NCBI RefSeq assembly: GCF_900128455.1
Contig: NZ_LT635783.1
Span: 2,723,520-2,787,519, forward strand
Length of the DNA: 64,000 nt
Origin: Bacteroides mediterraneensis
Lineage (GTDB): Bacteria > Bacteroidota > Bacteroidia > Bacteroidales > Bacteroidaceae
Direction: 5' to 3'
Notes under the pieces: model-generated
Told to the model about the DNA's origin: nothing
What the model saw: the letters and a program-made list of their open reading frames with translations, nothing else
Database searches by the model: none
Position numbers and translations under genes: made by a program
In this document: one piece after another, positions 1 to 64,000 of the stretch
Position numbering within the stretch: the first letter of the stretch is position 1
Layout: each line of letters begins with the position of its first letter

Positions 1-32
1 AAGGCACCAGTCAATATATTTCTTGTTTTCAT
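1..32 (-). CDS. SusD/RagB-like lipoprotein, first codons only
   Basis: An ATG at position 32 on the minus strand opens a frame reading M-K-T-R-N-I-L-T-G-A before the window ends. It lies 25 bases after the stop of a SusC-like receptor, in the position SusD partners occupy in Bacteroidetes, and a purine-rich AGGAG precedes the start. Only ten codons are visible, so the SusD identity rests on gene order and not on sequence. Confidence 0.55.
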   Translation of the reverse strand, partial: MKTRNILTGA

Positions 33-57
33 ATCTTAAAATCTCCTGTGTTAAGGG

Positions 58-3000
58 TTAGAAATTCACGTTTACGCCCACCATGAAGGTACGTGTACGC
101 GGGTAAGTGGTATTACGCCAGTCCATACCCGGTTCCAGGCCGCCCAGACTGATTTCAGGGTCTACACCTTTGTAACCGGTGATGGTGAATACGTTGTTGC
201 AAGTGGCATACAGGCGCAGGTTGTTGACCCAGTTGCCCAGTTTGCCGAAGTTATAGCCTAAAGTCAAGGTAGACAGACGGAGGTAGGAACCGTTTTCCAG
301 GTAGCGGTCGGACGGAGCCTGTGCACGTGAGTCGTGTGCGTTCTGTCCTTCAGCCACTTCTGCCAGCACGTTCTTACCGTTGCTTACCAGGCTCACGTTG
401 TTGTAGTAGCAGCGGGTGGCGTTGAAAATCTTGTTACCGGCCACACCCTGGAAGAAGGCGGTCAGCGTCCAGTTCTTCCATGTGAAGTCGTTGTTCCATC
501 CGTAAGTCAGTTTCGGCTGGGCTGATCCGTGAGGACGGCGGTCTTCGTCTGCCGGAGCGTCTGTAGTACCGATCAGGTTGCCGTCGGCATCGTAGTCGTT
601 GAAGATGGAGCCTCCGTTTTCATCATAGCCGGCCCATTCATACAGGTAGAACTGTCCGAGCGGGGCACCTTCCATGATACGCTGTACCTGTGTGCTGGTG
701 TAACCACCTACATCCGGATTGGCACGGTCGCTGTATTCTACAGAATATGTGTCGTTTGAAAGTTTCTCTACCACGTTCTTGTTGTGAGACAGGTTAAGTG
801 TGGTGCTCCATGTGAAGTTGTGTGTCTTCACCGGAACGGCGTTAATGGTGATTTCCACACCTTTGTTGCTGATGTCACCTACGTTGGCAGTCATCCATCC
901 GTAAGGATAACGGTTGGTGGAAACCGCATAGTCGAAAATCAAGTCGCTGGTACGCTTGTCATAATATTCGATGGTACCGGTCAGCCGGTTGTTCAGGAAG
1001 CCGAAGTCCACACCGATGTTGAACATGCCGGTGGTTTCCCATTTCAAATCCGGGTTTGAGTTACGGGTAGCACCCAAGATACGGTATTGTGAGGAAGTAC
1101 CGTTGGCATCCACGTAAGTGAACCAGCCGGTAGAACCGTAGATAGGACGGGAATAGAAGGCATCGAATCCCAGTGAGTTACCGCTGACACCGTAGCCGAC
1201 ACGCAGCTTCAAGTCATCGAACACGCTCTGGTTCTTCATGAAATCCTCTTCCGTGATACGCCATGCGGCAGATACAGAGGGGAAGGTACCCCAGCGGTTG
1301 TTGACACCGAATGCGGAAGAACCGTCACGACGTACAGTGGCCTGCAACAGGTATTTGCTGTTGAAACTGTAGTTGACACGTCCGTAGAAGGAAATCATAC
1401 GCAGGGTGGACAGGTTGTTGCTGATCACATCGTTGATGGAGATGTTGTTGGCCACGCCCAGATTGTGATAAGTCAGGTCATCGTTGTAGAAGTTGTACAC
1501 CTTCAAACCGAAACCGTCGCTGTTGTCGGCCTGTTCCCAGGAGTAACCCAGCATGACGCCCACCTTGTGCGCATCGGCAAAGGTATGGTTCCAGTTCAGG
1601 TAAGTTTCCATTTGCTTACGAGTGTTTTCCAATGTACTGCGGTCAGCTTGGCCATTACGTGAAGCCACGCTCGGCAATTCAGTCTTGCTGCTGTTGTAGT
1701 TGCTGTAGATGTACTGCTGGTTCTGGTAAGACAGGTTCAGGTTCCAGTCCAGACCGTCGAGGATGTGGAGTGTGGCCTGTGCCGTTCCCTGCAGCAGCTT
1801 CTCTTTCGTGTCATAGCGGTCTTCGCTGATCATGCGGACCGGGTTGAAGTTCTGTGAAATCTGTGTGTTGCCATACCAGGAACCGTCCGCATTTTTGACG
1901 GGAACCAGCGGGCTGTAGTAGTACATGGCATCCAATACGCTCTGGCCTTGTCCGCCGGTAGGACCTGTAGAGCTGTTACGTACGCTGGCATTGACGCTGA
2001 AGGCCAGTTCCAAGCGGTCGTTCAGGGCCTTTGTCTGTACGAAAGAACGGGCATTGAGACGGTCCATGCTGGTGCCGCGTACCACACCCTGGCGGTCCAT
2101 GAAGTTGATGGAGGCGCTGTAGCTGGTCTTCTCGTTACCTCCGTTGATGGATACGTTGTGGTTATGGCTGAAACCGGTGCGGAGCACTTCGTCCTGCCAG
2201 TTGGTATTGGCCGGGTTGTTGACGTCATAATACGGAGACAGGTCGATGTTGTTCTTGCTTGCAAAGTCCAGCAGCTGGTCTGCCGACATCATGTCGAGAG
2301 TGTTCATCGTCTTGTCCCATGCCACGTAGCCGCTGTAGCTTACGCTGGTATGTCCGTCCTTCTTTCCTTTCTTGGTTGTCACGATGATTACACCGTTGGC
2401 TGCCTTCGAACCGTAGATGGCGGTGGCAGAGGCATCGCGGAGCACATCGATGCTTTCGATGTCATCCGGGGCGATGAGTGACAGGCTGGCGCCCGGCACA
2501 CCGTCGATTACATAGTACGGCTCCATGGCTTCACCTGCACGCAGTGAGGAAGCACCACGCAAAGAGATGGAAGCTGAACCGTTCGGGTCACTGGTGTTGG
2601 CCACTGTCAGTCCCGGAACTTTACCTTGCAGCATCTGTGCAGGGCTGGTTACGACACCCACGTTCAGGTCTTCTGCCTTTACGGAAGTGATGGAGCTGGT
2701 CACATCCTTACGCTGCATGCTACCGTAACCGATGACTACCACTTCATCCAAGGTTTCCGTATCATCTTTAAGCGTTACATTTACCACGTTTGAATTTACT
2801 TTTATTTCTTGTGTTACAAACCCGATAAAAGAAAACACCAGTGTTTTTCCTTTCGGTACATTTACAGTATATTTTCCGTCAATGTCTGTCACCGTACCGT
2901 TGGTGGTTCCTTTTTCAAGTACATTCACCCCGATCAAAGGCTCACCAGTCGGGTCGGTTACGACACCTCTCACCTGGTTCTGAGCAAATGCCAAGGTACT

Positions 3001-3072
3001 ACTCAATAAAAACAACACAAAGAACAAGCCTTGTGTCAATGTTCTTTTCCTTTCTGATTGTACATTAAGCAT
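58..3072 (-). CDS. SusC/RagA-family TonB-linked outer membrane receptor
   Basis: This 1004-residue protein would be the outer-membrane barrel that imports a glycan or other large ligand, driven by TonB and capped by a SusD lipoprotein. It has a signal peptide (about residues 1-31), a carboxypeptidase-D-like beta-sandwich (about 32-110, with the GVVTDPTGEPLIGVNV start typical of the family), a junction TLDEVVVIGYG leading into the plug (about 110-240), and a long barrel ending in the aromatic V-N-V-N-F. The length is usual for SusC. The next gene begins as a SusD. No sigma/anti-sigma pair or hybrid two-component sensor lies beside it, so the substrate cannot be inferred. Confidence 0.95.
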   Translation of the reverse strand: MLNVQSERKRTLTQGLFFVLFLLSSTLAFAQNQVRGVVTDPTGEPLIGVNVLEKGTTNGTVTDIDGKYTVNVPKGKTLVFSFIGFVTQEIKVNSNVVNVTLKDDTETLDEVVVIGYGSMQRKDVTSSITSVKAEDLNVGVVTSPAQMLQGKVPGLTVANTSDPNGSASISLRGASSLRAGEAMEPYYVIDGVPGASLSLIAPDDIESIDVLRDASATAIYGSKAANGVIIVTTKKGKKDGHTSVSYSGYVAWDKTMNTLDMMSADQLLDFASKNNIDLSPYYDVNNPANTNWQDEVLRTGFSHNHNVSINGGNEKTSYSASINFMDRQGVVRGTSMDRLNARSFVQTKALNDRLELAFSVNASVRNSSTGPTGGQGQSVLDAMYYYSPLVPVKNADGSWYGNTQISQNFNPVRMISEDRYDTKEKLLQGTAQATLHILDGLDWNLNLSYQNQQYIYSNYNSSKTELPSVASRNGQADRSTLENTRKQMETYLNWNHTFADAHKVGVMLGYSWEQADNSDGFGLKVYNFYNDDLTYHNLGVANNISINDVISNNLSTLRMISFYGRVNYSFNSKYLLQATVRRDGSSAFGVNNRWGTFPSVSAAWRITEEDFMKNQSVFDDLKLRVGYGVSGNSLGFDAFYSRPIYGSTGWFTYVDANGTSSQYRILGATRNSNPDLKWETTGMFNIGVDFGFLNNRLTGTIEYYDKRTSDLIFDYAVSTNRYPYGWMTANVGDISNKGVEITINAVPVKTHNFTWSTTLNLSHNKNVVEKLSNDTYSVEYSDRANPDVGGYTSTQVQRIMEGAPLGQFYLYEWAGYDENGGSIFNDYDADGNLIGTTDAPADEDRRPHGSAQPKLTYGWNNDFTWKNWTLTAFFQGVAGNKIFNATRCYYNNVSLVSNGKNVLAEVAEGQNAHDSRAQAPSDRYLENGSYLRLSTLTLGYNFGKLGNWVNNLRLYATCNNVFTITGYKGVDPEISLGGLEPGMDWRNTTYPRTRTFMVGVNVNF

Positions 3073-3113
3073 AATACAAATTTTTAGTTAGAAATAATCT
3101 ATTTTTTCGACGG

Positions 3114-3121
3114 CAAAGGTA
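3114..3121 (-). promoter_or_regulatory. -7 promoter element of the susC-like gene
   Basis: The minus strand reads TACCTTTG, a perfect match to the Bacteroidetes -7 consensus TAnnTTTG, about 42 bases before the susC start codon. This predicts a leader of roughly 35 bases. A TTTG at 3136-3139 is too close (14 bases) to be an ideal -33 partner. The rest of the 278-base gap to the next gene is AT-rich with nothing else recognisable. Confidence 0.6.
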
Positions 3122-3350
3122 AACCGACGGTATTACAAAAATATTTCCAGACGATTAAATTTGTATTTAATAAGCTAGTATTCAGCAATTTACATACACA
3201 ACCATCCCTACCTTATTACTTTACAATGATAAGGAACGGTCAGATTCATTCGGGACTTTCCCTAATGAACCTGACACAAAATTAGATAAACGTAACGTAA
3301 CAAAAGAGGAAAATAATGCAAACCAGGAGGGAAATAGTACACTTTTCGGT

Positions 3351-5024
3351 CTATTCCGCTTCTATTTCCTCATTTTTCAGGTTAATCCGGAAATTCACGC
3401 ACGGTTCCCCGTTCAGGAATGCCTGGAACAAGACCGACAAATCCCGTACATATTCCACCGCTGGTGAAGCCGATGCAGAGGTCTGCGTGCGGTCAAACAA
3501 ATAACGATAAGCAGCCAAACGCTCTGACGGAATATCTCTCAAGGCAAGCCGGTCGGCATAACGCAAGCGATAAAGGTCGAGAATCATGTCTTCCATGCGC
3601 CATTGCGTCCATTCGGCCTCCGCCGATTTGTCCTCCCCGGTCACTTCCTGTAGCAAGCGGGCCCCCGTAAACTTCAAGTAAGGCTTCCAGCTTTCCGGCA
3701 AATCGCGCGGAATGAAACGCACACGTACCAAGTCACGGAACTGATAATCGCAAAATTCACGATATGTGCAGGAAGAAAGAATTTCTTTGTTCCACACCGG
3801 CGAACGGCCTTTCAAGGAATCCGAACGGTATTCAGCCTGATACAAAGGAAACAACTGAGCGAATCCTGCCACCGAATCGAGCGTCACCGTTTCCACCCGG
3901 AACTCTTCCGGATGCTCAATGGTCAGAATTTTGTAGGCCGGCATATAGGTAGCCAGCGAAGGTATCTGTATGTTATAAAGTTTCTTTCCATCCTTTCCTT
4001 CCCAGATGCCCGTGTCATTCACGTGCATGTGTCCGGCAAAATGCAGACGAATACCCGCTTCCAGAAAAGCTTCGCTCACCTCCGCTTCCGGCACACGATC
4101 CAAGTCGAAACGACGGTTGCCCCATATCTTCTTCACGTAGTCCGACACACCGTCGTTGAAATCCACCAGCGGATAATGTGAGAAGGTGACCAGCGTTTTA
4201 TGCAATCGCCGGGCTTCGGCCACCACCTTCCGTACCCACGGCAATAAAAAGGCTTTATGTGCCAGTACATTATTATATCCTATACTGGAACCTTGGTACA
4301 CCATCTTTCCCTCTTTCATACCTTTCGGCAGATAGGCTCCCCCGTCGATGGCCAGCAACCAGAGTCCGTCTACCGGCTCCACCAGATAACTGGCATCTAT
4401 TGCAGTCAGCGAATCGCACAAGGTATAGGTTCTTCTTTCGAGCCCCCCTTCCTTTTGCGCCTCTTTATAGCTGTATTTTTCATACGTGTAGGAAGTAAAT
4501 GGGGTTTCCCAATATCGGTATTCCTTTTGTGGGAAAAAGCCGAAGGTCGCGTAACACTTCATCTGGTCGGCATAGCCGGCACATGAATCTTCCCGCGTTA
4601 CTCGAGTGCCGTCGGCAGCCAGATAGTTCACATTCTTCTGTTTCAGTCCAAACGGAAGCGCCGGATCATGATTGCCGGTGGTGACAAAAAACCGCATTCC
4701 CTTCCGACGAGTATAACCGTCGAGAATCTCTTTCATCTTTTGCTGGTTGAAAAACTGCCCATTGTCGGTCAGGTCACCCGACAAGACCACCAGACGAATG
4801 TTTCTCTGGGCTACGTCGTTCAACGCAGTCAGAAAAGCATAATAATTTTCATTGAACAAACGAGTAGACTGTACCTGTACTTCCATGGAACGTACCCGTT
4901 CGGGATGCCCGTCAATATCCTGAATATGTGCGTCCGATATAAACGCAATCTGTGTCTGCGCGTTGCCCGTCAGCGTCATTCCCCCTAAAACGGCTGCCAG
5001 CAACAAGAAAATAATCCTATTCAT
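3351..5024 (-). CDS. exported calcineurin-like metallophosphoesterase
   Basis: The 557-residue product has a signal peptide (MNRIIFLLLAAVLGG...) and then the ordered motifs of the calcineurin-like phosphoesterase superfamily: D-A-H near the mature N-terminus, GDLTDNG, GNHD, a later histidine in TFSHYP, and GHMHVND. These are the ligands of the two-metal site. The substrate is unknown; the fold covers nucleotidases, phosphodiesterases and phospholipid phosphatases. An in-frame TTG at 5045 would add seven residues, but the ATG at 5024 gives a clean signal peptide and leaves room for the -7 box at 5049-5056, so it is preferred. The gene stands alone. Confidence 0.88.
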   Translation of the reverse strand: MNRIIFLLLAAVLGGMTLTGNAQTQIAFISDAHIQDIDGHPERVRSMEVQVQSTRLFNENYYAFLTALNDVAQRNIRLVVLSGDLTDNGQFFNQQKMKEILDGYTRRKGMRFFVTTGNHDPALPFGLKQKNVNYLAADGTRVTREDSCAGYADQMKCYATFGFFPQKEYRYWETPFTSYTYEKYSYKEAQKEGGLERRTYTLCDSLTAIDASYLVEPVDGLWLLAIDGGAYLPKGMKEGKMVYQGSSIGYNNVLAHKAFLLPWVRKVVAEARRLHKTLVTFSHYPLVDFNDGVSDYVKKIWGNRRFDLDRVPEAEVSEAFLEAGIRLHFAGHMHVNDTGIWEGKDGKKLYNIQIPSLATYMPAYKILTIEHPEEFRVETVTLDSVAGFAQLFPLYQAEYRSDSLKGRSPVWNKEILSSCTYREFCDYQFRDLVRVRFIPRDLPESWKPYLKFTGARLLQEVTGEDKSAEAEWTQWRMEDMILDLYRLRYADRLALRDIPSERLAAYRYLFDRTQTSASASPAVEYVRDLSVLFQAFLNGEPCVNFRINLKNEEIEAE

Positions 5025-5048
5025 AAAAGCATGATTGAAAATCAATCA

Positions 5049-5056
5049 CAAAGATA
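5049..5056 (-). promoter_or_regulatory. -7 element before the metallophosphoesterase gene
   Basis: The minus strand reads TATCTTTG, matching TAnnTTTG. It lies 25 bases before the chosen ATG at 5024 and would give a very short leader. No convincing -33 TTTG is seen. The four-unit palindromic array begins about 84 bp further upstream. Confidence 0.5.
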
Positions 5057-5132
5057 CGAATTTTCCGGGATGTGAAACCACCGCTGCTTTCTTTTCATCA
5101 TCCCCGCATTTTCTTTTAAATGCTCATAAGGA

Positions 5133-5224
5133 TTCTCTGTTCCACAGTTTGGAATTTATATCCCACACTGTGAAATATATATCCCACACTGTGGTTTTTG
5201 TATTTCACAGTGTGGGACAGAGAA
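5133..5224. repeat. palindromic array A: four 21-bp units
   Basis: Four units start at 5140, 5161, 5182 and 5203, exactly 21 bp apart. Each carries a palindromic core close to TYCCACASTGTGGRA, centred at 5147, 5168, 5189 and 5210, with AT-rich filler between cores. The array is bracketed by a 14-bp inverted repeat with one mismatch (5133-5146 and 5211-5224). It sits between the NifX-like gene and the metallophosphoesterase gene, both on the minus strand. Function unknown; the two-helical-turn spacing would suit four protein dimers on one DNA face, but hairpins in RNA are also possible. Confidence 0.85.
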
Positions 5225-5225
5225 A

Positions 5226-5261
5226 TTTCCCCTTCATTTCATCTTAAATGAAAAGGGGAAA
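5226..5261 (-). terminator. hairpin terminator at the end of the cobalamin operon
   Basis: TTTCCCCTTCATTT (5226-5239) pairs with AAATGAAAAGGGGAAA (5246-5261) around a short loop, just after the stop of the NifX-like gene. On the minus strand the stem is followed by a short T-rich run. It fits the end of the cob transcript. Confidence 0.65.
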
Positions 5262-5264
5262 AAA

Positions 5265-5642
5265 TTAATGGTGTGCGCACTGATGCGTTTCTCCTTCATG
5301 ATGATGCGCACATTCCACTCCGGAATCCTGTATTTTTCCAGCCAGGTAATCTTCGGCTACCTGCATCACCGAACCCTGACAGCCTCGGATGACCGTAATG
5401 CCACAAGCCGAGAGCTTGGCCAGTGCACCGGCCCCCATGTTTCCTGCCAGCATCACCGTCACTCCGTCGGCCTGCAGTTTGGACGCGATATCCGACTTGC
5501 AGCCACATCCTTGCGGAGAAGGAAGCACCTGCGTACGCGTGATGCGGTTCTCTTCGTCCACCGTAAAAATCGTATAAAACTCACAATGAACGAAATGGTC
5601 GTCTACTACTCCGTTCCGAGTAGGTAAAGCTATTTTCTTCAT
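5265..5642 (-). CDS. NifX/NifB-like dinitrogenase cofactor-binding family protein
   Basis: The 125-residue protein has the fold signature of the dinitrogenase iron-molybdenum cofactor family: MKKIALPT at the N-terminus, a D-D-H-F-x-H segment, and GNMGAGALAKL followed by a V-I-R-G turn. In nitrogen fixers such proteins carry a metal cluster, but no nif genes are present here. The C-terminus is metal-ligand rich (ECAHHHEGETHQCAHH), and a GCGC motif lies near residue 46. It is the last gene of the B12 operon, 42 bases after cbiB. A role in handling cobalt or a corrinoid is only an inference from position and ligands. Confidence 0.75.
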   Translation of the reverse strand: MKKIALPTRNGVVDDHFVHCEFYTIFTVDEENRITRTQVLPSPQGCGCKSDIASKLQADGVTVMLAGNMGAGALAKLSACGITVIRGCQGSVMQVAEDYLAGKIQDSGVECAHHHEGETHQCAHH

Positions 5643-5684
5643 TTTATTGATTGTTTAAAACATTCTCTATGCAAAAGTAAAGAA

Positions 5685-6638
5685 TTATCCGATGATGTTT
5701 CCCCAAAACCACACATATCCAGCCACCATCAAAAGCACCATCCCCCCTTCGGCCAACCGGTTGATACAGATAGCCCGACGCATGTCGTCACTATTTACCG
5801 GACGAGGATTGCTGCCGATGAAAGGCTTGTAGACTGTCTCCCCGAAATACTCGTGCGGCCCGCCAAAACGACAGTTCAGGATACCGGCCAAAGCCGCTTC
5901 CGGATAACCGGAATTGGGACTGGCATGCATCCGTCCGTAATGGGCCACAAACTTCAGCAACGACCAGCGACCGGACACCAGTACCATAAGCAGGGCGGTC
6001 AATCGGGCCGGAAGATAATTGGCTACATCGTCTATACGGGCAGCCCAACAACCGAAGTCCTTGTAACGTGCGTTCCGATAACCAATCATGGAATCGAGGG
6101 TATTCACCATCTTGTATGCCAGCATACCGGGCACACCCAGCAGGAAATACCAGAAAAGAGGGGCAATCACCCCGTCGCTCAGGTTCTCGGCCAAGGTTTC
6201 CAAAGCTGCCGTACGTACCTCTTGGTCCGACAAGGCAGAAGTATCTCTACCTACGATGCGCGACACCTGTTTCCGTCCTGCTTCCAAGGAGATGTCGGCA
6301 GCTTCAAATACCCTCCGCACCTCGTCTATCAACGTTTTCCCAGCCAGACAATAGAACACAGCCACCACCGAAAGGATTACCTTTAACCAGGGATGTACCC
6401 GATTAGCTCCTTCCAGCAGGCACCAGCTTACCAGAAAGACCAGCAGAATCAGGACTACGGCTGTCAGCGCTCCGTTCCGCTTGCGATGTACCCCCTGATT
6501 ACCCCGCCGTTCACACCGGACTATCAGTTTCCCAAATCCTACCACCGGATGGGGCAGCCACAAAGGGTCGCCCAATAACTTATCAAGCAAGCATCCTCCC
6601 AACAGGGGAATCAGTCCCATTTCTATCCACGTATCCAT
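5685..6638 (-). CDS. cbiB: adenosylcobinamide-phosphate synthase CbiB
   Basis: This 317-residue integral membrane protein joins adenosylcobyric acid to aminopropanol or its phosphate. Family marks are D-x-L-L-G-D-P-x-x-x-P-H-P-V near residue 20, an internal NLSDGVIAPLFWY segment, and M-V-N-T-L-D-S-M-I-G-Y. Several hydrophobic helices span the protein. Its start overlaps the end of the cobD aminotransferase gene by 16 bases, which suggests translational coupling in the cobalamin operon. Confidence 0.93.
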   Translation of the reverse strand: MDTWIEMGLIPLLGGCLLDKLLGDPLWLPHPVVGFGKLIVRCERRGNQGVHRKRNGALTAVVLILLVFLVSWCLLEGANRVHPWLKVILSVVAVFYCLAGKTLIDEVRRVFEAADISLEAGRKQVSRIVGRDTSALSDQEVRTAALETLAENLSDGVIAPLFWYFLLGVPGMLAYKMVNTLDSMIGYRNARYKDFGCWAARIDDVANYLPARLTALLMVLVSGRWSLLKFVAHYGRMHASPNSGYPEAALAGILNCRFGGPHEYFGETVYKPFIGSNPRPVNSDDMRRAICINRLAEGGMVLLMVAGYVWFWGNIIG

Positions 6639-7633
6639 TCGCGTATGCCTTCAATTAATAAATTGTTTTCTTCTTCTGTCTGTATTGCAATGCGGAAATA
6701 ACGGGTGTCCAGTCCTTCAAAGTTGGATGCATCCCGAATGAGCAGCCCATGACGTTCGGCCAAATAGGCTTTCAGGTCGGGCGCACTTCCCTTCCGCAAA
6801 CGAGCCAGGAAATAGTGGGTATCCGAAGGGAGCACCTCCACCCCACCCGTAGCTTCCAACGCCTCGGCCACCCGTTTCCGTTCTGCCAGCAAGGCCGGTA
6901 CCTCCATCCGGTACTCCTCCAAGTGACGCAACAAATACTGTCCGGCTTCCACGGCCAACGCATTCACCGACCATGGCATGCGGCAGCCCCGTATCCGCTG
7001 AAGAAGGTCTTCGTTTCCCGTCACAGCACCCAGTCTCAGTCCCGGTACCGCAAAACATTTGGTCATGGAATGTAACAGCAAGACATTGGGACAGGCAACA
7101 GTCTCGTCCACGGGAAGTACCTCTTTCTCCGTAAAAAGCGCATACGACTGGTCGATAACAAACAAGGTCCGGGGATACTGCATAATCAAACGACGCAGCG
7201 TATCCGCCTCCCACGTCTGTCCCGTCGGGTTGTTCGGATTGCATAGCCAGCATATCCCTTCTTCCTCCGTCAAGGCCTCCACGCTGGAAATACCTTCTAT
7301 CCGATGGGCGTGCAGACGACAGGCGTCGGCATACTCGCTGAATGTAGGTATCCATACCTGGGAACGACTGCCCCGAAAAGCCTGCGCGATGAGGTAAATG
7401 GCCTCCGTAGCTCCGTTGGTCACGCACACTTCCTCCGGACGCACCCCATACAGCCGGGCCAATTCCGCCCCCAGCGTATAGGGCTCCGGTTCCGGATAGG
7501 AACGGATGCACGAGAGCCGTTCGGCCAGATAGCGGTTCAACCCGTCATGATTCACCCGGTGATACACATTCGAGCTGAAATTGGCCCGAATATGCGCATA
7601 GCGAAAGGCGTCGTCTCCGTGTCCGTTAATCAT
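6623..7633 (-). CDS. cobD: CobD-like threonine-phosphate decarboxylase (PLP fold I)
   Basis: The 336-residue protein belongs to the histidinol-phosphate aminotransferase-like fold-type I PLP enzymes. It shows TNGATEAI, CNPNNPTGQTW for phosphate and substrate contact, and the Schiff-base lysine in HSMTKCFAVPGLRLG. Within a B12 operon this is expected to be CobD, which makes aminopropanol phosphate from threonine phosphate. By sequence alone a histidinol-phosphate aminotransferase remains possible. The start overlaps the stop of the cobC-cobQ gene by 8 bases, and the stop overlaps cbiB. Confidence 0.88.
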   Translation of the reverse strand: MINGHGDDAFRYAHIRANFSSNVYHRVNHDGLNRYLAERLSCIRSYPEPEPYTLGAELARLYGVRPEEVCVTNGATEAIYLIAQAFRGSRSQVWIPTFSEYADACRLHAHRIEGISSVEALTEEEGICWLCNPNNPTGQTWEADTLRRLIMQYPRTLFVIDQSYALFTEKEVLPVDETVACPNVLLLHSMTKCFAVPGLRLGAVTGNEDLLQRIRGCRMPWSVNALAVEAGQYLLRHLEEYRMEVPALLAERKRVAEALEATGGVEVLPSDTHYFLARLRKGSAPDLKAYLAERHGLLIRDASNFEGLDTRYFRIAIQTEEENNLLIEGIREWIRG

Positions 7634-9644
7634 TTTTCGTCAGTATTTGGTAAAGCAACGGCAGGTTCAGGTGCTTCCGCACATAGTCTGCCAGTTTGTT
7701 GTATTGTTCCTCCTTAAAAGCGGCATAATCCAACGCCGGCTGTGCCAGCTTCTCGGCATAAGGTGCCAACAGCCACTCGATGACTGCCGGATTATCCAGT
7801 ATCCCATGAATGTAGGAGCCTGCACATTTCGGGTCTACCACACATCCGTCCGGAGTTCCATCCTCCAGATAAACCAATGGAGCCACTGGTGCCCCGTCTA
7901 CCGCCGAGGTACGCCCCATGTGGATTTCATACCCCGTACAGTCCGGCGTACCGGATTCCAGGAAAGAAAAACGCACCTGCCGCGTCACTTTCTCTCCCTC
8001 CATGACCGTTTCCACCGGCAGTAATCCCAGTCCCGGCAACTGACAGACATCGCCTTCCATCCCGTCGGGATCGGCAATGCGTTGTCCCATCATCTGGTAT
8101 CCGCCACAGATTCCCATGACGGTTGCCCCGTTGCGGCGGGCCTGAAGAATGGCCTGTGCCACCCCGTTACGGCGCAATTCGTACAAATCGCCGAGGGTAT
8201 TCTTGCTTCCCGGCAACAGGATGATATCGGCTTTCAGCAAATCCTCCACGTTGTTCGTGTAGTACAGATTCACCCGTGCGTCATGCTCCAGTATATTGAA
8301 ATCGGTAAAATTGGACAGGTGACGGAGCAAGACCACCGCCACATTGACCTTTCCCTGCACCGCTTTCCGCTGCTTCAGGGAAAGTTCCACCGAATCCTCT
8401 TCCTCAATGTAAATGTCCTGATAATACGGTATCACGCCCAGTACCGGAATGCCGCAAATCTCTTCCAACATCTTCACACCCGGCTCAAACAGACGAAGGT
8501 CGCCACGGAACTTATTGACGATGATTCCCTTGATGCACTTGCGGTCTTCCGGAGTCTGCAGTGCCACCGAACCGTAAGCACTGGCAAACACACCTCCCCG
8601 GTCGATATCGGCTACCAGAATCACATCGGCGTTAGCATGACGCGCCATGGGAAGATTCACCAAATCGGTATCCTTCAGGTTGAGTTCCGAGATACTGCCG
8701 GCCCCCTCCATCACTATCGGATTATAACGGGCTGCCAGCCGGTCAAAGGCCTGATTGACTTCCCGACGCAACTCCTCACGCCCTTCAATACGGAAATATT
8801 CATACGCACTCCGGTTGCCGATGGGTTTGCCGTTCAGCACCACCTGGGTAGTCCGGTCGGAAGTGGGTTTCAGCAACAAGGGATTCATATCGGTATGACA
8901 CGGGATACCCGCCGCTTCAGCCTGCACCGCCTGTGCCCGACCAATCTCCAGTCCTTCGGGAGTGGCATACGAATTGAGCGCCATGTTCTGGGCCTTGAAC
9001 GGAGCCGGATGATACCCGTCTTGCAAGAAAATACGGCACAAGGCCGCAGCCAGCACACTCTTCCCCACATCACTGCCCGTACCGGCCAACATGACCGGAT
9101 GCAAGCGGGGAAGCGGCAAATCGATTTCCACCATTCCCCCGTAAGGAGGCAATGCCTGCATGGCATCTTCCAGTCTCACCTTTCCCGCATAAACCTGCGC
9201 AGCCACCAGCACCCCGCCATGGGCAAAAATCAGCACCGGACCTGAGGTACGTTCCAAGTGATCCAGAAAATCAGATACCCGGGCCAGCACGTCCATGAAA
9301 GACTCTCCGCCTGTAGTACGTACCCGCAGGTAATCCTGGTACCACTCCTGAATACGCGGGTCGGTGATTTCATCAAACCGCTGCATCTCCCACTCGCCCA
9401 TGTGCATCTCTTTCAACCGGTCGTCACGTTCCGCATCCGGGAAGCCGCAATAGGCGGCCAAGCGCGTGCAACGGGACAACGGACTGGCATACACACGGGT
9501 AAAGTCGATACCGATGCGCCGGATGGCTTCCCTGCACACCGCCGCTTCTTCTTCAAACGAAGCTCGCAGAGGCACATCAGTCTGACCGTAACACATACCG
9601 GAAGGCACATCGACCGAAGTATGTCGAACCAAATATACTTTCAT
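7626..9644 (-). CDS. cobQ: fusion of alpha-ribazole phosphatase (CobC) and cobyric acid synthase (CobQ)
   Basis: One 672-residue frame holds two enzymes. Residues 1 to about 175 are a histidine phosphatase: VRH at 6-8, the SPLSRC turn, and FAHGG with H142, as in CobC, which removes phosphate from alpha-ribazole phosphate. From about residue 181 the protein is cobyric acid synthase: a DTB synthetase-like P-loop GTGSDVGKS (188-196), then a glutamine amidotransferase domain with the nucleophile C513 in MGICGGYQMMG and a histidine in GSYIHGI. CobQ amidates four side chains of the corrin ring. The joining segment is short (LPLPRLHPVM). It is followed by cobD with an 8-base overlap. Confidence 0.93.
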   Translation of the reverse strand: MKVYLVRHTSVDVPSGMCYGQTDVPLRASFEEEAAVCREAIRRIGIDFTRVYASPLSRCTRLAAYCGFPDAERDDRLKEMHMGEWEMQRFDEITDPRIQEWYQDYLRVRTTGGESFMDVLARVSDFLDHLERTSGPVLIFAHGGVLVAAQVYAGKVRLEDAMQALPPYGGMVEIDLPLPRLHPVMLAGTGSDVGKSVLAAALCRIFLQDGYHPAPFKAQNMALNSYATPEGLEIGRAQAVQAEAAGIPCHTDMNPLLLKPTSDRTTQVVLNGKPIGNRSAYEYFRIEGREELRREVNQAFDRLAARYNPIVMEGAGSISELNLKDTDLVNLPMARHANADVILVADIDRGGVFASAYGSVALQTPEDRKCIKGIIVNKFRGDLRLFEPGVKMLEEICGIPVLGVIPYYQDIYIEEEDSVELSLKQRKAVQGKVNVAVVLLRHLSNFTDFNILEHDARVNLYYTNNVEDLLKADIILLPGSKNTLGDLYELRRNGVAQAILQARRNGATVMGICGGYQMMGQRIADPDGMEGDVCQLPGLGLLPVETVMEGEKVTRQVRFSFLESGTPDCTGYEIHMGRTSAVDGAPVAPLVYLEDGTPDGCVVDPKCAGSYIHGILDNPAVIEWLLAPYAEKLAQPALDYAAFKEEQYNKLADYVRKHLNLPLLYQILTKND

Positions 9645-9657
9645 CTTCTATTTATCC

Positions 9658-10404
9658 TTAAAAATTATAAGTAATCGCCACCGCTCCCAGCCAGCACACC
9701 AGCTCACACAACAGGAACAGGGCTCCGCAACAATCGCCGGTATATCCTCCCAGCCGACGCTTGAGCAAACATACCAACACGGCAAAAAGCACACAGGGAA
9801 ACAACAGCATCCCCCAACAGGCAGCTGGTAGCAAACACAGAGGCAACAGTCCCCCTACCGCATTGGCCACCCACTCCGAAGTACTCATGCGGGTATAGAC
9901 CACCTTGGCCTTGCTTTCTTCCACCTTCCGGGCATAGGGCAGGAACACCAGCATAAAACTGCACACAAACTTGCAAAAGGGGTCGGCCACCCACAACATC
10001 CAAGGGATAACCTGCACCGGCAAAGAAACAAGCAAGGAATACGACAACAGGTAATACAGAATCAGTCCCAGCACTCCGTAACTCCCGATGTGGGAGTCCT
10101 TCATGATACGAAGAATCCCTTCCCGGTCACGTCCTCCGCCAAAACCGTCGAAGAAATCGGCCAAGCCATCCTCATGCAGGGCACCCGTGAGGAAAAGACG
10201 GGCACACAGTGCCAGCAATACCGCTACGGGAAGCGGAAACCACAGAGAAAAAAGCCAGAAAGCAAGGGCCATCACCCCACCCGTGAGCCATCCGCACAGG
10301 CTCCAGTAACTCACCACGTGCCGAAAACACTCGGACGGCACGGAGCAAATCCGCCAGAAAGGCAAACGAGTGAAAAACATCAAAGCAGCCAACAGATTAT
10401 GCAT
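9658..10404 (-). CDS. cobS: adenosylcobinamide-GDP ribazoletransferase (cobalamin synthase)
   Basis: This membrane enzyme joins adenosylcobinamide-GDP to alpha-ribazole, the last ring-loop closing step. It has MHNLLAALMFFTRLPFWR at the start, the acidic metal-binding segment HEDGLADFFDGFGGG, and KDSHIGSYGVLGL, all typical of CobS, with several hydrophobic helices. An upstream ATG at 10440 would add 12 residues and overlap cobT. The ATG at 10404 places the canonical N-terminus 4 bases after the cobT stop and is preferred. The length (248 residues) is usual. Confidence 0.93.
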   Translation of the reverse strand: MHNLLAALMFFTRLPFWRICSVPSECFRHVVSYWSLCGWLTGGVMALAFWLFSLWFPLPVAVLLALCARLFLTGALHEDGLADFFDGFGGGRDREGILRIMKDSHIGSYGVLGLILYYLLSYSLLVSLPVQVIPWMLWVADPFCKFVCSFMLVFLPYARKVEESKAKVVYTRMSTSEWVANAVGGLLPLCLLPAACWGMLLFPCVLFAVLVCLLKRRLGGYTGDCCGALFLLCELVCWLGAVAITYNF

Positions 10405-10408
10405 ACGC

Positions 10409-11449
10409 TCAGAAATATTTGGTAATGGAAGCATGTGCAAAGGTGTCCATCTCGTTCAACATCCGTACCGCAGAATCGAGTATCGGATAGGCACAGACCG
10501 AACCGCTTCCTTCTCCCAAGCGCAATCCCAGGTTCAATAACGGACGGGCATGCAGATAGTCCAACAAGAGTTTGTGGCCACTCTCATCGCCCTGATGTCC
10601 GTACACGGCATACGAAAGCACTTCCGGATACAGGCGGGAAGCTGCCAGCATGCAGTTGGTCATGATGAATCCATCTACCAGAATGACCATGCGCAGCTCG
10701 GCCGCACGCAGCATGCCGCCTACGGCCATCATCATCTCATACCCTCCGAAACGGCACAGGATTTCTTCCACCGTATGCTCTCCAGGGAAATGTTGAAGGG
10801 CCTGCTGAAGCACCTTGAATTTATGGGTCATGGCTTCGCCATACAAACCGCTACCAGCACCGACGCACTGTTCCAAGGGGATTCCCGTCAGGCAGCTCAT
10901 CCACAAAGAGGAAGCGGAAGTGTTTCCCACTCCCATCTCGCCAAAACTGAGGACGTTGCAACCAGCTTCCTTCACCCGGTCCACACATTGTGCACCTCGC
11001 TCCAGACACAAATCCATCTCTTCGGGAGTCATCGCATCGCCATACAGAAAATTGCGGGTACCCCGGCGCACCTTCATATTCACAATCCCTTTTTCATAAG
11101 GCAAGTCATAATCCACTCCGGCATCGACTATCACCAGTCGGAAACCGTGCTGGCGACACAGGAAATTGATGCCTGCCCCTCCGTGAAGGAAATTACTGAT
11201 TTGCTGCCAGGTAATTTCTTTAGGAGATGCACTGACGCCTTCTTCCACAATGCCATGATCGGCTGCAAAAAGCAGATTGTGCGGACATTTTAAGGAGGGT
11301 GACAAAGTCTGCTGTATCATACACACCTGCAAAGCCAGTTCTTCCAAACGTCCCAGAGAACCCTTGGGCTTCGTCAGGTTGTCAATCTTTTCACGAGCTG
11401 CCTGTTCCAACTCCGGACAGGCTATAGGGGAAATAGTAAATTTACGCAT
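10409..11449 (-). CDS. cobT: nicotinate-nucleotide-dimethylbenzimidazole phosphoribosyltransferase
   Basis: CobT activates the lower ligand base by moving phosphoribose from nicotinate mononucleotide. The 346-residue product carries [14 protein letters not shown] near the N-terminus, [16 protein letters not shown], the GEMGVGNTS segment, and a C-terminal RLGEGSGS turn, all standard for the family. It lies 3 bases after cobU and 4 bases before cobS. No lower-ligand synthesis gene such as bluB is seen in the window. Confidence 0.95.
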
Positions 11450-11452
11450 GAT

Positions 11453-11962
11453 TTATCCTTTCACTTTAAGCGGAATGCCAGAAACCATCAGTACTACCTG
11501 GTCAGCTTTGGAAGCGATATATTGATTCATCCAGCCCTGCAGGTCGGTAAACCGGCGCTGCACCTCGTTGGGGGAAACGCCTCCCATTCCAATCTCATTG
11601 GTAACGAAGATAAACGTCGCCTCCTGCGCGGTAAAGCGGTCGAATTCCCGCTTCAAGGCCTCCAAGGCTAAGGCTACATCCTGCTGCTCCACAAAATAAT
11701 TCGTACACCAAAGCGTCACACAGTCGATTACTGCTACCCGGCCGGTGATGTCGTGACGGCTCAGCTCCTTTTCTTCCTCGATATTCGTCCATTCGGGTCC
11801 ACGATTCTGCTGATGACGCTCCACTCGCTTCCGAAATTCCTCATCCCAGATTTTCGCTGTGGCCATATACACCGGCGATGAGGTCAGCTCATGAGCCAGC
11901 CGTTCGGCATAACTGCTTTTTCCTGAGCGTTCACCGCCTGTAATCAATATAATCTTTTTCAT
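11453..11962 (-). CDS. cobU: adenosylcobinamide kinase / GTP:adenosylcobinamide-phosphate guanylyltransferase
   Basis: CobU phosphorylates adenosylcobinamide and adds GMP. The protein begins MKKIILITGGERSGKSSYAE with the P-loop GGERSGKS, continues with ATAKIWDEEFRKRVERHQ (the region carrying the guanylylation histidine), and has FVTNEIGMGGVSPN later, all family hallmarks. The open frame extends upstream to an ATG at 12073, but that 37-residue extension is the translation of a strong hairpin and has no family counterpart, so the ATG at 11962 is chosen (169 residues, the usual length). It is the first gene of the cob operon. Confidence 0.93.
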   Translation of the reverse strand: MKKIILITGGERSGKSSYAERLAHELTSSPVYMATAKIWDEEFRKRVERHQQNRGPEWTNIEEEKELSRHDITGRVAVIDCVTLWCTNYFVEQQDVALALEALKREFDRFTAQEATFIFVTNEIGMGGVSPNEVQRRFTDLQGWMNQYIASKADQVVLMVSGIPLKVKG

Positions 11963-12004
11963 ATCTTCCTTACTGTCGTTTGAGGCTTCCGGGGTATATA
12001 ATAA

Positions 12005-12070
12005 AACTGCCTCAGGACAAATGCCGCACTCCGTAGCCGGAACAACGCATCCGTTTGTCCTGAGACAGTT
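12005..12070 (-). promoter_or_regulatory. long structured hairpin in the cobU leader
   Basis: AACTGCCTCAGGACAAA (12005-12021) pairs with TTTGTCCTGAGACAGTT (12054-12070). On the minus-strand RNA all 17 positions pair, one as G-U, and an inner ATGC/GCAT plus a TCCG/CGGA hairpin prolong the fold. It ends 43 bases before the cobU start. It lacks the conserved core of a cobalamin riboswitch. It may be an attenuator, the end of the upstream transcript, or a dispersed repeat. Confidence 0.6.
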
Positions 12071-12114
12071 CACATTCTTCTCACCGTACGCCGAAAAGCC
12101 GTACGTATTTCCGT

Positions 12115-12528
12115 TTATTCGGCCGCTTTTTCTGTTTCTACAAAATCTGTTTCTCCGTTTGAAACCAGCAGATTATACCACTGAATCAATTTCTTGATGT
12201 CGCTGGTATGTACACGGTCACGGTCGTAGTTCGGCAACACTTCTGCCATAAACGCATGCAACTCTTCTGCAGAAGCTTTCTTGTAGTCCAACGCAGTCAC
12301 GTTACCGTTTTCTTTTTTCTTGACAGATTCCAGCACTTCACTCAGAGGTACTTCCTCCGCATCTGTGTACATGGCGATATCGCCCAATGAAATCACTTTA
12401 TCGCTGGCATAAACTGGAACTCTTTTCTTTTCTGCACTGACAGTTTCCACAATCAGCATATTCTTTGCCTGAGAAATCAGTTTGTACAAACCAGGTTTTC
12501 CAGAAATAGCTAAAATAGTCTTCAACAT
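12115..12528 (-). CDS. DUF5606 family protein
   Basis: A soluble 137-residue protein beginning MLKTILAISGKPGLYKLISQ, which I recognise as the Bacteroidetes DUF5606 family. The first half resembles a small beta-rich fold (...NMLIVETVSAEKKRVPVYA...), and the second half contains a helical segment (ELHAFMAEVLPNYDRDRVHTSDIKKL). No catalytic motif is visible and the function is unknown. It has its own good promoter at 12566-12597 and lies between coaE and the cob genes on the same strand. Confidence 0.8.
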   Translation of the reverse strand: MLKTILAISGKPGLYKLISQAKNMLIVETVSAEKKRVPVYASDKVISLGDIAMYTDAEEVPLSEVLESVKKKENGNVTALDYKKASAEELHAFMAEVLPNYDRDRVHTSDIKKLIQWYNLLVSNGETDFVETEKAAE

Positions 12529-12565
12529 AGTCTTTTCTCTATAATTAAAATTTGATTACGAGTGA

Positions 12566-12597
12566 CAAAAATACAACGGACGAACGACATACACAAA
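12566..12597 (-). promoter_or_regulatory. promoter of the DUF5606 gene
   Basis: On the minus strand TTTG (12594-12597) and TATTTTTG (12566-12573) are separated by 20 bases, matching the Bacteroidetes -33/-7 pattern. The -7 box is 37 bases before the DUF5606 start. The -33 box abuts the stop codon of coaE, so DUF5606 can be transcribed separately from the genes upstream. Confidence 0.7.
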
Positions 12598-13203
12598 CTA
12601 TCTACCCGTTTTTCTACTGGCAAGCCATGCTTCCAATGCAGCAATCTGCATCTCCAACGACATTTTTTCATCATTAAAGAGAACATAATCGGCTCTTCTT
12701 CTCTTTTCCTCGTCGTCCATCTGCGCGGCAATGCGTGCTTTTATCTGCTCTTCGGATGCTGAATCGCGAAGCATGGCCCGCTTTATACGCAAATCCAAAG
12801 GAGCATATACCATCACCACATAATCTACTGCTTTTTGGAAACCCGACTCAAACAAAATGGCACTTTCCATCGCTACAACCTCTGCCCCACTGGCAGCCTG
12901 ACGGTCCGCCCACGCAAGGAAGTCCTTGAACACACAGGGATGAATAATTTGGTTGATATGCCCGGCATGCTCCGAAGAAGAGAACAAGTAATTAGCTACC
13001 AAAGGCTTGTTCAAGGTTCCATCCGCTCGATAAACCTCCGTGCCCAGCAAAGCCGAAAGCTCCTTCCGTATCTGAGGATGCGTCACAGTCAGCCGTTTGG
13101 CCTCCCGGTCAGTATCATACAACGGAATCCCTCTCTGTTCCAACAGATGGGATATGTATGATTTTCCGCTACCAATTCCTCCTGTAATTCCAATCTTGAT
13201 CAT
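12598..13203 (-). CDS. coaE: dephospho-CoA kinase
   Basis: CoaE phosphorylates the 3'-hydroxyl of dephospho-CoA, the final step of coenzyme A synthesis. The 201-residue protein opens MIKIGITGGIGSGKS with a P-loop, followed by YDTDREAKRL (the conserved D-x-D/A segment), AMESAILFESGF, and DLRIKRAMLRD in the lid region. The length is normal. The start overlaps the stop of the YbbR-like gene by 4 bases, implying translational coupling. Confidence 0.96.
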   Translation of the reverse strand: MIKIGITGGIGSGKSYISHLLEQRGIPLYDTDREAKRLTVTHPQIRKELSALLGTEVYRADGTLNKPLVANYLFSSSEHAGHINQIIHPCVFKDFLAWADRQAASGAEVVAMESAILFESGFQKAVDYVVMVYAPLDLRIKRAMLRDSASEEQIKARIAAQMDDEEKRRRADYVLFNDEKMSLEMQIAALEAWLASRKTGR

Positions 13204-14246
13204 TTTTCTGTTTTCTCTTTGACCTCGGCTCCTACTGTTTCCTGTTCTATCAGATAATCAACGGATGAAGGACTGATTCGGATATGTGTAGCCACATCCG
13301 GATACTGCTTTAGCATCAGTGTCAGTTTGTCGGATTTATTCTCTACCACATCCGAATAGGGAACTCCCACCAAGAAATCATGTGCTCTTACCGACTTGAA
13401 ATTCTTCAAACCCACTTGAAAAGTGACTTGTACTTTTGATGGAAAAGTACGCAACACTTTTCCCTTTGGAAAGCCAATGCCTACCACGGGAACCTCAAGG
13501 GTCTTTTCCGAATACATATCCACACACGCCATCACATCTACCGAGGAGGGAACGAACTTCACCCCATGCAGTTTTTGCAAATTAAGGTGTTTTCTCAAAG
13601 TATCTGTCACATTGGTCCAATGAAAAGGCTGTGTATAAGCTGTCAGCACTGTGTTCAATACACCCTGAGGCGCATAAACCACTACCGAATCGGGAATCAC
13701 ACGAATCTCCGACACATAGTATTGCCTTCCAGCCGAGACCTCCCCTCCTACTGCTACCGGAACCTTTTTGGCTATCCCCTTGGAATAGATGTAATCCAAC
13801 GTATCCGGATGGACAGAAAGCAACTGGGTGGAATTGTTCAACTGGGCACTGATTTTTTTCAGAACTTCTTCCTGCGGAATTCGCACATAAGGTCCCCTTT
13901 CCTGATAATCCTCAAAATTAAATGTCAGCGGAAAGAACGTTCTTCCTAGCATATAATTCAACAGAACCGTACCCCGGTCTTCTACTTTCACCCGAATCTC
14001 GCTTGGCAATTCAGAGGTCATCACCACCTCCTTGGGCACGTTTTTCAAACGGACGGGTATCTTAAATTCCGTCTGATACGTGTCGTTCATGGTTTGCAGG
14101 AACCAGAAACACAAGGACACGAAGACAAAAAACAGAAAAATCAGGAACTCCCTGCTCTTGGTACTGAGCAAGAAGTTCCTGATTTGTCGTACAAATATCA
14201 AGTAATATCTCTTTATGTTCTTTCTATCGAACATATCCATTGACAA
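13200..14246 (-). CDS. YbbR-like domain protein
   Basis: The 348-residue protein has a single N-terminal membrane anchor (about residues 32-52, FLIFLFFVFVSLCFWFLQTM) and then an extracytoplasmic part with repeated YbbR-like beta modules (for example IPVRLKNVPKEVVM and VPVVGIGFPKGKVL). YbbR/CdaR proteins regulate diadenylate cyclase in Firmicutes; whether that holds here is unknown, and no cyclase gene is adjacent. It follows yajC without a gap and overlaps coaE. Confidence 0.85.
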   Translation of the reverse strand: MSMDMFDRKNIKRYYLIFVRQIRNFLLSTKSREFLIFLFFVFVSLCFWFLQTMNDTYQTEFKIPVRLKNVPKEVVMTSELPSEIRVKVEDRGTVLLNYMLGRTFFPLTFNFEDYQERGPYVRIPQEEVLKKISAQLNNSTQLLSVHPDTLDYIYSKGIAKKVPVAVGGEVSAGRQYYVSEIRVIPDSVVVYAPQGVLNTVLTAYTQPFHWTNVTDTLRKHLNLQKLHGVKFVPSSVDVMACVDMYSEKTLEVPVVGIGFPKGKVLRTFPSKVQVTFQVGLKNFKSVRAHDFLVGVPYSDVVENKSDKLTLMLKQYPDVATHIRISPSSVDYLIEQETVGAEVKEKTEK

Positions 14247-14555
14247 TTATTTCGCAGGCTGAGCCTGTGCGTCTGCATAAATAGAGTTCTTATCTACTTT
14301 GATTTTTACACCAGCAGCTATTTCAACTATAACTGTATTGTCTTCTACTTCTTTGATTTTTCCATAAATTCCACCTGCAGTAACCACAGACTGACCCACT
14401 TCGAGGTTTTTACGGAATTTCGCAATTTCTTTCTGCTTCTTGTTCTGGGGACGAATCATAAAGAAGTACATAATGGCAAAAATGGCCACCATCATAATAA
14501 GGAAAGAGTAATCTGCTCCTCCCTGAGCCTGTAAAACAACAGCTAACAAATTCAT
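14247..14555 (-). CDS. yajC: preprotein translocase accessory subunit YajC
   Basis: A 102-residue protein with one membrane helix (FLIMMVAIFAIMYFFMIRPQ) followed directly by NKKQKEIAKFRKNLEVGQSVVTAGGIYGKI, the signature of YajC, which associates with SecDF in the inner membrane. The short C-terminus ends in an Ala/Gln-rich tail. It sits between nusB and the YbbR-like gene, a grouping common in Bacteroidetes. Confidence 0.95.
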   Translation of the reverse strand: MNLLAVVLQAQGGADYSFLIMMVAIFAIMYFFMIRPQNKKQKEIAKFRKNLEVGQSVVTAGGIYGKIKEVEDNTVIVEIAAGVKIKVDKNSIYADAQAQPAK

Positions 14556-14596
14556 ACGTTTTCTCGGTTTAGATTAATAATAGCCTGACAAATATA

Positions 14597-15523
14597 TTAG
14601 TTTTTAGTCAGCTTATTTTCCTTTTTTAATTGATTAACAATCCCGTCCAATGTACCATTAATGAATCCGCCGCTCTTTGGAGTGCTGTACAGCTTGGCGA
14701 TTTCCACGTATTCATTTAAAGACACATTTACCGGAATATTCGGGAAACTCAAGATTTCAGCCAAGGCAATCTGCATGATGACCACATCCATCACTGCCAC
14801 ACGGTCCAAATCCCAGTTCTTTGAGTTTTCACTAATCAGGTGACGGTAATAGTCGGCGTTCAAAATGGCACGACGGAACAAACGACGGGCAAAATCCTGA
14901 TCTTCCTCGTCCTTGAATTCCGGAAGAAGTTCTTGCTTTTCCCCGTTTTCAGGATTGAAACGTTTAATAGTTTTCAAGACGAAAGTATCAACGATTTCCT
15001 TGTCATCGTTCCAATACAGACTCTGGTCTTCCAACACTTCATCGAGCGCTGCATTATTAAAAATGATTTTTTTGTAAAGTTTTCTCCAAAGTTCACGATC
15101 CTCGTCATAAGAAGAAGTCTCGCTGGCCATGTATTCCTTATATATATCACTCTGCATAATCTGCTCACACAGATTTTTAATAAAATCGCCTTCATTTTCC
15201 CAAGTCTTCTTCTGAGACGCTGAAAAAGCATTCAGCTGCTTATTTATTTCCAGCTGCGCGATGAAACGATTTTCCACAAACTTCATGTTGGGAGATAAAT
15301 CTTCTTTGGTAGGAACTAACTTGTTTTTTGCTGCATCCAGCCGCTTGCTGGCATACTTCGTCACCTCTACCATTAAAAGCAAAAGATAGTTGTACAAATC
15401 ATACGCTTTGGATAGACTGAAGAACAACTCCTTTTCTGCAGTATCCAAATTTTTACCACCGTTCTGATAATACGCATAGATTATCTGAACTATCTTCAGA
15501 CGGATAAGAACTCTGTTGATCAT
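14597..15523 (-). CDS. nusB: transcription antitermination factor NusB
   Basis: The 308-residue protein is about twice the length of E. coli NusB. The canonical all-helical NusB fold lies in the C-terminal half (RRAILNADYYRHLI..., NWDLDRVAVMDVVIMQIALAEI, then FPNIPVNVSLNEYVEIAKLYS and SGGFINGTLDGI). The N-terminal half starts MINRVLIRLKIVQIIYAYYQN, as Bacteroidetes NusB proteins do. NusB binds boxA RNA with S10 to support rRNA transcription. A -7-like TATTTTTG lies at 15556-15563. Confidence 0.92.
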   Translation of the reverse strand: MINRVLIRLKIVQIIYAYYQNGGKNLDTAEKELFFSLSKAYDLYNYLLLLMVEVTKYASKRLDAAKNKLVPTKEDLSPNMKFVENRFIAQLEINKQLNAFSASQKKTWENEGDFIKNLCEQIMQSDIYKEYMASETSSYDEDRELWRKLYKKIIFNNAALDEVLEDQSLYWNDDKEIVDTFVLKTIKRFNPENGEKQELLPEFKDEEDQDFARRLFRRAILNADYYRHLISENSKNWDLDRVAVMDVVIMQIALAEILSFPNIPVNVSLNEYVEIAKLYSTPKSGGFINGTLDGIVNQLKKENKLTKN

Positions 15524-15555
15524 AATATATAAACAAAACTACATTTTTAGGTGTG

Positions 15556-15563
15556 CAAAAATA
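15556..15563 (-). promoter_or_regulatory. -7 element before nusB
   Basis: The minus strand reads TATTTTTG, matching TAnnTTTG, 33 bases before the nusB start. No clear -33 TTTG is found at the proper distance, so this is a moderate call. Confidence 0.45.
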
Positions 15564-15704
15564 AGCAAATTTCTTTTACCACCCACCATAAGGCACCATA
15601 TTTTTTCTTTTTTTCATAGAATCGACAATTTTTCTCCGTTCTCTCTTGGCACATTGCAAAAAAATATTCAAATTTGGGCGCATTTTTATTAGTAACAGTG
15701 AGTT

Positions 15705-16079
15705 ATGGAAGAACAAAAGAAGAAAAGTACAACTATTGAAAACGACAAGGAAATCGTATTCTCCAAAGCCATCAAGGCAGGAAAACGCATTTACTACCTG
15801 GATGTAAAGAAAAACCGAAAAGACGAGATGTTCATTGCCATTACGGAAAGTAAGAAAGTGGTTTCGCTTGATAAAGACGATCCTCAAGTGAATTTTGAAA
15901 AACACAAAATATTCTTGTACAAAGAAGATTTTGAAAAATTCATGCATGGCTTGCAGCAAGCTATCGACTTCATTGCCCACGAACAAGGTGAGTTTCACTC
16001 TGAAAGCCATACTGAAGCCTCAACCACTGAAGACACTCCGCAACAATCTGGCGAAATAAAAATAGACATCGACTTCTAA
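15705..16079 (+). CDS. DUF3276 / PUR-alpha-like nucleic-acid-binding protein
   Basis: A 124-residue protein with one PUR-type repeat: IVFSKAIKAGKRIYYLDVKKN, then FIAITESKKV and KHKIFLYKEDFEKFMHGLQQAIDFI. This matches the DUF3276 family, described as PUR-alpha-like single-strand nucleic-acid binders in Bacteroidetes and spirochaetes. The C-terminal 30 residues are low-complexity Ser/Thr/Glu-rich and probably disordered. It diverges from nusB. An overlapping open frame on the opposite strand is a shadow. Confidence 0.85.
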   Translation: MEEQKKKSTTIENDKEIVFSKAIKAGKRIYYLDVKKNRKDEMFIAITESKKVVSLDKDDPQVNFEKHKIFLYKEDFEKFMHGLQQAIDFIAHEQGEFHSESHTEASTTEDTPQQSGEIKIDIDF

Positions 16080-16133
16080 AAGAAACTCAGCTTACCAATT
16101 TCAGCTGAATTACAGGATTTTATTAGGGGAATA

Positions 16134-16164
16134 TTTGGAAAACAAAAAAAAATGCGTACCTTTG
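16134..16164 (+). promoter_or_regulatory. promoter of rplY
   Basis: TTTG (16134-16137) and TACCTTTG (16157-16164) are separated by exactly 19 bases, the ideal Bacteroidetes spacing. Transcription would start near 16171 and give a leader of about 95 bases. Confidence 0.8.
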
Positions 16165-16181
16165 CGCCGCTTTTTCAAGCT

Positions 16182-16209
16182 CATCGTGTGATATACCACA
16201 TCGTGTGAT
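16182..16209 (+). repeat. direct repeat in the rplY leader
   Basis: CATCGTGTGAT occurs twice, at 16182-16192 and 16199-16209, 17 bases apart and inside the predicted 5' leader. Alternative pairing of TGTG with CACA between the copies could form a small hairpin. It may regulate rplY or be a duplication without function. Confidence 0.5.
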
Positions 16210-16266
16210 GGCGAATTAAGCAAAGAAAATCAACTTAATTTAGAGTAACACAAAAATTTTTTAGAA

Positions 16267-16863
16267 ATGAAATCAATTGAAATCAAAGGTTCTTTGAGAA
16301 CTGAAACAGGTAAGAAAGCCACTCGTGAACTTCGTAAAGAAAATGGTGTTCCTTGCGTATTGTACGGAATCCAGAAAGATGAAAACGGCAACCAAGTTGC
16401 TACTCACTTTACTGTTCCAACAGAAGGCTTGCGTAATTTGGTATACACACCGCATATCTATGTAGTAGACTTGAACATCGATGGTAAGGTTGTAAATGCC
16501 ATCATGAAAGATATCCAGTTCCACCCTGTAACAGACAAGATTCTGCACGTAGACTTCTACCAGATTGATGAAAACAAACCTATCGTAATGGAAGTTCCTG
16601 TAAAACTGGAAGGTTTGGCAGAAGGTGTGAAAGCCGGTGGTAAATTGGCTCTGCAGATCCGTAAATTGAAAGTGAAAGCTTTGTACAACATCATCCCGGA
16701 ACGTCTGGTTATCGACGTAACTCCGCTGGGATTGGGTAAGACTGTCAAAGTAGGTGAATTGAACTACGAAGGTCTGGAATTGCTGAACGCAAAAGAAGCT
16801 GTAGTTTGCGCAGTTAAATTGACTCGTGCCGCTCGTGGTGCTCAGGCTGCTGCTGGTAAATAA
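16267..16863 (+). CDS. rplY: 50S ribosomal protein L25 (Ctc-type, with C-terminal domain)
   Basis: L25 binds 5S rRNA. The 198-residue product is the long TL5/Ctc type: an N-terminal L25 domain (MKSIEIKGSLRTETGKKATR..., VPCVLYG) and a second beta domain (about 95-185, with VPVKLEGLAEGVKAGGKL), ending in an Ala/Gly-rich tail. It is the first gene of a small plus-strand group with pth and an S4-domain gene and has a strong promoter at 16134-16164. Confidence 0.96.
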   Translation: MKSIEIKGSLRTETGKKATRELRKENGVPCVLYGIQKDENGNQVATHFTVPTEGLRNLVYTPHIYVVDLNIDGKVVNAIMKDIQFHPVTDKILHVDFYQIDENKPIVMEVPVKLEGLAEGVKAGGKLALQIRKLKVKALYNIIPERLVIDVTPLGLGKTVKVGELNYEGLELLNAKEAVVCAVKLTRAARGAQAAAGK

Positions 16864-16895
16864 TTCAGTAACCTACACACTCAAAAATCCTTTCA

Positions 16896-17459
16896 ATGAA
16901 ATACTTGATTGTTGGACTGGGGAATATCGGTGAAGAATACCGTGAAACCCGTCATAATATAGGATTTATGGTATTGGACGCCTTGGCTAAGGCGTCCAAT
17001 ATTGTTTTTAGCGATGGACGTTATGGAGCAACTGCACACCTGTCGTTAAAAGGACAACAGTTAATCCTGCTCAAACCGTCCACCTATATGAACCTCAGTG
17101 GAAACGCTGTACGCTACTGGATGCAACAGGAGAAAATTCCTCTGGAAAATGTGCTTATCGTAGTGGATGACCTGGCCCTTCCCTTCGGGACGTTGCGACT
17201 AAAAGGAAAAGGAAGTGACGCCGGACACAACGGTCTGAAACATATCGCCGCTACCCTAGGAACTCAAAACTATGCCCGCCTTCGCTTCGGCATTGGCAAC
17301 GATTTTCCAAGAGGAGGACAAATCGATTTCGTATTAGGACACTTCGACGAGGAAGCCATGAAACTGATGCCGGAACGTCTGGAAATGGCGCAGGAAATCA
17401 TCAAAAGTTTCTGCCTGGCCGGACTGAACAATACCATGAACCAGTATAACAACAAATAA
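16896..17459 (+). CDS. pth: peptidyl-tRNA hydrolase
   Basis: Pth releases peptides from stalled peptidyl-tRNA. The 187-residue protein begins [24 protein letters not shown], with the conserved N in the substrate pocket and H20 as the catalytic histidine, then [10 protein letters not shown] and [10 protein letters not shown] with the conserved aspartate. [11 protein letters not shown] completes the site. Length is normal. It lies 32 bases after rplY and 4 bases before the S4-domain gene. Confidence 0.96.
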
Positions 17460-17463
17460 GCAC

Positions 17464-17898
17464 ATGCCAGAAGCAAGAATAGATAAATGGATGTGGGCCG
17501 CACGTATCTTCAAAACAAGAACGATTGCGGCCGAAGCCTGCAAAAAAGGAAGAATCGCTATCAACGGCGCGCAGGCCAAACCAGCCCGGACGGTCAAACC
17601 GGGGGATGTGGTACAGGTCAGAAAACCACCCGTTACCTATTCCTTCAAGGTGTTGCAGGCCATCGAAAAACGGGTGGGTGCCAAACTGGTTCCTGATGTG
17701 ATGGAAAACGTCACGACACCCGACCAATATGAACTGTTGGAGATGAGCAAAATCAGCGGCTTCGTAGACCGCGCAAGAGGTACCGGACGTCCCACCAAAA
17801 AGGAACGAAGAGATCTGGACGAGTTCTTCACACCGGAATACATGGATGATTTTGACTTCGACTTCGAAGAAGAAGAAGAAGACAGTGAAGAAGAATAA
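17464..17898 (+). CDS. S4-domain RNA-binding protein (HslR-like)
   Basis: A 144-residue protein whose N-terminal half is an S4 RNA-binding domain: RIDKWMWAARIFKTRTIAAEACKKG, then INGAQAKPARTVKPGDVV. It resembles HslR (Hsp15), which binds free 50S subunits carrying a stalled nascent chain; that role would fit its place just after pth. The C-terminus is strongly acidic (DDFDFDFEEEEEDSEEE). A bidirectional terminator follows. Confidence 0.88.
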   Translation: MPEARIDKWMWAARIFKTRTIAAEACKKGRIAINGAQAKPARTVKPGDVVQVRKPPVTYSFKVLQAIEKRVGAKLVPDVMENVTTPDQYELLEMSKISGFVDRARGTGRPTKKERRDLDEFFTPEYMDDFDFDFEEEEEDSEEE

Positions 17899-17921
17899 CA
17901 CAAAGAAAAAACATTCAGAAA

Positions 17922-17967
17922 AGAATCGGGCTTCGTAAGATATTCCAATCTTGCAAAGCCCGATTCT
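17922..17967. terminator. bidirectional terminator
   Basis: AGAATCGGGCTT (17922-17933) pairs with AAGCCCGATTCT (17956-17967), and an inner AAGAT/ATCTT lengthens the stem. It lies between the convergent S4-domain and antiporter genes and can serve both. Confidence 0.85.
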
Positions 17968-17980
17968 CTTTATTCCCTAT

Positions 17981-20263
17981 TCATTCCGCCATCTCAGGCT
18001 CAGGAACTTCCGATACCGCAAACAAAGTCTTCAGGTCTTCTTCCTCTCCTACGACCCATACCACATCACCTTTCTGCAAGGTGAAGGAAACCTCCGGTTG
18101 CCGGAGCTTGCTGTCATCTGCCGATTCGATTCCCACTACCAGACAATGATATTTATTACGGATACCGCTTTCCCGGATAGTACGTCCGCAGAACGGCGAT
18201 TTACGGGACACCACAAACTGCTTCAGGTACATCTCATGTTCCTCGAAATCCTCATCCGTATGTCCTTTTGCTATCTTTTCCAGCTGGGAAGAAAAGGCGG
18301 ACAACTGCTCATCGGTACCGATTACCTGCAATTTGTCGTTGGGGAAAATGCGATTCCCTCCGCCTGGAATATTAATCCGATGCGCTCCCCGGATGATGGA
18401 AGCCACATGCACACCATATTTCTTTCCAAAGTCCAGCTCCATCAAGGTTTTCCCGCCCCAAAGCGAATCGGCCGGGATGACAAAATCCGACAAGTGCAAA
18501 TCTCTGTCGAGCAAGCGCCCGGCATATTCCGGCTGGCTTTCTCCCAAATACGCCTTACGCATCTCTTTCGAACGTAAGTTCTGTACAAACGTACGTTCCA
18601 GCCCGATGGACTGCTTTTTCAGGAAACGGGAAGCAATCATGAGCAATACAACCAAAATGGCGATACCTGCCATCAGTGCTACGGAAGCCTGGAACAAATG
18701 TTTGATGATGTAAATTACAAACAATACGGCCAACACAATACGCAGCAACACGATGGATATCAAGGGAGCATGATTGAAACGGCTGTCCGCCCACAACGCT
18801 TTAAACTCGATGGAATGGTTTTTCTTCATAATCATGGCCCGCAGGAAAGGCGCAATCAAGGCAATCGTCACCACGGCTCCTGCCACCTTTCCCCAGAAAT
18901 CTCCCGCAGCAGATACCAGCAGCGGAAGGAACAGATTGAAAGAGAGTACCACCATCGCCACAGAAAGCACCAGGTAAATCAGGGTGATACGCACGATGGA
19001 TATCAGGAGTTTCTTCCAGTTATTCTGATGGTTCACCGGTTGCACACCAGCCGTGTAGCGTTCCAGCAAATGCCGCCAGAACACCGGCAAATGACGGTCT
19101 ATGAAAGTATAGGCAGGACCCGACAAACGAATCATGTACGGAGTAAGGAAGGTCGTAATGACGGATACCGCCACCACAATCGGATACAGGAAATGACTCG
19201 TGACGTGCAGGCTGACACCCAATGCGGCAATGATGAATGCAAATTCACCAATCTGCGTCAGACTGAATCCGCACTGCATGGCAATCTTCAACGGCTGACC
19301 GGACAGCAACACACCTCCCGTACCGAAAATGGTCTGTCCTACCAGAATGGCCACCACAATAGCGAGAATCGGCCAGATATATTCCACAATCATGTTCGGG
19401 TCGACCATCATGCCGACCGATACAAAGAAGATGGCCCCAAACAAGTCTTTCACCGGAGCCACCAGCTTGTCGATATGCTCCGATTCAATGGTCTCGGCCA
19501 AAATAGAACCCATGATAAAGGCCCCGAAAGCAGGAGAGAATCCCACCCTCGCCGCCAGCACCACCATGCCGAAACACAAGGCCAACGACACAATCAGCAA
19601 CGTTTCATCACTCATCAGCTTGCGGGACTTCTTCAGGAATAACGGAATGAGGTAAATCCCCACCACAAACCACAGAATCAGGAAGAACACCAGTTTGCCG
19701 ATGCTGTAAATCATCTCACTGCCTTCAAAGTTCTTGCTCACCGCCATTGTGGACAACATCACCATCAACACGATAGCCAAAATATCTTCCAGAATCAGGA
19801 TACTGAGCACCAAGCCTGCAAAACGTTGCTGCCGCAATCCCAAATCATCGAATGCCTTATAAATAATGGTCGTGGACGACATGGCCAGCATACCTCCCAA
19901 ATAGATACAGTCCATCTGCTTCCAGCCGAACAGCCATCCCACAAAAATCCCGACCATAATCATACAGAAGATAATGGTACAGGCCGAAATGACCGCCGAG
20001 CCCCCCACCTTCATCAGTTTCTTAAAACTGAACTCCAGTCCTAAGGCAAAGAGCAAGAAAATCACGCCAATCTCCGACCAAGTCTGGATATTGTCGGCAT
20101 CTGCCACCGAAGGAGTAAACGTAAAATGAGGACTGCACACAAAACCCGCTACGATATATCCCAATACAAGGGGCTGTTTTAATTTTTTAAAGATCAATGT
20201 GATAACTCCGGCACTAATCAATATTAATGCCAAATCACTGATAAGAGGGGCCAATTCCGACAT
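17981..20263 (-). CDS. CPA2-family cation:proton antiporter with RCK C-terminal domains
   Basis: The 760-residue protein begins with about 12 membrane helices of the Na+/H+ or K+/H+ exchanger fold (LGYIVAGFVCSPH, FLLFALGLEFS, GFSPAFGAFIMGSILAE), the KefB/KefC-like CPA2 group. A second hydrophobic stretch (about 400-560) follows. The tail holds two TrkA-C/RCK-C-type modules (VIPADSLWGGKTLMEL..., and FCGRTIRESGIRNKYHCLVV...), which normally sense ligands and gate transport. No TrkA-N nucleotide-binding domain is evident. The transported ion is not predictable. Confidence 0.9.
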   Translation of the reverse strand: MSELAPLISDLALILISAGVITLIFKKLKQPLVLGYIVAGFVCSPHFTFTPSVADADNIQTWSEIGVIFLLFALGLEFSFKKLMKVGGSAVISACTIIFCMIMVGIFVGWLFGWKQMDCIYLGGMLAMSSTTIIYKAFDDLGLRQQRFAGLVLSILILEDILAIVLMVMLSTMAVSKNFEGSEMIYSIGKLVFFLILWFVVGIYLIPLFLKKSRKLMSDETLLIVSLALCFGMVVLAARVGFSPAFGAFIMGSILAETIESEHIDKLVAPVKDLFGAIFFVSVGMMVDPNMIVEYIWPILAIVVAILVGQTIFGTGGVLLSGQPLKIAMQCGFSLTQIGEFAFIIAALGVSLHVTSHFLYPIVVAVSVITTFLTPYMIRLSGPAYTFIDRHLPVFWRHLLERYTAGVQPVNHQNNWKKLLISIVRITLIYLVLSVAMVVLSFNLFLPLLVSAAGDFWGKVAGAVVTIALIAPFLRAMIMKKNHSIEFKALWADSRFNHAPLISIVLLRIVLAVLFVIYIIKHLFQASVALMAGIAILVVLLMIASRFLKKQSIGLERTFVQNLRSKEMRKAYLGESQPEYAGRLLDRDLHLSDFVIPADSLWGGKTLMELDFGKKYGVHVASIIRGAHRINIPGGGNRIFPNDKLQVIGTDEQLSAFSSQLEKIAKGHTDEDFEEHEMYLKQFVVSRKSPFCGRTIRESGIRNKYHCLVVGIESADDSKLRQPEVSFTLQKGDVVWVVGEEEDLKTLFAVSEVPEPEMAE

Positions 20264-20286
20264 AATAGTTGTATTTTATTTTTGCG

Positions 20287-20294
20287 CAAATGTA
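20287..20294 (-). promoter_or_regulatory. -7 element before the antiporter gene
   Basis: The minus strand reads TACATTTG, a perfect TAnnTTTG, 24 bases before the start codon. It implies a short leader. Confidence 0.55.
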
Positions 20295-20351
20295 ACTAAT
20301 TCTGTTCAAGAATCGTTCCTTCTCTTGATAAATAAATATGAAACAGAAATT

Positions 20352-20387
20352 TTTGAATCCGATGGGAATGTTGTAATTTTGTCCCAT
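20352..20387 (+). promoter_or_regulatory. promoter and operator-like inverted repeat before the copper ATPase
   Basis: TTTG (20352-20355) and TAATTTTG (20374-20381) are 18 bases apart, a near-ideal promoter. An inverted repeat ATGGGA (20362-20367) / TCCCAT (20382-20387) flanks the -7 box with half-sites 20 bp apart. This is where a metal-responsive repressor could bind; that role is inferred only from placement. Confidence 0.6.
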
Positions 20388-20403
20388 TCTAAATAAAGGA
20401 CCA

Positions 20404-22968
20404 ATGAATACCACTAAAACTACGCAAATATTTCCCGTATTAGAGATGAGCTGTGCCGCCTGCGCTGCACGAGTAGAAAAGACCCTGAACCGTCAGACAG
20501 GGGTGTATCATGCCAGCGTGAACTATGCGGCTGCCACCGCCACCGTGGAGTACAATCCCGAGAGCTGCTCACCGGAAGCGCTGAAGAGTGCCATCCAGGC
20601 AGCTGGTTACGACCTGGTCATCGACACCCACGCTAACAAAGAAGAAATAGCAGAAGACGCGCACATACAGAAATACCGTAAACTGAAGTTCCGCACTCTC
20701 TGCTCCCTGGCCTTGTCCATTCCGGTAGCCGTCATCGGCATGTGCTTCATGGACTGGAGTTATGCCAACTATGTGATGTGGATACTTGCCACTCCCGTTG
20801 TCTTCTGGCTGGGGCGGGATTTCTATCGCAATGCCTGGAAACAGCTGAAACACCGCACGTCGAACATGGACACGCTGGTAGCCGTCAGCACGGGCATCGC
20901 ATATATCTTCAGCCTCTTCAACCTGTTCTGGCCGGAATTCTGGATGAGCCGCGGCATTCATCCCCATGTCTATTTTGAAGCCGCCAGTGTCATCATCTCG
21001 TTCATTCTGCTCGGACGACTGCTGGAAGAAAGAGCCAAAGGCAACACCTCCGAGGCTATCAAGAAACTGATGGGCCTGCAACCGGCTACCGTTACCCTCC
21101 TGAGTCCGGACGGCACCCAAAAAGAGATTCCCGTGGAACAGGTACAAGCCGGACAACGCCTGCTGGTGAAACCCGGTGCCCGTATACCCGTAGACGGTAC
21201 GGTAGATGAGGGACGTTCGTATGTAGACGAGAGCATGCTCACCGGCGAACCGCTTCCCTCGGAAAAAGTCCCCGGCGAAAAAGTCTTTGCCGGCACCATC
21301 AACCAGAAAGGAAGTTTCAGTTTTACAGCCGACAAGGTAAGCAGTGAGACCGTGCTGGCCCACATCATCCGCATGGTGCAGGAAGCGCAAGGCAGCAAGG
21401 CCCCCGTACAACAGCTGGTCGACCGCATTGCCGCCATCTTTGTTCCCACCATCCTGAGCATCGCCCTACTGGCCTTTCTGGCATGGGTGCTGCTGGATAG
21501 TCAGAACGGATTTACCCATGGACTGCTGGCCGCTGTCACCGTGACCATCATTGCCTGCCCCTGCGCGTTGGGACTGGCCACGCCGACCGCCATCATGGTG
21601 GGCATCGGGAAAGGTGCTGAAAACGGTATCCTGATCAAAGATGCCGACAGCTTGGAGACCGCCCGCAAGGTCAATGCCATCGTCCTCGACAAGACCGGTA
21701 CCCTGACCGAAGGACACCCGACCGTGACCGACCTCTCCGCCGGCCTGTCGCAAGCCCCCCTGTCACGCATCCTTTTCACCCTGGAAAGTGCATCGGAACA
21801 TCCGCTGGCACAGGCCATCGTACACCATCTCGCTGCGCAACCTCTCCCCATGGAAGGGTTCGAAAGCCTGACGGGACTGGGTGTCCGTGGAAAAATCAAC
21901 GGTACCTATTATTATGCCGGCAACCGTCGCCTGCTGGAGCAACACGGACTTGCCATTCCCGCCTCTCTGGCCGAAGAAGCTACCCGCCTGAGCGAGGAAG
22001 CCAAGACCGTCATCTGGCTGGCCGATGAGAAGCAAGCCTTGGGAGTGGTGGCCATTGCCGACCGCATCAAGCCGACCTCCAAAGAAGCTGTGATGCAATT
22101 ACAGGAAATGGGAATCTCCACCTACATGCTAACCGGCGACAATCCGGAAACCGCCCGGAAGATTGCGGAACAATGTGGCATCACCCATTTCCAGGCAGAA
22201 GTGCTTCCCCAGCAGAAAGCCCAGTTCATTCAGGAACTGCAACACCAAGGGAAAGTGGTAGCCATGGTGGGCGACGGTATCAACGACAGTGCCGCACTGG
22301 CCCAGGCCGACCTCAGCATCGCCATGGGAAAAGGCAGCGACATTGCCATGGACGTGGCCAAGATGACCCTGATTTCCTCCGATTTGAACAAAATCACCGA
22401 TGCCATCCGCCTTTCCCAAGCCACGGTACGCACCATCCGCGAAAATCTGTTCTGGGCATTCATCTACAACCTGATTGGCATCCCCGTGGCGGCAGGTATC
22501 CTGTATCCCCTCAACGGCTTCCTGCTGAACCCGATGATAGCCGGCGCTGCCATGGCCATGAGCAGTGTGAGTGTGGTAAGCAACAGCCTGCGGTTGAAAC
22601 GGAAAAAATTAACACACACCCAAGCATCGGCAGCCGTCGCGGAAGCAATACAGTCCGTGGAAGTACAACCGGTGGAAACACGACCTATGGAAGAACAGGC
22701 GAAAACCACACAGCCGGTAACCTCCCCCTCACCTGCCTCAGCCACTTCCAGTGTCCAAAAGACCTACCTGGTGGAAGGCATGATGTGCGACCACTGCCGC
22801 ACCCGGGTAGAAAAAGTGCTGAATACCGTAGAAGGCGCTACCGCCCAAGTCACTTTGACTCCTCCGGAGGCTGTCATCACCTTCCAGGGAAAAGTATCAT
22901 CGCTGGAAGAGTTGCAGCACCTGATTGACGAAAAAGCGGGCGACTATAAGCTAAAAGAAAAGAACTGA
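20404..22968 (+). CDS. copA: copper-translocating P1B-type ATPase with N- and C-terminal HMA domains
   Basis: This 854-residue pump exports Cu(I). An N-terminal heavy-metal domain carries MSCAAC (C17, C20). Membrane helices follow, then the TGE actuator loop (MLTGEPLPSEK), the ion-binding CPC (C385-P-C387), the phosphorylation site D429 in DKTGTLTEG, SEHPLA for ATP contact, and GDGINDSAAL. After the last helix there is a Pro/Thr/Glu-rich linker (about 735-780) and a second heavy-metal domain, EGMMCDHC (C795, C798), which is not the usual CopA layout. It diverges from the antiporter and is followed by a four-unit palindromic array. Confidence 0.95.
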   Translation: MNTTKTTQIFPVLEMSCAACAARVEKTLNRQTGVYHASVNYAAATATVEYNPESCSPEALKSAIQAAGYDLVIDTHANKEEIAEDAHIQKYRKLKFRTLCSLALSIPVAVIGMCFMDWSYANYVMWILATPVVFWLGRDFYRNAWKQLKHRTSNMDTLVAVSTGIAYIFSLFNLFWPEFWMSRGIHPHVYFEAASVIISFILLGRLLEERAKGNTSEAIKKLMGLQPATVTLLSPDGTQKEIPVEQVQAGQRLLVKPGARIPVDGTVDEGRSYVDESMLTGEPLPSEKVPGEKVFAGTINQKGSFSFTADKVSSETVLAHIIRMVQEAQGSKAPVQQLVDRIAAIFVPTILSIALLAFLAWVLLDSQNGFTHGLLAAVTVTIIACPCALGLATPTAIMVGIGKGAENGILIKDADSLETARKVNAIVLDKTGTLTEGHPTVTDLSAGLSQAPLSRILFTLESASEHPLAQAIVHHLAAQPLPMEGFESLTGLGVRGKINGTYYYAGNRRLLEQHGLAIPASLAEEATRLSEEAKTVIWLADEKQALGVVAIADRIKPTSKEAVMQLQEMGISTYMLTGDNPETARKIAEQCGITHFQAEVLPQQKAQFIQELQHQGKVVAMVGDGINDSAALAQADLSIAMGKGSDIAMDVAKMTLISSDLNKITDAIRLSQATVRTIRENLFWAFIYNLIGIPVAAGILYPLNGFLLNPMIAGAAMAMSSVSVVSNSLRLKRKKLTHTQASAAVAEAIQSVEVQPVETRPMEEQAKTTQPVTSPSPASATSSVQKTYLVEGMMCDHCRTRVEKVLNTVEGATAQVTLTPPEAVITFQGKVSSLEELQHLIDEKAGDYKLKEKN

Positions 22969-22991
22969 TTGAAAGCATTTTATCTGATTTC

Positions 22992-23079
22992 AGTACTTCC
23001 TTGGCAGTACTGCAGTACTGCTAAGGAAGTACTACAGTACTGCCAAGGGAGTACCAGAGTACTGCAAGAGAAGTACTCA
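22992..23079. repeat. palindromic array B: four 22-bp units
   Basis: Units start at 22992, 23014, 23036 and 23058, exactly 22 bp apart. Each reads AGTACT, 8 bases, AGTACT (AGTACC in unit 3), then 2 bases. The 8-base centre is TCCTTGGC in unit 1 and GCTAAGGA, GCCAAGGG and GCAAGAGA in the others, so unit 1 is the reverse complement of the rest. It lies between the copper ATPase and a lipoprotein gene, both on the plus strand, ending 88 bp before the lipoprotein's -7 box. Confidence 0.9.
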
Positions 23080-23166
23080 GACACTCACGGTCGCTTTTAC
23101 ATGAAGAAGCCAGACAGACTAACCTTAGTTTTTGCTACATACCCTTCACAAATCCCAAAAAAGTCG

Positions 23167-23174
23167 TATATTTG
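23167..23174 (+). promoter_or_regulatory. -7 element before the lipoprotein gene
   Basis: TATATTTG matches TAnnTTTG and lies 25 bases before the start codon at 23200. No TTTG is found at the ideal -33 distance. Confidence 0.5.
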
Positions 23175-23199
23175 AAGCAAGAATTCAACTATACGACTT

Positions 23200-24015
23200 A
23201 TGAAACTCATGCAATTTATTCAAGGAATGTTCCTGACAACCTGCATCCTGCTCTTCGCAGCCTGCAAAAACGATAATGGTCCGATTTACCTCGTCAGCGT
23301 GGACAACCAGCAAAAAATAACCGACGGTACGATAGAACTCAGTCTGTTCAGCACAGGCGAAAAATTCTTCATCCGGGGAGGAGATGGGAACTACACTCTC
23401 AAAAACGGAGATGCCACCATTGCGGACTACCGCTACGATGGAGAAACCCTGACCTTCCTTCCGGTCAGCATCGGCCAGACCTCTACCACCATTTCCGACC
23501 GGAAAGGAAACAGCTACACCGTATCCATCTTGGTCAGCAATCCTACAGATGAATACCGGGTGAAAAGTCTGGAAGCAGAAGTGGAAGGCGATAACCTCAC
23601 CAAAGGAGATGAATCGACCTTAAAGGCACGCATCGTAGAGGAATCCCCTCTCCAGACAGAAGGACGCTTTTCCCTCATCTATTCAGATGCTTCCCAGTCG
23701 TATGGGGAACTGAGAATTTTCCCGAACAGCACCGGCAACTATCAGCTTGGCATTTTTGAACGTACCCTCAAATACACGGAAGATACAGGAGAACCCTATC
23801 TGCGCATTGAGGCTACCATGGCAGGAAGTACCAAGCAGCAATATACCTTCATGCTGTTTGAAAACGAAACGACAGCTGAAGGGACAACAACGTCCGAATC
23901 CGCTGAAGGTACAAACACAGTTTGCCTCATCAAGGAAGACGTGACCGACCAGTACAAAGGAGAATTCAACGGACTCACCAAGGCTTACCGTATCTATCAC
24001 TTAATCAAACAGTAA
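23200..24015 (+). CDS. lipoprotein of unknown function
   Basis: The 271-residue protein has a signal peptide with a lipobox (LLFAAC), so it should be anchored in a membrane by its N-terminal cysteine. The body is rich in beta-strand-like segments and contains a first half resembling an immunoglobulin-like module (GEKFFIRGGDGNYTLKNGD... ending SYTVSILVSNP). A Thr/Glu-rich stretch (ENETTAEGTTTSESAEGT) interrupts the second half. No family is recognised. It precedes the helicase gene by 22 bases and may share its transcript. Confidence 0.75.
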   Translation: MKLMQFIQGMFLTTCILLFAACKNDNGPIYLVSVDNQQKITDGTIELSLFSTGEKFFIRGGDGNYTLKNGDATIADYRYDGETLTFLPVSIGQTSTTISDRKGNSYTVSILVSNPTDEYRVKSLEAEVEGDNLTKGDESTLKARIVEESPLQTEGRFSLIYSDASQSYGELRIFPNSTGNYQLGIFERTLKYTEDTGEPYLRIEATMAGSTKQQYTFMLFENETTAEGTTTSESAEGTNTVCLIKEDVTDQYKGEFNGLTKAYRIYHLIKQ

Positions 24016-24037
24016 CGCCGGCCTTCCCTTTTCGCAC

Positions 24038-27000
24038 ATGTCCCGTATCGAACTCCAATCTTTCGATTTGTTCCGTCGCATCGAACAGATTCACCGTCAG
24101 CCGACGGCCGCTCCCGACAATTTACAAGCCAAATACATCCTGCTCCACAAAGTGCTGGAGCAGGCTTGTTATGAACTGACCACGGGGGTCACCCTCTCCT
24201 TTGCCAACTTGTTTTCCCGTCTGGACTACATCTGCAAGGAGAAAAAAATGACTCCCTCCGACCGATATGCCATCCAGACCATGCGCCGCAACTGCAATGC
24301 TGCCATGGGCGACCGTTTTCAGGCCGACATGCAGGAATACCTTTACGACCTGCGTGCCCTGGTACGCTTTGTCTCGCTGGGCTTTGAAGAAGATATTCCG
24401 GCTTCCATCCTTCCGGAAATCCCTCACTCCAACCGTCCCTATCAAGGCACACGCCTGTCGCACATTCCCTACGTGCGGGCTTCCGTAACCAGCTGGAACG
24501 ACACCCAGATTTTTGCGGCGACCGACAGCGAGACCGACCCTTTCATTATCATCAACTATGCCAAGGGAGGGTATCAGGGCGATTTGCTGTATCTGAAGGA
24601 ACTGCTGAGGGAAAACCTGCCCCTGAACCTGCTCGATGTGCGGGTGGACGAAGAGAACCATTACATTCCGAACCTTATCGTCATCCATCCCGATTACCTG
24701 ATTGACATCAGTTCGCTGGCGGCCTGTTTCCGGGAATACGGACATCATCCGCTCAACTATTTCATGAATAAAATCAAGCCGAGAGCCCATACGGCTCCCA
24801 TCCTGATGGGTAACCTGGCCAGCCAGTTTCTCGACGACTACATCAACGAACAGCCCCAGGAGCCGGTCACCTACCCGCGTAGCATCCAGAAATTCTTTGC
24901 CGCCTCGGCTCTCGATTTCTGTACCTGCTCACTCCCAGCCGACTTCCATGCGCAGGCGCAGGCCCAGATGATGAACATCCGTTCGTTTGTACATGATGTA
25001 TTGCCCCGCAACATCCGGCATTTCAACAAGAAAAGCACCCTGCTCGAAGCCTCCTTCATCTGCGAAAAACTGGGGCTGCAGGGACGTGTGGACATGATGC
25101 AGAAAGACTTTCAGGTGCTCATCGAACAAAAGGCCGGGAAGCGCGACGAATACAACCACCGCCACAAGGAAGACCATTTCATCCAGATGATGCTCTATCA
25201 GGGCGTGCTACGATACAATTTCGGACAAGAAACGGAACACATGCAGACCTTCCTACTCTATTCCAAGTATGCCGACGGACTGCTGCTGGAGCATTTTTCC
25301 GAAAACCTGTTCCGGGAAAGCATCAAGCTCCGCAACTACATCGTACACAACGAGATGCAGCTGGGCGAAGGAGCTATCGGCGAGGTGGTGGATTCCCTCA
25401 GCACCGACCTGCTGAACGAGCTGCAGGTGAGCGGAAAGCTGTGGAACGATTACCAGGAACCGCAGTTGCAGACAGCCATCAATACCCTGAAACGCTGCAC
25501 CCCGCTGGAACGGGCTTACTTCAACCGCTTCTTCACGTTCGTGGCAAAGGAACAGATTCTCAGCAAGACTGGAGGGAACAGTGATGCCTCGCACGGATTT
25601 GCCGGCAACTGGCACATCCCGCTGCACGAGAAACTGGAGGCCGGCAATATCCTGCTGGGACTGACCATCCTGCAGAAACAAAGCAGCGGACCGGGCAAAG
25701 GATACGACCTCATCGAACTGCACATTCCGACTCAGGAAGAAGATTTCCTGCCCAATTTCCGGACAGGCGATATGGTGATTCTGTATTCCTACCAGGGAGA
25801 ACCCGACCTGCGAAAACAGATTCTCATGAAGGGAAACATCCTGGCACTGCGCCCGGACCGCATGACACTGGTCTTGCGCAACGGACAGCAGAACAAAGAT
25901 ATTATCGGGGGCAGAGACGACCTTTTCGCCATCGAACATGATTTTTCCGATACCTCGGCCAACAACGGGTTCCGCGGACTATACGCCTTTCTGTCTGCCC
26001 GGGCCGACCGGAAAGAACTTTTGTTAGGAGTACGTACCCCCGAACTGAAAGAGGAGGAAGTCACTCTGAATGGTGAATACGGCCGTTTCAACGAACTCAT
26101 CCGGAAAGAGAAACAAGCCAAGGATTACTTCCTGCTGGTAGGCCCTCCGGGTACCGGAAAGACTTCGTGTGCCCTGCGCTACATGGTGGAAGAAGCTCTG
26201 AGCGAACCGGATACGTCCATCCTGCTCCTGTCGTACACCAACCGGGCGGTGGACGAAATCTGCGGCATGCTTCTCGATTCCGGCATTGCCGGGAAAACTC
26301 CGTTCATCCGCATCGGCAGCGAACTGTCGTGCGACAAGCGTTTCGTACCTTACCTGCTGAAGCACAGCCTGGCCGACTGTCCCAAGCTGACTGACATCCG
26401 GCAGAAAATCGACCGCACCCGCATCTTCGTGGCCACCACGACCTCCCTCAACAGTCGCCTCAACCTCTTCACGTTGAAGCATTTCCAGCTGGCGCTTATC
26501 GACGAGGCCTCGCAGATACTGGAGCCTGACCTGCTCGGTATCCTCTCGGCCCGCTATCAGCAGCATAACGCCATCGACAAGTTCGTACTGGTGGGCGACT
26601 ACAAACAGCTTCCGGCCATTGCCCAGCAAAGTGCCGAAGAAGCTGCCGTCACCGACCCCCTCCTGCGACAAATTGGACTGGAGGACTGCCGCAACTCCCT
26701 CTTTGAACGCTTGTATAAGTCGAGTCCCGACACGTGCCGCAGTGTGCTCCGTCGGCAAGGACGCATGCATCCGGCCATTGCCGAGTTCCCCAACCAGACC
26801 TTCTACTACCGGGAACAACTGGAGTGTGTGCCGCTACCTCACCAGCTGGAAGAAATGCCCTACGAAGCTGGATTAGCTGCCCAAGACACCATCGACCGCC
26901 TGCTGCTGGAACGGAGAATGGTCTTCATCCCGGCAGAAGTTCCCGAAAGTCTCAGCGGCTCCGACAAGACCAACCCGCACGAGGCCCGTATCGTGGCCAC

Positions 27001-28288
27001 CCTGCTGGCTCATATCTACCGCCTGACAGAGTCACGTTTCGACCCCAACCGGACGGTAGGTGTCATCGTGCCCTACCGCAACCAGATTGCCATGATCCGG
27101 AAAGAGATAGCCTGCCTCCAACTACCTGCCTTACTGGACATCTCCATCGACACGGTGGAACGCTACCAGGGGAGCCAGCGGGATGTGATTATCTACTCGT
27201 TTACCGTACAGAATTTCAGTCAGCTCAATTTCCTGACGGCCCACACGTTCCAGGAAGACACCTTCCTGATAGACCGCAAGCTGAACGTGGCTCTGACCCG
27301 GGCCCGCAAGCAACTGCTGCTGACCGGCAACCCACACATTCTCGGGGCCAATATCACATTCTACAAACTGCTGGAATACATCCGCCTGCACAACGGTTAC
27401 CTGGAAACGGATTCCGAATCGTTCTGTCAAGGCAATTTCACCCTCCCGTCTTACCGCCGGAACTGGGAACTAGAGGAAGGCAGCTATTCCTTGCCCGCCC
27501 ACTTCCAGCAGGTTTTCGAGCAACTGGTTCTGCCTCCGCAGGATTGGGAGGCAAACGAGGCGCACTACCGTGAAACCACGGCTTACGGTCGGTGTGACTT
27601 CCGTGCCTTACCCGAGGAGATGACTCCGCAGACTTTCTGCCAGGCATACAACTATTTCTATCTGCGGAAACAATATGCAGCAGCACAGGCCCTCTTCACC
27701 GGAAGCGGCAACTGGCTGTACAACCTGATTCGGAAAGTCTCCGGCCGGGTGGTATTCTGTGACCTTTCCTGTGAGGCAGGTGCCTCGGGACTGGCCTTTG
27801 CCGATGTGTGCCGTTCCCTGCCTCACCTGGACCTGACCTATGTGGGTATCTATCCGATGCAGGAGATGGGGGAAACCGCCGAAGCCTTCTTTCAGACCCC
27901 GGCCTACAAGCACATTCAGACAAGCTCGTATCCCCGCTTGTCGGCCGTGAGACCGATGTTCTGGCAGACTCATTCGGTACTGACCGAGCTGGTGATTTTC
28001 AACCTCTCCAGCCTGTTCGACCGCATTTCACCACGGGAAGCGCGCGACCTGGCCCTGCAAATCAACCAGCTGGTGCATGCCCGTCCCCTGAACCACTACG
28101 TATTGGTGTATCGCGACGATGCAGGACCTTGCAGGAACAACCACTCCTATACGGCCTTCTGCAACCACCTTTCCCCCGAGCTGAAACCGCTCCAGCCGCA
28201 GATGCCCCTATGCGGAAAAATCCATTGTAACCCTACTGAAGGACTCCCGCTTTCGCAGGAATTCCTTTATGAAATACGTACTAACTGA
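24038..28288 (+). CDS. RecB-like nuclease, SF1 helicase and methyltransferase-like fusion
   Basis: The 1416-residue protein combines three modules. A PD-(D/E)xK nuclease of the RecB/Cas4/Dna2 kind is marked by D352 in GRVDMM, E363-x-K365 in VLIEQKAGK and Q383xxxY387; clustered cysteines for an iron-sulphur site are not seen. A Dna2/Upf1-type SF1 helicase follows, with Walker A GPPGTGKT (702-709), DEAS (822-825), VERYQGSQRD (from 1040) and LNVALTRAR (1082-1090). The last about 220 residues resemble a class I methyltransferase: VVFCDLSCEAG (about 1238-1248), then YVGIYPMQEM, with Tyr where an acidic ribose ligand is usual. The N-terminal 330 residues are unassigned. A DNA-processing or defence role is inferred. 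Confidence 0.85.
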   Translation: MSRIELQSFDLFRRIEQIHRQPTAAPDNLQAKYILLHKVLEQACYELTTGVTLSFANLFSRLDYICKEKKMTPSDRYAIQTMRRNCNAAMGDRFQADMQEYLYDLRALVRFVSLGFEEDIPASILPEIPHSNRPYQGTRLSHIPYVRASVTSWNDTQIFAATDSETDPFIIINYAKGGYQGDLLYLKELLRENLPLNLLDVRVDEENHYIPNLIVIHPDYLIDISSLAACFREYGHHPLNYFMNKIKPRAHTAPILMGNLASQFLDDYINEQPQEPVTYPRSIQKFFAASALDFCTCSLPADFHAQAQAQMMNIRSFVHDVLPRNIRHFNKKSTLLEASFICEKLGLQGRVDMMQKDFQVLIEQKAGKRDEYNHRHKEDHFIQMMLYQGVLRYNFGQETEHMQTFLLYSKYADGLLLEHFSENLFRESIKLRNYIVHNEMQLGEGAIGEVVDSLSTDLLNELQVSGKLWNDYQEPQLQTAINTLKRCTPLERAYFNRFFTFVAKEQILSKTGGNSDASHGFAGNWHIPLHEKLEAGNILLGLTILQKQSSGPGKGYDLIELHIPTQEEDFLPNFRTGDMVILYSYQGEPDLRKQILMKGNILALRPDRMTLVLRNGQQNKDIIGGRDDLFAIEHDFSDTSANNGFRGLYAFLSARADRKELLLGVRTPELKEEEVTLNGEYGRFNELIRKEKQAKDYFLLVGPPGTGKTSCALRYMVEEALSEPDTSILLLSYTNRAVDEICGMLLDSGIAGKTPFIRIGSELSCDKRFVPYLLKHSLADCPKLTDIRQKIDRTRIFVATTTSLNSRLNLFTLKHFQLALIDEASQILEPDLLGILSARYQQHNAIDKFVLVGDYKQLPAIAQQSAEEAAVTDPLLRQIGLEDCRNSLFERLYKSSPDTCRSVLRRQGRMHPAIAEFPNQTFYYREQLECVPLPHQLEEMPYEAGLAAQDTIDRLLLERRMVFIPAEVPESLSGSDKTNPHEARIVATLLAHIYRLTESRFDPNRTVGVIVPYRNQIAMIRKEIACLQLPALLDISIDTVERYQGSQRDVIIYSFTVQNFSQLNFLTAHTFQEDTFLIDRKLNVALTRARKQLLLTGNPHILGANITFYKLLEYIRLHNGYLETDSESFCQGNFTLPSYRRNWELEEGSYSLPAHFQQVFEQLVLPPQDWEANEAHYRETTAYGRCDFRALPEEMTPQTFCQAYNYFYLRKQYAAAQALFTGSGNWLYNLIRKVSGRVVFCDLSCEAGASGLAFADVCRSLPHLDLTYVGIYPMQEMGETAEAFFQTPAYKHIQTSSYPRLSAVRPMFWQTHSVLTELVIFNLSSLFDRISPREARDLALQINQLVHARPLNHYVLVYRDDAGPCRNNHSYTAFCNHLSPELKPLQPQMPLCGKIHCNPTEGLPLSQEFLYEIRTN

Positions 28289-29031
28289 TGAAAAAGAAAC
28301 CTATCCAGCGGGCCCTTATCGTAGGGGCCACTTCCGGCATCGGAAAAGAAACGGCCTTGCAACTGCTCCAGAAGGGGTGGATACTCGGACTGGCAGGCCG
28401 ACGCGAAGAAAAACTGAAAGAATTGCAGCAGCTGGCTCCGGACCGCATCTACATCCGAGCCATCGACATTTGTCAGGCAGAGGCACCCGACCGCCTGCAG
28501 GAATTGATTGATGAAATGGGAGGCATGGACCTCTACCTGCACTGTTCAGGCATCGGACACCAGAATTACGCACTGTCACCGGACATCGAACTCCAGACAC
28601 TCGAAACCAACGGAACGGGGTTCGTACGGATGGTCACCGCCGCGTTCCGCTATTTTGCCCGGCAACAAGGAGGACATCTCGCTGTCATCAGCTCCATTGC
28701 CGGTACCAAAGGACTGGGAGCCGCCCCGGCCTACTCCGCCACCAAGCGTTTCCAGAATATCTACATCGACTCCCTGGAACAGCTGGCCTACATGCAGCAT
28801 CTCCCCATCCACTTCACCGACATCCGGCCCGGATTCGTGGCCACCGGCTTGCTGAACGACGGCAAGCATTATCCCATGCTGATGTCCACGGAGAAAGTAG
28901 CCCGTCACATCGTGCGAGCCCTGGAAAAAAAGAAACGCATCGCCCTCATCGACTGGCGCTACCGCATCATGGTAGCCCTCTGGCACCTGATACCGCCTGC
29001 CGTCTGGAAACGACTGCCCATCAGGAATTGA
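28288..29031 (+). CDS. short-chain dehydrogenase/reductase
   Basis: A classical SDR of 247 residues: nucleotide-binding GATSGIGKE near the N-terminus, the NAD(P)-adjacent ETNGTGFVRMV, the catalytic serine in ISSIAGTKG, and the YSATK (Y-x-x-x-K) pair. The first bases after the fold suggest NADP preference (GRREEKL). The substrate is unknown. The start overlaps the helicase stop by one base (TGATG), so it is probably translated in coupling with it. The 3' end overlaps a convergent MATE gene by 11 bases. Confidence 0.9.
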   Translation: MKKKPIQRALIVGATSGIGKETALQLLQKGWILGLAGRREEKLKELQQLAPDRIYIRAIDICQAEAPDRLQELIDEMGGMDLYLHCSGIGHQNYALSPDIELQTLETNGTGFVRMVTAAFRYFARQQGGHLAVISSIAGTKGLGAAPAYSATKRFQNIYIDSLEQLAYMQHLPIHFTDIRPGFVATGLLNDGKHYPMLMSTEKVARHIVRALEKKKRIALIDWRYRIMVALWHLIPPAVWKRLPIRN

Positions 29032-30391
29032 CGGGCACCCGTCTTTCCTTTGCCACAATCTCCTTCAAGCGACGGTACACATAGATGAAAGCCGGCACCA
29101 GGAACAGGTTGGCAAACAGCCAGGCCGTCGGGTCGCCGAAGCAGACGCCCCAAAACTTCCAGGCCGGTACGAGGAAAAGACTGACCAGCACACGGGCTAT
29201 CATTTCAGCTACGCCCGAAAACATGGCCAGCCGCGTATAACCTGCCCCCTGAATGGTGTAGCGGAGAATACTCAGCGACCCCAGCAGGATGAAGAAAGAC
29301 GTGTTGATGTGCAAGAACAACACGGTATCTTTCATAATCTCCGTCTCCTCGGGCGAAATGAACAGCAAGGCAAACTTGTCGGCCAGTCCCCACATTACAA
29401 TGGCAATCGCTACGGAATAGACCAACATCATCAGCGTGGCCGACTTGATACCCATCCAGATGCGGTCGGGCTTTCCGGCACCATAGTTCTGTCCGGAATA
29501 CGTAGCCATGGCCATACCCAGACTGTCCAGCGGACACATCACGAACATCTTGATACGCATGGCCGCAGTGAAGGCAGCCACACAGGCCGTACCCAATGCA
29601 TTGTTCGCACTCTGCAACATGATACTGCCGATAGCCGTAATGGAAAACTGCAAGCCCATCGGCACCCCGATAGACAAAAGCTGACGGGCCAGGTCTTTCC
29701 GGAAACGGCGGTCGGACGGCTCGGTTTTCAGGATGTCAAACTTGCGGTACATATAGATGTAGCACAGCAAAGCCGAAAGTCCCTGAGAGAAGACCGTGGC
29801 GATGGCCGCTCCGGCTACACCCCATCCCAGCGTCAGGATACAGAACAAATCGAGTACAATGTTCAGCAACGTGGAGAACAACAGGAACCAAAACGGGGTC
29901 TTGCTATCTCCCAACGCACGGATGATGCTGGAAAGCAGGTTGTAGAAAAACGTACACGGTACGCCGATAAACGTGATGAGCAAATAAATGTAAGCCCCCT
30001 CAAAAATATTCTCAGGTGTCTGCATGGAACGTAGGATAAATCCGCAGAGCAGACTCGTGACAATGGCCACCGCCACCGACATCACGGCCGCCAGCTTCAG
30101 GCTGACCGACACATAACGCCGCATCGTGACATAATCGCGGGCCCCAAACTTCTGGGCCACCGGAATGCCGAAACCACCACAACACCCGTTGCAGAATCCC
30201 AGTATCAGGAAAACCACCGATGTGCTGGCTCCCACGGAAGCCAAGGCATTAATACCTAAGAATCGCCCTACAATGGCCGCATCCACCAGCGAATACGTCT
30301 GCTGAAGCAGGTTGCCCAGCAACAAAGGAAATGTAAAATTCAAAATCAGCGGCAGACTTGGCCCTGATGTCATCTCTCTAGACTGTGCCAT
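29021..30391 (-). CDS. MATE-family efflux transporter
   Basis: A 456-residue membrane protein with 12 predicted helices and two homologous halves, opening with PLILNFTFPLLLGNLLQQTYSLVDAAIVGRFLG, the MATE/NorM signature. Such carriers export cationic drugs and metabolites against Na+ or H+. The specificity cannot be read. A palindromic operator-like site covers its -7 box, suggesting control by a local repressor. It is convergent with the dehydrogenase gene. Confidence 0.93.
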   Translation of the reverse strand: MAQSREMTSGPSLPLILNFTFPLLLGNLLQQTYSLVDAAIVGRFLGINALASVGASTSVVFLILGFCNGCCGGFGIPVAQKFGARDYVTMRRYVSVSLKLAAVMSVAVAIVTSLLCGFILRSMQTPENIFEGAYIYLLITFIGVPCTFFYNLLSSIIRALGDSKTPFWFLLFSTLLNIVLDLFCILTLGWGVAGAAIATVFSQGLSALLCYIYMYRKFDILKTEPSDRRFRKDLARQLLSIGVPMGLQFSITAIGSIMLQSANNALGTACVAAFTAAMRIKMFVMCPLDSLGMAMATYSGQNYGAGKPDRIWMGIKSATLMMLVYSVAIAIVMWGLADKFALLFISPEETEIMKDTVLFLHINTSFFILLGSLSILRYTIQGAGYTRLAMFSGVAEMIARVLVSLFLVPAWKFWGVCFGDPTAWLFANLFLVPAFIYVYRRLKEIVAKERRVPVNS

Positions 30392-30423
30392 AAATATCCT
30401 CTCGTTATCCTCAAAAAATAATA

Positions 30424-30441
30424 AGTGTACAAAAGTACACT
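30424..30441 (-). promoter_or_regulatory. -7 box inside an inverted repeat before the MATE gene
   Basis: AGTGTAC (30424-30430) and GTACACT (30435-30441) form a perfect 7-bp inverted repeat. The minus strand reads TACTTTTG across its centre (30430-30437), a perfect -7 element. An outer inverted repeat CTCTCGTT/AACGAGAG (about 30399-30406 and 30452-30459) encloses it. A repressor bound here would block the promoter. Confidence 0.65.
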
Positions 30442-30639
30442 AAAGTTGTGAAACGAGAGAGAATCAAGGCGTTAAATAAGGTAATCCAAGGCGCTTTTTT
30501 ACCTTAAATCATCCCTGAAAAAACACAAAGACGTTTTCGGAACACCCCTTTTCAGGCAGTAATTTATTATCATTTGTGAATTTTTTAATGCTGGAATTGA
30601 CTTACCTTCGCAGCCAAATTCAAGAAACAGAGAAAAGAC

Positions 30640-31983
30640 ATGAAAGACAGTATTGACTTCGGAAGCATGGACATTCCGAAATTGTTCCGAAAATTACTTA
30701 TCCCTACCGTACTGGGAATGATTTTCTCGGCCATCTTCATCATCACCGACGGCATCTTCGTGGGGAAAGGCATCGGCAGCGACGCCCTGGCCGCCGTCAA
30801 CATCACGGCTCCCCTCTTCCTGATTAATACGGGCGTGGGACTGATGTTCGGTATCGGTGCCTCGGTCGTGGCCTCCATTCACCTGTCGCAAGGGAAAGTA
30901 AAGGTGGCCCGCATCAATATCACGCAGGCTGTCATAGTTTCCTCCTTATTGCTCATCGCCTACGCCGCAGTCATTCTCTGCAACGTGGAAGAAATAGCCT
31001 TACTGCTGGGAAGCTCACCCCGCCTGTTGCCTCTCGCCGCCGAATACATGTACTGGTTCGTGCCCTTCCTGGTGTTCAGTGCCCTGCTGAGCTCGGGCAT
31101 GTTCTTCGTGCGACTGGACGGCTCACCCAACTACGCTATGGTGTGCAACATCATCCCTGCCCTACTCAACATCGGTCTGGACTACCTGTTTATCTTCGTC
31201 TGCAAATGGGGCATGTTCGGAGCCGCCCTGGCCACCAGTCTGGGCTACATCGTCGGTGCCCTGATGATTCTGGTTTATCTGATGCAGCCTCAGCACATTC
31301 TCCGTTTGTGTAAAGTCAAACTGTCTTGGAAAAGCCTGCGGCTCACCCTCCGCAACACCGGCTATATGTGTAAGCTGGGATTGTCCAGTTTTCTCTGTGA
31401 GGCAGCCATCGCCACCATGATGTTTGCCGGGAACTACGTCTTTATCCACTACCTGGGTGAAGACGGGGTAGCCGCCTACAGCATCGCCTGCTATTTCTTC
31501 CCCATCATCTTCATGGTGTACAATGCCATTGCCCAGTCGGCCCAACCTATTCTCAGCTACAACTTCGGAGCCGGACACCCGGAACGCGTGCGGGCAGCCT
31601 TCCGATTGGCCCTGCTGACCGCCATCTCCTGCGGCATCATCGTTTTCGCCGTCACGGCCTTGTTCTCTTCCCAAATAGCCTCCTGGTTCATCGACAGCCG
31701 CTATCCGGCACACGACCTCGCCGTAGAAGGACTTCCTCTGTTTGCCTCCGGCTTCGTATGCTTCGGCATCAACATCGTATCCATCGGCTACTTCCAGAGT
31801 GTGGAACGCGACCGCCCTGCCATGGCCATCACCCTGCTGCGCGGATTTATCCTCGTGTTACTCTGCTTCTGGCTGATGCCGCTGCTATGCGGAGTGCCGG
31901 GAATCTGGCTGGCCGTCCCCGTTTCCGAGCTACTGACCTTTCTTTTTGTCCTCACTCTCTATTGCCGCGGCAAACGAAACTAA
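30640..31983 (+). CDS. MATE-family efflux transporter
   Basis: A second MATE carrier (447 residues) divergent from the first, beginning MDIPKLFRKLLIPTVLGMIFSAIFIITDGIFVGKGIG. It has the 12-helix plan and paired-half structure of the family and is not a close copy of its neighbour. It is likely cotranscribed with, or adjacent to the control of, the Crp/Fnr regulator 39 bases downstream. The substrate is unknown. Confidence 0.93.
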   Translation: MKDSIDFGSMDIPKLFRKLLIPTVLGMIFSAIFIITDGIFVGKGIGSDALAAVNITAPLFLINTGVGLMFGIGASVVASIHLSQGKVKVARINITQAVIVSSLLLIAYAAVILCNVEEIALLLGSSPRLLPLAAEYMYWFVPFLVFSALLSSGMFFVRLDGSPNYAMVCNIIPALLNIGLDYLFIFVCKWGMFGAALATSLGYIVGALMILVYLMQPQHILRLCKVKLSWKSLRLTLRNTGYMCKLGLSSFLCEAAIATMMFAGNYVFIHYLGEDGVAAYSIACYFFPIIFMVYNAIAQSAQPILSYNFGAGHPERVRAAFRLALLTAISCGIIVFAVTALFSSQIASWFIDSRYPAHDLAVEGLPLFASGFVCFGINIVSIGYFQSVERDRPAMAITLLRGFILVLLCFWLMPLLCGVPGIWLAVPVSELLTFLFVLTLYCRGKRN

Positions 31984-31991
31984 GATTTTAT

Positions 31992-31999
31992 TACCTTTG
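31992..31999 (+). promoter_or_regulatory. -7 element before the Crp/Fnr gene
   Basis: TACCTTTG matches the Bacteroidetes -7 consensus and lies 24 bases before the start codon, inside the gap after the MATE gene. No TTTG is at the right distance for -33. Confidence 0.5.
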
Positions 32000-32022
32000 T
32001 AGCGACATAGATACCCAAAGGA

Positions 32023-32598
32023 ATGAAAACTTTTAGCGAGATACTGCACGAAAAATATGGACTGAGTGCCTCGGAATCCGAGCAATTGCTGGCACAGATG
32101 GAACGACTCACCTACCGAAAAGGGGAACACATCGTACGGGAAGGAGAACGCAACAGCAGTCTCTACCTGGTGGCCAGAGGAATCTGGAGAGGACATTATC
32201 TGCGCGACGGAGTGGACATTTCACTCTGGTTTGCTTCTGAAGGAGACACGCTCTTCTCTTCGTGGAGCTACGTGGCCGACCGTCCCTCTCTTACCTCCAT
32301 CGAAGCCATGAGCGACAGCACGGTCTTCCGCATCTCCAAGCAAAAGATGGAGACTTTTTTTGCCTCTTCCATCGCCTTTGCCAACATCGGAAGAGTCATT
32401 TTCGAACGGCAGTTTCTGGACATGGAAAACTGGATGATAAACGGAGGAGCCGCACAGGCGAAACAACGTTACCTTGCCCTGCTGGAGCAGAATCCGGAAT
32501 TGCTGCAGCATGTCCCGCTAAAGCACATCGCCTCTTATCTGATGATTACGCCTCAGTCGCTCAGCCGCATACGGGCGGAACTGAGCAGAAAGAAATAA
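32023..32598 (+). CDS. Crp/Fnr-family transcriptional regulator
   Basis: The 191-residue protein has a cyclic-nucleotide-binding beta-barrel (about 20-125, including YRKGEHIVREGERNSSLYLVARGI) and a C-terminal helix-turn-helix (LKHIASYLMITPQSLSRIRAEL). The barrel lacks an obvious R-S-A-T phosphate cassette, so cAMP binding is doubtful. Bacteroidetes have many such small regulators. The adjacent MATE gene is a possible target. Confidence 0.88.
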   Translation: MKTFSEILHEKYGLSASESEQLLAQMERLTYRKGEHIVREGERNSSLYLVARGIWRGHYLRDGVDISLWFASEGDTLFSSWSYVADRPSLTSIEAMSDSTVFRISKQKMETFFASSIAFANIGRVIFERQFLDMENWMINGGAAQAKQRYLALLEQNPELLQHVPLKHIASYLMITPQSLSRIRAELSRKK

Positions 32599-32608
32599 CG
32601 AAGTAGAA

Positions 32609-33442
32609 TTAATGAACGCCAGTGATGGCACCAATCCAATATCTGCCTTCTTGGTATGTAGTCTGAATATTCATTTGATGTGTGTACTTTCCTGCCTGAT
32701 AAGTAACCTGGTAATTATCAGTGTCCAACGGAAGAACTTTCAGACTCTTGAACCACATACTGTCGAAATCAAAATTCGTCACCAAAAGGTCATAGCCCTC
32801 GAAAGTATCCTGCAAATACTCCTGTTCTGCTTTCTTGAATTGTTCCAAAGCTGTGTGAGACAGATTGGACAGACGTAAAGACTGCAACTTGGCATTCAAA
32901 TCGCCGCACATACTGCAATAGGTAGCCAAATAAACTTTATAAAAACTTTCGACCAATGATTTTCCCGACGAACTATCTATTTTATAAGAAGCTACATTTT
33001 CAAAACAAGACAACCACTCATCTCCATATTGGGTATCGCTTTCAATCGGGGTAATATATACAATCTTACATTGGTCATTCACATATCCCACTTTCAATGG
33101 AATCTCTACCAGACTGGTACTATCTTTTTTATCCCAAAGATAACTTACCATACACCAGTCGTCTGCAATTTCTCTTACATTCAATGTCTTGATTGCATCT
33201 GAATTCACATCTTGTGCCCGTATAATCGGATTGCCTCCAGTAGCATAAGCCATTCTATGGAGTTTGGCAGCCAATTCTTCGGTTAAATACTTCTTACACA
33301 ATGCTTCATTATTCGAATCTACATTTAAAAGGTTCGTCATATAATTCGTATAAAATGTACGCACTTCATCTATGCATGCACCAGAACAGATTGAGCTGCA
33401 ACAAAGCCACAAGACCGGTATAAATAAGAGTTTCCTTTTCAT
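32609..33442 (-). CDS. DUF3828-like exported protein
   Basis: The 277-residue protein has a signal peptide (MKRKLLFIPVLWLCCSSICSG) and two similar halves, each like DUF3828: VRTFYTNYMTNLLN...LCKKYLTEELAAKL and VESFYKVYLATYCSM...LSHTALEQF. Each half has a helix followed by beta strands. Such proteins are related to the NTF2-like fold, but no function is known. It is convergent with the Crp/Fnr gene, 10 bases apart. Confidence 0.75.
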   Translation of the reverse strand: MKRKLLFIPVLWLCCSSICSGACIDEVRTFYTNYMTNLLNVDSNNEALCKKYLTEELAAKLHRMAYATGGNPIIRAQDVNSDAIKTLNVREIADDWCMVSYLWDKKDSTSLVEIPLKVGYVNDQCKIVYITPIESDTQYGDEWLSCFENVASYKIDSSSGKSLVESFYKVYLATYCSMCGDLNAKLQSLRLSNLSHTALEQFKKAEQEYLQDTFEGYDLLVTNFDFDSMWFKSLKVLPLDTDNYQVTYQAGKYTHQMNIQTTYQEGRYWIGAITGVH

Positions 33443-33640
33443 TGTTTAATAGTTAACGTGAGCGTAAAACAAAAAGTATTAGATTTATAACGTCCAATTA
33501 TAACCTTTAAATGATTACCATAAGACTTTTCAGCGCCTAAAGTACAGAAATTTATGATATGACTAATGATTTTTGTAAGAAATTTGCATTACAAGAGGAA
33601 AAACGACCACTTTCTCCATACTGATTTATAACCATATCTT

Positions 33641-33692
33641 ATCAGGAATACACTCATTTCATCCTGATTCGAAAAAACTTTGTATACTTTTG
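33641..33692 (+). promoter_or_regulatory. -7 element and upstream inverted repeat before the LuxR-type gene
   Basis: TACTTTTG (33685-33692) is a perfect -7 box 20 bases before the start. An inverted repeat ATCAGGA (33641-33647) / TCCTGAT (33662-33668) has half-sites 21 bp apart, just upstream of and touching the -33 region. It may be an autoregulatory site. Confidence 0.5.
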
Positions 33693-33712
33693 TGGCACTG
33701 TAACCTGAATGT

Positions 33713-34462
33713 ATGATAGAAATAGATGAGAGATTAAACCAAAAGTTCCATCAACAAATGGATGGAGTACACGCACAAGACGAGGAACAACGCCTGTGTC
33801 TTATTGCACAGTCCTACTCTATCTGCGAAAACTCCATTGCCGTATTAAGTAATTTGCGTACGGGGAAAAGCCATATCTTCTTCGGAAAGTCCTGTAAAAT
33901 ATTGGGACTAGGTAAACCAAGCACCATTCAAACGGTGGATTCCGTATGGGAAGAAGAGATTTACAACCGGATTCATCCGGACGACTGGAAAAAACGATGT
34001 CTGCAAGAGTTGACTTTCTTCCGCAAGATATCTTCCTCTCATTCAAAAGATATATTTTCCTGGTATCTTGAAAATACCATGAGAATGTGTGACAAGGAGA
34101 GTGAATACCACTATTGGAAGCATCGTATCTTCTATTTCGCAGGAGACGGGCAACAAGGGATAAGCTATTCTCTCTGCTTATACAATCTGACCTCAGAAGA
34201 TAGTGAAGCTGCTTATCTGATAAATACGATGACAGGCGAGAAAAAAATTCTTCTCACGGATAAGAGTCAACTTCTTTCTGATCGGGAAAAAATCATATTG
34301 CAAATGATACAAAATGGGAAATCCAGTAAAATGATTGCAGACAGACTGGCAATCAGCAAACATACGATAGACCGTCACCGGCAGAATATCATAGCCAAAC
34401 TGCAAGTGAACAACACCACCGAAGCATGCCATAAAGCAAAAAAGCTGGGATTAATTGATTAA
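33713..34462 (+). CDS. LuxR-type helix-turn-helix transcriptional regulator
   Basis: The C-terminal 60 residues are a LuxR/FixJ-type DNA-binding domain (LLSDREKIILQMIQNGKSSK, then MIADRLAISKHTIDRHRQNI, ending KLQVNNTTEACHKAKKLGLI). The N-terminal 170 residues have a PAS-like sensory character (IFFGKSCKILGLGKPSTIQTV..., YRIHPDDW) but no clear ligand residues. There is no receiver domain, so control is not by a standard phosphorelay. No partner gene is obvious. Confidence 0.88.
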   Translation: MIEIDERLNQKFHQQMDGVHAQDEEQRLCLIAQSYSICENSIAVLSNLRTGKSHIFFGKSCKILGLGKPSTIQTVDSVWEEEIYNRIHPDDWKKRCLQELTFFRKISSSHSKDIFSWYLENTMRMCDKESEYHYWKHRIFYFAGDGQQGISYSLCLYNLTSEDSEAAYLINTMTGEKKILLTDKSQLLSDREKIILQMIQNGKSSKMIADRLAISKHTIDRHRQNIIAKLQVNNTTEACHKAKKLGLID

Positions 34463-34623
34463 GCAAACAGCCGAAATATTGCTCAGAAGGCAAAAGATAC
34501 CACCATCTCCACATTGACGCGATGGCGACATCCGCATCTCTTCTATATAGACGATACTACTATTTTATACGGATATAAGAACATTTTAATCACTTACTTA
34601 AAATAAAACCTACCAAAACAAAA

Positions 34624-35205
34624 ATGACAGAATGGGATAAAATGCAGGCGCATCAAATCTGCAATGACTTTGATGCGGATTTGTTTGAACGAAGAGTGAA
34701 AGCCAAAAGACTATTCAAGGAATTTAACCGTACCGAAGACCACGAAATTGAACGCCGTCAGGAAATCATGCGTCAACTCTTCAAGAAAGTGGGTGAACGT
34801 GTTTGGCTGGAACCAAACTTTACCTGCGAGTTCGGAAAAAACATTACGATTGGGAGTGATGTCTATATTAATTTTGGATGTACCCTGCTTGATTGCGGAC
34901 AGATCACAATAGGCAATCACACGTTATTAGGACCGAATGTAAGTGCATACTCCGCCAATCATTCACTTGATCCGGCTGAACGGATAGCCGGTGCCTTAGT
35001 TCCGAAACCGATTACGATAGGAAATCGCGTTTGGATTGGAGGTAGCAGCATACTCCTCAGCGGCGTTACGATAGGCGATGATACCGTGATTGGTGCTGGA
35101 AGTGTGGTCACTCATGACATACCTTCAGGGGTCGTGGCCGCCGGAAATCCTTGCCGTGTCTTACGAAAAATCACCGAGCAAGACAAAGTCGGTTTTCCTG
35201 TATAA
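34624..35205 (+). CDS. maltose/galactoside O-acetyltransferase-like protein
   Basis: A 193-residue left-handed beta-helix acetyltransferase of the Maa/LacA type. The N-terminal helical cap (NDFDADLFERRVKAKRLFKEFN) is followed by hexapeptide repeats (ITIGSDVYINFGCTLLDCGQ, then VTIGDDTVIGAGSVVTHDIP) and the catalytic histidine in SANHSLDP. It would move acetyl from acetyl-CoA to a sugar. The 161 bases before it hold no clear promoter. Confidence 0.9.
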   Translation: MTEWDKMQAHQICNDFDADLFERRVKAKRLFKEFNRTEDHEIERRQEIMRQLFKKVGERVWLEPNFTCEFGKNITIGSDVYINFGCTLLDCGQITIGNHTLLGPNVSAYSANHSLDPAERIAGALVPKPITIGNRVWIGGSSILLSGVTIGDDTVIGAGSVVTHDIPSGVVAAGNPCRVLRKITEQDKVGFPV

Positions 35206-35306
35206 ATCTCAGCATAAAGTGAACATGTACCCAAATAACGACTTTGAAAATAGAAAGCCCTTTCTCAGATTGAATAAATCATAAACTTTTAATATAAACA
35301 AGTATC

Positions 35307-36029
35307 ATGAAAAAATATCTTTTTTTAGCCATGGCTACGATAATGACAGCCGCTTGCTCGCATCCAACAGCAGACAAAACCCAACCAATTGCAGAAAGCT
35401 CCAGACTGACAGATTGTAACGTCTCTTTAAATGGCCTTCATTTTACCAAATCGCTCAACGGAGCCGAAAAACAAGTGAGTGATTCAGCAGGTATCGTCAC
35501 CTTTCGTGCCAAACCTCAAGCAGACTTTTTCTGTGATCCTAACGGAAAAATATCACAAGATGATGCCGCCATCCTTTTTATGGAAATAGACAACCAGAAA
35601 CCTTTCACATATTCTGCCAAGGTCAAAACGGGTTTCATTCCGGAAGGAACCTACAACGCAGCTGTCCTCTTTGCGTATGCCAATGACACACTGTGGCAGA
35701 AGTTGTGTTTTGAGCAAGATGAAAGAGGAACCCATCGGGTGGTAAGCGTACGAACCATCGGTACCTCCGATGACAACAACCATGAGGTGGTAAATGAGGA
35801 TACAGAATCCATTTATTTTAAAATATCATCCGACACGCAAACCATAGCCAATTACTATTCGTTGGACGGCAAGACATGGCAGATGGTCCGTCTCTATAAA
35901 AACGAATATGGGGATAAGATTTATCTGGGTATCTGTAGCCAGGCTCCTCAATCGAACGAATGTGTCTCAACTTTTGAAAATTTACAGCTGACTGCTGATT
36001 ACGTGAAAGATTTCAGATTGGGAGAATAA
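35307..36029 (+). CDS. DUF1349 lipoprotein (concanavalin-like fold)
   Basis: A 240-residue lipoprotein (lipobox TAAC near residue 18) with a DUF1349-type beta-sandwich: VTFRAKPQADFFCDP, then FTYSAKVKTGF..., AVLFAYANDTLWQKLCFE, and YYSLDGKTWQMVRLY. The domain is related to lectin-like jelly rolls and is common in Bacteroidetes beside carbohydrate enzymes. It precedes a GH20 gene, but with a 159-base gap. Confidence 0.85.
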   Translation: MKKYLFLAMATIMTAACSHPTADKTQPIAESSRLTDCNVSLNGLHFTKSLNGAEKQVSDSAGIVTFRAKPQADFFCDPNGKISQDDAAILFMEIDNQKPFTYSAKVKTGFIPEGTYNAAVLFAYANDTLWQKLCFEQDERGTHRVVSVRTIGTSDDNNHEVVNEDTESIYFKISSDTQTIANYYSLDGKTWQMVRLYKNEYGDKIYLGICSQAPQSNECVSTFENLQLTADYVKDFRLGE

Positions 36030-36188
36030 ATATAAATTTCCATCTCCCTATCATTCTTCGTAAAAAACGAAAACAGGATAAGCCACTGAAATACATAAAT
36101 CACACCACATCTACCCCCAATATTTATGGCAAAGCCAGAGAATATTTGTACATTTCGTGACTTATTTACTAATCTATAAATTACCAAT

Positions 36189-38156
36189 ATGAAAAGACTA
36201 AAAAAGATAGTTTTATTGGCATATGGTGTATGCTGTCTGTCAGGTGCCGTATGGGCACAAAACGTCAAACCTTTCGTTATTCCGGAACTGAAGGAATGGA
36301 AAGGAGGCGACGGTCAATTTACACCCACCGCCTCATCACGGATTGTATGTACCTCGGGAGAAACGGAACTGCTCCGTGTGGCACAAGCTTTTGCAGCCGA
36401 CTATGAAGAAATGTTCGGTGTGTATATGCCAGTGTCCGTAGGCAAGTCCACAGCCGGCAACTTTGTATTCCAACTCAAACCCGACCGCAAGATGCCAAAA
36501 GAAGGTTATGACATCCGGATTACCGACCGGGTGCTTGTCTCTGCACCGGAAACTTCAGGCGTTTTCTGGGCCACCCGTACCCTGTTACAGATGACAGAGC
36601 AGTCGGATACCCGCAGTTTGTTCAAGGGAACCATGCGCGACTTCCCGAGCTATGCCGTGCGTGGTTTTATGTTCGACTGTGCCCGCAAGTTCTTTACCAT
36701 CGACTTCCTGCGTGACTATGTGAAGTTCATGGCTTACTACAAGATGAACACCCTGCAGCTTCATCTGAACGACAACGGCTTCAAACAATATTTTGACAAC
36801 GACTGGAACAAAACTTATGCCGCCTTCCGTCTGGAGTGCGACACTTATCCGGGCCTGACCGCCGAGGATGGTTTCTACACCAAACAACAGTTTATCGACC
36901 TGCAGAAACTGGCTGAGAATAACTATGTGGAAATCATTCCGGAAATTGATGCTCCGGCTCATTCCCTGGCTTTCACACACTATAAACCTGAGATTGGCAG
37001 CCAAACTTATGGCATGGACCATCTGGACCTAGACAATCCGGAGACTTATAAATTTATGGACGGACTGTTCAAGGAATATCTCGAAGGCGATAATCCGGTG
37101 TTCTGCGGCAAGCGGGTAAATATCGGTACCGACGAATACTCCAACAAGGACAAGAAAGTGGTAGAGCAATTTCGCGCCTTCACCGACCATTACATTAAAT
37201 ATGTGGAGAAGTACGGTAAGCAGGCATGTGCCTGGGGTGCCCTGACACATGCGCAGGGTGACACTCCCGTGAAAGTGGACAACGTGATTCTGAATCTGTG
37301 GTACAATAATTACGCACAACCTCGTGAGATGAAAAAGCTGGGTTACAAGATGATTTGTATTCCTGACGGACTGGTTTATATCGTACCACAGGCCGGTTAT
37401 TACAACGACTATTTGAACTGCCAGTATCTATACGAAAACTGGACTCCGGCCATAATAGGCGATGAAGTATTCGACGAGAAGGATCCGTCCATTTTGGGCG
37501 GTATGTTTGCCGTATGGAACGACCATGTGGGAAACGGTATCTCCATGCAGGATGTACACCATCGTGTATTCCCAGCCATGCAGACTATGGCCGTGAAGAT
37601 GTGGACCGGCAAAGACACCAAGCTGCCTTATGCCGAGTTCAATCAGAAACGCATCACTCTGAGCGAGGCTCCGGGAGTGAATATTCTGGGCCGCATCGGA
37701 AGCGGTAAAGAACTCGTTTATGAAACAGACGTTGTATATCCGAACATGAAGACTCCACATCGCGAAATTGGCTACGATTATACCGTAAGTTTTGACATCG
37801 AAGGGACCAATGAAACTAAAGGTACCGAGCTGTTCCGTTCACGCGATGCTGTATTTTATCTGTCAGACCCACTCAGCGGTATGTTAGGTTATGCCCGCGA
37901 CGGTTATCTTTATACTTTCGACTATCGGGTAAAACCGGGTAAAGCAAACTTGGCCATTGAAGGCGACAGTCAGTCTACCCGTCTCTACGTAAACGGAAAG
38001 CTGGTAGAAGAACTAGGCAAGCAGACTTTATACTATAACGAAGGTGGAAAGGACAAAATGTATCGCTCATGCACCTTGGTATTCCCATTGGAACAGGCCG
38101 GAAAGTTTTCCAGCCGCATCAATAATTTGAAAGTATATAATTACAAGCTACATTAA
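36189..38156 (+). CDS. GH20 beta-N-acetylhexosaminidase
   Basis: The 655-residue exported enzyme (signal peptide ending AVWA-Q) has a GH20b domain (about 25-135), a GH20 TIM barrel (about 145-430) and a C-terminal lectin-like sandwich (about 490-655). The barrel shows RGFMFDCARKFFTIDFLRDY, LQLHLNDNGF, IIPEIDAPAHSLAF and the catalytic D315-E316 in NIGTDEYSN, replacing the usual H-x-G-G-D-E. GH20 uses the substrate's acetamido group as nucleophile. It would remove terminal GlcNAc/GalNAc, for example from host glycans. A giant hairpin follows. Confidence 0.93.
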   Translation: MKRLKKIVLLAYGVCCLSGAVWAQNVKPFVIPELKEWKGGDGQFTPTASSRIVCTSGETELLRVAQAFAADYEEMFGVYMPVSVGKSTAGNFVFQLKPDRKMPKEGYDIRITDRVLVSAPETSGVFWATRTLLQMTEQSDTRSLFKGTMRDFPSYAVRGFMFDCARKFFTIDFLRDYVKFMAYYKMNTLQLHLNDNGFKQYFDNDWNKTYAAFRLECDTYPGLTAEDGFYTKQQFIDLQKLAENNYVEIIPEIDAPAHSLAFTHYKPEIGSQTYGMDHLDLDNPETYKFMDGLFKEYLEGDNPVFCGKRVNIGTDEYSNKDKKVVEQFRAFTDHYIKYVEKYGKQACAWGALTHAQGDTPVKVDNVILNLWYNNYAQPREMKKLGYKMICIPDGLVYIVPQAGYYNDYLNCQYLYENWTPAIIGDEVFDEKDPSILGGMFAVWNDHVGNGISMQDVHHRVFPAMQTMAVKMWTGKDTKLPYAEFNQKRITLSEAPGVNILGRIGSGKELVYETDVVYPNMKTPHREIGYDYTVSFDIEGTNETKGTELFRSRDAVFYLSDPLSGMLGYARDGYLYTFDYRVKPGKANLAIEGDSQSTRLYVNGKLVEELGKQTLYYNEGGKDKMYRSCTLVFPLEQAGKFSSRINNLKVYNYKLH

Positions 38157-38168
38157 TCTCCTCCTAAA

Positions 38169-38224
38169 AAAATGAACTGCACCCCAGAAGTTTTGTGTCT
38201 AACTTTTGGGGTGCAGTTCATTTT
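38169..38224. mobile_element. two fused IS3-like terminal repeats forming a hairpin
   Basis: A 24-bp stem (38169-38192 with 38201-38224, one G-U pair) with an 8-base loop follows the hexosaminidase gene. The right arm plus loop reads TGTCTAACTTTTGGGGTGCA then GTTCA, which resembles the outer end of IS3-family elements (TGAACTGCACCCCAAAAGTT then AGACA on the other strand); the left arm is the matching opposite end. No transposase remains. It probably acts as the terminator of the gene. The IS3 match is from memory and needs a database search. Confidence 0.5.
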
Positions 38225-38394
38225 GAGACAGTTTTTTATTGAAATCACAAACCAAATTATAAACATCTATTCATTTATAAATTTGCAAATGAACCATTCC
38301 TTCTACTATTTTGTTATCATAAAAATAATAAGTTCCTTGAATCACCAAGAATCCAGTGCTATAAAGAACCATATTTTTTACCAACCTGAACATT

Positions 38395-38766
38395 ATGAAA
38401 AAATCTCTATTAATTATTTCATTGTGTGCATTTATTTTTTCTTGTTCTAAGGATTTACCAGAAAATCAAAGTACACAAAACTCTACGAGGCTTATAGGAA
38501 AAACTTTTAGTACTCAGAGTCTTTCCCTCACCTTTACAAGCAGTGATTCTGTTTCTTTCCAAACCAAAAATACGTTATATCTTTTGAAAGGAAAATCAAA
38601 ATATGAAATGAATAATGACACCATCGTCATAAAAAGTCCTTATGGAAAAAGACTGAAGCCCAATGAAACTACCGATAGTTATATACTTAGCTTCATCGGT
38701 TACTTACGGAATGATAGAATAGAAGCTACGTTTTTCATCATTGGCCCAGAGGAAAAAGAACAGTAA
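38395..38766 (+). CDS. small lipoprotein of unknown function
   Basis: A 123-residue protein with a signal peptide and lipobox (FIFSCS). The rest is a short beta-rich domain (SQSLSLTFTSSDSVSFQTKNT, broken up, then IVIKSPYGKRL...) that resembles lipocalin-like lipoproteins of Bacteroidetes, but the assignment is not secure. The gene is AT-rich compared with its neighbours. It has no recognised partner. Confidence 0.65.
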   Translation: MKKSLLIISLCAFIFSCSKDLPENQSTQNSTRLIGKTFSTQSLSLTFTSSDSVSFQTKNTLYLLKGKSKYEMNNDTIVIKSPYGKRLKPNETTDSYILSFIGYLRNDRIEATFFIIGPEEKEQ

Positions 38767-38850
38767 TTAGGACATGATGTCACATTGTTTATGGAATAAA
38801 ATCCATAATAAAGTAAGCACTATCTATAGCATACATACTCTAATAAAAAC

Positions 38851-38891
38851 AAAAAAAGGTGTGAAACCACTTGGGTTCCATACCTTTTTTT
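38851..38891. terminator. terminator after dnaK
   Basis: AGGTGTGAAACC (38857-38868) pairs with GGTTCCATACCT (38874-38885), with A and T runs on the two sides, so it can work in both directions. It serves dnaK on the minus strand, 29 bases after its stop. Confidence 0.85.
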
Positions 38892-38919
38892 ATGGATGTT
38901 TATCGTTGTTTATCGATAC

Positions 38920-40842
38920 TTATTTCACTTCCTCAAAGTCAGCATCCTGTACATTATCATTGTTCTTGCTGTTTGAACTCTGACCGTTGTTTGCCTGACC
39001 TGCATTAGGACCTGCCTGAGCACCGCCTTGTGCACCCGTCTGAGCGTACATTTCTGCACTTGCAGCCTGGAAGGCAGTCTGCAATTCAGCGCTTGCTGCA
39101 TCGATACCAGCCAAATCCTGAGCCTTGTGAGCATCTTTCAGTTTCTGGAGGGCAGCTTCGATAGGAGCTTTCTTGTCGGCCGGAATCTTATCGCCAAGGT
39201 CTTTCAACTGATTTTCAGTAGTAAAGATCAAGCTATCTGCCTGGTTCAGCTTGTCGATACGTTCCTTTTCCTTCTTATCAGCTTCTGCGTTAGCTTCAGC
39301 TTCAGCCTTCATACGGTCGATTTCTTCCTTGCTCAAACCAGATGAAGCTTCGATACGGATGGCCTGTTCCTTACCCGTAGCCTTATCCTTTGCAGATACC
39401 TTCAAGATACCGTTGGCATCGATATCGAATGTAACTTCAATCTGAGGTACACCACGACGAGCCGGAGCGATACCTGTCAAGTTGAACTGACCGATTGACT
39501 TGTTCTGAGCAGCCATCGGACGTTCACCCTGCAATACGTGGATGGTAACTTCCGTCTGGTTATCAGCCGCAGTAGAGAAGACTTCACTCTTCTTGCACGG
39601 AATAGTCGTGTTGGCATCAATCAGCTTGGTCATTACTCCACCCATTGTTTCAATACCCAATGTCAACGGAGTGACATCCAGCAATACGATGTTACCTACA
39701 CCGGCTTCCTTGTTCAAAACGGCACCCTGGATACAAGCACCTACGGCTACTACTTCATCCGGATTTACACCCTTAGAAGGAACTTTGCCGAAGAAGTCTT
39801 CAACCAGCTTCTGTACAGCCGGGATACGTGAAGAACCACCTACCAAGATGACTTCATCGATATCTGCGTTGTTCAGACCAGCATCGCTCATGGCCTTCTT
39901 ACAAGGTTCCAGACAAGCCTGAATCAAGTTGTGAGCCAAAGCTTCGAATTTTGCACGAGTCAATGTCTTTACCAAGTGTTTAGGCACACCGGCAACCGGC
40001 ATAATATACGGCAAGTTGATTTCAGTAGAAGTGGAAGAAGACAATTCAATTTTTGCCTTTTCAGCAGCTTCCTTCAAACGTTGCATAGCCATCGGATCAG
40101 TTGTCAAGTCGGCACCTTCGTCGTTCTTGAATTCCTGAACCAACCAGTCGATGATTACTTGGTCGAAGTCATCACCACCCAGGTGAGTATCACCGTTGGT
40201 TGACAATACTTCGAATACACCACCACCGAATTCCAGGATAGAGATATCGAATGTACCACCACCAAGGTCGAATACGGCTACCTTCATATCTTTATTAGAC
40301 TTGTCCACACCGTAAGCCAATGCAGCTGCAGTCGGTTCGTTCACGATACGTTTTACATCCAGACCGGCAATCTGACCAGCTTCCTTAGTGGCCTGACGCT
40401 GAGAGTCTGAGAAGTATGCCGGAACGGTGATGACAGCTTCAGTAACTTCCTGACCCAAGTAATCTTCAGCAGTCTTCTTCATCTTCTGCAGAATCATGGC
40501 TGAGATTTCCTGCGGAGTGTACAGACGTCCGTCGATATCTACACGCGGAGTGTTATTGTCGCCTCTTACTACTGAGTAAGGTACACGAGCAATTTCTTTC
40601 TGAACCTGATCGTAAGTTTCACCCATGAAACGTTTGATAGAATATACCGTACGTTTCGGGTTTGTGATAGCCTGACGTTTGGCAGGATCACCTACCTTAC
40701 GTTCGCCACCGTCAACGAAACCTACTACTGAAGGAGTGGTACGTTTACCTTCGCTGTTGGCAATTACCACCGGTTCGTTACCTTCAAATACTGCAACACA
40801 TGAGTTTGTTGTTCCTAAGTCAATACCAATAATCTTTCCCAT
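38920..40842 (-). CDS. dnaK: molecular chaperone DnaK (Hsp70)
   Basis: A full-length 640-residue Hsp70: [18 protein letters not shown] at the start, the ATPase motifs [43 protein letters not shown] and [11 protein letters not shown], and the substrate-binding domain after [12 protein letters not shown]. It ends in a Gly/Gln/Asn-rich tail with D-A-D-F-E-E-V-K. It refolds proteins with DnaJ and GrpE, neither of which is adjacent. It stands as a single gene. Confidence 0.98.
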
Positions 40843-40930
40843 AATTGTATCTATTTTTATTATTTTCTAATCAGTTAATTCTGTAGCGCCGAAGCGTTAC
40901 GCCCTATAAAAGACAAATGTCATGCCAGAA

Positions 40931-40971
40931 GAAAAAAAAGTCCGTGCCAGCATTTTTTTCTGACACGGACT
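40931..40971 (-). terminator. terminator after the PspC-domain gene
   Basis: On the minus strand AGTCCGTGTCAG pairs with CTGGCACGGACT (40960-40971 with 40939-40950) and is followed by a run of T. It lies 62 bases after the stop of the PspC-domain gene. Confidence 0.85.
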
Positions 40972-41032
40972 GCCATTTTGGCCGTTTTATGTGACATTCT
41001 TGTCTCCAGACACACTATGGAGACTGACAAAA

Positions 41033-42112
41033 TCAGAGGAACTCTCCCCAAAAAGGAGTAGTCAGAAGGGGTTCCGTCAGGAAAGGCACCTGGAAGAACA
41101 ACACGATTCCTACGGCCAGGGCCACCATCCACAACAGCACCAGCACCACTTTAGCAGAGGTACCCATGGGCTTCCAGCTTCCGAACGACTGCATGACGGC
41201 CTGAATCAGTCCGGCAATAGGGATACCCACTACCAGTAGTCCGCACACGGTCAATCCGACAATCACACCTGGAATGGTATGCACACTGCTCCAGTCTACC
41301 CAAGGTATGATATTATATATAAAGGTAGGCAAGCTGACAATCATTCCCGTAGCAGCCATCAGCAAGGCAAACAGCACGACCAAACCGACCAATAGGAAAG
41401 GCGCGCAGCAAATCAGCAACAACACCAGACACAGTTTCAGCAAGAAACCGAACACAGCTACCACCCCGTTTCCCAATTTATGCAAAGCCGAACGGGGCTT
41501 CTCGGAATGTACGTAGTCGTTCACTTTCTCAAAACCGTCGGTCACTGTTCGGCCGATGTTCTCCACATTGATGGGCTCCCCCCGCATCTGCAATTTCTCC
41601 GTAGCCGTTTGTGCCAGCGGAATGATAATCCAAGCCAGCAGATAAGCCAGAATCAGTCCATGAATCAGGAAACCGGCCAGAATAAAGACGATACGGGTCC
41701 AGGTCACGTCCCAGCCGAAATAGGCTGCAAGGCCGGATACGACTCCACCCAAGACACGGTCGTCCGGGTTACGGAACAAACGACGGCTGGTTCCCGTCGA
41801 TTCGCTGCCATAAGCCTTCTCGCCCGAGGCGGATGCGTTTTCCTCCTCCCCGTCATTCAGCTCTTCGGGCTTGCCCATACGGGCAATGACCTCTTCCACC
41901 TCTTTTATCGTAATCACCTGCAAGCCGCCGCGCAAGGCTTCGTCAAACAGTTCGGCGATGCGGGCTTCCATGTCGCGCACAATCTCATCCGCCCCTTCTT
42001 CCTTGCGGAAATGATAACGGAGGTTATTCAAATAATTATCCAGCAGGATATAGGCATCCTCATCGATGTGATATACGGTGCCTCCTAAATTTACAGTCAG
42101 TGTCTTTTTCAT
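41033..42112 (-). CDS. PspC-domain membrane protein
   Basis: The 359-residue protein starts with a cytoplasmic helical region (VYHIDEDAYILLDNYLNNLR...ARIAELFDEAL), then a PspC domain (about 115-175, RRLFRNPDDRVLGGVVSGLA), and several membrane helices to the C-terminus. PspC proteins take part in envelope stress responses. It is paired with a PadR regulator 12 bases upstream on the same strand, a common arrangement for stress-linked membrane proteins. Confidence 0.88.
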   Translation of the reverse strand: MKKTLTVNLGGTVYHIDEDAYILLDNYLNNLRYHFRKEEGADEIVRDMEARIAELFDEALRGGLQVITIKEVEEVIARMGKPEELNDGEEENASASGEKAYGSESTGTSRRLFRNPDDRVLGGVVSGLAAYFGWDVTWTRIVFILAGFLIHGLILAYLLAWIIIPLAQTATEKLQMRGEPINVENIGRTVTDGFEKVNDYVHSEKPRSALHKLGNGVVAVFGFLLKLCLVLLLICCAPFLLVGLVVLFALLMAATGMIVSLPTFIYNIIPWVDWSSVHTIPGVIVGLTVCGLLVVGIPIAGLIQAVMQSFGSWKPMGTSAKVVLVLLWMVALAVGIVLFFQVPFLTEPLLTTPFWGEFL

Positions 42113-42124
42113 GTCATGCAGGTT

Positions 42125-42454
42125 TTAAATGTTCTGTCTTAAATGGTTTACCGTATCGGAAAGTCCGTCCCAGGCGCTTTCCAGTTCTTTCAGGAAATTC
42201 TCTCCTTCCGGAGTCAGTCCGTAATACTTGCGGGGAGGTCCCTGGGTAGACTCCACCCACTCGTACGACAGGAGTCCGTCGTTCTTCAGGCGGGTCAGCA
42301 ACGGATAGAGTGTGCCTTCCACCACAATCAGCCGGGCCTCCTTCAGCTTCTGGATGATGTCGGAAGAATAGGCAGACTCCCGGTGCAACAGCAGCAGGAT
42401 GCAATATTCCAACATCCCTTTGCGCATCTGTGATTTTACATTGTCTACATTCAT
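42125..42454 (-). CDS. PadR-family transcriptional regulator
   Basis: A 109-residue winged-helix protein (MRKGMLEYCILLLLHRESAY, SSDIIQKL, VEGTLYPLLTRLKNDGLLSY, PPRKYYGLTPEGENFL), the PadR core without a long C-terminal dimerisation domain. PadR proteins usually repress their own operon and the effector gene beside them. Here that would be the PspC-domain gene. An inverted repeat overlaps the predicted -33 region. Confidence 0.93.
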   Translation of the reverse strand: MNVDNVKSQMRKGMLEYCILLLLHRESAYSSDIIQKLKEARLIVVEGTLYPLLTRLKNDGLLSYEWVESTQGPPRKYYGLTPEGENFLKELESAWDGLSDTVNHLRQNI

Positions 42455-42479
42455 TTCATCTCATTTATCTTGTATGACA

Positions 42480-42510
42480 CAAATATAGGCTTTATCTAGA
42501 TACTATGTAT
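42480..42510 (-). promoter_or_regulatory. promoter and inverted repeat before the PadR gene
   Basis: The minus strand reads TATATTTG (42480-42487), a perfect -7 box. An inverted repeat ATAC-TAT-GTAT (42500-42510) covers the place where -33 should be. This is a plausible PadR autoregulatory operator. Confidence 0.5.
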
Positions 42511-42624
42511 TGCAAGGTATTATAATTTTAGAACATTTAACAAGATTCTATCTCCATAAAAGCAAAGCAATCGAAAGAAAAAGTACTTTTGTAGAAAACA
42601 CACTTATTTTATTACAAAACGCCT

Positions 42625-43122
42625 ATGTTTAATATCAGAAAAGCGACAATCGAAGACATTGAGATTATCCGGGCACTGGCCAAGCAGACCTTTCCGGTCA
42701 CTTACCAGAAGATTCTAACCCCGGAACAAATTGATTACATGATGGAGTGGATGTATTCTGCCGAGAGCCTGAAGAACCAGATGGAGAAGGAGCACCACAT
42801 TTACTACCTCGCCTACGAGGAGTGCGAACCGGCCGGCTACGTGTCCATCCAGCAGGAAGGGCCTGACCTCTTCCACTTGCAGAAGATTTATGTGCTTCCC
42901 TACTTCCAGAAATACAAACTCGGACGGCAACTGTTCGAGCAGGCCATCAAAGGCATCAAGGAACTTCATCCCGAACCTTGCCGGATGGAACTGAACGTGA
43001 ACCGTCACAATCCGGCACTGGGATTTTATGAGCACATGGGCATGAAGAAGGTACGCGAAGGTGACTTCCCCATCGGCAACGGGTATTACATGAACGATTA
43101 CATCATGGGGCTGGACATCTAG
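42625..43122 (+). CDS. GNAT-family N-acetyltransferase
   Basis: The 165-residue protein has the GNAT fold: FNIRKATIEDIEIIRALAKQ, a central AGYVSIQ strand, the acetyl-CoA loop in VLPYFQKYKLGRQLF (replacing Q/R-x-x-G-x-G/A), and LNVNRHNPALGFYEHMGM. The acceptor is unknown. It diverges from the PadR gene. Confidence 0.9.
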   Translation: MFNIRKATIEDIEIIRALAKQTFPVTYQKILTPEQIDYMMEWMYSAESLKNQMEKEHHIYYLAYEECEPAGYVSIQQEGPDLFHLQKIYVLPYFQKYKLGRQLFEQAIKGIKELHPEPCRMELNVNRHNPALGFYEHMGMKKVREGDFPIGNGYYMNDYIMGLDI

Positions 43123-43173
43123 CGGCTGCCCCGTTCTGTTCATCTCTTTGCGCGGCGGGCAAGAATCAGGTTC

Positions 43174-43806
43174 TTACAGCTTGCAGAACAAAGAGATGAA
43201 GAACGGAACGGACATATCCACCAGGATGCCGTGGAAAATGGCAATCGGCACCACCTCCTTGCCGGACACCCGGATGATGGAAGGCAGGGCCACATCGACA
43301 GAAGTCACCCCGGCTACCGAAATAGGGGCCAGTTTTCCGAAATACTTGCAAATCAGCGGGGCTCCCACCAGCGCCACGAGTTCGCGGATGACATTCGTCA
43401 AGAGGGCAATGGTAGCTAGTTCCGTGGCCAATTGTGTCCCGATGACCGGAGCCTTCAGTTCCACAATCAGAATGGAGGCCAGGGAATAATATCCCAGCCC
43501 GCTACCGATGGCCATGCAGTCGAACACGCTCCAGCGGGTCAGCAGCACACTGACCAAGGCAGAGAACAACAAGGTTCCTCCAATCGTAGCCAAAGGAATC
43601 AGCAGCATCTTCCACCGGAAACCGTGAATCAGCGCCTTGAAATCTTCGCCTCCTCCAATGCTGACACCGACCTGAAACATCAGGGCATACAGGATATACA
43701 GCGACAACTGGTGCATATCTCCCATTTCCCAACCGGACACATTCCACACGTAACCTAACAGACAGCCCATGAAGAACATGGACAGTACCAACAGACTTCC
43801 TTTCAT
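43174..43806 (-). CDS. LysO-type amino acid exporter, C-terminal half
   Basis: The 210-residue membrane protein matches the main part of the LysO (YbjE, DUF340) lysine exporter: MFQVGVSIGGGEDFKALI, MAIGSGLGYYSLASILI, TNVIRELVALVGAPLI, and GVTSVDVALPSIIRVSGKE. LysO in E. coli is one chain of about 300 residues; here the remainder is encoded by the gene before it, overlapping by four bases (ATGA). The two products probably assemble. Lysine is the likely but unproven substrate. Confidence 0.88.
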   Translation of the reverse strand: MKGSLLVLSMFFMGCLLGYVWNVSGWEMGDMHQLSLYILYALMFQVGVSIGGGEDFKALIHGFRWKMLLIPLATIGGTLLFSALVSVLLTRWSVFDCMAIGSGLGYYSLASILIVELKAPVIGTQLATELATIALLTNVIRELVALVGAPLICKYFGKLAPISVAGVTSVDVALPSIIRVSGKEVVPIAIFHGILVDMSVPFFISLFCKL

Positions 43807-44081
43807 TTCTCACCTCCTTCCTTGAAAAACCACAGATACACCAGCCGTGCCAGCAGCACGCTTCCCGTAATGCCGGCCACACTGAGCAGCAGGGCTTGTC
43901 CTCCGAACGAACCCAGATTCTTCACAATCAACGGGTTATAGCCTACTGAAAGTCCCAGTACAAACAGCATCAGGCAAATGGTGACCGAAATGGTCTGATT
44001 CACTTTCTTCAAAAAATCACACGTACGAAGGACATATCCCAACAGAACCCCTGCCAGGACAGTCAATATAATACTCCACAT
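43803..44081 (-). CDS. LysO-type exporter, N-terminal half
   Basis: A 92-residue membrane protein with three helices (MWSIILTVLAGVLLGYVL, VTICLMLFVLGLSVGYNP, and a third helix) matching the first domain of LysO. It overlaps the start of the second half by ATGA, so the two are translationally coupled. There is no sign of a frameshift scar, and a split arrangement appears natural. Confidence 0.85.
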   Translation of the reverse strand: MWSIILTVLAGVLLGYVLRTCDFLKKVNQTISVTICLMLFVLGLSVGYNPLIVKNLGSFGGQALLLSVAGITGSVLLARLVYLWFFKEGGEK

Positions 44082-44326
44082 AAAAAATCCGAAATTAAAA
44101 GTTTACAAGCAATTTCCACCATGCGTCAGAAACGGCGCAACTCTCTGTCTTACAAACTTTCGTGAAGGAATCCGCTGAACCAGTGTACACGTGACAGGCG
44201 CAGCCGGTACATCGCCGTACCCGCTTTCCGCTGAATAATCCTATATGTTCCGTACACTCTCATACTTTACTCTTTTATGATTTCCAAACTCTCCCTGCAT
44301 CATGAGAAAAACTTCTGCCCCCCTTC
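44082..44326. other. intergenic stretch without recognised gene
   Basis: Between the lysO start and array C there is no supported coding frame. The sequence has no clear -7 box for lysO; the closest is TAATTTCG just before the start. If transcription came from the promoter at 44527-44558, lysO would carry a leader of about 440 bases including the array. Confidence 0.5.
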
Positions 44327-44416
44327 TATGTTTCTCGGCGCGAAAACGTACGTTTCTGCACCCGGAGCCGTACGTCTCCCAAGTGGAAAACGTACGTTTC
44401 CCTCACGGGAAACATA
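44327..44416. repeat. palindromic array C: four 22-bp units
   Basis: Four units start at 44327, 44349, 44371 and 44393, exactly 22 bp apart, and end with the next unit's TA at 44416. Each reads TACGTTTC or a close variant, a variable centre, then GAAAACG (or GGAGCCG, GGAAACA), so each is an inverted repeat. The outermost half-units are degenerate but keep the phase. The array lies between the split lysO genes and tolC, both on the minus strand, and directly follows the T-run of a candidate small RNA. Confidence 0.88.
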
Positions 44417-44522
44417 AAAAAGGCCTTGAAGGCTGTCTCTCTTCTCCAAGGGATTCTTTACTTTTTGTGACGAACCCTTCGCAAGCAAGCGGACTCATCC
44501 GCTCCCTCGGGTTCCGAATCAC
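44416..44522 (-). ncRNA. candidate small RNA of about 105 bases
   Basis: A minus-strand transcript starting near 44522 would open with a compact fold: GTGA/TCAC and GAACCC/GGGTTC stems (44472-44477 with 44509-44514, 44467-44470 with 44519-44522) enclosing a perfect AGCGGA/TCCGCT hairpin. About 35 bases later GCCTTCAAGGC is followed by a run of T (44416-44421), a short terminator-like end. The promoter is at 44527-44558. No coding frame or known RNA family was recognised. It could instead be the leader of lysO. Confidence 0.4.
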
Positions 44523-44526
44523 GGTG

Positions 44527-44558
44527 CAAAGGTAAGCCATTTTAAATTAATATGCAAT
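44527..44558 (-). promoter_or_regulatory. promoter of the candidate small RNA
   Basis: The minus strand reads TACCTTTG (44527-44534), a perfect -7 box, and ATTG (44555-44558) 20 bases upstream, three of four bases of the -33 box. It faces away from tolC, between the tolC terminator and the lysO genes. Confidence 0.6.
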
Positions 44559-44579
44559 TAATATGCAATATTTTATAAA

Positions 44580-44614
44580 GAAAGGCCGCTAGAAGTACTT
44601 CCAGACGGCCTTTC
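44580..44614 (-). terminator. terminator after tolC-like gene
   Basis: GAAAGGCCG (44580-44588) pairs with CGGCCTTTC (44606-44614), and GAAGTACTTC lies in the loop as a second small stem. It is 18 bases after the tolC stop on the minus strand. Confidence 0.7.
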
Positions 44615-44631
44615 GCACCAAGAAAAAACAA

Positions 44632-45921
44632 TCAACGGCGCCCCGTGACTTGCAGATATTCCCGTTTTTTCAGTTCATAATCCGTGTAACTTTCCACGTA
44701 TTTGTCACAGCTTTGCTGAAACAAGGTCTGCGCATCGAGCAAATCACTCATCGTACAGGTGCCCGACTTGTAATAATCGGTGTTCAAACGCAGGTTCTCC
44801 GTGGCCTGTTCAATGGACAGACGGGCAATCTTCATCTGTTCGTAGGCCTCATTCACCCCGTTCCACGCATTTTTCATGCGGATAACCAGCAGCTCTCCCT
44901 GGTCGGCCAACTGGTTTTCCGTGTTCTTCACTTGGAGTTTCTCCTTCTTGAGGGCATGGCTGCCTCCCCACCATCCGGTCAGAGGCACGGTCACCGTGGC
45001 AAACCCCACCCAGAAGCGCTGGTCTTCCGGTAAGAAGTTATGATACACATACCCTCCGCCAATGGCCACCGTAGGCAGATTCTTGCCCAACTCCATCTTG
45101 TATTGCAGACGGCTGGCCTTCACATTCTGTTGCAACAGCGCATATTCACTGGTCAGTCCCAAAGCCGACTCCGGATCGCAGTAAAGACTGTCCGGACGAG
45201 AAGGCAGCTGGTCGTCGACGGAAAAGGCCACTGCCAGGGAATCGGAGCCAAGGCCCGTATATTGCGCCAGCATGTTCCGCGAAATGGACAAAGCATTCTC
45301 CAGCTGCAGGCGGCTGCTTTTGGTCTCGTTCCGGCGAAGCTGCATCTGCAACAAATCGTTGCGTGTCACCACGCCTGCCTCCACCGAAGCCTCCACATCG
45401 CGCAAGATACGCTCCAGTTGCGTTTCCACCTTGCCCAAAGTCTTGAGTTTCTCCTGCAGAGTGACCACCCGCCAGAAATACTGTTCCGTGGTCAGCGTCA
45501 CCTCGTTGTCGGACAAGTTCTGCTGCAGGCGTTTCACCTCTACCCCCACTTTGGCCAACTGGTTCCCGTTGACAATCTGTCCGCCGGTAAAGAGCGGCAG
45601 GGAGGCACTCACTCCTCCCGCTATTCCGTTCTTGAGCATCGACATGTGCATGTCCGGAGCCAGATCCATCTGCATCAGCCCTTTATCAGCCATAAAGCCG
45701 GTACCCGCCGCCATGACACTCGGGAAATAATTGGTAAACGCCTTCTTCTTGTCCTGTCGGGCCATTTCCAGTTCGTTACGGGCATTCTTCATCTTCACAT
45801 TGTTTGTCAAGGCAGCCTGAATACATTCATCCAAGGTGTAGGCTTTCTGCCCGAAGGCCAGATTCACACACGCCCCACCTATCAATAGAAAAGCTATGAT
45901 TCTGTTTCGATTCGTTTTCAT
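44632..45921 (-). CDS. TolC-family outer membrane efflux protein
   Basis: A 429-residue outer-membrane factor with a signal peptide (ending NLAFGQ) and two OEP repeats: YTLDECIQAALTNNVKMKNA, and a second copy near the C-terminus with LRLNTDYYKSGTCTMSDLLDAQ. These fold as the trimeric TolC channel. It is the last gene of an RND efflux operon after the adaptor and the pump. The C-terminus ends at the K-K-R-E-Y-L-Q-V-T-G region, as in family members. Confidence 0.93.
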   Translation of the reverse strand: MKTNRNRIIAFLLIGGACVNLAFGQKAYTLDECIQAALTNNVKMKNARNELEMARQDKKKAFTNYFPSVMAAGTGFMADKGLMQMDLAPDMHMSMLKNGIAGGVSASLPLFTGGQIVNGNQLAKVGVEVKRLQQNLSDNEVTLTTEQYFWRVVTLQEKLKTLGKVETQLERILRDVEASVEAGVVTRNDLLQMQLRRNETKSSRLQLENALSISRNMLAQYTGLGSDSLAVAFSVDDQLPSRPDSLYCDPESALGLTSEYALLQQNVKASRLQYKMELGKNLPTVAIGGGYVYHNFLPEDQRFWVGFATVTVPLTGWWGGSHALKKEKLQVKNTENQLADQGELLVIRMKNAWNGVNEAYEQMKIARLSIEQATENLRLNTDYYKSGTCTMSDLLDAQTLFQQSCDKYVESYTDYELKKREYLQVTGRR

Positions 45922-45957
45922 AATGATTCTTCTTTATCTTGATTCCTAATTGCCCCG

Positions 45958-48900
45958 TCAGGCATTTTCCAAGGCCTCCAACCGGGCACGTTTCCGGGTA
46001 CTTCCCCTGAATATCACCAGATAAGCCACCGGAAGCACCGTCAGCAGGAAGAGCATGGTAATCAGCGTACCGTAGCAAATCACCGTACCCATCGGCATCC
46101 AAAGTCCGCTCTTGCCCAATATCATCGGGATGACTCCCATGGAAGCCGCAGCCGAAGTCAGGAAGATAGGCCGCATACGGCGGCGGGCCGAATGGTAAAT
46201 GGCATCGCGCACACAGAGTTTCTCCGTAGCCCGCAACTCTTCGGCATAGTCAATCATGATAATGCCGTTACGTACAATGATACCCATCAGGCTGATGATA
46301 CCCAGCGTACAGGTCACACCAAAGTCTACCCCCTGAATCAGCACACCCACAGCCGTTCCGAAAAGGCAGAGCGTCAAGCTGGCAAAAATCAGCAGGGCAA
46401 TGCTGATGCGCCGGAAATGGGCCAGCAGGATGAAGAAGATGATGAAGGCGGCAATGGCCAGCGCTCCCATGATGGGAGGAAGATTCTCGTTGTCCTGCTC
46501 GTCGTCACCCCCGTAAGTCAGTGTCACTTTCTCCGGCAAAGGGATAGAAGCCAGTTTTTCCTTGATGACGCTGGTCAGGGAAGCCACATTCACATCCCGG
46601 CACACATCGGCCATCACCGTAATCGTATAGACTCCGTTCCGGCGGACCAGCTGCCCGTCTTTCACAGAGGGCACGACTTCTGCCACCTGACGCAAAGGCA
46701 CCTGCGTACCTCCCAACACCGGAATCAGTTCGTTTTCCAGGTCGGAGAAACCGGCACAGTCGGCTTTCTCGCTTTTCAGGGCTACCGGAATATCATAATC
46801 GCCTTCCCACACGTGGGCCACCTTCAGTCCGTCGCCGTAGCGCATGGCCAACGTAGTTTCCAACTGGGCGTTCTGGATGCCCAGGCGTGAAGCCTCATCT
46901 TCTTTCAGCACCACCTTGGCCGATGTCTGCGGCTCACTGAAATTGGTCTGTGCCAGCCGTATTTCCGGCATCTGGCGCAACAGGCTCAGGTATTTTCCGG
47001 CTACGGTTTTCAATGAATCCAGGTTCTCACCACTCAGACGAAGCTCAATCGGATAAACCGCCTGGCTGAAACTGATTTGCTTGAATCTTACCCGCACATC
47101 GGGGAAGGCATCGGTGTAACGTGGAGAATATTCATCCAGCAGTTCCTCGGTTTCCTTGTTGCCCTTGGTGTTCACAATCAGCTGGGCATAGTTGGTTCCT
47201 CCCAGCTGAGGGGCGTATGCCGTATGGAAACGAGGCGAAGAACAGCCCACAAACGAAGTGACGGAAACCACCCTCGGGTCCTTGCGGAACACCTGTTCCA
47301 TCGTATCGGCCGCCCAGGCGGTCTTTTCCACCGCCGTTCCCGTAGGCAGATAAATCTCCACGGCAAACTGGTTACGGTCGGCCACCGGCATCAGTTTCTG
47401 CGGCAGTTTTCCCATCAGGAAGATACCGATGACGACGGAAGCCACCCCTCCCATCAGGGTGATATAAGGATGGGCAAAACATTTGTCCAATAGTTTGTTG
47501 TAATAGGTCTGCAGAAACTCCATGAACGAGAAGCCCTTTTTGTGCGAAGGTACCGGCTTCCGGATGAACCAAAACTGCATGAACGGTACCAGCAGCATAG
47601 CTACCAGCAGAGAGATGCCCAGAATCAACGTAATGGCCCAAGGGAAGCTCAGCAGGAAGTCGTGTATCATACCCCGAATCACAATCAGGAAGGGGAAGAA
47701 CGTGATACTGATGGCCAGCGTAGCCGAGAAGATGGATTTGAAGAAATGCGTGGCACTGTAAATGGACGCATGCCAGCGCGACATCCCCTCTCCAATTTTC
47801 TCCAGGTAGCTGTCGATAATGACGATGGAATTGTCCACAATCATTCCCAAGGTCACAATCAGGGCCGCCAGCGTCACGGTATTCAGTTCGATGCCAAAGG
47901 CATAAAAAAGTCCCAACGAAATAAAGATGGTAATCGGAATGGTGGAAGCGGCTACCAGTGCCACCCGCAGCGGCAGCAGCAGCATCACCACAATCACTAC
48001 GGCCACAATGGCAATGACCAGCTCACGCAAAAAAGTATAGACACTGTCGCCCACCACCTGCGCCTGGTCCGTGATGCGGTACATGTTCACTTCCGAAGGC
48101 AGTTCTTTCTTGAACTCTTCCAGCACCTGGTTAATGTCATCGCCCATCTGTACGATATTCTTGCCTTTTTTCATCTCCACACTCAGCAAGATGCATTTCG
48201 TACCGTTGTTCTTGATGTAACTGTCGGCATGAGGGTATTCCTTCACCACGCGAGCCACATCCTGCAGGCGTACCACATTGCCCGAGGGGTCACTGTACAC
48301 AATCTGCTGCTGCACGTCGTAAAGCGTGTTGAACGTCTTCTCCACGTGTACCGGCAAGACATACTGAGGAGTCTGTATGCGTCCGCCGGTGATCACAAAG
48401 CCCTTGGCGAACAACTGTCCGGCGATGAGCTGTTCGTTGAGCCCGTAATGCGACAGACGTTCCGGATCCAAGTAAATAGAAATCTGCTCCTGCCTTTCTC
48501 CGCTCACACTCAGACGGCCCACACTGGGAATACGGCGCAGGCGGTTTTCCAGTTCGTCCATGTAGTCCGATAGTTCCCGATAGGTCTTGTCCTTGCTCTC
48601 CATGGTAATCAGCAGTGCTGAAGTATCGCCGAAATCATCCATTACCTGCACGGCCAGCACATTCGGCGGCAGTTCCGACTTGAACGCGGCCACTCCGTGC
48701 TTGAACTTGCTCCAGAACTCATCCTTGTTGTTCAGGTCGTCGTTCAGTTCCACCTGCACAAAGACAATTCCGTCGCGGGTGGTCGAAAAAGTCTTTTCCT
48801 TCTTCACCTCCTTGTAGGTAAAGATATAGTTTTCCAATGGCTTCGTCACCTGTTCCACCATCTCATTGACCGTGTTCCCGGGAGCCACGGCAATCACCAT

Positions 48901-49047
48901 TCCCTGTCGTATGGTAAAATCCGGGAACTCATTTTTCTGCATCTGCGGCAGACTGTATATACCGAATGCCACCAGGCAGCATGTCACCAGTATCACAATC
49001 TGGCGATAATGCATGGCCCACTCTACTATGTTCCGTTTCTTTTCCAT
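45958..49047 (-). CDS. RND-family efflux pump (inner-membrane transporter)
   Basis: The 1029-residue protein has the two-fold RND plan: 12 helices and two large periplasmic loops. Visible marks include helix 1 IVILVTCCLVAFGIYSLPQM, DTSALLITMESKD in the first loop, and the proton-relay helix LIVTLGMIVDNSIVIIDSYL, with Asp residues in helix 4. It belongs to the hydrophobe/amphiphile or metal-type RND exporters; the second periplasmic half (GGDDEQDNENLPP) and the C-terminal domain complete the fold. The drug or metal substrate is unknown. It lies between adaptor and tolC genes. Confidence 0.95.
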   Translation of the reverse strand: MEKKRNIVEWAMHYRQIVILVTCCLVAFGIYSLPQMQKNEFPDFTIRQGMVIAVAPGNTVNEMVEQVTKPLENYIFTYKEVKKEKTFSTTRDGIVFVQVELNDDLNNKDEFWSKFKHGVAAFKSELPPNVLAVQVMDDFGDTSALLITMESKDKTYRELSDYMDELENRLRRIPSVGRLSVSGERQEQISIYLDPERLSHYGLNEQLIAGQLFAKGFVITGGRIQTPQYVLPVHVEKTFNTLYDVQQQIVYSDPSGNVVRLQDVARVVKEYPHADSYIKNNGTKCILLSVEMKKGKNIVQMGDDINQVLEEFKKELPSEVNMYRITDQAQVVGDSVYTFLRELVIAIVAVVIVVMLLLPLRVALVAASTIPITIFISLGLFYAFGIELNTVTLAALIVTLGMIVDNSIVIIDSYLEKIGEGMSRWHASIYSATHFFKSIFSATLAISITFFPFLIVIRGMIHDFLLSFPWAITLILGISLLVAMLLVPFMQFWFIRKPVPSHKKGFSFMEFLQTYYNKLLDKCFAHPYITLMGGVASVVIGIFLMGKLPQKLMPVADRNQFAVEIYLPTGTAVEKTAWAADTMEQVFRKDPRVVSVTSFVGCSSPRFHTAYAPQLGGTNYAQLIVNTKGNKETEELLDEYSPRYTDAFPDVRVRFKQISFSQAVYPIELRLSGENLDSLKTVAGKYLSLLRQMPEIRLAQTNFSEPQTSAKVVLKEDEASRLGIQNAQLETTLAMRYGDGLKVAHVWEGDYDIPVALKSEKADCAGFSDLENELIPVLGGTQVPLRQVAEVVPSVKDGQLVRRNGVYTITVMADVCRDVNVASLTSVIKEKLASIPLPEKVTLTYGGDDEQDNENLPPIMGALAIAAFIIFFILLAHFRRISIALLIFASLTLCLFGTAVGVLIQGVDFGVTCTLGIISLMGIIVRNGIIMIDYAEELRATEKLCVRDAIYHSARRRMRPIFLTSAAASMGVIPMILGKSGLWMPMGTVICYGTLITMLFLLTVLPVAYLVIFRGSTRKRARLEALENA

Positions 49048-49060
49048 GTGCTTAACCTAT

Positions 49061-50086
49061 TTATATAGCCAACGGCGTGCCTTCACACACCTTCTGCTGG
49101 CCTTCCACAATCACTTCCTCTCCTTCACTCAATCCGGCCACCACCGTTACTCCGCTTGCCGTGAACTTGCCACACGTCACCACGCGCTTGGAGGCTTTGC
49201 CGTCTGCCCCCTTCACCCACACGAAATAATGGTTGCTTTCATCCAGCTGAATCACGCTGGCAGGAAGTACGCAGGTCTGACTCTTGTCGGCATCCTGCAG
49301 CCATACCTCCGTCACCATACCGGGAAGCAAACCCGTATTCGGTGTCTGAATACCGATGTTCACCTCGTACGACCGTGACAGCGGATTGGCTTGGATACCT
49401 TTCTCCATCACCACCCCTTCTGCCTGTCTGCCGTTCAGCACCGGAGCCTCTATCACTGCTTTCTGACCTTTCGTCACGTGCATGATCTCCGTTTCTGGCA
49501 CGGCAATCCGTACTTTCAGACGGTCGTCGGACACCAGCTTCATGACCTGTACCCCGGGCACCACATTCTGCCCTACTTCCAGGTTCTTTTCGGCAATCAC
49601 CCCGGCAAACGGAGCCACCAGCCGACAGTCTGTCAGGTTCTTCCGGGCCACTGCCTCCATGGACTGGGCCTGCTGCAACTTGCTCTGCACTTCCACCCAC
49701 TTCATGTCGGCCAGACTTCCTTTTTCATGCAGCTCCTTCATACGCCGGTAGGCATCTTCCGCCTGCTTCAAGGCCGCCTTTGCCGCCTGATACGTACTTT
49801 CTACGGACGCTTCGTCCAGGGTAGCCAGCAACTGTCCCTGCCGCACCCGGCTTCCTAAATCCACCTGTACCGACTTCACTCTTCCCATCAGCGGAAAACT
49901 CAACGCGCTCCCGTTTTCCTCTTGTACCGTACCCGAAAAACGGACGGTTTCATTCCGAACTGATGACGCTACGGTCATGACTTTTACCTTTACAGGTTCC
50001 ACCTGCTGCGAAGCCTGCTCTCTGCTTCCGCATCCTGACATCAAGACCACCAATGAGCCTATGGCCATCCAATGCAATTCTTTCAT
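49061..50086 (-). CDS. RND periplasmic adaptor (membrane fusion) lipoprotein
   Basis: The adaptor links the RND pump to TolC. The ATG at 50086 gives a lipoprotein N-terminus, MKELHWMAIGSLVVLMSGC; the upstream ATG at 50140 would add 18 residues without a family match. The barrel-sandwich and hairpin are seen in VRFSGTVQEENGSALSFPLM, GRVKSVQVDLGSRVRQGQLL and the coiled-coil segment with repeated AAKAALKQAEDAYRRMKELH. It heads the efflux operon and diverges from an AraC regulator. Confidence 0.93.
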   Translation of the reverse strand: MKELHWMAIGSLVVLMSGCGSREQASQQVEPVKVKVMTVASSVRNETVRFSGTVQEENGSALSFPLMGRVKSVQVDLGSRVRQGQLLATLDEASVESTYQAAKAALKQAEDAYRRMKELHEKGSLADMKWVEVQSKLQQAQSMEAVARKNLTDCRLVAPFAGVIAEKNLEVGQNVVPGVQVMKLVSDDRLKVRIAVPETEIMHVTKGQKAVIEAPVLNGRQAEGVVMEKGIQANPLSRSYEVNIGIQTPNTGLLPGMVTEVWLQDADKSQTCVLPASVIQLDESNHYFVWVKGADGKASKRVVTCGKFTASGVTVVAGLSEGEEVIVEGQQKVCEGTPLAI

Positions 50087-50125
50087 AAATCTTATCCTAT
50101 TTAGTATGTCTACGATTTGTGAGCG

Positions 50126-50243
50126 CAAAGAAAAAGGCATTACACACTACATAGGATAGATAGAACACCTTAGAAGTGTTCCATTTTTCCGTCTTCCTGC
50201 GAAATACACCAAATAGAATACTCCTAAAGAAAAATAGAACACC
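50126..50243. promoter_or_regulatory. efflux operon promoter region with AraC-type direct repeats
   Basis: The minus strand has a -7 candidate TTTCTTTG (50126-50133, one mismatch). ATAGAAYACYCC-like words occur at 50160, 50213 and 50234; the last two are 21 bp apart in direct orientation, as for AraC-family half-sites. An inverted repeat GAACAC/GTGTTC (50163-50168, 50176-50181) overlaps the first word, close to the -33 position of the efflux promoter. The adjacent AraC protein is the probable binder. Confidence 0.6.
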
Positions 50244-50296
50244 GATAAATGGAAAACATTCTGTTCATTTGCATCCGAATCAGAACTAAAGGAGTT

Positions 50297-51214
50297 ATGG
50301 AAAAGGAAATCGAACTTATCAGGATGTCCAGCATCGAAATTATGGAGAAAGTAGCTGCCTACAAGGACGAAGAAATCATCAGAATGAACCAAACAAGCGA
50401 ACAGAATGGAAACAAATCAACCTCAATGATAAGAGCCGGGTTCTTTTTAGCCATCCTGTGCCAAAAAGGGACAGCCTCCCTGTCCATCAATAACCAATCT
50501 TATGATATACGTCCCAATGACCTGCTGATATGTCATCCGCAGACTTTACTCAAACACGAAACCGTAGACAAAGATTTTATTTGCTATGGTTTCTGTCTTT
50601 CCTCTGAATATGCCAAACGTATCTTTGTCATGTCATCTTCCACCAGCAACTGGTGTTCACGGTTGTATCTGGAACAGCATCCCATTCTTTCGCTCAATGA
50701 AGAAGAAAGCCAGCTCTTTTATCAATACTACAACCTATTGTATTCCAAACTGACCGGAGCTCCCCATCGCCACCAGAAGGAGCTCATCAATGCCCTCCTG
50801 CAAGCCTTCATTTATGAGTTTCAGGATGCCATGGAAAAATACATCCAATTGCCACCCACCAACTTCAATTCCTCCAGTAATTTGTTCAATGCTTTCATCG
50901 AACTGCTGGTTGCGTCCTATCCCAAGGAACGCGCTGTGAGCTACTATGCCAGCCGACTGTTCGTCACCCCCAAATACCTGTCGGCCATCTGCAAGGAGAA
51001 TTCCGGGGAAACCGCCTCCGACCTGATTACCAGCTATGTCATGAAAGACGTGGAATATCTGCTGAGACGCCCCGAAAAAAGTATCAAGGAAATTGCCAAC
51101 GAACTGAATTTCGCCACGCTGTCGTTCTTCGGCAAATATGTGAAAAGGAACCTAGGCATCTCTCCTAAAGAATACCGGGAAAAGCTGTCACAGCAAAACG
51201 AAGAGGCACAGTAA
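50297..51214 (+). CDS. AraC-family transcriptional regulator
   Basis: The protein has an N-terminal cupin-like sensing half (CQKGTASLSINNQSYDIRP, NDLLICHPQTLL) and a C-terminal AraC double helix-turn-helix (VSYYASRLFVTPKYLSAICK and IKEIANELNFATLSFFGKYV, ending LGISPKEYREKL). An ATG at 50297 with AAAGGAG just before it is chosen; an upstream ATG at 50249 would add 16 residues. It diverges from the RND efflux operon and is the likely controller. Confidence 0.88.
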   Translation: MEKEIELIRMSSIEIMEKVAAYKDEEIIRMNQTSEQNGNKSTSMIRAGFFLAILCQKGTASLSINNQSYDIRPNDLLICHPQTLLKHETVDKDFICYGFCLSSEYAKRIFVMSSSTSNWCSRLYLEQHPILSLNEEESQLFYQYYNLLYSKLTGAPHRHQKELINALLQAFIYEFQDAMEKYIQLPPTNFNSSSNLFNAFIELLVASYPKERAVSYYASRLFVTPKYLSAICKENSGETASDLITSYVMKDVEYLLRRPEKSIKEIANELNFATLSFFGKYVKRNLGISPKEYREKLSQQNEEAQ

Positions 51215-51241
51215 AAATAAAGAACCAGTATACAAGAAGAC

Positions 51242-51283
51242 AAAAAAAGTCCGCCCGTCTTACGCAGACAAGCGGACTTTTTT
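51242..51283. terminator. bidirectional terminator
   Basis: AAAGTCCGC with CCGTCT (51246-51260) pairs with AGAC and GCGGACTTT (51266-51280), flanked by A and T runs. It lies between the convergent AraC and DUF4301 genes. Confidence 0.85.
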
Positions 51284-51307
51284 ATGATTCAATCGGTCTA
51301 TCCCAAT

Positions 51308-52831
51308 TTATTGATGCTGTTCACGCAGCAAATCGTTCACAGTCTTTACCGGATTGAAAGTGCTCAAAGGAACTTCTACGAACACGGTATTCCAGTCGCT
51401 CATTGAACCGTTCCACAAGCCCGGCAATTCGAGTGCCTTCAAGTCTTTTCCATTCTTTGACTTGTAAGAAATGAAGCCGGTAGCCTTATCCACGTGTTCC
51501 AGCAAGTTGAACTTGCGGCCTTTATAATCGCGGATGGCGCATACCAAATCCACCGGATTGAAGTGGGTACCCTTCTCGAACATGGCCTTCTTTTCCGGGT
51601 CTTTCATGTCAATCTGTGAGCTTTCCAGAATCTGGAGAGAGATGGTTCCATCCGGATTATAGGCCAGGAACGGACCACCGCCCGGTTCACCCACGTTCTT
51701 CACCATACCGCACACACGCATCGGACGGTTCAGTTTCTTACGCAGATAGATAACCAGGTCCGCATCTTCCAGTTCTTTCAAATCCGTTCTGCGGCAACGC
51801 AACTGCTGCTGTACGAAACGGATGATGGTTTCCAGCTGTTCGTGGCTATAGTGACCGCTATCCAGCAGTTCCAGGTATTCGAAAGCCTGCTTCTGCAAAG
51901 TCACCAATACACCGGCCAGCAATTTCTTGTAAGTCACGGTATCTGCCTTCAGCCGGTCGGGCACCACGTTGTCGATGTTCTTGATGAATACGATATCGGC
52001 ATCCAGGTCGTTCAGATTCTCAATCAAGGCCCCATGACCACCCGGACGGAACAACAGTTTGCCGTCTTTGTCGCGGAAAGGTTTGTTCTCCATATCGGCT
52101 GCCACCGTATCCGTGCTCGGTTTCTGTTCTGAGAAACTGATGTGATATTTCGTGCCGTATTTGGCTTCATACTCGCCCACCTTGGCAGCCACCAGCTTTT
52201 CAAACAAAGCCCGGTGTTCGGTAGACACCGTGAAATGTACATTCACTTCACCTGTCTTTCCGGCTGCATACAACGCACCTTCTACCAGATGTTCTTCCAG
52301 CGGTGTACGTACACCGTCGGCATAACGGTGGAACTTGAGCAGTCCTTTCGGCAGGGCACCGTAGTTCAACCCTGCAGCTTCCAGCAAATTGGACACAATT
52401 GCTTTGTAGTTCTGTTCCGACAGCAAAGCGTCGATGTTCTTACCCGTATTGTCCATGCAAGCCGCATTCAGGTCGTTGTAGAACGCAAAGTCATGGATAT
52501 GGTCGAAGAACTTCTTCTCGAAATCCGTCGTCGGTTTGTCATAGTCCGCCCCTAAGAACTCAAACATATTCTTGAACATACGGCTGGCAGCTCCCGAAGC
52601 CGGTACGAACTTGACAATTTTCTTCTCCCCATCCTTATAAGCATCCCATGCCGCAAGATACCGTTCGAAATCTTTGTCTTCAGCCTTCATGATGCCTCCG
52701 TTTTCTACAGAAGCCGCTGCCGACAATTTCAGGAACGGAAAACCTTTCTCAAAACAAGCCAACTGTTCGGCAATTTTCTCTTCCGAAATGCCTTTCTTGG
52801 CCAACAATTCTTTGTCTTCGTGTGTTAACAT
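51308..52831 (-). CDS. DUF4301 family protein
   Basis: A soluble 507-residue protein which I recognise as DUF4301, restricted to Bacteroidetes. It contains FVPASGAASRMFKNMFEFLG near residue 80, a turn like the nucleotide-binding loop of nucleotidyltransferases, and ENKPFRDKDGKLLFRPGGHG, which resembles sugar-nucleotidyltransferase folds. No biochemical role is established to my knowledge. It is isolated from neighbours and ends at a bidirectional terminator. Confidence 0.82.
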   Translation of the reverse strand: MLTHEDKELLAKKGISEEKIAEQLACFEKGFPFLKLSAAASVENGGIMKAEDKDFERYLAAWDAYKDGEKKIVKFVPASGAASRMFKNMFEFLGADYDKPTTDFEKKFFDHIHDFAFYNDLNAACMDNTGKNIDALLSEQNYKAIVSNLLEAAGLNYGALPKGLLKFHRYADGVRTPLEEHLVEGALYAAGKTGEVNVHFTVSTEHRALFEKLVAAKVGEYEAKYGTKYHISFSEQKPSTDTVAADMENKPFRDKDGKLLFRPGGHGALIENLNDLDADIVFIKNIDNVVPDRLKADTVTYKKLLAGVLVTLQKQAFEYLELLDSGHYSHEQLETIIRFVQQQLRCRRTDLKELEDADLVIYLRKKLNRPMRVCGMVKNVGEPGGGPFLAYNPDGTISLQILESSQIDMKDPEKKAMFEKGTHFNPVDLVCAIRDYKGRKFNLLEHVDKATGFISYKSKNGKDLKALELPGLWNGSMSDWNTVFVEVPLSTFNPVKTVNDLLREQHQ

Positions 52832-52963
52832 ATTGTTTTATTTAGGTAATGAATATTCTTTCTGCATTCAGAATCATGCTCAAAAATAGAAAAAATACGG
52901 TAAGAATGCACCATATCGATGAAAAAAAAGTAACTTTACCCACAAACAACAAAACGAGGCATT

Positions 52964-55174
52964 ATGGAGAACAATGAATTTTTCACGCCGGAAGAGCACA
53001 AACAACTGATTCAGCTTTATAAAAGGCTGTTATTACTATCAAAAGACACGTTACAAAAAGATGACTGCCACAAGCTGAAGAACCACCTCATAAAAGCCAT
53101 GTCGGAAGGAACCATTCCGCGGAATGTCTTCCAAATGAACCCCATCATCAAAGACATGCAGACGGCTGTTATCGTAGCCGAAGAAATCGGTATGCGCCGT
53201 GCCTCGATTCTGGGCATCATGCTTCATGAGTCTGTGAAATACAACTTGTGCAGCCTGGAGTCTGTCAAGGAGGAATACGGAGAAGACGTGGCCGGCATTA
53301 TCCGGGGACTTGTAAAAATCAACGAACTGTATTCCAAGAGTCCCATCATCGAATCGGAAAATTTCCGCAACCTGCTTCTGTCGTTTGCCGAAGACATGCG
53401 GGTCATCCTGATTATCATAGCCGACCGTGTGAACCTGATGCGGCAGATTAAGGACAGCCCGAACGAAGAAGCCCGACTGGAAGTGGCCAACGAAGCGGCC
53501 TACCTGTATGCCCCGCTGGCACACAAACTGGGACTGTACAAGCTGAAATCGGAACTGGAGGATTTGTCGCTGAAATACACGCAGCACGACGTGTACTATT
53601 ATATCAAGGATAAACTGAATGCCACCAAACAGGCGCGCGACCGCTACATTGACGCATTCATCGAACCGATACAGAAAAAACTGGAAGAGGCCGGACTGAA
53701 GTTCCACATGAAAGGACGTACCAAGTCCATCCACTCCATCTACCAGAAGATGAAAAAGCAGGGATGCCCCTTCGAAGGCGTGTACGACCTGTTTGCCATC
53801 CGCATCATCCTCGATTCTCCGCTCGACAAAGAGAAGCAGGAGTGCTGGCAGGCCTACTCCATCGTAACCGACATGTACCTGCCCAACCCCAAACGTCTGC
53901 GCGACTGGCTGTCCGTACCGAAGAGCAACGGATACGAGTCTTTGCACATCACTGTCATGGGACCGGAAGGTAAATGGGTGGAAGTACAAATCCGTACGGA
54001 ACGTATGGATGAGATTGCCGAAAAAGGCTTGGCCGCTCACTGGCGATACAAAGGCATCAAGGGTGAAAGCGGTCTGGACGAATGGCTGAACTCCATCCGG
54101 GAAACGCTGGAAAACTCCGACAACGACTTGGATGCCATGGACCAGTTCAAACTGGACTTGTACAAGGACGAGGTGTTTGTGTTCACTCCCAAAGGCGATT
54201 TGTACAAACTGCCACAGGGAGCCACCGTACTCGACTTTGCCTTTTCCATCCACTCCAACCTGGGATGCCGGTGTACGGGTGCCCGCGTGAACGAAAAGAA
54301 TGTGCAGCTCCGCCAGAAACTGAACAGCGGTGACCAGGTGGAAATCATGACCTCGAACACTCAGACGCCGAAACGCGACTGGCTGACCTTCGTCACCACG
54401 GCGAAAGCCCGCAACAAAATACGTCAGGCACTGAAAGAAATTGCAGCCCGCCAGACCGAATTCGCCAAGGAAACCCTGGAACGGAAATTCAAGAACCGGA
54501 AAATGGAATACGATGAAGCCATCCTGATGCGCCTCATCCGGAAACTGGGCTTCAAGACCGTAACCGATTTCTACCAAAGCATTGCCGACGAGTCAATCGA
54601 TGTGAACGACATCATCGACAAGTACCTCGACATGCAGAAGAAGGAGACCGAGCAGCGCGAAGAAATCAGCTACCGCAGTGCGGAATCGTTCAACATCCAG
54701 CAGCCGACCGATGCCAAGGACTACAAGGACGACGTACTGGTCATCGACCAGAACCTCAAGGGACTGGATTTCACTCTGGCCAAATGCTGCAACCCGATTT
54801 ACGGCGACGAAGTGTTCGGCTTTGTAAGCATCAACGGAGGTATCAAGATTCACCGTTGCGACTGTCCGAATGCCAAGGAAATGCGCTCCCGCTTCCCCTA
54901 CCGTATCGTCAAGGCACGCTGGGCCGGGAAGAGCCAGGGAAAGCAGTATCCCATCACCCTCCGTATCATCGGACATGACGATATTGGTATCGTGACCAAC
55001 ATCACGTCCATCATCAATAAGGAAAACAACATCCTGCTACGGTCTATCAGCATTGACTCTCACGACGGACTGTTCTCGGGCATGCTGACCGTGACGGTGG
55101 ACGACAACGCCAAGCTGGAATCGCTGATCAAGAAGATAAAAACCGTGAAAGGGGTAAAACAGGTAAACAGATAA
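52964..55174 (+). CDS. long RelA/SpoT-type (p)ppGpp synthetase with degenerate HD site
   Basis: The 736-residue RSH protein carries a hydrolase-like N-terminus, synthetase domain (KGRTKSIHSIYQKMK, VYDLFAIRIIL, KSNGYESLHITV and EVQIRT), TGS domain (about 405-465, VFVFTPKGDLYKLPQGATVL), helical linker and C-terminal ACT domain (IGHDDIGIVTNITSI). In the HD region H88-E89 replaces the usual H-D, and the following E-D pair is absent, so hydrolysis of (p)ppGpp is probably lost. That fits a RelA-like synthetase rather than the bifunctional enzyme. Confidence 0.92.
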   Translation: MENNEFFTPEEHKQLIQLYKRLLLLSKDTLQKDDCHKLKNHLIKAMSEGTIPRNVFQMNPIIKDMQTAVIVAEEIGMRRASILGIMLHESVKYNLCSLESVKEEYGEDVAGIIRGLVKINELYSKSPIIESENFRNLLLSFAEDMRVILIIIADRVNLMRQIKDSPNEEARLEVANEAAYLYAPLAHKLGLYKLKSELEDLSLKYTQHDVYYYIKDKLNATKQARDRYIDAFIEPIQKKLEEAGLKFHMKGRTKSIHSIYQKMKKQGCPFEGVYDLFAIRIILDSPLDKEKQECWQAYSIVTDMYLPNPKRLRDWLSVPKSNGYESLHITVMGPEGKWVEVQIRTERMDEIAEKGLAAHWRYKGIKGESGLDEWLNSIRETLENSDNDLDAMDQFKLDLYKDEVFVFTPKGDLYKLPQGATVLDFAFSIHSNLGCRCTGARVNEKNVQLRQKLNSGDQVEIMTSNTQTPKRDWLTFVTTAKARNKIRQALKEIAARQTEFAKETLERKFKNRKMEYDEAILMRLIRKLGFKTVTDFYQSIADESIDVNDIIDKYLDMQKKETEQREEISYRSAESFNIQQPTDAKDYKDDVLVIDQNLKGLDFTLAKCCNPIYGDEVFGFVSINGGIKIHRCDCPNAKEMRSRFPYRIVKARWAGKSQGKQYPITLRIIGHDDIGIVTNITSIINKENNILLRSISIDSHDGLFSGMLTVTVDDNAKLESLIKKIKTVKGVKQVNR

Positions 55175-55232
55175 CAACACTTCAAGTATGTTAATAAAAC
55201 TGCACAAACATACCCCTTTAGCATAAAAACAC

Positions 55233-55240
55233 TATCTTTG
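55233..55240 (+). promoter_or_regulatory. -7 element before the DUF1573 gene
   Basis: TATCTTTG is a perfect TAnnTTTG, 37 bases before the start. A -33 partner at ideal spacing is not seen. The gene can therefore be transcribed apart from the RelA gene. Confidence 0.55.
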
Positions 55241-55277
55241 CGAAGTTGTCAAGAGTAAGGATTAAAAACAAAAGAAA

Positions 55278-55682
55278 ATGAAGAAGATTTTATTTACTAC
55301 CTTGTTGTGCGTAATGAACATCCTGTTCGTCATTGCACAGGGAACAGCACAGATTACGTTTGAAAAGACTACATACAACTTTGGCTCTTTCTCGGAAAAC
55401 AGTCCGAAAGTGACTTGCAAGTTCAAGTTCACCAATACGGGCGACGGACCGCTGGTGATTCATCAGGCCATCGCTTCGTGCGGATGTACCGTACCTCAGT
55501 ATCCGAAAGAACCCATCAAACCGGGTGAAAGCGGTGAAGTGACAGTGACTTACAACGGAGCCGGCAAATTCCCCGGACATTTCCGCAAGACCATCACCCT
55601 GCGCACCAACTCCAAGAACGAAATCACCCGCTTGGTAGTAGAGGGAGACATGACACCGGCATCAGCCGATGCAAACAACTAA
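55278..55682 (+). CDS. DUF1573 exported protein
   Basis: The 134-residue protein has a signal peptide (ending VIAQG) and one DUF1573 immunoglobulin-like module: ITFEKTTYNFGSFSENSPKV, CKFKFTNTGDGPLVIHQAIA, SCGCTVPQYPKEPIKPGESG. The SCGCT motif is typical. Function is unknown; such domains occur widely in exported Bacteroidetes proteins. A terminator and a four-unit palindromic array follow. Confidence 0.9.
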   Translation: MKKILFTTLLCVMNILFVIAQGTAQITFEKTTYNFGSFSENSPKVTCKFKFTNTGDGPLVIHQAIASCGCTVPQYPKEPIKPGESGEVTVTYNGAGKFPGHFRKTITLRTNSKNEITRLVVEGDMTPASADANN

Positions 55683-55707
55683 AAAACAACCGTTTTTCAT
55701 ACTCATT

Positions 55708-55746
55708 CAGGAGAGACATCCACGGGGTGTTTCTCCTGTTTTTTTA
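55708..55746 (+). terminator. terminator after the DUF1573 gene
   Basis: CAGGAGAGACATCC (from 55708) pairs imperfectly with GGTGTTTCTCCTG (ending 55738) and is followed by a run of T (55739-55745). It lies 25 bases after the DUF1573 stop. Confidence 0.85.
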
Positions 55747-55766
55747 TGCCTCAGAAAGGGGGCCGG

Positions 55767-55854
55767 AAACGTCCTTGCGTTTGGTTTGAAACGCCAAAGA
55801 GTTTTGATTAAAACGCAAGGACGTTTTACTTCAAACGCACTTGCGTTTTCCTAC
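55767..55854. repeat. palindromic array D: four 22-bp units
   Basis: Units start at 55767, 55789, 55811 and 55833, exactly 22 bp apart. Each reads AAACG, 6 bases, CGTTT (AGTTT in unit 2), then 6 bases. Unit 1 (AAACGTCCTTGCGTTT) is the exact reverse complement of unit 3 (AAACGCAAGGACGTTT). It lies between the DUF1573 terminator and the OPT promoter, ending 20 bp before the OPT -33 box. Both genes are on the plus strand. Confidence 0.9.
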
Positions 55855-55874
55855 AGCGCAAAAATAAGGTGCCT

Positions 55875-55908
55875 TTTGCATGAATATGAATGATTTTTAC
55901 TACTTTTG
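55875..55908 (+). promoter_or_regulatory. promoter of the OPT transporter gene
   Basis: TTTG (55875-55878) and TACTTTTG (55901-55908) are 22 bases apart, matching the Bacteroidetes promoter. The -7 box is 44 bases before the start codon. Array D lies directly upstream. Confidence 0.7.
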
Positions 55909-55952
55909 GACACCCGAAAGAATATTAATCAAATCATAATGCAATATTATTC

Positions 55953-57941
55953 ATGAAAGAGACACAAGAAAAACCGACGGGATTGCCCGACAACGCGTTC
56001 CGTCCGCTCAAACCGGGAGAAAAATACGAACCACTCATGTCTCCCGGAAAAACGTATCCTGAAGTAAACCTGTGGTCCGTGACATGGGGACTTGTCATGG
56101 CCGTCATCTTCTCGGCTGCCGCCGCTTACCTGGGCCTGAAAGTGGGACAGGTGTTCGAAGCAGCTATCCCTATCGCCATCATTGCCGTGGGCATTTCCAG
56201 TGCGACCAAACGAAAAGGCGCACTGGGTGAAAATGTCATGATTCAATCCATCGGTGCCTGCTCGGGCGTCATCGTGGCAGGTGCCATCTTTACCCTGCCG
56301 GCCCTCTATATCCTGCAGGAAAAATACCCGGAAATGACGGTCAACTTCATGCAGATGTTCATCAGCTCCCTGTTGGGAGGCGTGTTGGGCATCCTGTTCC
56401 TGATTCCCTTCCGTAAATATTTCGTAAAAGACAAGCACGGCGAATATCCTTTCCCGGAAGCTACGGCCAGCACCCAGGTGCTCGTGTCGGGTGAAAAGGG
56501 AGGCGACCAGGCCAAACCGCTGCTCATGGCCGGATTGGTGGGTGGTCTGTACGACTTCATTGTGGGTACGTTCGGCTGGTGGAACGAGAACTTCACAAGC
56601 CGTATCTGTGGATGGGGCGAGACCATTGCCGACAAGTTCAAACTGGTTTTCAAAATCAATACGGGCGCTGCCGTGCTGGGACTCGGTTACATCGTCGGCC
56701 TGAAATATGCGGCCATCATCTGTGCCGGCTCTCTGGTGGTATGGTGGGTCATCGTACCGGGTATCTCCCTGTTCTGGGGCGACCAGGTGCTAAATGCCTG
56801 GAATCCGGACATCACCATGGCCGTGAAAGACATGTCGCCCGAACTCATTTTCAAGGAATATGCCAAGAGCATCGGTATCGGAGGTATCGCTATGGCAGGT
56901 ATCATCGGTATCGTACGTTCATGGGGCATCATCAAGAGTGCGGTCAGTCTGGCTGCCAATGAGATGAAAGGAAAGAAGACCGAAGAAAGCGTGGAACGCA
57001 CACAGAAAGACCTGTCCATGAAAATCATCGCCTTCGGTTCTTTGTTCACCCTGCTGCTCGTGGTACTCTTCTTCTATTTCGACGTGATGCAAGGTAACAT
57101 CCTGCATACCGTAGTAGCCATCCTGCTGGTAGCGGGAATCTCCTTCCTCTTCACCACCGTGGCGGCCAATGCCATCGCCATCGTCGGTACAAACCCGGTA
57201 TCGGGTATGACCCTGATGACCTTGATTCTGGCTTCCGTCATCATGGTGGCCGTAGGCCTGAAAGGTGCCACGGGTATGGTGGCCTCCCTGGTAATGGGTG
57301 GCGTGGTTTGCACCGCATTGTCCATGGCCGGCGGTTTCATCACCGACCTGAAAATCGGTTACTGGCTGGGTAGCACACCCAAGAAGCAGGAAAGCTGGAA
57401 GTTCCTCGGCACACTGGTTTCGGCAGCTACCGTAGGTGGCGTCATCATGGTACTGAACGATTCGTATGGATTCACCAGCGGACAACTGGCTGCCCCACAA
57501 GCCAACGCCATGGCAGCTGTCATCGACCCGCTGATGAACGGAGTAGGTGCTCCATGGTTGCTCTATGGCATCGGTGCGGTACTGGCACTCGTACTGACCT
57601 TCTGCAAGGTGCCTGCCCTGGCTTTCGCGCTGGGTATGTTCATCCCCTTGGAACTGAACCTCCCGTTGCTGGTGGGTGGTGCCATCAATTGGTACGTGAC
57701 CTCCCGCAGCAAGGACGAAGCCATCAACACGGCACGCGGCGAGAAAGGTACGCTGCTGGCTTCCGGATTCATCGCCGGAGGTGCCCTGATGGGAGTGGTA
57801 AGCGCCATCATGCGCTATTGCAACATCAACCTCATCCACGAGGAATGGCTGAACAATCCGATGAGTGAGCTGGTATCACTGATTGTCTATCTGCTGCTGA
57901 TAGCCTATCTGGTCAAGGCCAGCATGAAACTAAAAAAATAA
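55953..57941 (+). CDS. OPT-family oligopeptide transporter
   Basis: A 662-residue membrane protein of the oligopeptide transporter family with about 14 hydrophobic helices. It shows GLKVGQVFEAAIPIAIIAVG, a N-x-x-I-Q-S-I-G segment (ENVMIQSIGACSGVIVAGAI), FPEATASTQVL, and ANAIAIVGTNPVSGMTL. OPT carriers move small peptides or metal-chelate complexes with protons. The substrate is unknown. An esterase gene begins 19 bases downstream and may be in the same transcript. Array D lies in front of its promoter. Confidence 0.93.
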   Translation: MKETQEKPTGLPDNAFRPLKPGEKYEPLMSPGKTYPEVNLWSVTWGLVMAVIFSAAAAYLGLKVGQVFEAAIPIAIIAVGISSATKRKGALGENVMIQSIGACSGVIVAGAIFTLPALYILQEKYPEMTVNFMQMFISSLLGGVLGILFLIPFRKYFVKDKHGEYPFPEATASTQVLVSGEKGGDQAKPLLMAGLVGGLYDFIVGTFGWWNENFTSRICGWGETIADKFKLVFKINTGAAVLGLGYIVGLKYAAIICAGSLVVWWVIVPGISLFWGDQVLNAWNPDITMAVKDMSPELIFKEYAKSIGIGGIAMAGIIGIVRSWGIIKSAVSLAANEMKGKKTEESVERTQKDLSMKIIAFGSLFTLLLVVLFFYFDVMQGNILHTVVAILLVAGISFLFTTVAANAIAIVGTNPVSGMTLMTLILASVIMVAVGLKGATGMVASLVMGGVVCTALSMAGGFITDLKIGYWLGSTPKKQESWKFLGTLVSAATVGGVIMVLNDSYGFTSGQLAAPQANAMAAVIDPLMNGVGAPWLLYGIGAVLALVLTFCKVPALAFALGMFIPLELNLPLLVGGAINWYVTSRSKDEAINTARGEKGTLLASGFIAGGALMGVVSAIMRYCNINLIHEEWLNNPMSELVSLIVYLLLIAYLVKASMKLKK

Positions 57942-57960
57942 CCTCTGACTCATACGACAC

Positions 57961-58800
57961 ATGAAAAAACTACTGCTCATGGGGTGGCTGCTGATATCCA
58001 GCCACCTCTTTGCCCAAAAAGGCATTGAAATCAAGATATGGCCCGACGGTGCCCCTAACACCAACGAAATGACCCAACAAATCAAAGACGGACCGCTCTA
58101 CGTGGATGCTCCCGTGCTGACCGTCTATCCGGCTGAAAAAAGTAACGGGATGGCCATCGTGGCCTGTCCCGGAGGAGGATACTGGACTTTGGCCATGGGA
58201 CACGAAGGCCACGATATGGCGGCTTGGTTCAACAGCCAAGGCATCACTTATGCCGTGCTACGCTATCGCATGCCCAACGGACATCACGAAGTGCCGCTGA
58301 GCGATGCCCAGCAAGCCCTCCGCATCATGCGGCAGCACGCCACAGAATGGAATGTGAAAAAACTGGGTATCATGGGGTCGTCGGCAGGAGGGCATCTGGC
58401 CAGTACGGTAGCCACTCATTTCACGGATGCAGAAACCCGCCCGGATTTCCAGATTCTGTTCTATCCGGTCATCACCATGGATCCGAGTTACACACATATA
58501 GGCTCCCATGATGATTTGTTAGGCAAGAATCCTTCGAAGGAACTGGAACAAAAATATTCCAACGAACAACAGGTCAGCCCACAGACCCCACCGGCTTTCA
58601 TCCTGCACAGCAGCGATGACACGGTGGTCCCCGTGGCCAACAGCATAAACTACTACACCGCCCTCGTCAACAACAAAGTCCCTGCCAGCCTGCACATTTA
58701 TCCGGTGGGAGGACATGGCTGGGGATATAACGACAGTTTCCCTTACAAACGCCAATGGACAGGCGAATTGGAAAAATGGCTGCGCGAAATCAATAAATAA
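57961..58800 (+). CDS. exported alpha/beta hydrolase, BD-FAE/acetyl esterase type
   Basis: The 279-residue hydrolase has a signal peptide (ending LFAQ) and the motif GSSAGG with nucleophile Ser141, preceded by the oxyanion-type PGGGYWTL and followed by an acidic/His pair near HSSDDTVVPV and GGHGWGY. It resembles the Bacteroidetes carbohydrate esterases that remove acetyl or feruloyl groups from polysaccharides. A peptidase-like fold is the alternative. It follows the OPT gene closely. Confidence 0.88.
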   Translation: MKKLLLMGWLLISSHLFAQKGIEIKIWPDGAPNTNEMTQQIKDGPLYVDAPVLTVYPAEKSNGMAIVACPGGGYWTLAMGHEGHDMAAWFNSQGITYAVLRYRMPNGHHEVPLSDAQQALRIMRQHATEWNVKKLGIMGSSAGGHLASTVATHFTDAETRPDFQILFYPVITMDPSYTHIGSHDDLLGKNPSKELEQKYSNEQQVSPQTPPAFILHSSDDTVVPVANSINYYTALVNNKVPASLHIYPVGGHGWGYNDSFPYKRQWTGELEKWLREINK

Positions 58801-58812
58801 TTGGCGCAACTA

Positions 58813-58843
58813 TTTGTAGAACAAAAGAAAAGTTGTACCTTTG
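58813..58843 (+). promoter_or_regulatory. promoter of rpsP
   Basis: TTTG (58813-58816) and TACCTTTG (58836-58843) are 19 bases apart, the ideal Bacteroidetes spacing and the same as for rplY. Transcription would begin near 58849. Confidence 0.85.
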
Positions 58844-58848
58844 CACCC

Positions 58849-58867
58849 GCTAATACGGGTTATTAGC
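58849..58867 (+). promoter_or_regulatory. 5'-terminal hairpin of the rpsP mRNA
   Basis: GCTAATA and TATTAGC form a perfect 7-bp stem with loop CGGGT, placed right at the predicted transcription start. Such 5' hairpins can protect mRNA; a regulatory role for r-protein binding is possible. Confidence 0.6.
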
Positions 58868-58906
58868 ATAATTCAAATCATTTACATTAAAAAACTAATA
58901 AAAAAA

Positions 58907-59467
58907 ATGGCAACTAAAATCAGATTGCAAAGAAACGGACGCAAAGGATATGCGTTCTATTCAATTGTTATTGCAGACGCAAGAGCACCACGTGATGGTA
59001 GATTTACTGAAAAAATTGGTACTTACAATCCGAACACCAATCCTGCCACAGTAGATTTGAATTTTGAACGTGCATTACACTGGGTAATGGTAGGTGCACA
59101 GCCTACTGACACAGTACGCAACATCTTGTCTCGTGAAGGTGTGTACATGAAGAAACACCTGCTGGGCGGTGTAGCTAAAGGCGCATTCGATGAAGCACAG
59201 GCTGAAGCTAAATTCAACGCTTGGAAAGAAAACAAACAGTCAGGTCTGGCTGCTTTGAAAGCTAAAGAAGAAGAAGCTAAGAAAGCTGAAGCTAAAGCAC
59301 GTCTGGAAGCTGAAAAGAAAGTAAACGAAGAAATCGCGAAGAAGGTAGCTGAAAAGAAAGCTGCTGAAGCTGCTGCAAAAGCTGAAGCTGAGGCTGCTGC
59401 CAAGGCAGAAGAAGAAGCTGCTGCTCCTGCTGAAGAAGCTGCTACTGAAGCTCCTGCTGAAGCATAA
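58907..59467 (+). CDS. rpsP: 30S ribosomal protein S16 with a long Ala/Glu/Lys tail
   Basis: The first 80 residues are S16 ([59 protein letters not shown]). The remaining about 100 residues are a low-complexity helical tail rich in Ala, Glu and Lys ([20 protein letters not shown]). S16 is normally 80-90 residues in many bacteria; Bacteroidetes forms are longer. An upstream ATG at 58841 overlaps the -7 box and is rejected in favour of the ATG at 58907. Confidence 0.96.
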
Positions 59468-59492
59468 TTCTTCTTTCAGAAAAAGACAAACA

Positions 59493-59526
59493 AAAGACTG
59501 TCCTTGCAAAAGGATGGTCTTTTTTT
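59493..59526 (+). terminator. terminator after rpsP
   Basis: AAAGACTGTCCTT pairs with AAAGGATGGTCTTT around GCA, followed by a run of T (59520-59526). It lies 26 bases after the rpsP stop. Confidence 0.9.
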
Positions 59527-59540
59527 ATGCAGAATTATCG

Positions 59541-59548
59541 TATCTTTG
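59541..59548 (+). promoter_or_regulatory. -7 element before the third MATE gene
   Basis: TATCTTTG matches TAnnTTTG, 36 bases before the start codon and just after the rpsP terminator. The -33 position holds only weak similarity. Confidence 0.5.
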
Positions 59549-59583
59549 CACTACATTTCCCCATCATCTGATACCCGTTTTTT

Positions 59584-60915
59584 ATGCATACGAAATATAC
59601 CAACCGCGAAATATGGAAGGTGACCTACCCCATCCTGATTAGTTTGCTCATGGAACAGCTTATCGGCATGACCGATACGGCCTTCATGGGACGGGTGGGC
59701 GAAGTGGAATTGGGTGCTTCGGCCATTGCGGGCGTATATTACCTTGCCATCTTCATGCTGGGATTCGGTTTCAGCATCGGCTCGCAGATTCTGATTGCCC
59801 GCCGCAACGGAGAAGGTAATTTCTGGAAAATCGGTTCCATTTTCTATCAGGGAATTTATTTCCTGCTGGCCATGGCACTAGTCATGTTTACCCTGTCCCA
59901 ACTGTTTTCTCCCTGGATATTGTCGCACGTAGTAGCGTCTCCCCGTGTCTGTGAGGCAGCCGTGAGCTACATCAACTGGCGGGTGTTCGGCTTTTTCTTC
60001 TCGTTCGTGGCCATCATGTTCCGAGCTTTCTTTGTAGGTACCACCCAAACCAAGACGCTCACGCTCAACTCCATCGTCATGGTCACATCGAACGTGCTCT
60101 TCAATTATATCCTCGTATTCGGGAAACTGGGATTTCCGGCGTTGGGCATTGCCGGGGCGGCCATCGGTTCTTCACTGGCAGAACTGGTATCCATGCTCTT
60201 TTTCATCGTCTACACCGTTCGGCGGGTTGACTGTACCAAATACGGACTGAACCAACAGGTGACGTTCCGATGGGAAGAACTGAAACGCATCATGGGCGTA
60301 TCACTATGGACCATGATACAGAACGCAGTATCCATCAGCACTTGGTTTCTGTTCTTCATCTTCATCGAGCACCTGGGCGAACGTTCACTGGCCATCACCA
60401 ACATCGTACGCAACGTGTCGAGCGTGCCGTTCATGACCATTACGGCTTTTGCCTCCACCTGTAGCGCTCTGGTCAGCAACCTGCTCGGAGCTGGAGAAGC
60501 ACGCTATGTCATGCCGACCATCCGGCAGCACGTACGGCTCTGCACCTGCATTGTCTGGCCTGTCATCCTGCTGATAGCCTGTCTGCCTACGTATGTGCTC
60601 CGTATCTACACCGACATGCCCGACTTGGTAGATGCCGCCGTCCCTACGCTTTGGGTGCTCTGCTCCAGCTACCTCTTCCAGTGTGCCGGATTTATTTTCT
60701 TCCAATCTGTATCGGGTACAGGCGATACCCGGGCTGCTTTTCTGCTGGAGATGATTGCCCTGACCTGCTACCTGATTTTCATCGTCCTCATCATTCTGCT
60801 CCTGAAAATGGACGTAGCCGTATGCTGGTTCTCCGAACATGTATATGCCGGAGCCATCGGCCTGTTGAGTTATATTTACCTGAAAAAAGGAAGCTGGCAA
60901 AGGAAACGAATTTAA
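59584..60915 (+). CDS. MATE-family efflux transporter
   Basis: A 443-residue membrane protein beginning REIWKVTYPILISLLMEQLI, GMTDTAFMGRVGEVELGASA, the MATE signature, with 12 helices and duplicated halves. It is the third MATE gene in the window and differs in sequence from the two at 29-32 kb. It stands alone, with its own -7 element and terminator. Substrate unknown. Confidence 0.93.
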   Translation: MHTKYTNREIWKVTYPILISLLMEQLIGMTDTAFMGRVGEVELGASAIAGVYYLAIFMLGFGFSIGSQILIARRNGEGNFWKIGSIFYQGIYFLLAMALVMFTLSQLFSPWILSHVVASPRVCEAAVSYINWRVFGFFFSFVAIMFRAFFVGTTQTKTLTLNSIVMVTSNVLFNYILVFGKLGFPALGIAGAAIGSSLAELVSMLFFIVYTVRRVDCTKYGLNQQVTFRWEELKRIMGVSLWTMIQNAVSISTWFLFFIFIEHLGERSLAITNIVRNVSSVPFMTITAFASTCSALVSNLLGAGEARYVMPTIRQHVRLCTCIVWPVILLIACLPTYVLRIYTDMPDLVDAAVPTLWVLCSSYLFQCAGFIFFQSVSGTGDTRAAFLLEMIALTCYLIFIVLIILLLKMDVAVCWFSEHVYAGAIGLLSYIYLKKGSWQRKRI

Positions 60916-60950
60916 GGATATAAAAAATACTCATTAAATGTTATAAAATC

Positions 60951-60996
60951 AGCCAACTAATTCACGCACAAAGCATTGTGAGTTAGTTGGCTTTTT
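60951..60996 (+). terminator. terminator after the third MATE gene
   Basis: AGCCAACTAA (60951-60960) pairs with TTAGTTGGCT (60983-60992), with CAC/GTG extending the stem, followed by T. The gap that follows to 61128 also holds a small GGCA-CCCC/GGGG-TGCC hairpin (61030-61054) without a clear role. Confidence 0.85.
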
Positions 60997-61128
60997 GTAT
61001 CTCTAGATATTCTCCCGCAAATAAGGTTTGGCAGCCCCAAAAGGGGAAATGCCGGCTTCGAATTCAATTTATGCTTTTACAACGGGACAATAGAATGCCA
61101 ATCAACGATATAATAAATGTACTATATT

Positions 61129-62181
61129 TCATAAGTTGTCTTTCATTACCTTTTCTTCCGAAATCTGATTGTCTATAGGAAGTTCTCCCGTCTTTTTCTC
61201 CTGAGGAAGTTTCAAGGTATAAAGGGCAGCATTCAGTTTACGAATCTGGTCACGTTTCAGTTTGCCCGGATTATAAACAAAACCTTCTACTACGACAATC
61301 CGACCGTTCGTACGGTCAACACGAACATGTGAAACGAAAGGGCCTCCCATAGCATCGTTCTCTATCTCCCACAAACCGCGTGCTTCATATGCATAATCAC
61401 CCTGCACTGCAATATTACGAGCTTCTACAAAAATAGAATCGGCAGTCACCATATACATACCTTCTTTTGCTCCCGGAATGTTGGCTTTCATCACAGAATC
61501 TCGTTTTTCTATGAAATATGCCTTTGTAAAAGTTCCCTTGCTGGTATACGGATAAGTGTAGATAACAAAGTTCAAATCATTCAGGTTGCTGGAAGCCCAC
61601 AAGAACTGTTGGCCAACCCTGTACGAAGCCAGTTCTACCGGCATCCAGATATCACAATCAAACAAACTTTGTACCTTGGCAGACAAGACATCATTATGCT
61701 TCTTCTCCAATAGTTTTACTTCTCGGTTCATTTCTGCCCGGGTAAAGAAATCAATAATCACCTGTCCATTCTTGGATACATATTCGGCAAACTCTTCCTG
61801 ATTCGGCGACTGGATAGTCATAATCATCTGTGGAGAAGAATATGCATCACGGATATACTTGAATTTGGTTTGCGTATAGATGTCCTGAATATCCGCAATA
61901 ATAATGTTGCGGAACAGACGAGTACTACGGTCAAAATACTCCGGACGAACTCTCGAAATCCGGAAAGAACGTTCCGGTTGGGGCAATCCCGGTACATCGG
62001 TATCAAGTACATGGAAAAGCGCACTATCCGGACTGTTCCAACATCTGTCATCCGCAACTACCAGTACCTCATAAGGCCTACCACTGGATACCGGAGTAAC
62101 AATGCTTTTACCATCCTTCTGACAAGAAGCAAACACCGATACAACGAATATAAGACTTAAATAAAAGGAAAAAGGTTTCAT
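61129..62181 (-). CDS. DUF4837 family lipoprotein
   Basis: The 350-residue protein has a lipobox (VFASC) and matches DUF4837 of Bacteroidetes: SSGRPYEVLVVADDRCWNSP, FRISRVRPEYFDRSTRLFRN, and MTIQSPNQEEFAEYV. No enzyme motif is visible. The function is unknown; it is probably in the periplasm or on the outer membrane. It lies 48 bases after the BlaR1-like gene on the same strand. Confidence 0.85.
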   Translation of the reverse strand: MKPFSFYLSLIFVVSVFASCQKDGKSIVTPVSSGRPYEVLVVADDRCWNSPDSALFHVLDTDVPGLPQPERSFRISRVRPEYFDRSTRLFRNIIIADIQDIYTQTKFKYIRDAYSSPQMIMTIQSPNQEEFAEYVSKNGQVIIDFFTRAEMNREVKLLEKKHNDVLSAKVQSLFDCDIWMPVELASYRVGQQFLWASSNLNDLNFVIYTYPYTSKGTFTKAYFIEKRDSVMKANIPGAKEGMYMVTADSIFVEARNIAVQGDYAYEARGLWEIENDAMGGPFVSHVRVDRTNGRIVVVEGFVYNPGKLKRDQIRKLNAALYTLKLPQEKKTGELPIDNQISEEKVMKDNL

Positions 62182-62229
62182 AAATTTTAAAACTAAGTTT
62201 TCAAATACAGACTATTACACGAATCAATT

Positions 62230-63882
62230 CTAAAAACCACTCATAAGATTCAGTTTAAGCATATATCCGTCACGTAATGCCTGCTTGATATCATATACCA
62301 CCCCTTCAGAAGCATCTGAAGGTATCTTTAGCGAAACGGAAAGGTTTTCAGCCTTATTTCCCTCACATAACTGCTTGATTTTCGAAGAAAGTTCATCCAG
62401 AGAAAAATCCTCCAACTCACCTACTATCACATTATCTTTCAAAAATCGGACTTCATATCCCGGCAACGGAACATTCTTATCGGCCACACCCGCCGGTACA
62501 TCCGCATATGCTTTCGGAGAAGCATAATAGAAACGGGAAATCAAACATTCATTCACCAATTCCTGAGGATAAGTTTTCGTAAGCTCCCGTCTGACCTCAT
62601 CATACGCTTTTACCAGTTTCTGTTTGGCAATAGTTATCGCCCCCATCTTTGTATTGCGGTCTGCTACAATACGGACAACGATAGGAGACATTTCCTCTTT
62701 CTGCTCAGAATACAATTTGACGAAAGAGTCTTTCAATTGCTTCTTGGCCTCGTCCATCATGGTTCCATAATCAACAAACTTCTTCTTTGAAATATGATTT
62801 TCAGGCCCGAAAAGAAACTGATTCCGCTGGTTACAATACAATTCCAGCACATACGCCTTTTCCGACGAAATATGATCCAGCATCAGATTGTCTGCATTCC
62901 GCTGCTGTACTGTGTCCCTCACCATTAATCCGGATTTTTCTTTTCCTTGATGCTTTGTTTGAAGAGCTGCACCATAATCCGCTACCGTTTCTTTCACTTC
63001 CGGCCTCGCAAAGGCATACACGACCCCTGCAGCCAAAGGTACGGCTAACAAGACACGCAGCCGGACCCACTTACTGTTTCTTTTTTTCGACATCATAGAT
63101 ATACGTTTTTTAAGTGAACTGTGAGTAAAACCGCAAGCCATAGAGTAGAGCCTTGAGCCCACTGCTTTCCTCACCAATAATAATTGATATGTTTTTACAT
63201 CGATGCCTTGATTCAATACACCTTCATCGGCCTGATACTCATGAACACCATTAAGTTCATACCTCAGTTTCCACACCAACGGATTCCACCAATGAAAGAT
63301 TAAGATAAACTGTATCAGCAGATTGTCATAACAATGTCCATACCGGCAATGCATCTCCTCATGCAAACGGACCGGAGAATATTCTTCATACTCCTGACTG
63401 TTCATGACGATATACGTTCCCCAACTAAAAGGACGGACAGGAATATCATACAACACCCATCGTAATCCATTACATTCTTTATATTCCTGCCCGTTTATCC
63501 AACGGAACAGACGGATATAGCCTACAACCCATTGCAAAAGAATGAAGGCACATCCCGACAGATAAGCCACCATCAATAACACAAGCCAATCCCAATAATT
63601 GGCTTCCTTCTGAGTAATCTCCACCATACCTGTAGCAGAAGCAGATATTACATCAACAGGCTGTTTCCATTCCTCCATAAGACTAAAAGGAGACTGCACT
63701 AAAGGTTCATGCTCTAATTCCAGAGAAACGAAAGGCAATAACAGACAGGTCAACATTCCGCCCACCAACACCCACCGGTTCAAGGAAAAGCGAGTGGTCG
63801 AAGCACAAAGTAGCTTATAGAATCCATAGAACAATGTCAGGCAGAAAGAGCTTTTCAGTAAATAGATTAAAAGGACTACCAT
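62230..63882 (-). CDS. M56-family (BlaR1-like) membrane metallopeptidase
   Basis: The 550-residue protein has N-terminal membrane helices, a zinc-protease motif H174-E-E-M-H178 with downstream R-Y-E-L-N-G-V-H-E-Y-Q-A-D-E (the third ligand region), then a further helix near residue 275 and a large extracytoplasmic part. This matches BlaR1/MecR1-type antirepressors, in which the protease signals to a BlaI repressor. The C-terminal part is not a penicillin-binding domain, so the signal is unlikely to be a beta-lactam. The BlaI-like gene ends 4 bases before it. Confidence 0.9.
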   Translation of the reverse strand: MVVLLIYLLKSSFCLTLFYGFYKLLCASTTRFSLNRWVLVGGMLTCLLLPFVSLELEHEPLVQSPFSLMEEWKQPVDVISASATGMVEITQKEANYWDWLVLLMVAYLSGCAFILLQWVVGYIRLFRWINGQEYKECNGLRWVLYDIPVRPFSWGTYIVMNSQEYEEYSPVRLHEEMHCRYGHCYDNLLIQFILIFHWWNPLVWKLRYELNGVHEYQADEGVLNQGIDVKTYQLLLVRKAVGSRLYSMACGFTHSSLKKRISMMSKKRNSKWVRLRVLLAVPLAAGVVYAFARPEVKETVADYGAALQTKHQGKEKSGLMVRDTVQQRNADNLMLDHISSEKAYVLELYCNQRNQFLFGPENHISKKKFVDYGTMMDEAKKQLKDSFVKLYSEQKEEMSPIVVRIVADRNTKMGAITIAKQKLVKAYDEVRRELTKTYPQELVNECLISRFYYASPKAYADVPAGVADKNVPLPGYEVRFLKDNVIVGELEDFSLDELSSKIKQLCEGNKAENLSVSLKIPSDASEGVVYDIKQALRDGYMLKLNLMSGF

Positions 63883-63886
63883 AGGT

Positions 63887-64000
63887 TCAAGATTTACGAT
63901 TATTCTTCCCCTCCTCTATCTGAGCTATCAACTGCTTCAGTTCCTCCAAGTTCATTTTCTCATCTTCAATAAACTGAGAAACAACCTTGGTATAAGAATT
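63887..64000 (-). CDS. BlaI/MecI-type repressor, C-terminal part only
   Basis: The minus-strand frame entering the window encodes NSYTKVVSQFIEDEKMNLEE, then LKQLIAQIEEGKNNRKS and a stop at 63887. The acidic helical end resembles the C-terminus of BlaI/CopY-type winged-helix repressors. It lies 4 bases before the M56 gene, the usual blaI-blaR1 order. Only 37 residues are visible. Confidence 0.75.
   Translation of the reverse strand, partial: NSYTKVVSQFIEDEKMNLEELKQLIAQIEEGKNNRKS

Follow-up and report, generated by a model that had tools for sequence, protein, structure and literature searches.

Phased palindromic arrays in several exchangeable sequence dialects look like a so far undescribed kind of landmark on Bacteroides and Phocaeicola chromosomes

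Partition centromeres of the ParR/parC type and the sites of Lrp/AsnC octamers are made of helically phased repeats of about 20 bp to which dimers bind side by side, and both are single regulatory or plasmid loci. Dispersed bacterial repeats are known as well. According to its published description, the BrickBuilt MITE of Porphyromonas gingivalis comprises 19 intergenic elements of tandem 23-bp units with small inverted-repeat ends; unit number varies between strains (1 to 22.8 repeats, 84–991 bp), and the elements form a single sequence family with leader and tail regions of up to 285 and 318 nt, for which target-site duplications are reported (PMC4596501). REP/BIME elements are described as short dispersed intergenic palindromes, present also as composite arrays, that carry GTAG/CGTC tags and go together with RAYT transposases (PMC2817692, PMC3733652). 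The 13-bp matS target of MatP is given as 23 copies in one 800-kb domain (PMC3330122), and the DNA uptake sequences of Neisseriaceae as serving one role in lineage-specific dialects (PMC3630211).

The stretch of DNA analysed here (the window, 64 kb) belongs to a host genome near Phocaeicola plebeius, whose OPT protein shares 99% identity with the one from Bacteroides mediterraneensis An793 and 97% with the one from P. plebeius DSM 17135. It contains four arrays:

5133..5224, no strand assigned: array A, family A, four 21-bp units.
22991..23079, no strand assigned: array B, family B, four 22-bp units AGTACT-N8-AGTACT.
44327..44417, no strand assigned: array C, family C, four 22-bp units GTTTCY-N6-RGAAAC with GTAC-like linkers.
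55765..55850, no strand assigned: array D, family D, four 22-bp units AAACG-N6-CGTTT.

The units of array A start at 5140, 5161, 5182 and 5203, that is, at exact 21-bp steps, each being a motif YCCACASTGTGGR plus an A/T-rich linker, and the array is bounded by the inverted-repeat ends TTCTCTGT...ACAGAGAA; it lies between a metallophosphoesterase gene (3351–5045, −) and a gene with a Nitro_FeMo-Co domain (5265–5642, −). Array B is flanked by a heavy-metal P-type ATPase gene (20404–22968, +) and an ORF without Pfam match (23200–24015, +), array C, with ends TTCTATGTTTC...GAAACATAAAAAA, lies about 215 bp past the stop of an outer-membrane efflux protein gene (44632–45921, −), and array D stands between a DUF1573 gene (55278–55682, +) and an OPT transporter gene (55953–57941, +), with flanks 93–94% identical to An793. 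Array A, which the first-pass annotation had placed at 5133–5224 with four units at exact 21-bp steps and inverted-repeat ends, was thus confirmed on the sequence, as was the same plan that it had noted at 22992, 44327 and 55767 (arrays B, C and D). A weak three-unit array is also seen at 42571–42634 of the window; the matching intergenic region of loci L051 and L052 holds D-like arrays, the L051 site in turn matches a site in L064, and the window copy may be a decayed array.

Arrays were searched for with a detector that looks for palindromic arms, in units 20–23 bp apart and with arms alike. Its settings were tuned on the window, a stricter setting having overlooked arrays A and C at four units, and the window is therefore no independent test of it; independent evidence comes from 80 named loci, from the G058 and G010 stretches, and from a period scan outside the window. 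At four or more units the detector returns exactly A, B, C and D in the window and nothing in 20 dinucleotide shuffles, and the four arrays are real and not due to chance. The named loci (80 loci of at most 22 kb each around the OPT gene, 1.45 Mb in total) gave 52 arrays of at least three units, an upper figure that includes some coding or satellite repeats (e.g., L057 9363 and L121), and 18 of at least four units, versus 2 in three shuffles; 41 of the 80 loci were without array, 22 kb being too short to call any genome empty. Similar arrays at similar rates in shuffled sequence, which the first-pass annotation had named as evidence against the class, were thus found neither for the window (0 in 20) nor for the named loci.

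Each window array was then compared by BLAST with the whole host genome (4.08 Mb, 18 contigs). Family A occupies 21 places, one of them a two-unit remnant, family B 8, family C at least 38 (37 on contig C1 and one on C6) and family D at least 40, the C and D counts being minima with 40 of 53 and 40 of 62 first-look candidates scored; rows were merged by hand, and five rows with E >0.4 (three B, two C) were excluded. The sequences are thus not locus-specific, as had been proposed, and the window arrays are single copies of dispersed sequence families. A fifth family, E (CGACACG..CGTGTCG), was first detected in genome G058 and then in the host, in three places by BLAST and one by alignment (two units by motif), bringing the host genome to about 100 arrays, roughly one per 36–40 kb, in at least five unrelated sequence families on one common plan. 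Parsed host arrays of at least three units number 98 (A 20, B 7, C 30, D 41), including one C and one D found in sampled stretches and not by BLAST; outside this set are the unfetched BLAST places (five C on C1, the C6 C place and one B) and those below three units (three C and the two-unit A). Because the A copies are much alike (81–91% identical to the window array by BLAST), some copying process must spread this family, much as with a mobile element. Sixteen of the 20 A arrays lie on one absolute strand, on both replichores (p 0.012), a count to be read with caution as orientation is hard to define in near-palindromic arrays. Several contigs of genome G039 (C59, C23, C133, C113, C80, C74, C25, C121) terminate within A arrays, which suggests long identical stretches among its A copies.

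Unit geometry is close to invariant within a family. Across 96 host arrays, unit spacing is 21 bp in 57 of 57 steps for A, and 22 bp in 18 of 18 for B, 86 of 88 for C and 149 of 151 for D. The four units of the original description hold for A (17/20), B (6/6) and C (28/30) and do not hold for D, of which 13 arrays have four, 23 five and 4 six units (of 40). A scan over every period from 15 to 40 (at least four units, simple repeats removed) found 6 arrays at 22 bp and 1 at 21 in host sequence outside the window, 23 at 22 bp in G058, and 3 at 22 bp and 1 at 21 in G010; the named loci, whose hits were not inspected singly, gave 11 at 22, 3 at 23, 6 at 24 and 1 each at 18, 21 and 27, and other periods yielded nothing in any of these sets. 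Units are gained and lost locally: upstream of the OPT gene, the array D site has four units in the host versus 5–6 in the relatives L045–L047, and one host E array is two units shorter. In some aligned pairs the unit-specific cores retain their order from one species to the other (core identity 1.00 at 2135561, 0.83 at 1138209, and down to 0.5 in others), and local duplication, which had been suggested to make new arrays, is unsupported as their source, the arrays being copies of dispersed families.

By sequence comparison, other Phocaeicola and Bacteroides bear unrelated sequences on the same plan: B. caecigallinarum and genomes around it have GTTACACGTWCGTGTAAC, Bacteroides sp. Marseille-P3684 has CTAAGTATTATACTTAG, B. 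congonensis and B. faecalis have GTTTATNATAAAC, and G010, a further Phocaeicola, has different sequences again, e.g., TTCACCTAAGTGAA. Close upstream of the OPT gene, where the host has array D, two other species (L109 9775–9888 and L122 2319–2406) carry 23-bp tandem repeats with a CGCATAGTAAGGAGG core. A composite run of about a dozen units at steps of about 22 bp is present at 11480–11780 of L389 (contig IMGVR_UViG_3300035431_000002, classed as viral), in which the arms remain D-like and the cores switch in blocks; it may offer a view of a new dialect starting. The first-pass annotation knew of no named element of this type, and none turned up here: the arrays gave no Rfam match at gathering threshold, and no description of such an array class was found in the open-access literature, subscription papers lying mostly outside that search.

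Gene context was assigned with a codon-scored gene caller, rough in itself, which replaced cruder longest-ORF counts. The 98 parsed arrays fall into 38 codirectional, 26 convergent and 19 divergent contexts, with 15 left unassigned, so that placement between genes of the same orientation is true of the four window loci and not of the genome at large. In the 38 codirectional gaps, the median distance of the array is 58 bp from the upstream stop and 198 bp from the downstream start. Context differs with family, A and C being divergent in 16 of 41 assigned arrays versus 3 of 42 for B and D (p 0.0006), which are often convergent (20/42). Along the chromosome, with ori and ter assigned from the GC skew of 20 stretches alone, D arrays are biased towards the half around the terminus and A arrays towards that around the origin (Mann–Whitney p 0.0001 with ter at 2.25 Mb, p 0.00002 to 0.002 for ter 2.1–2.4; 4/20000 in a label shuffle of A, C and D); this is a bias and not a partition, and C is indistinct from A. 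Conserved flanks or a larger element around the arrays were sought and not seen, the 150 bp on either side holding no strongly enriched 9-mers (best 5/30, in C).

The spacing of the arrays was analysed on C1 with all BLAST places on this contig and E (112 arrays; the C6 C place excluded). There is no gap below 5 kb versus 14.4 expected at random, one below 8 kb (22.3 expected), 4 below 10 kb (27.1) and 16 below 15 kb (38.0). Even a null that imposes a minimum distance of 4 kb fails at 8 kb, where it expects 13.1 gaps, though barely at 5 kb (3.4, P 0.03), and smaller C1 sets (98 and 104 arrays) give agreeing results. When the families are rotated independently, thereby preserving each family's own pattern, 20.8 different-family neighbour pairs are expected within 10 kb and 2 are found, with 0 of 3000 rotations as low; upon addition of five very weak BLAST rows (117 arrays), the figures become 2 versus 24.2 for gaps below 8 kb and 4 versus 22.9 for different-family pairs within 10 kb. 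In 880 kb of G058, with an intergenic-only null, 0 of 29 gaps lie below 8 kb (7.6 expected, none of 5000) and 2 below 10 kb (9.0 expected, P 0.0002), a result that is weaker when two doubtful generic three-unit hits are included (2 of 31 below 8 kb versus 8.5, P 0.0008). Missed arrays could hide close pairs, but the family searches were separate and the G058 stretches complete. Arrays of different families thus avoid each other, and the spacing repeats in a second genome, G058.

Orthologous sites were compared in two genome pairs, host–G022 (86–89% nucleotide identity where aligned) and G039–G058 (88–98%), and between the pairs. Of the 98 host arrays, 10 have both flanks intact on the compared G058 stretches, and all 10 sites are filled, 8 by the same family and 2 by C in place of A. 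For 9 further host arrays a single flank was placed in G058, and of the 8 such sites examined 3 have an array and 5 none; for 6 the flanks lie apart: two of these have an array at one end, one (3161181) has a D array within the 4.5 kb between the flanks, and the remaining three have nothing beyond a weak two-unit hit. In the G022 sequence compared, 5 of 5 placed host arrays are present in the same family. Exchange of one family for another at the same place was found at eight sites, listed below in the order host, G022, G039, G058 and with host coordinates:

2728660: A A C C, the G058 C array being degenerate (2 units by relaxed motif); contiguous stretch.
681219: A A A C; from the search for C arrays.
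850057: A A A D; from a directed search.
810021: A A ? C; from the search for C arrays, single flank in G058.
3018968: A A ? C; from the search for C arrays.
3394733: A ? ? C; contiguous stretch.
3365451: two-unit A in the host, C in G058; contiguous stretch.
3316027: C in the host, D in G058, with a 12-kb insertion in the host; contiguous stretch.

Four of the eight thus come from contiguous stretches, and with three from the search for C arrays and one from a directed search the eight do not amount to a rate. Family A has 22 places in G022, about 20 in G039, where contig ends cut through some of them, and 1 in G058, and at 3532941 G058 retains the first ten bases of an A end, after which the match breaks off, so that A seems to have stood there formerly and to have been lost since. 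The single G058 copy (L322) was considered as founder locus of A and set aside, the listed ORFs giving no pointer to a partner gene. Five genomes around B. caecigallinarum have one site and dialect in common, as do B. congonensis and B. faecalis, and when both flanks were mapped, in each direction, among the more distant named loci and the window, 59 of 271 mappings hit an array. For two host A arrays on C1, at 1039211 and 3235505 (L198 and L207), the left flanks are no more than about 0.5 kb apart in G058, and so are the right flanks (C6 around 181 kb and C3 around 270.8 kb), with an A array at neither junction, which seems to reflect an inversion of about 2.2 Mb with both ends at these arrays. 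That arrays are hot spots of rearrangement was considered and is not claimed: 6 array sites are broken and 10 intact, as against 1 and 10 among controls (Fisher p 0.18).

To see which parts of an array are kept between species, differences were scored in arms, cores, linkers and flanks of 34 orthologous pairs in five family–genome groups and of one B pair. For D, host versus G058 (10 pairs) differ at 47/460 positions in arms, 85/276 in cores, 113/215 in linkers (1 gap) and 1037/3186 in flanks; host versus G022 (3 pairs) at 3/140, 15/84, 23/66 and 282/938; and one host array versus three plebeius-group loci at 8/120, 17/72, 19/54 and 131/964, respectively. D linkers drift but keep their length, with a single gap in total. 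The B pair differs at 1/48 arm and 15/32 core positions. The contrast is weak in C (arms 75/324, linkers 17/79, flanks 796/2109), and in A the linkers are as conserved as the arms (14/248 and 46/546) and the whole array is less diverged than its flanks (761/3473). Half-sites of B and D are thus conserved between species, as if under selection, those of C weakly so, and A is without arm–linker contrast. Because all 10 intact G058 sites are filled, this does not merely follow from seeing conserved arrays only. Protein-dimer sites lined up in constant helical phase would be expected to leave the pattern seen in D and B.

The reading that in our view best accounts for the observed geometry, dispersion, conservation pattern, spacing and site-wise exchange, and to which we give even odds (a probability of about 0.5), is that the arrays are spaced chromosomal protein-binding sites, kept by selection in exchangeable dialects and likely involved in nucleoid organisation; protein binding, one protein per dialect and the architectural role are what we infer. 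Each 21–22-bp unit, spanning two helical turns, would present two inverted half-sites to a protein dimer, and 4–6 units in phase would align the dimers on a single face of the DNA, each contacting its neighbours two turns on. Every sequence family would be a dialect with its own putative reader protein, and loaded arrays, about one per 36–40 kb, would serve chromosome organisation, a task that different proteins could fulfil. Since the dialects keep apart and substitute for each other at the same orthologous place, we infer one shared job carried out at intervals, most likely in nucleoid organisation or segregation, matS-like but in several exchangeable dialects. Several observations count against this reading: the close likeness of the A copies, the missing arm–linker contrast of A and its weakness in C, the frequent emptiness of sites that are not intact in G058, and the share of 59 in 271 mappings over wider distances. 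Dialects were examined in the host, G022, G039, G058 and G010. Lrp/AsnC octamers, an obvious first thought for phased dimers, were considered as dialect readers and rejected, these genomes and G041 having exactly 3 matches to Lrp/AsnC genes in each of the six, though their dialects differ.

The same copying and spacing could come from non-autonomous mobile repeats (MITE/REPIN-like) without host function, driven by a putative transposase, for which the shared plan would be what the enzyme needs, and kept apart by target immunity near an existing copy. Dispersed multicopy families with inverted ends fit this, as does the contrast between some 20–22 places for A in G022 and G039 and 1 in G058, despite the close identity of G039 and G058, and immunity would produce the over-dispersion seen. 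It would, however, have to work across unrelated sequences; the flanks hold no strongly enriched sequence, half-sites conserved while linkers drift, as in B and D, are unexpected of decaying inserts, and the Y1 transposase domain (PF01797) of RAYTs has 0 matches in the host genome, versus matches in 5 of 14 control genomes, by which RAYT-driven REPs are rejected. Mobile repeats thus explain copying and spacing, but neither half-site selection nor the exchange of unrelated families at the same place, and we hold them unlikely, if the main contender. Operators of a few ordinary transcription factors, one regulon per family, would equally have palindromic half-sites under selection and a family that varies with gene context, as it does for divergent genes. 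Yet codirectional arrays sit nearer the upstream stop than the downstream start, 26 of 83 assigned arrays lie between convergent genes, and neither avoidance between families nor site-wise exchange is expected of separate regulons, which leaves operators improbable.

Structure-level elements, be they RNA hairpins in 3′ UTRs, bidirectional terminators or DNA cruciforms, would depend on folding and not on sequence. Strong folds are predicted on both strands (run without shuffled controls), convergent placement is common for B and D, and D ends resemble A-run...T-run terminators; C ends, however, carry their A and T runs in the wrong order for a terminator, and 16 of 41 assigned A and C arrays lie between divergent genes. 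When paired cells are compared with column-shuffled ones, covariation is absent in A (361 versus 361.2) and in B (209 versus 218.5), C (649 versus 673.4) and D (1130 versus 1214.6), the last three being below their shuffles, and on the sense strands of codirectional arrays G-U versus A-C mismatches show no clear excess (140 versus 117, p 0.17; C alone 50 versus 27, p 0.012). With no covariation of paired positions in families A to D, the arrays would not act as RNA or cruciform structures, and we dropped this role as very improbable. The first-pass suggestion of DNA-binding arrays evolving with different partners finds support in the kept half-sites, the linkers of fixed length and the absence of covariation, though in an altered form in which sequence follows family and not locus. 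DNA uptake sequences are short single words present in very high number. Self-recognition labels for DNA uptake or recombination, akin to uptake-sequence dialects, would be lineage-specific and spaced, as the arrays are, and would agree with BLAST having found neither A nor D among phage and plasmid records, and no C among plasmid records, and with the absence of the exact A pattern from viral contigs. An exact three-unit D pattern does match one viral contig (L389), and about 100 sites of about 90 bp, with several dialects within one genome, are unlike such words; this explanation is very improbable.

Within the reading of spaced protein-binding sites, we advance two points more tentatively. 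An array may be needed about every 40 kb, with unrelated array–protein dialects being interchangeable and invading or replacing each other at fixed sites; and, as a conjecture of the same tentative standing, a dialect could nearly vanish, as A in G058, while others come to hold several of the same sites. Such turnover of landmarks would be comparable to that of fast-evolving centromeres. If the reading of spaced binding sites is true, chromosome organisation in Bacteroides and Phocaeicola, which are abundant in the gut, relies on a system of sites outside every family compared, in which sequence can change while geometry, spacing and place persist. This would explain many unannotated intergenic repeats, offer a way to study the joint change of DNA-binding specificity and of sites across a genome, and provide spaced handles for studying the Bacteroides nucleoid. 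Even as mobile elements, the arrays would show a mutual exclusion of unrelated repeat families that is apparently new.

Set beside the known systems, largely by their published descriptions, the arrays match each in part. They share with BrickBuilt the occurrence in Bacteroidales, the intergenic position, tandem short units, apparent inverted-repeat ends and variable unit number, and differ from it, as described, in having units of 21 or 22 bp, several dialects, a spacing rule and half-site selection; leader and tail regions of the BrickBuilt type are absent from the 150-bp flanks, in which no 9-mer is strongly enriched. As to the hallmarks of MITEs, A, B and C have inverted ends, but the entire array is built of inverted half-sites; as to target-site duplications, the intact orthologous sites compared were all filled and gave no clean pair of a filled and an empty site. 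With REP/BIME they have in common short dispersed intergenic palindromes in arrays (98 parsed, four families), unlike the REP/BIME described with units fixed at 21–22 bp, 4–6 per array, and several unrelated sequences on one plan. Like matS they are dispersed putative protein sites, of which one family (D) leans to the terminus half; unlike the published matS they form phased arrays in several dialects over the whole chromosome, and the terminus bias of D and origin bias of A, as judged from GC skew alone, are not exclusive, next to the confinement to one domain given for matS. Their lineage-specific dialects resemble those of Neisseriaceae uptake sequences as published, although here a single genome has about 100 arrays in at least five dialects, and their several helically phased repeats of about 20 bp recall ParR/parC and Lrp/AsnC sites, here dispersed genome-wide. 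BrickBuilt, REP/RAYT, matS and uptake dialects thus each cover part of the picture, and the arrays would seem to be chromosome landmarks of a kind not described to date.
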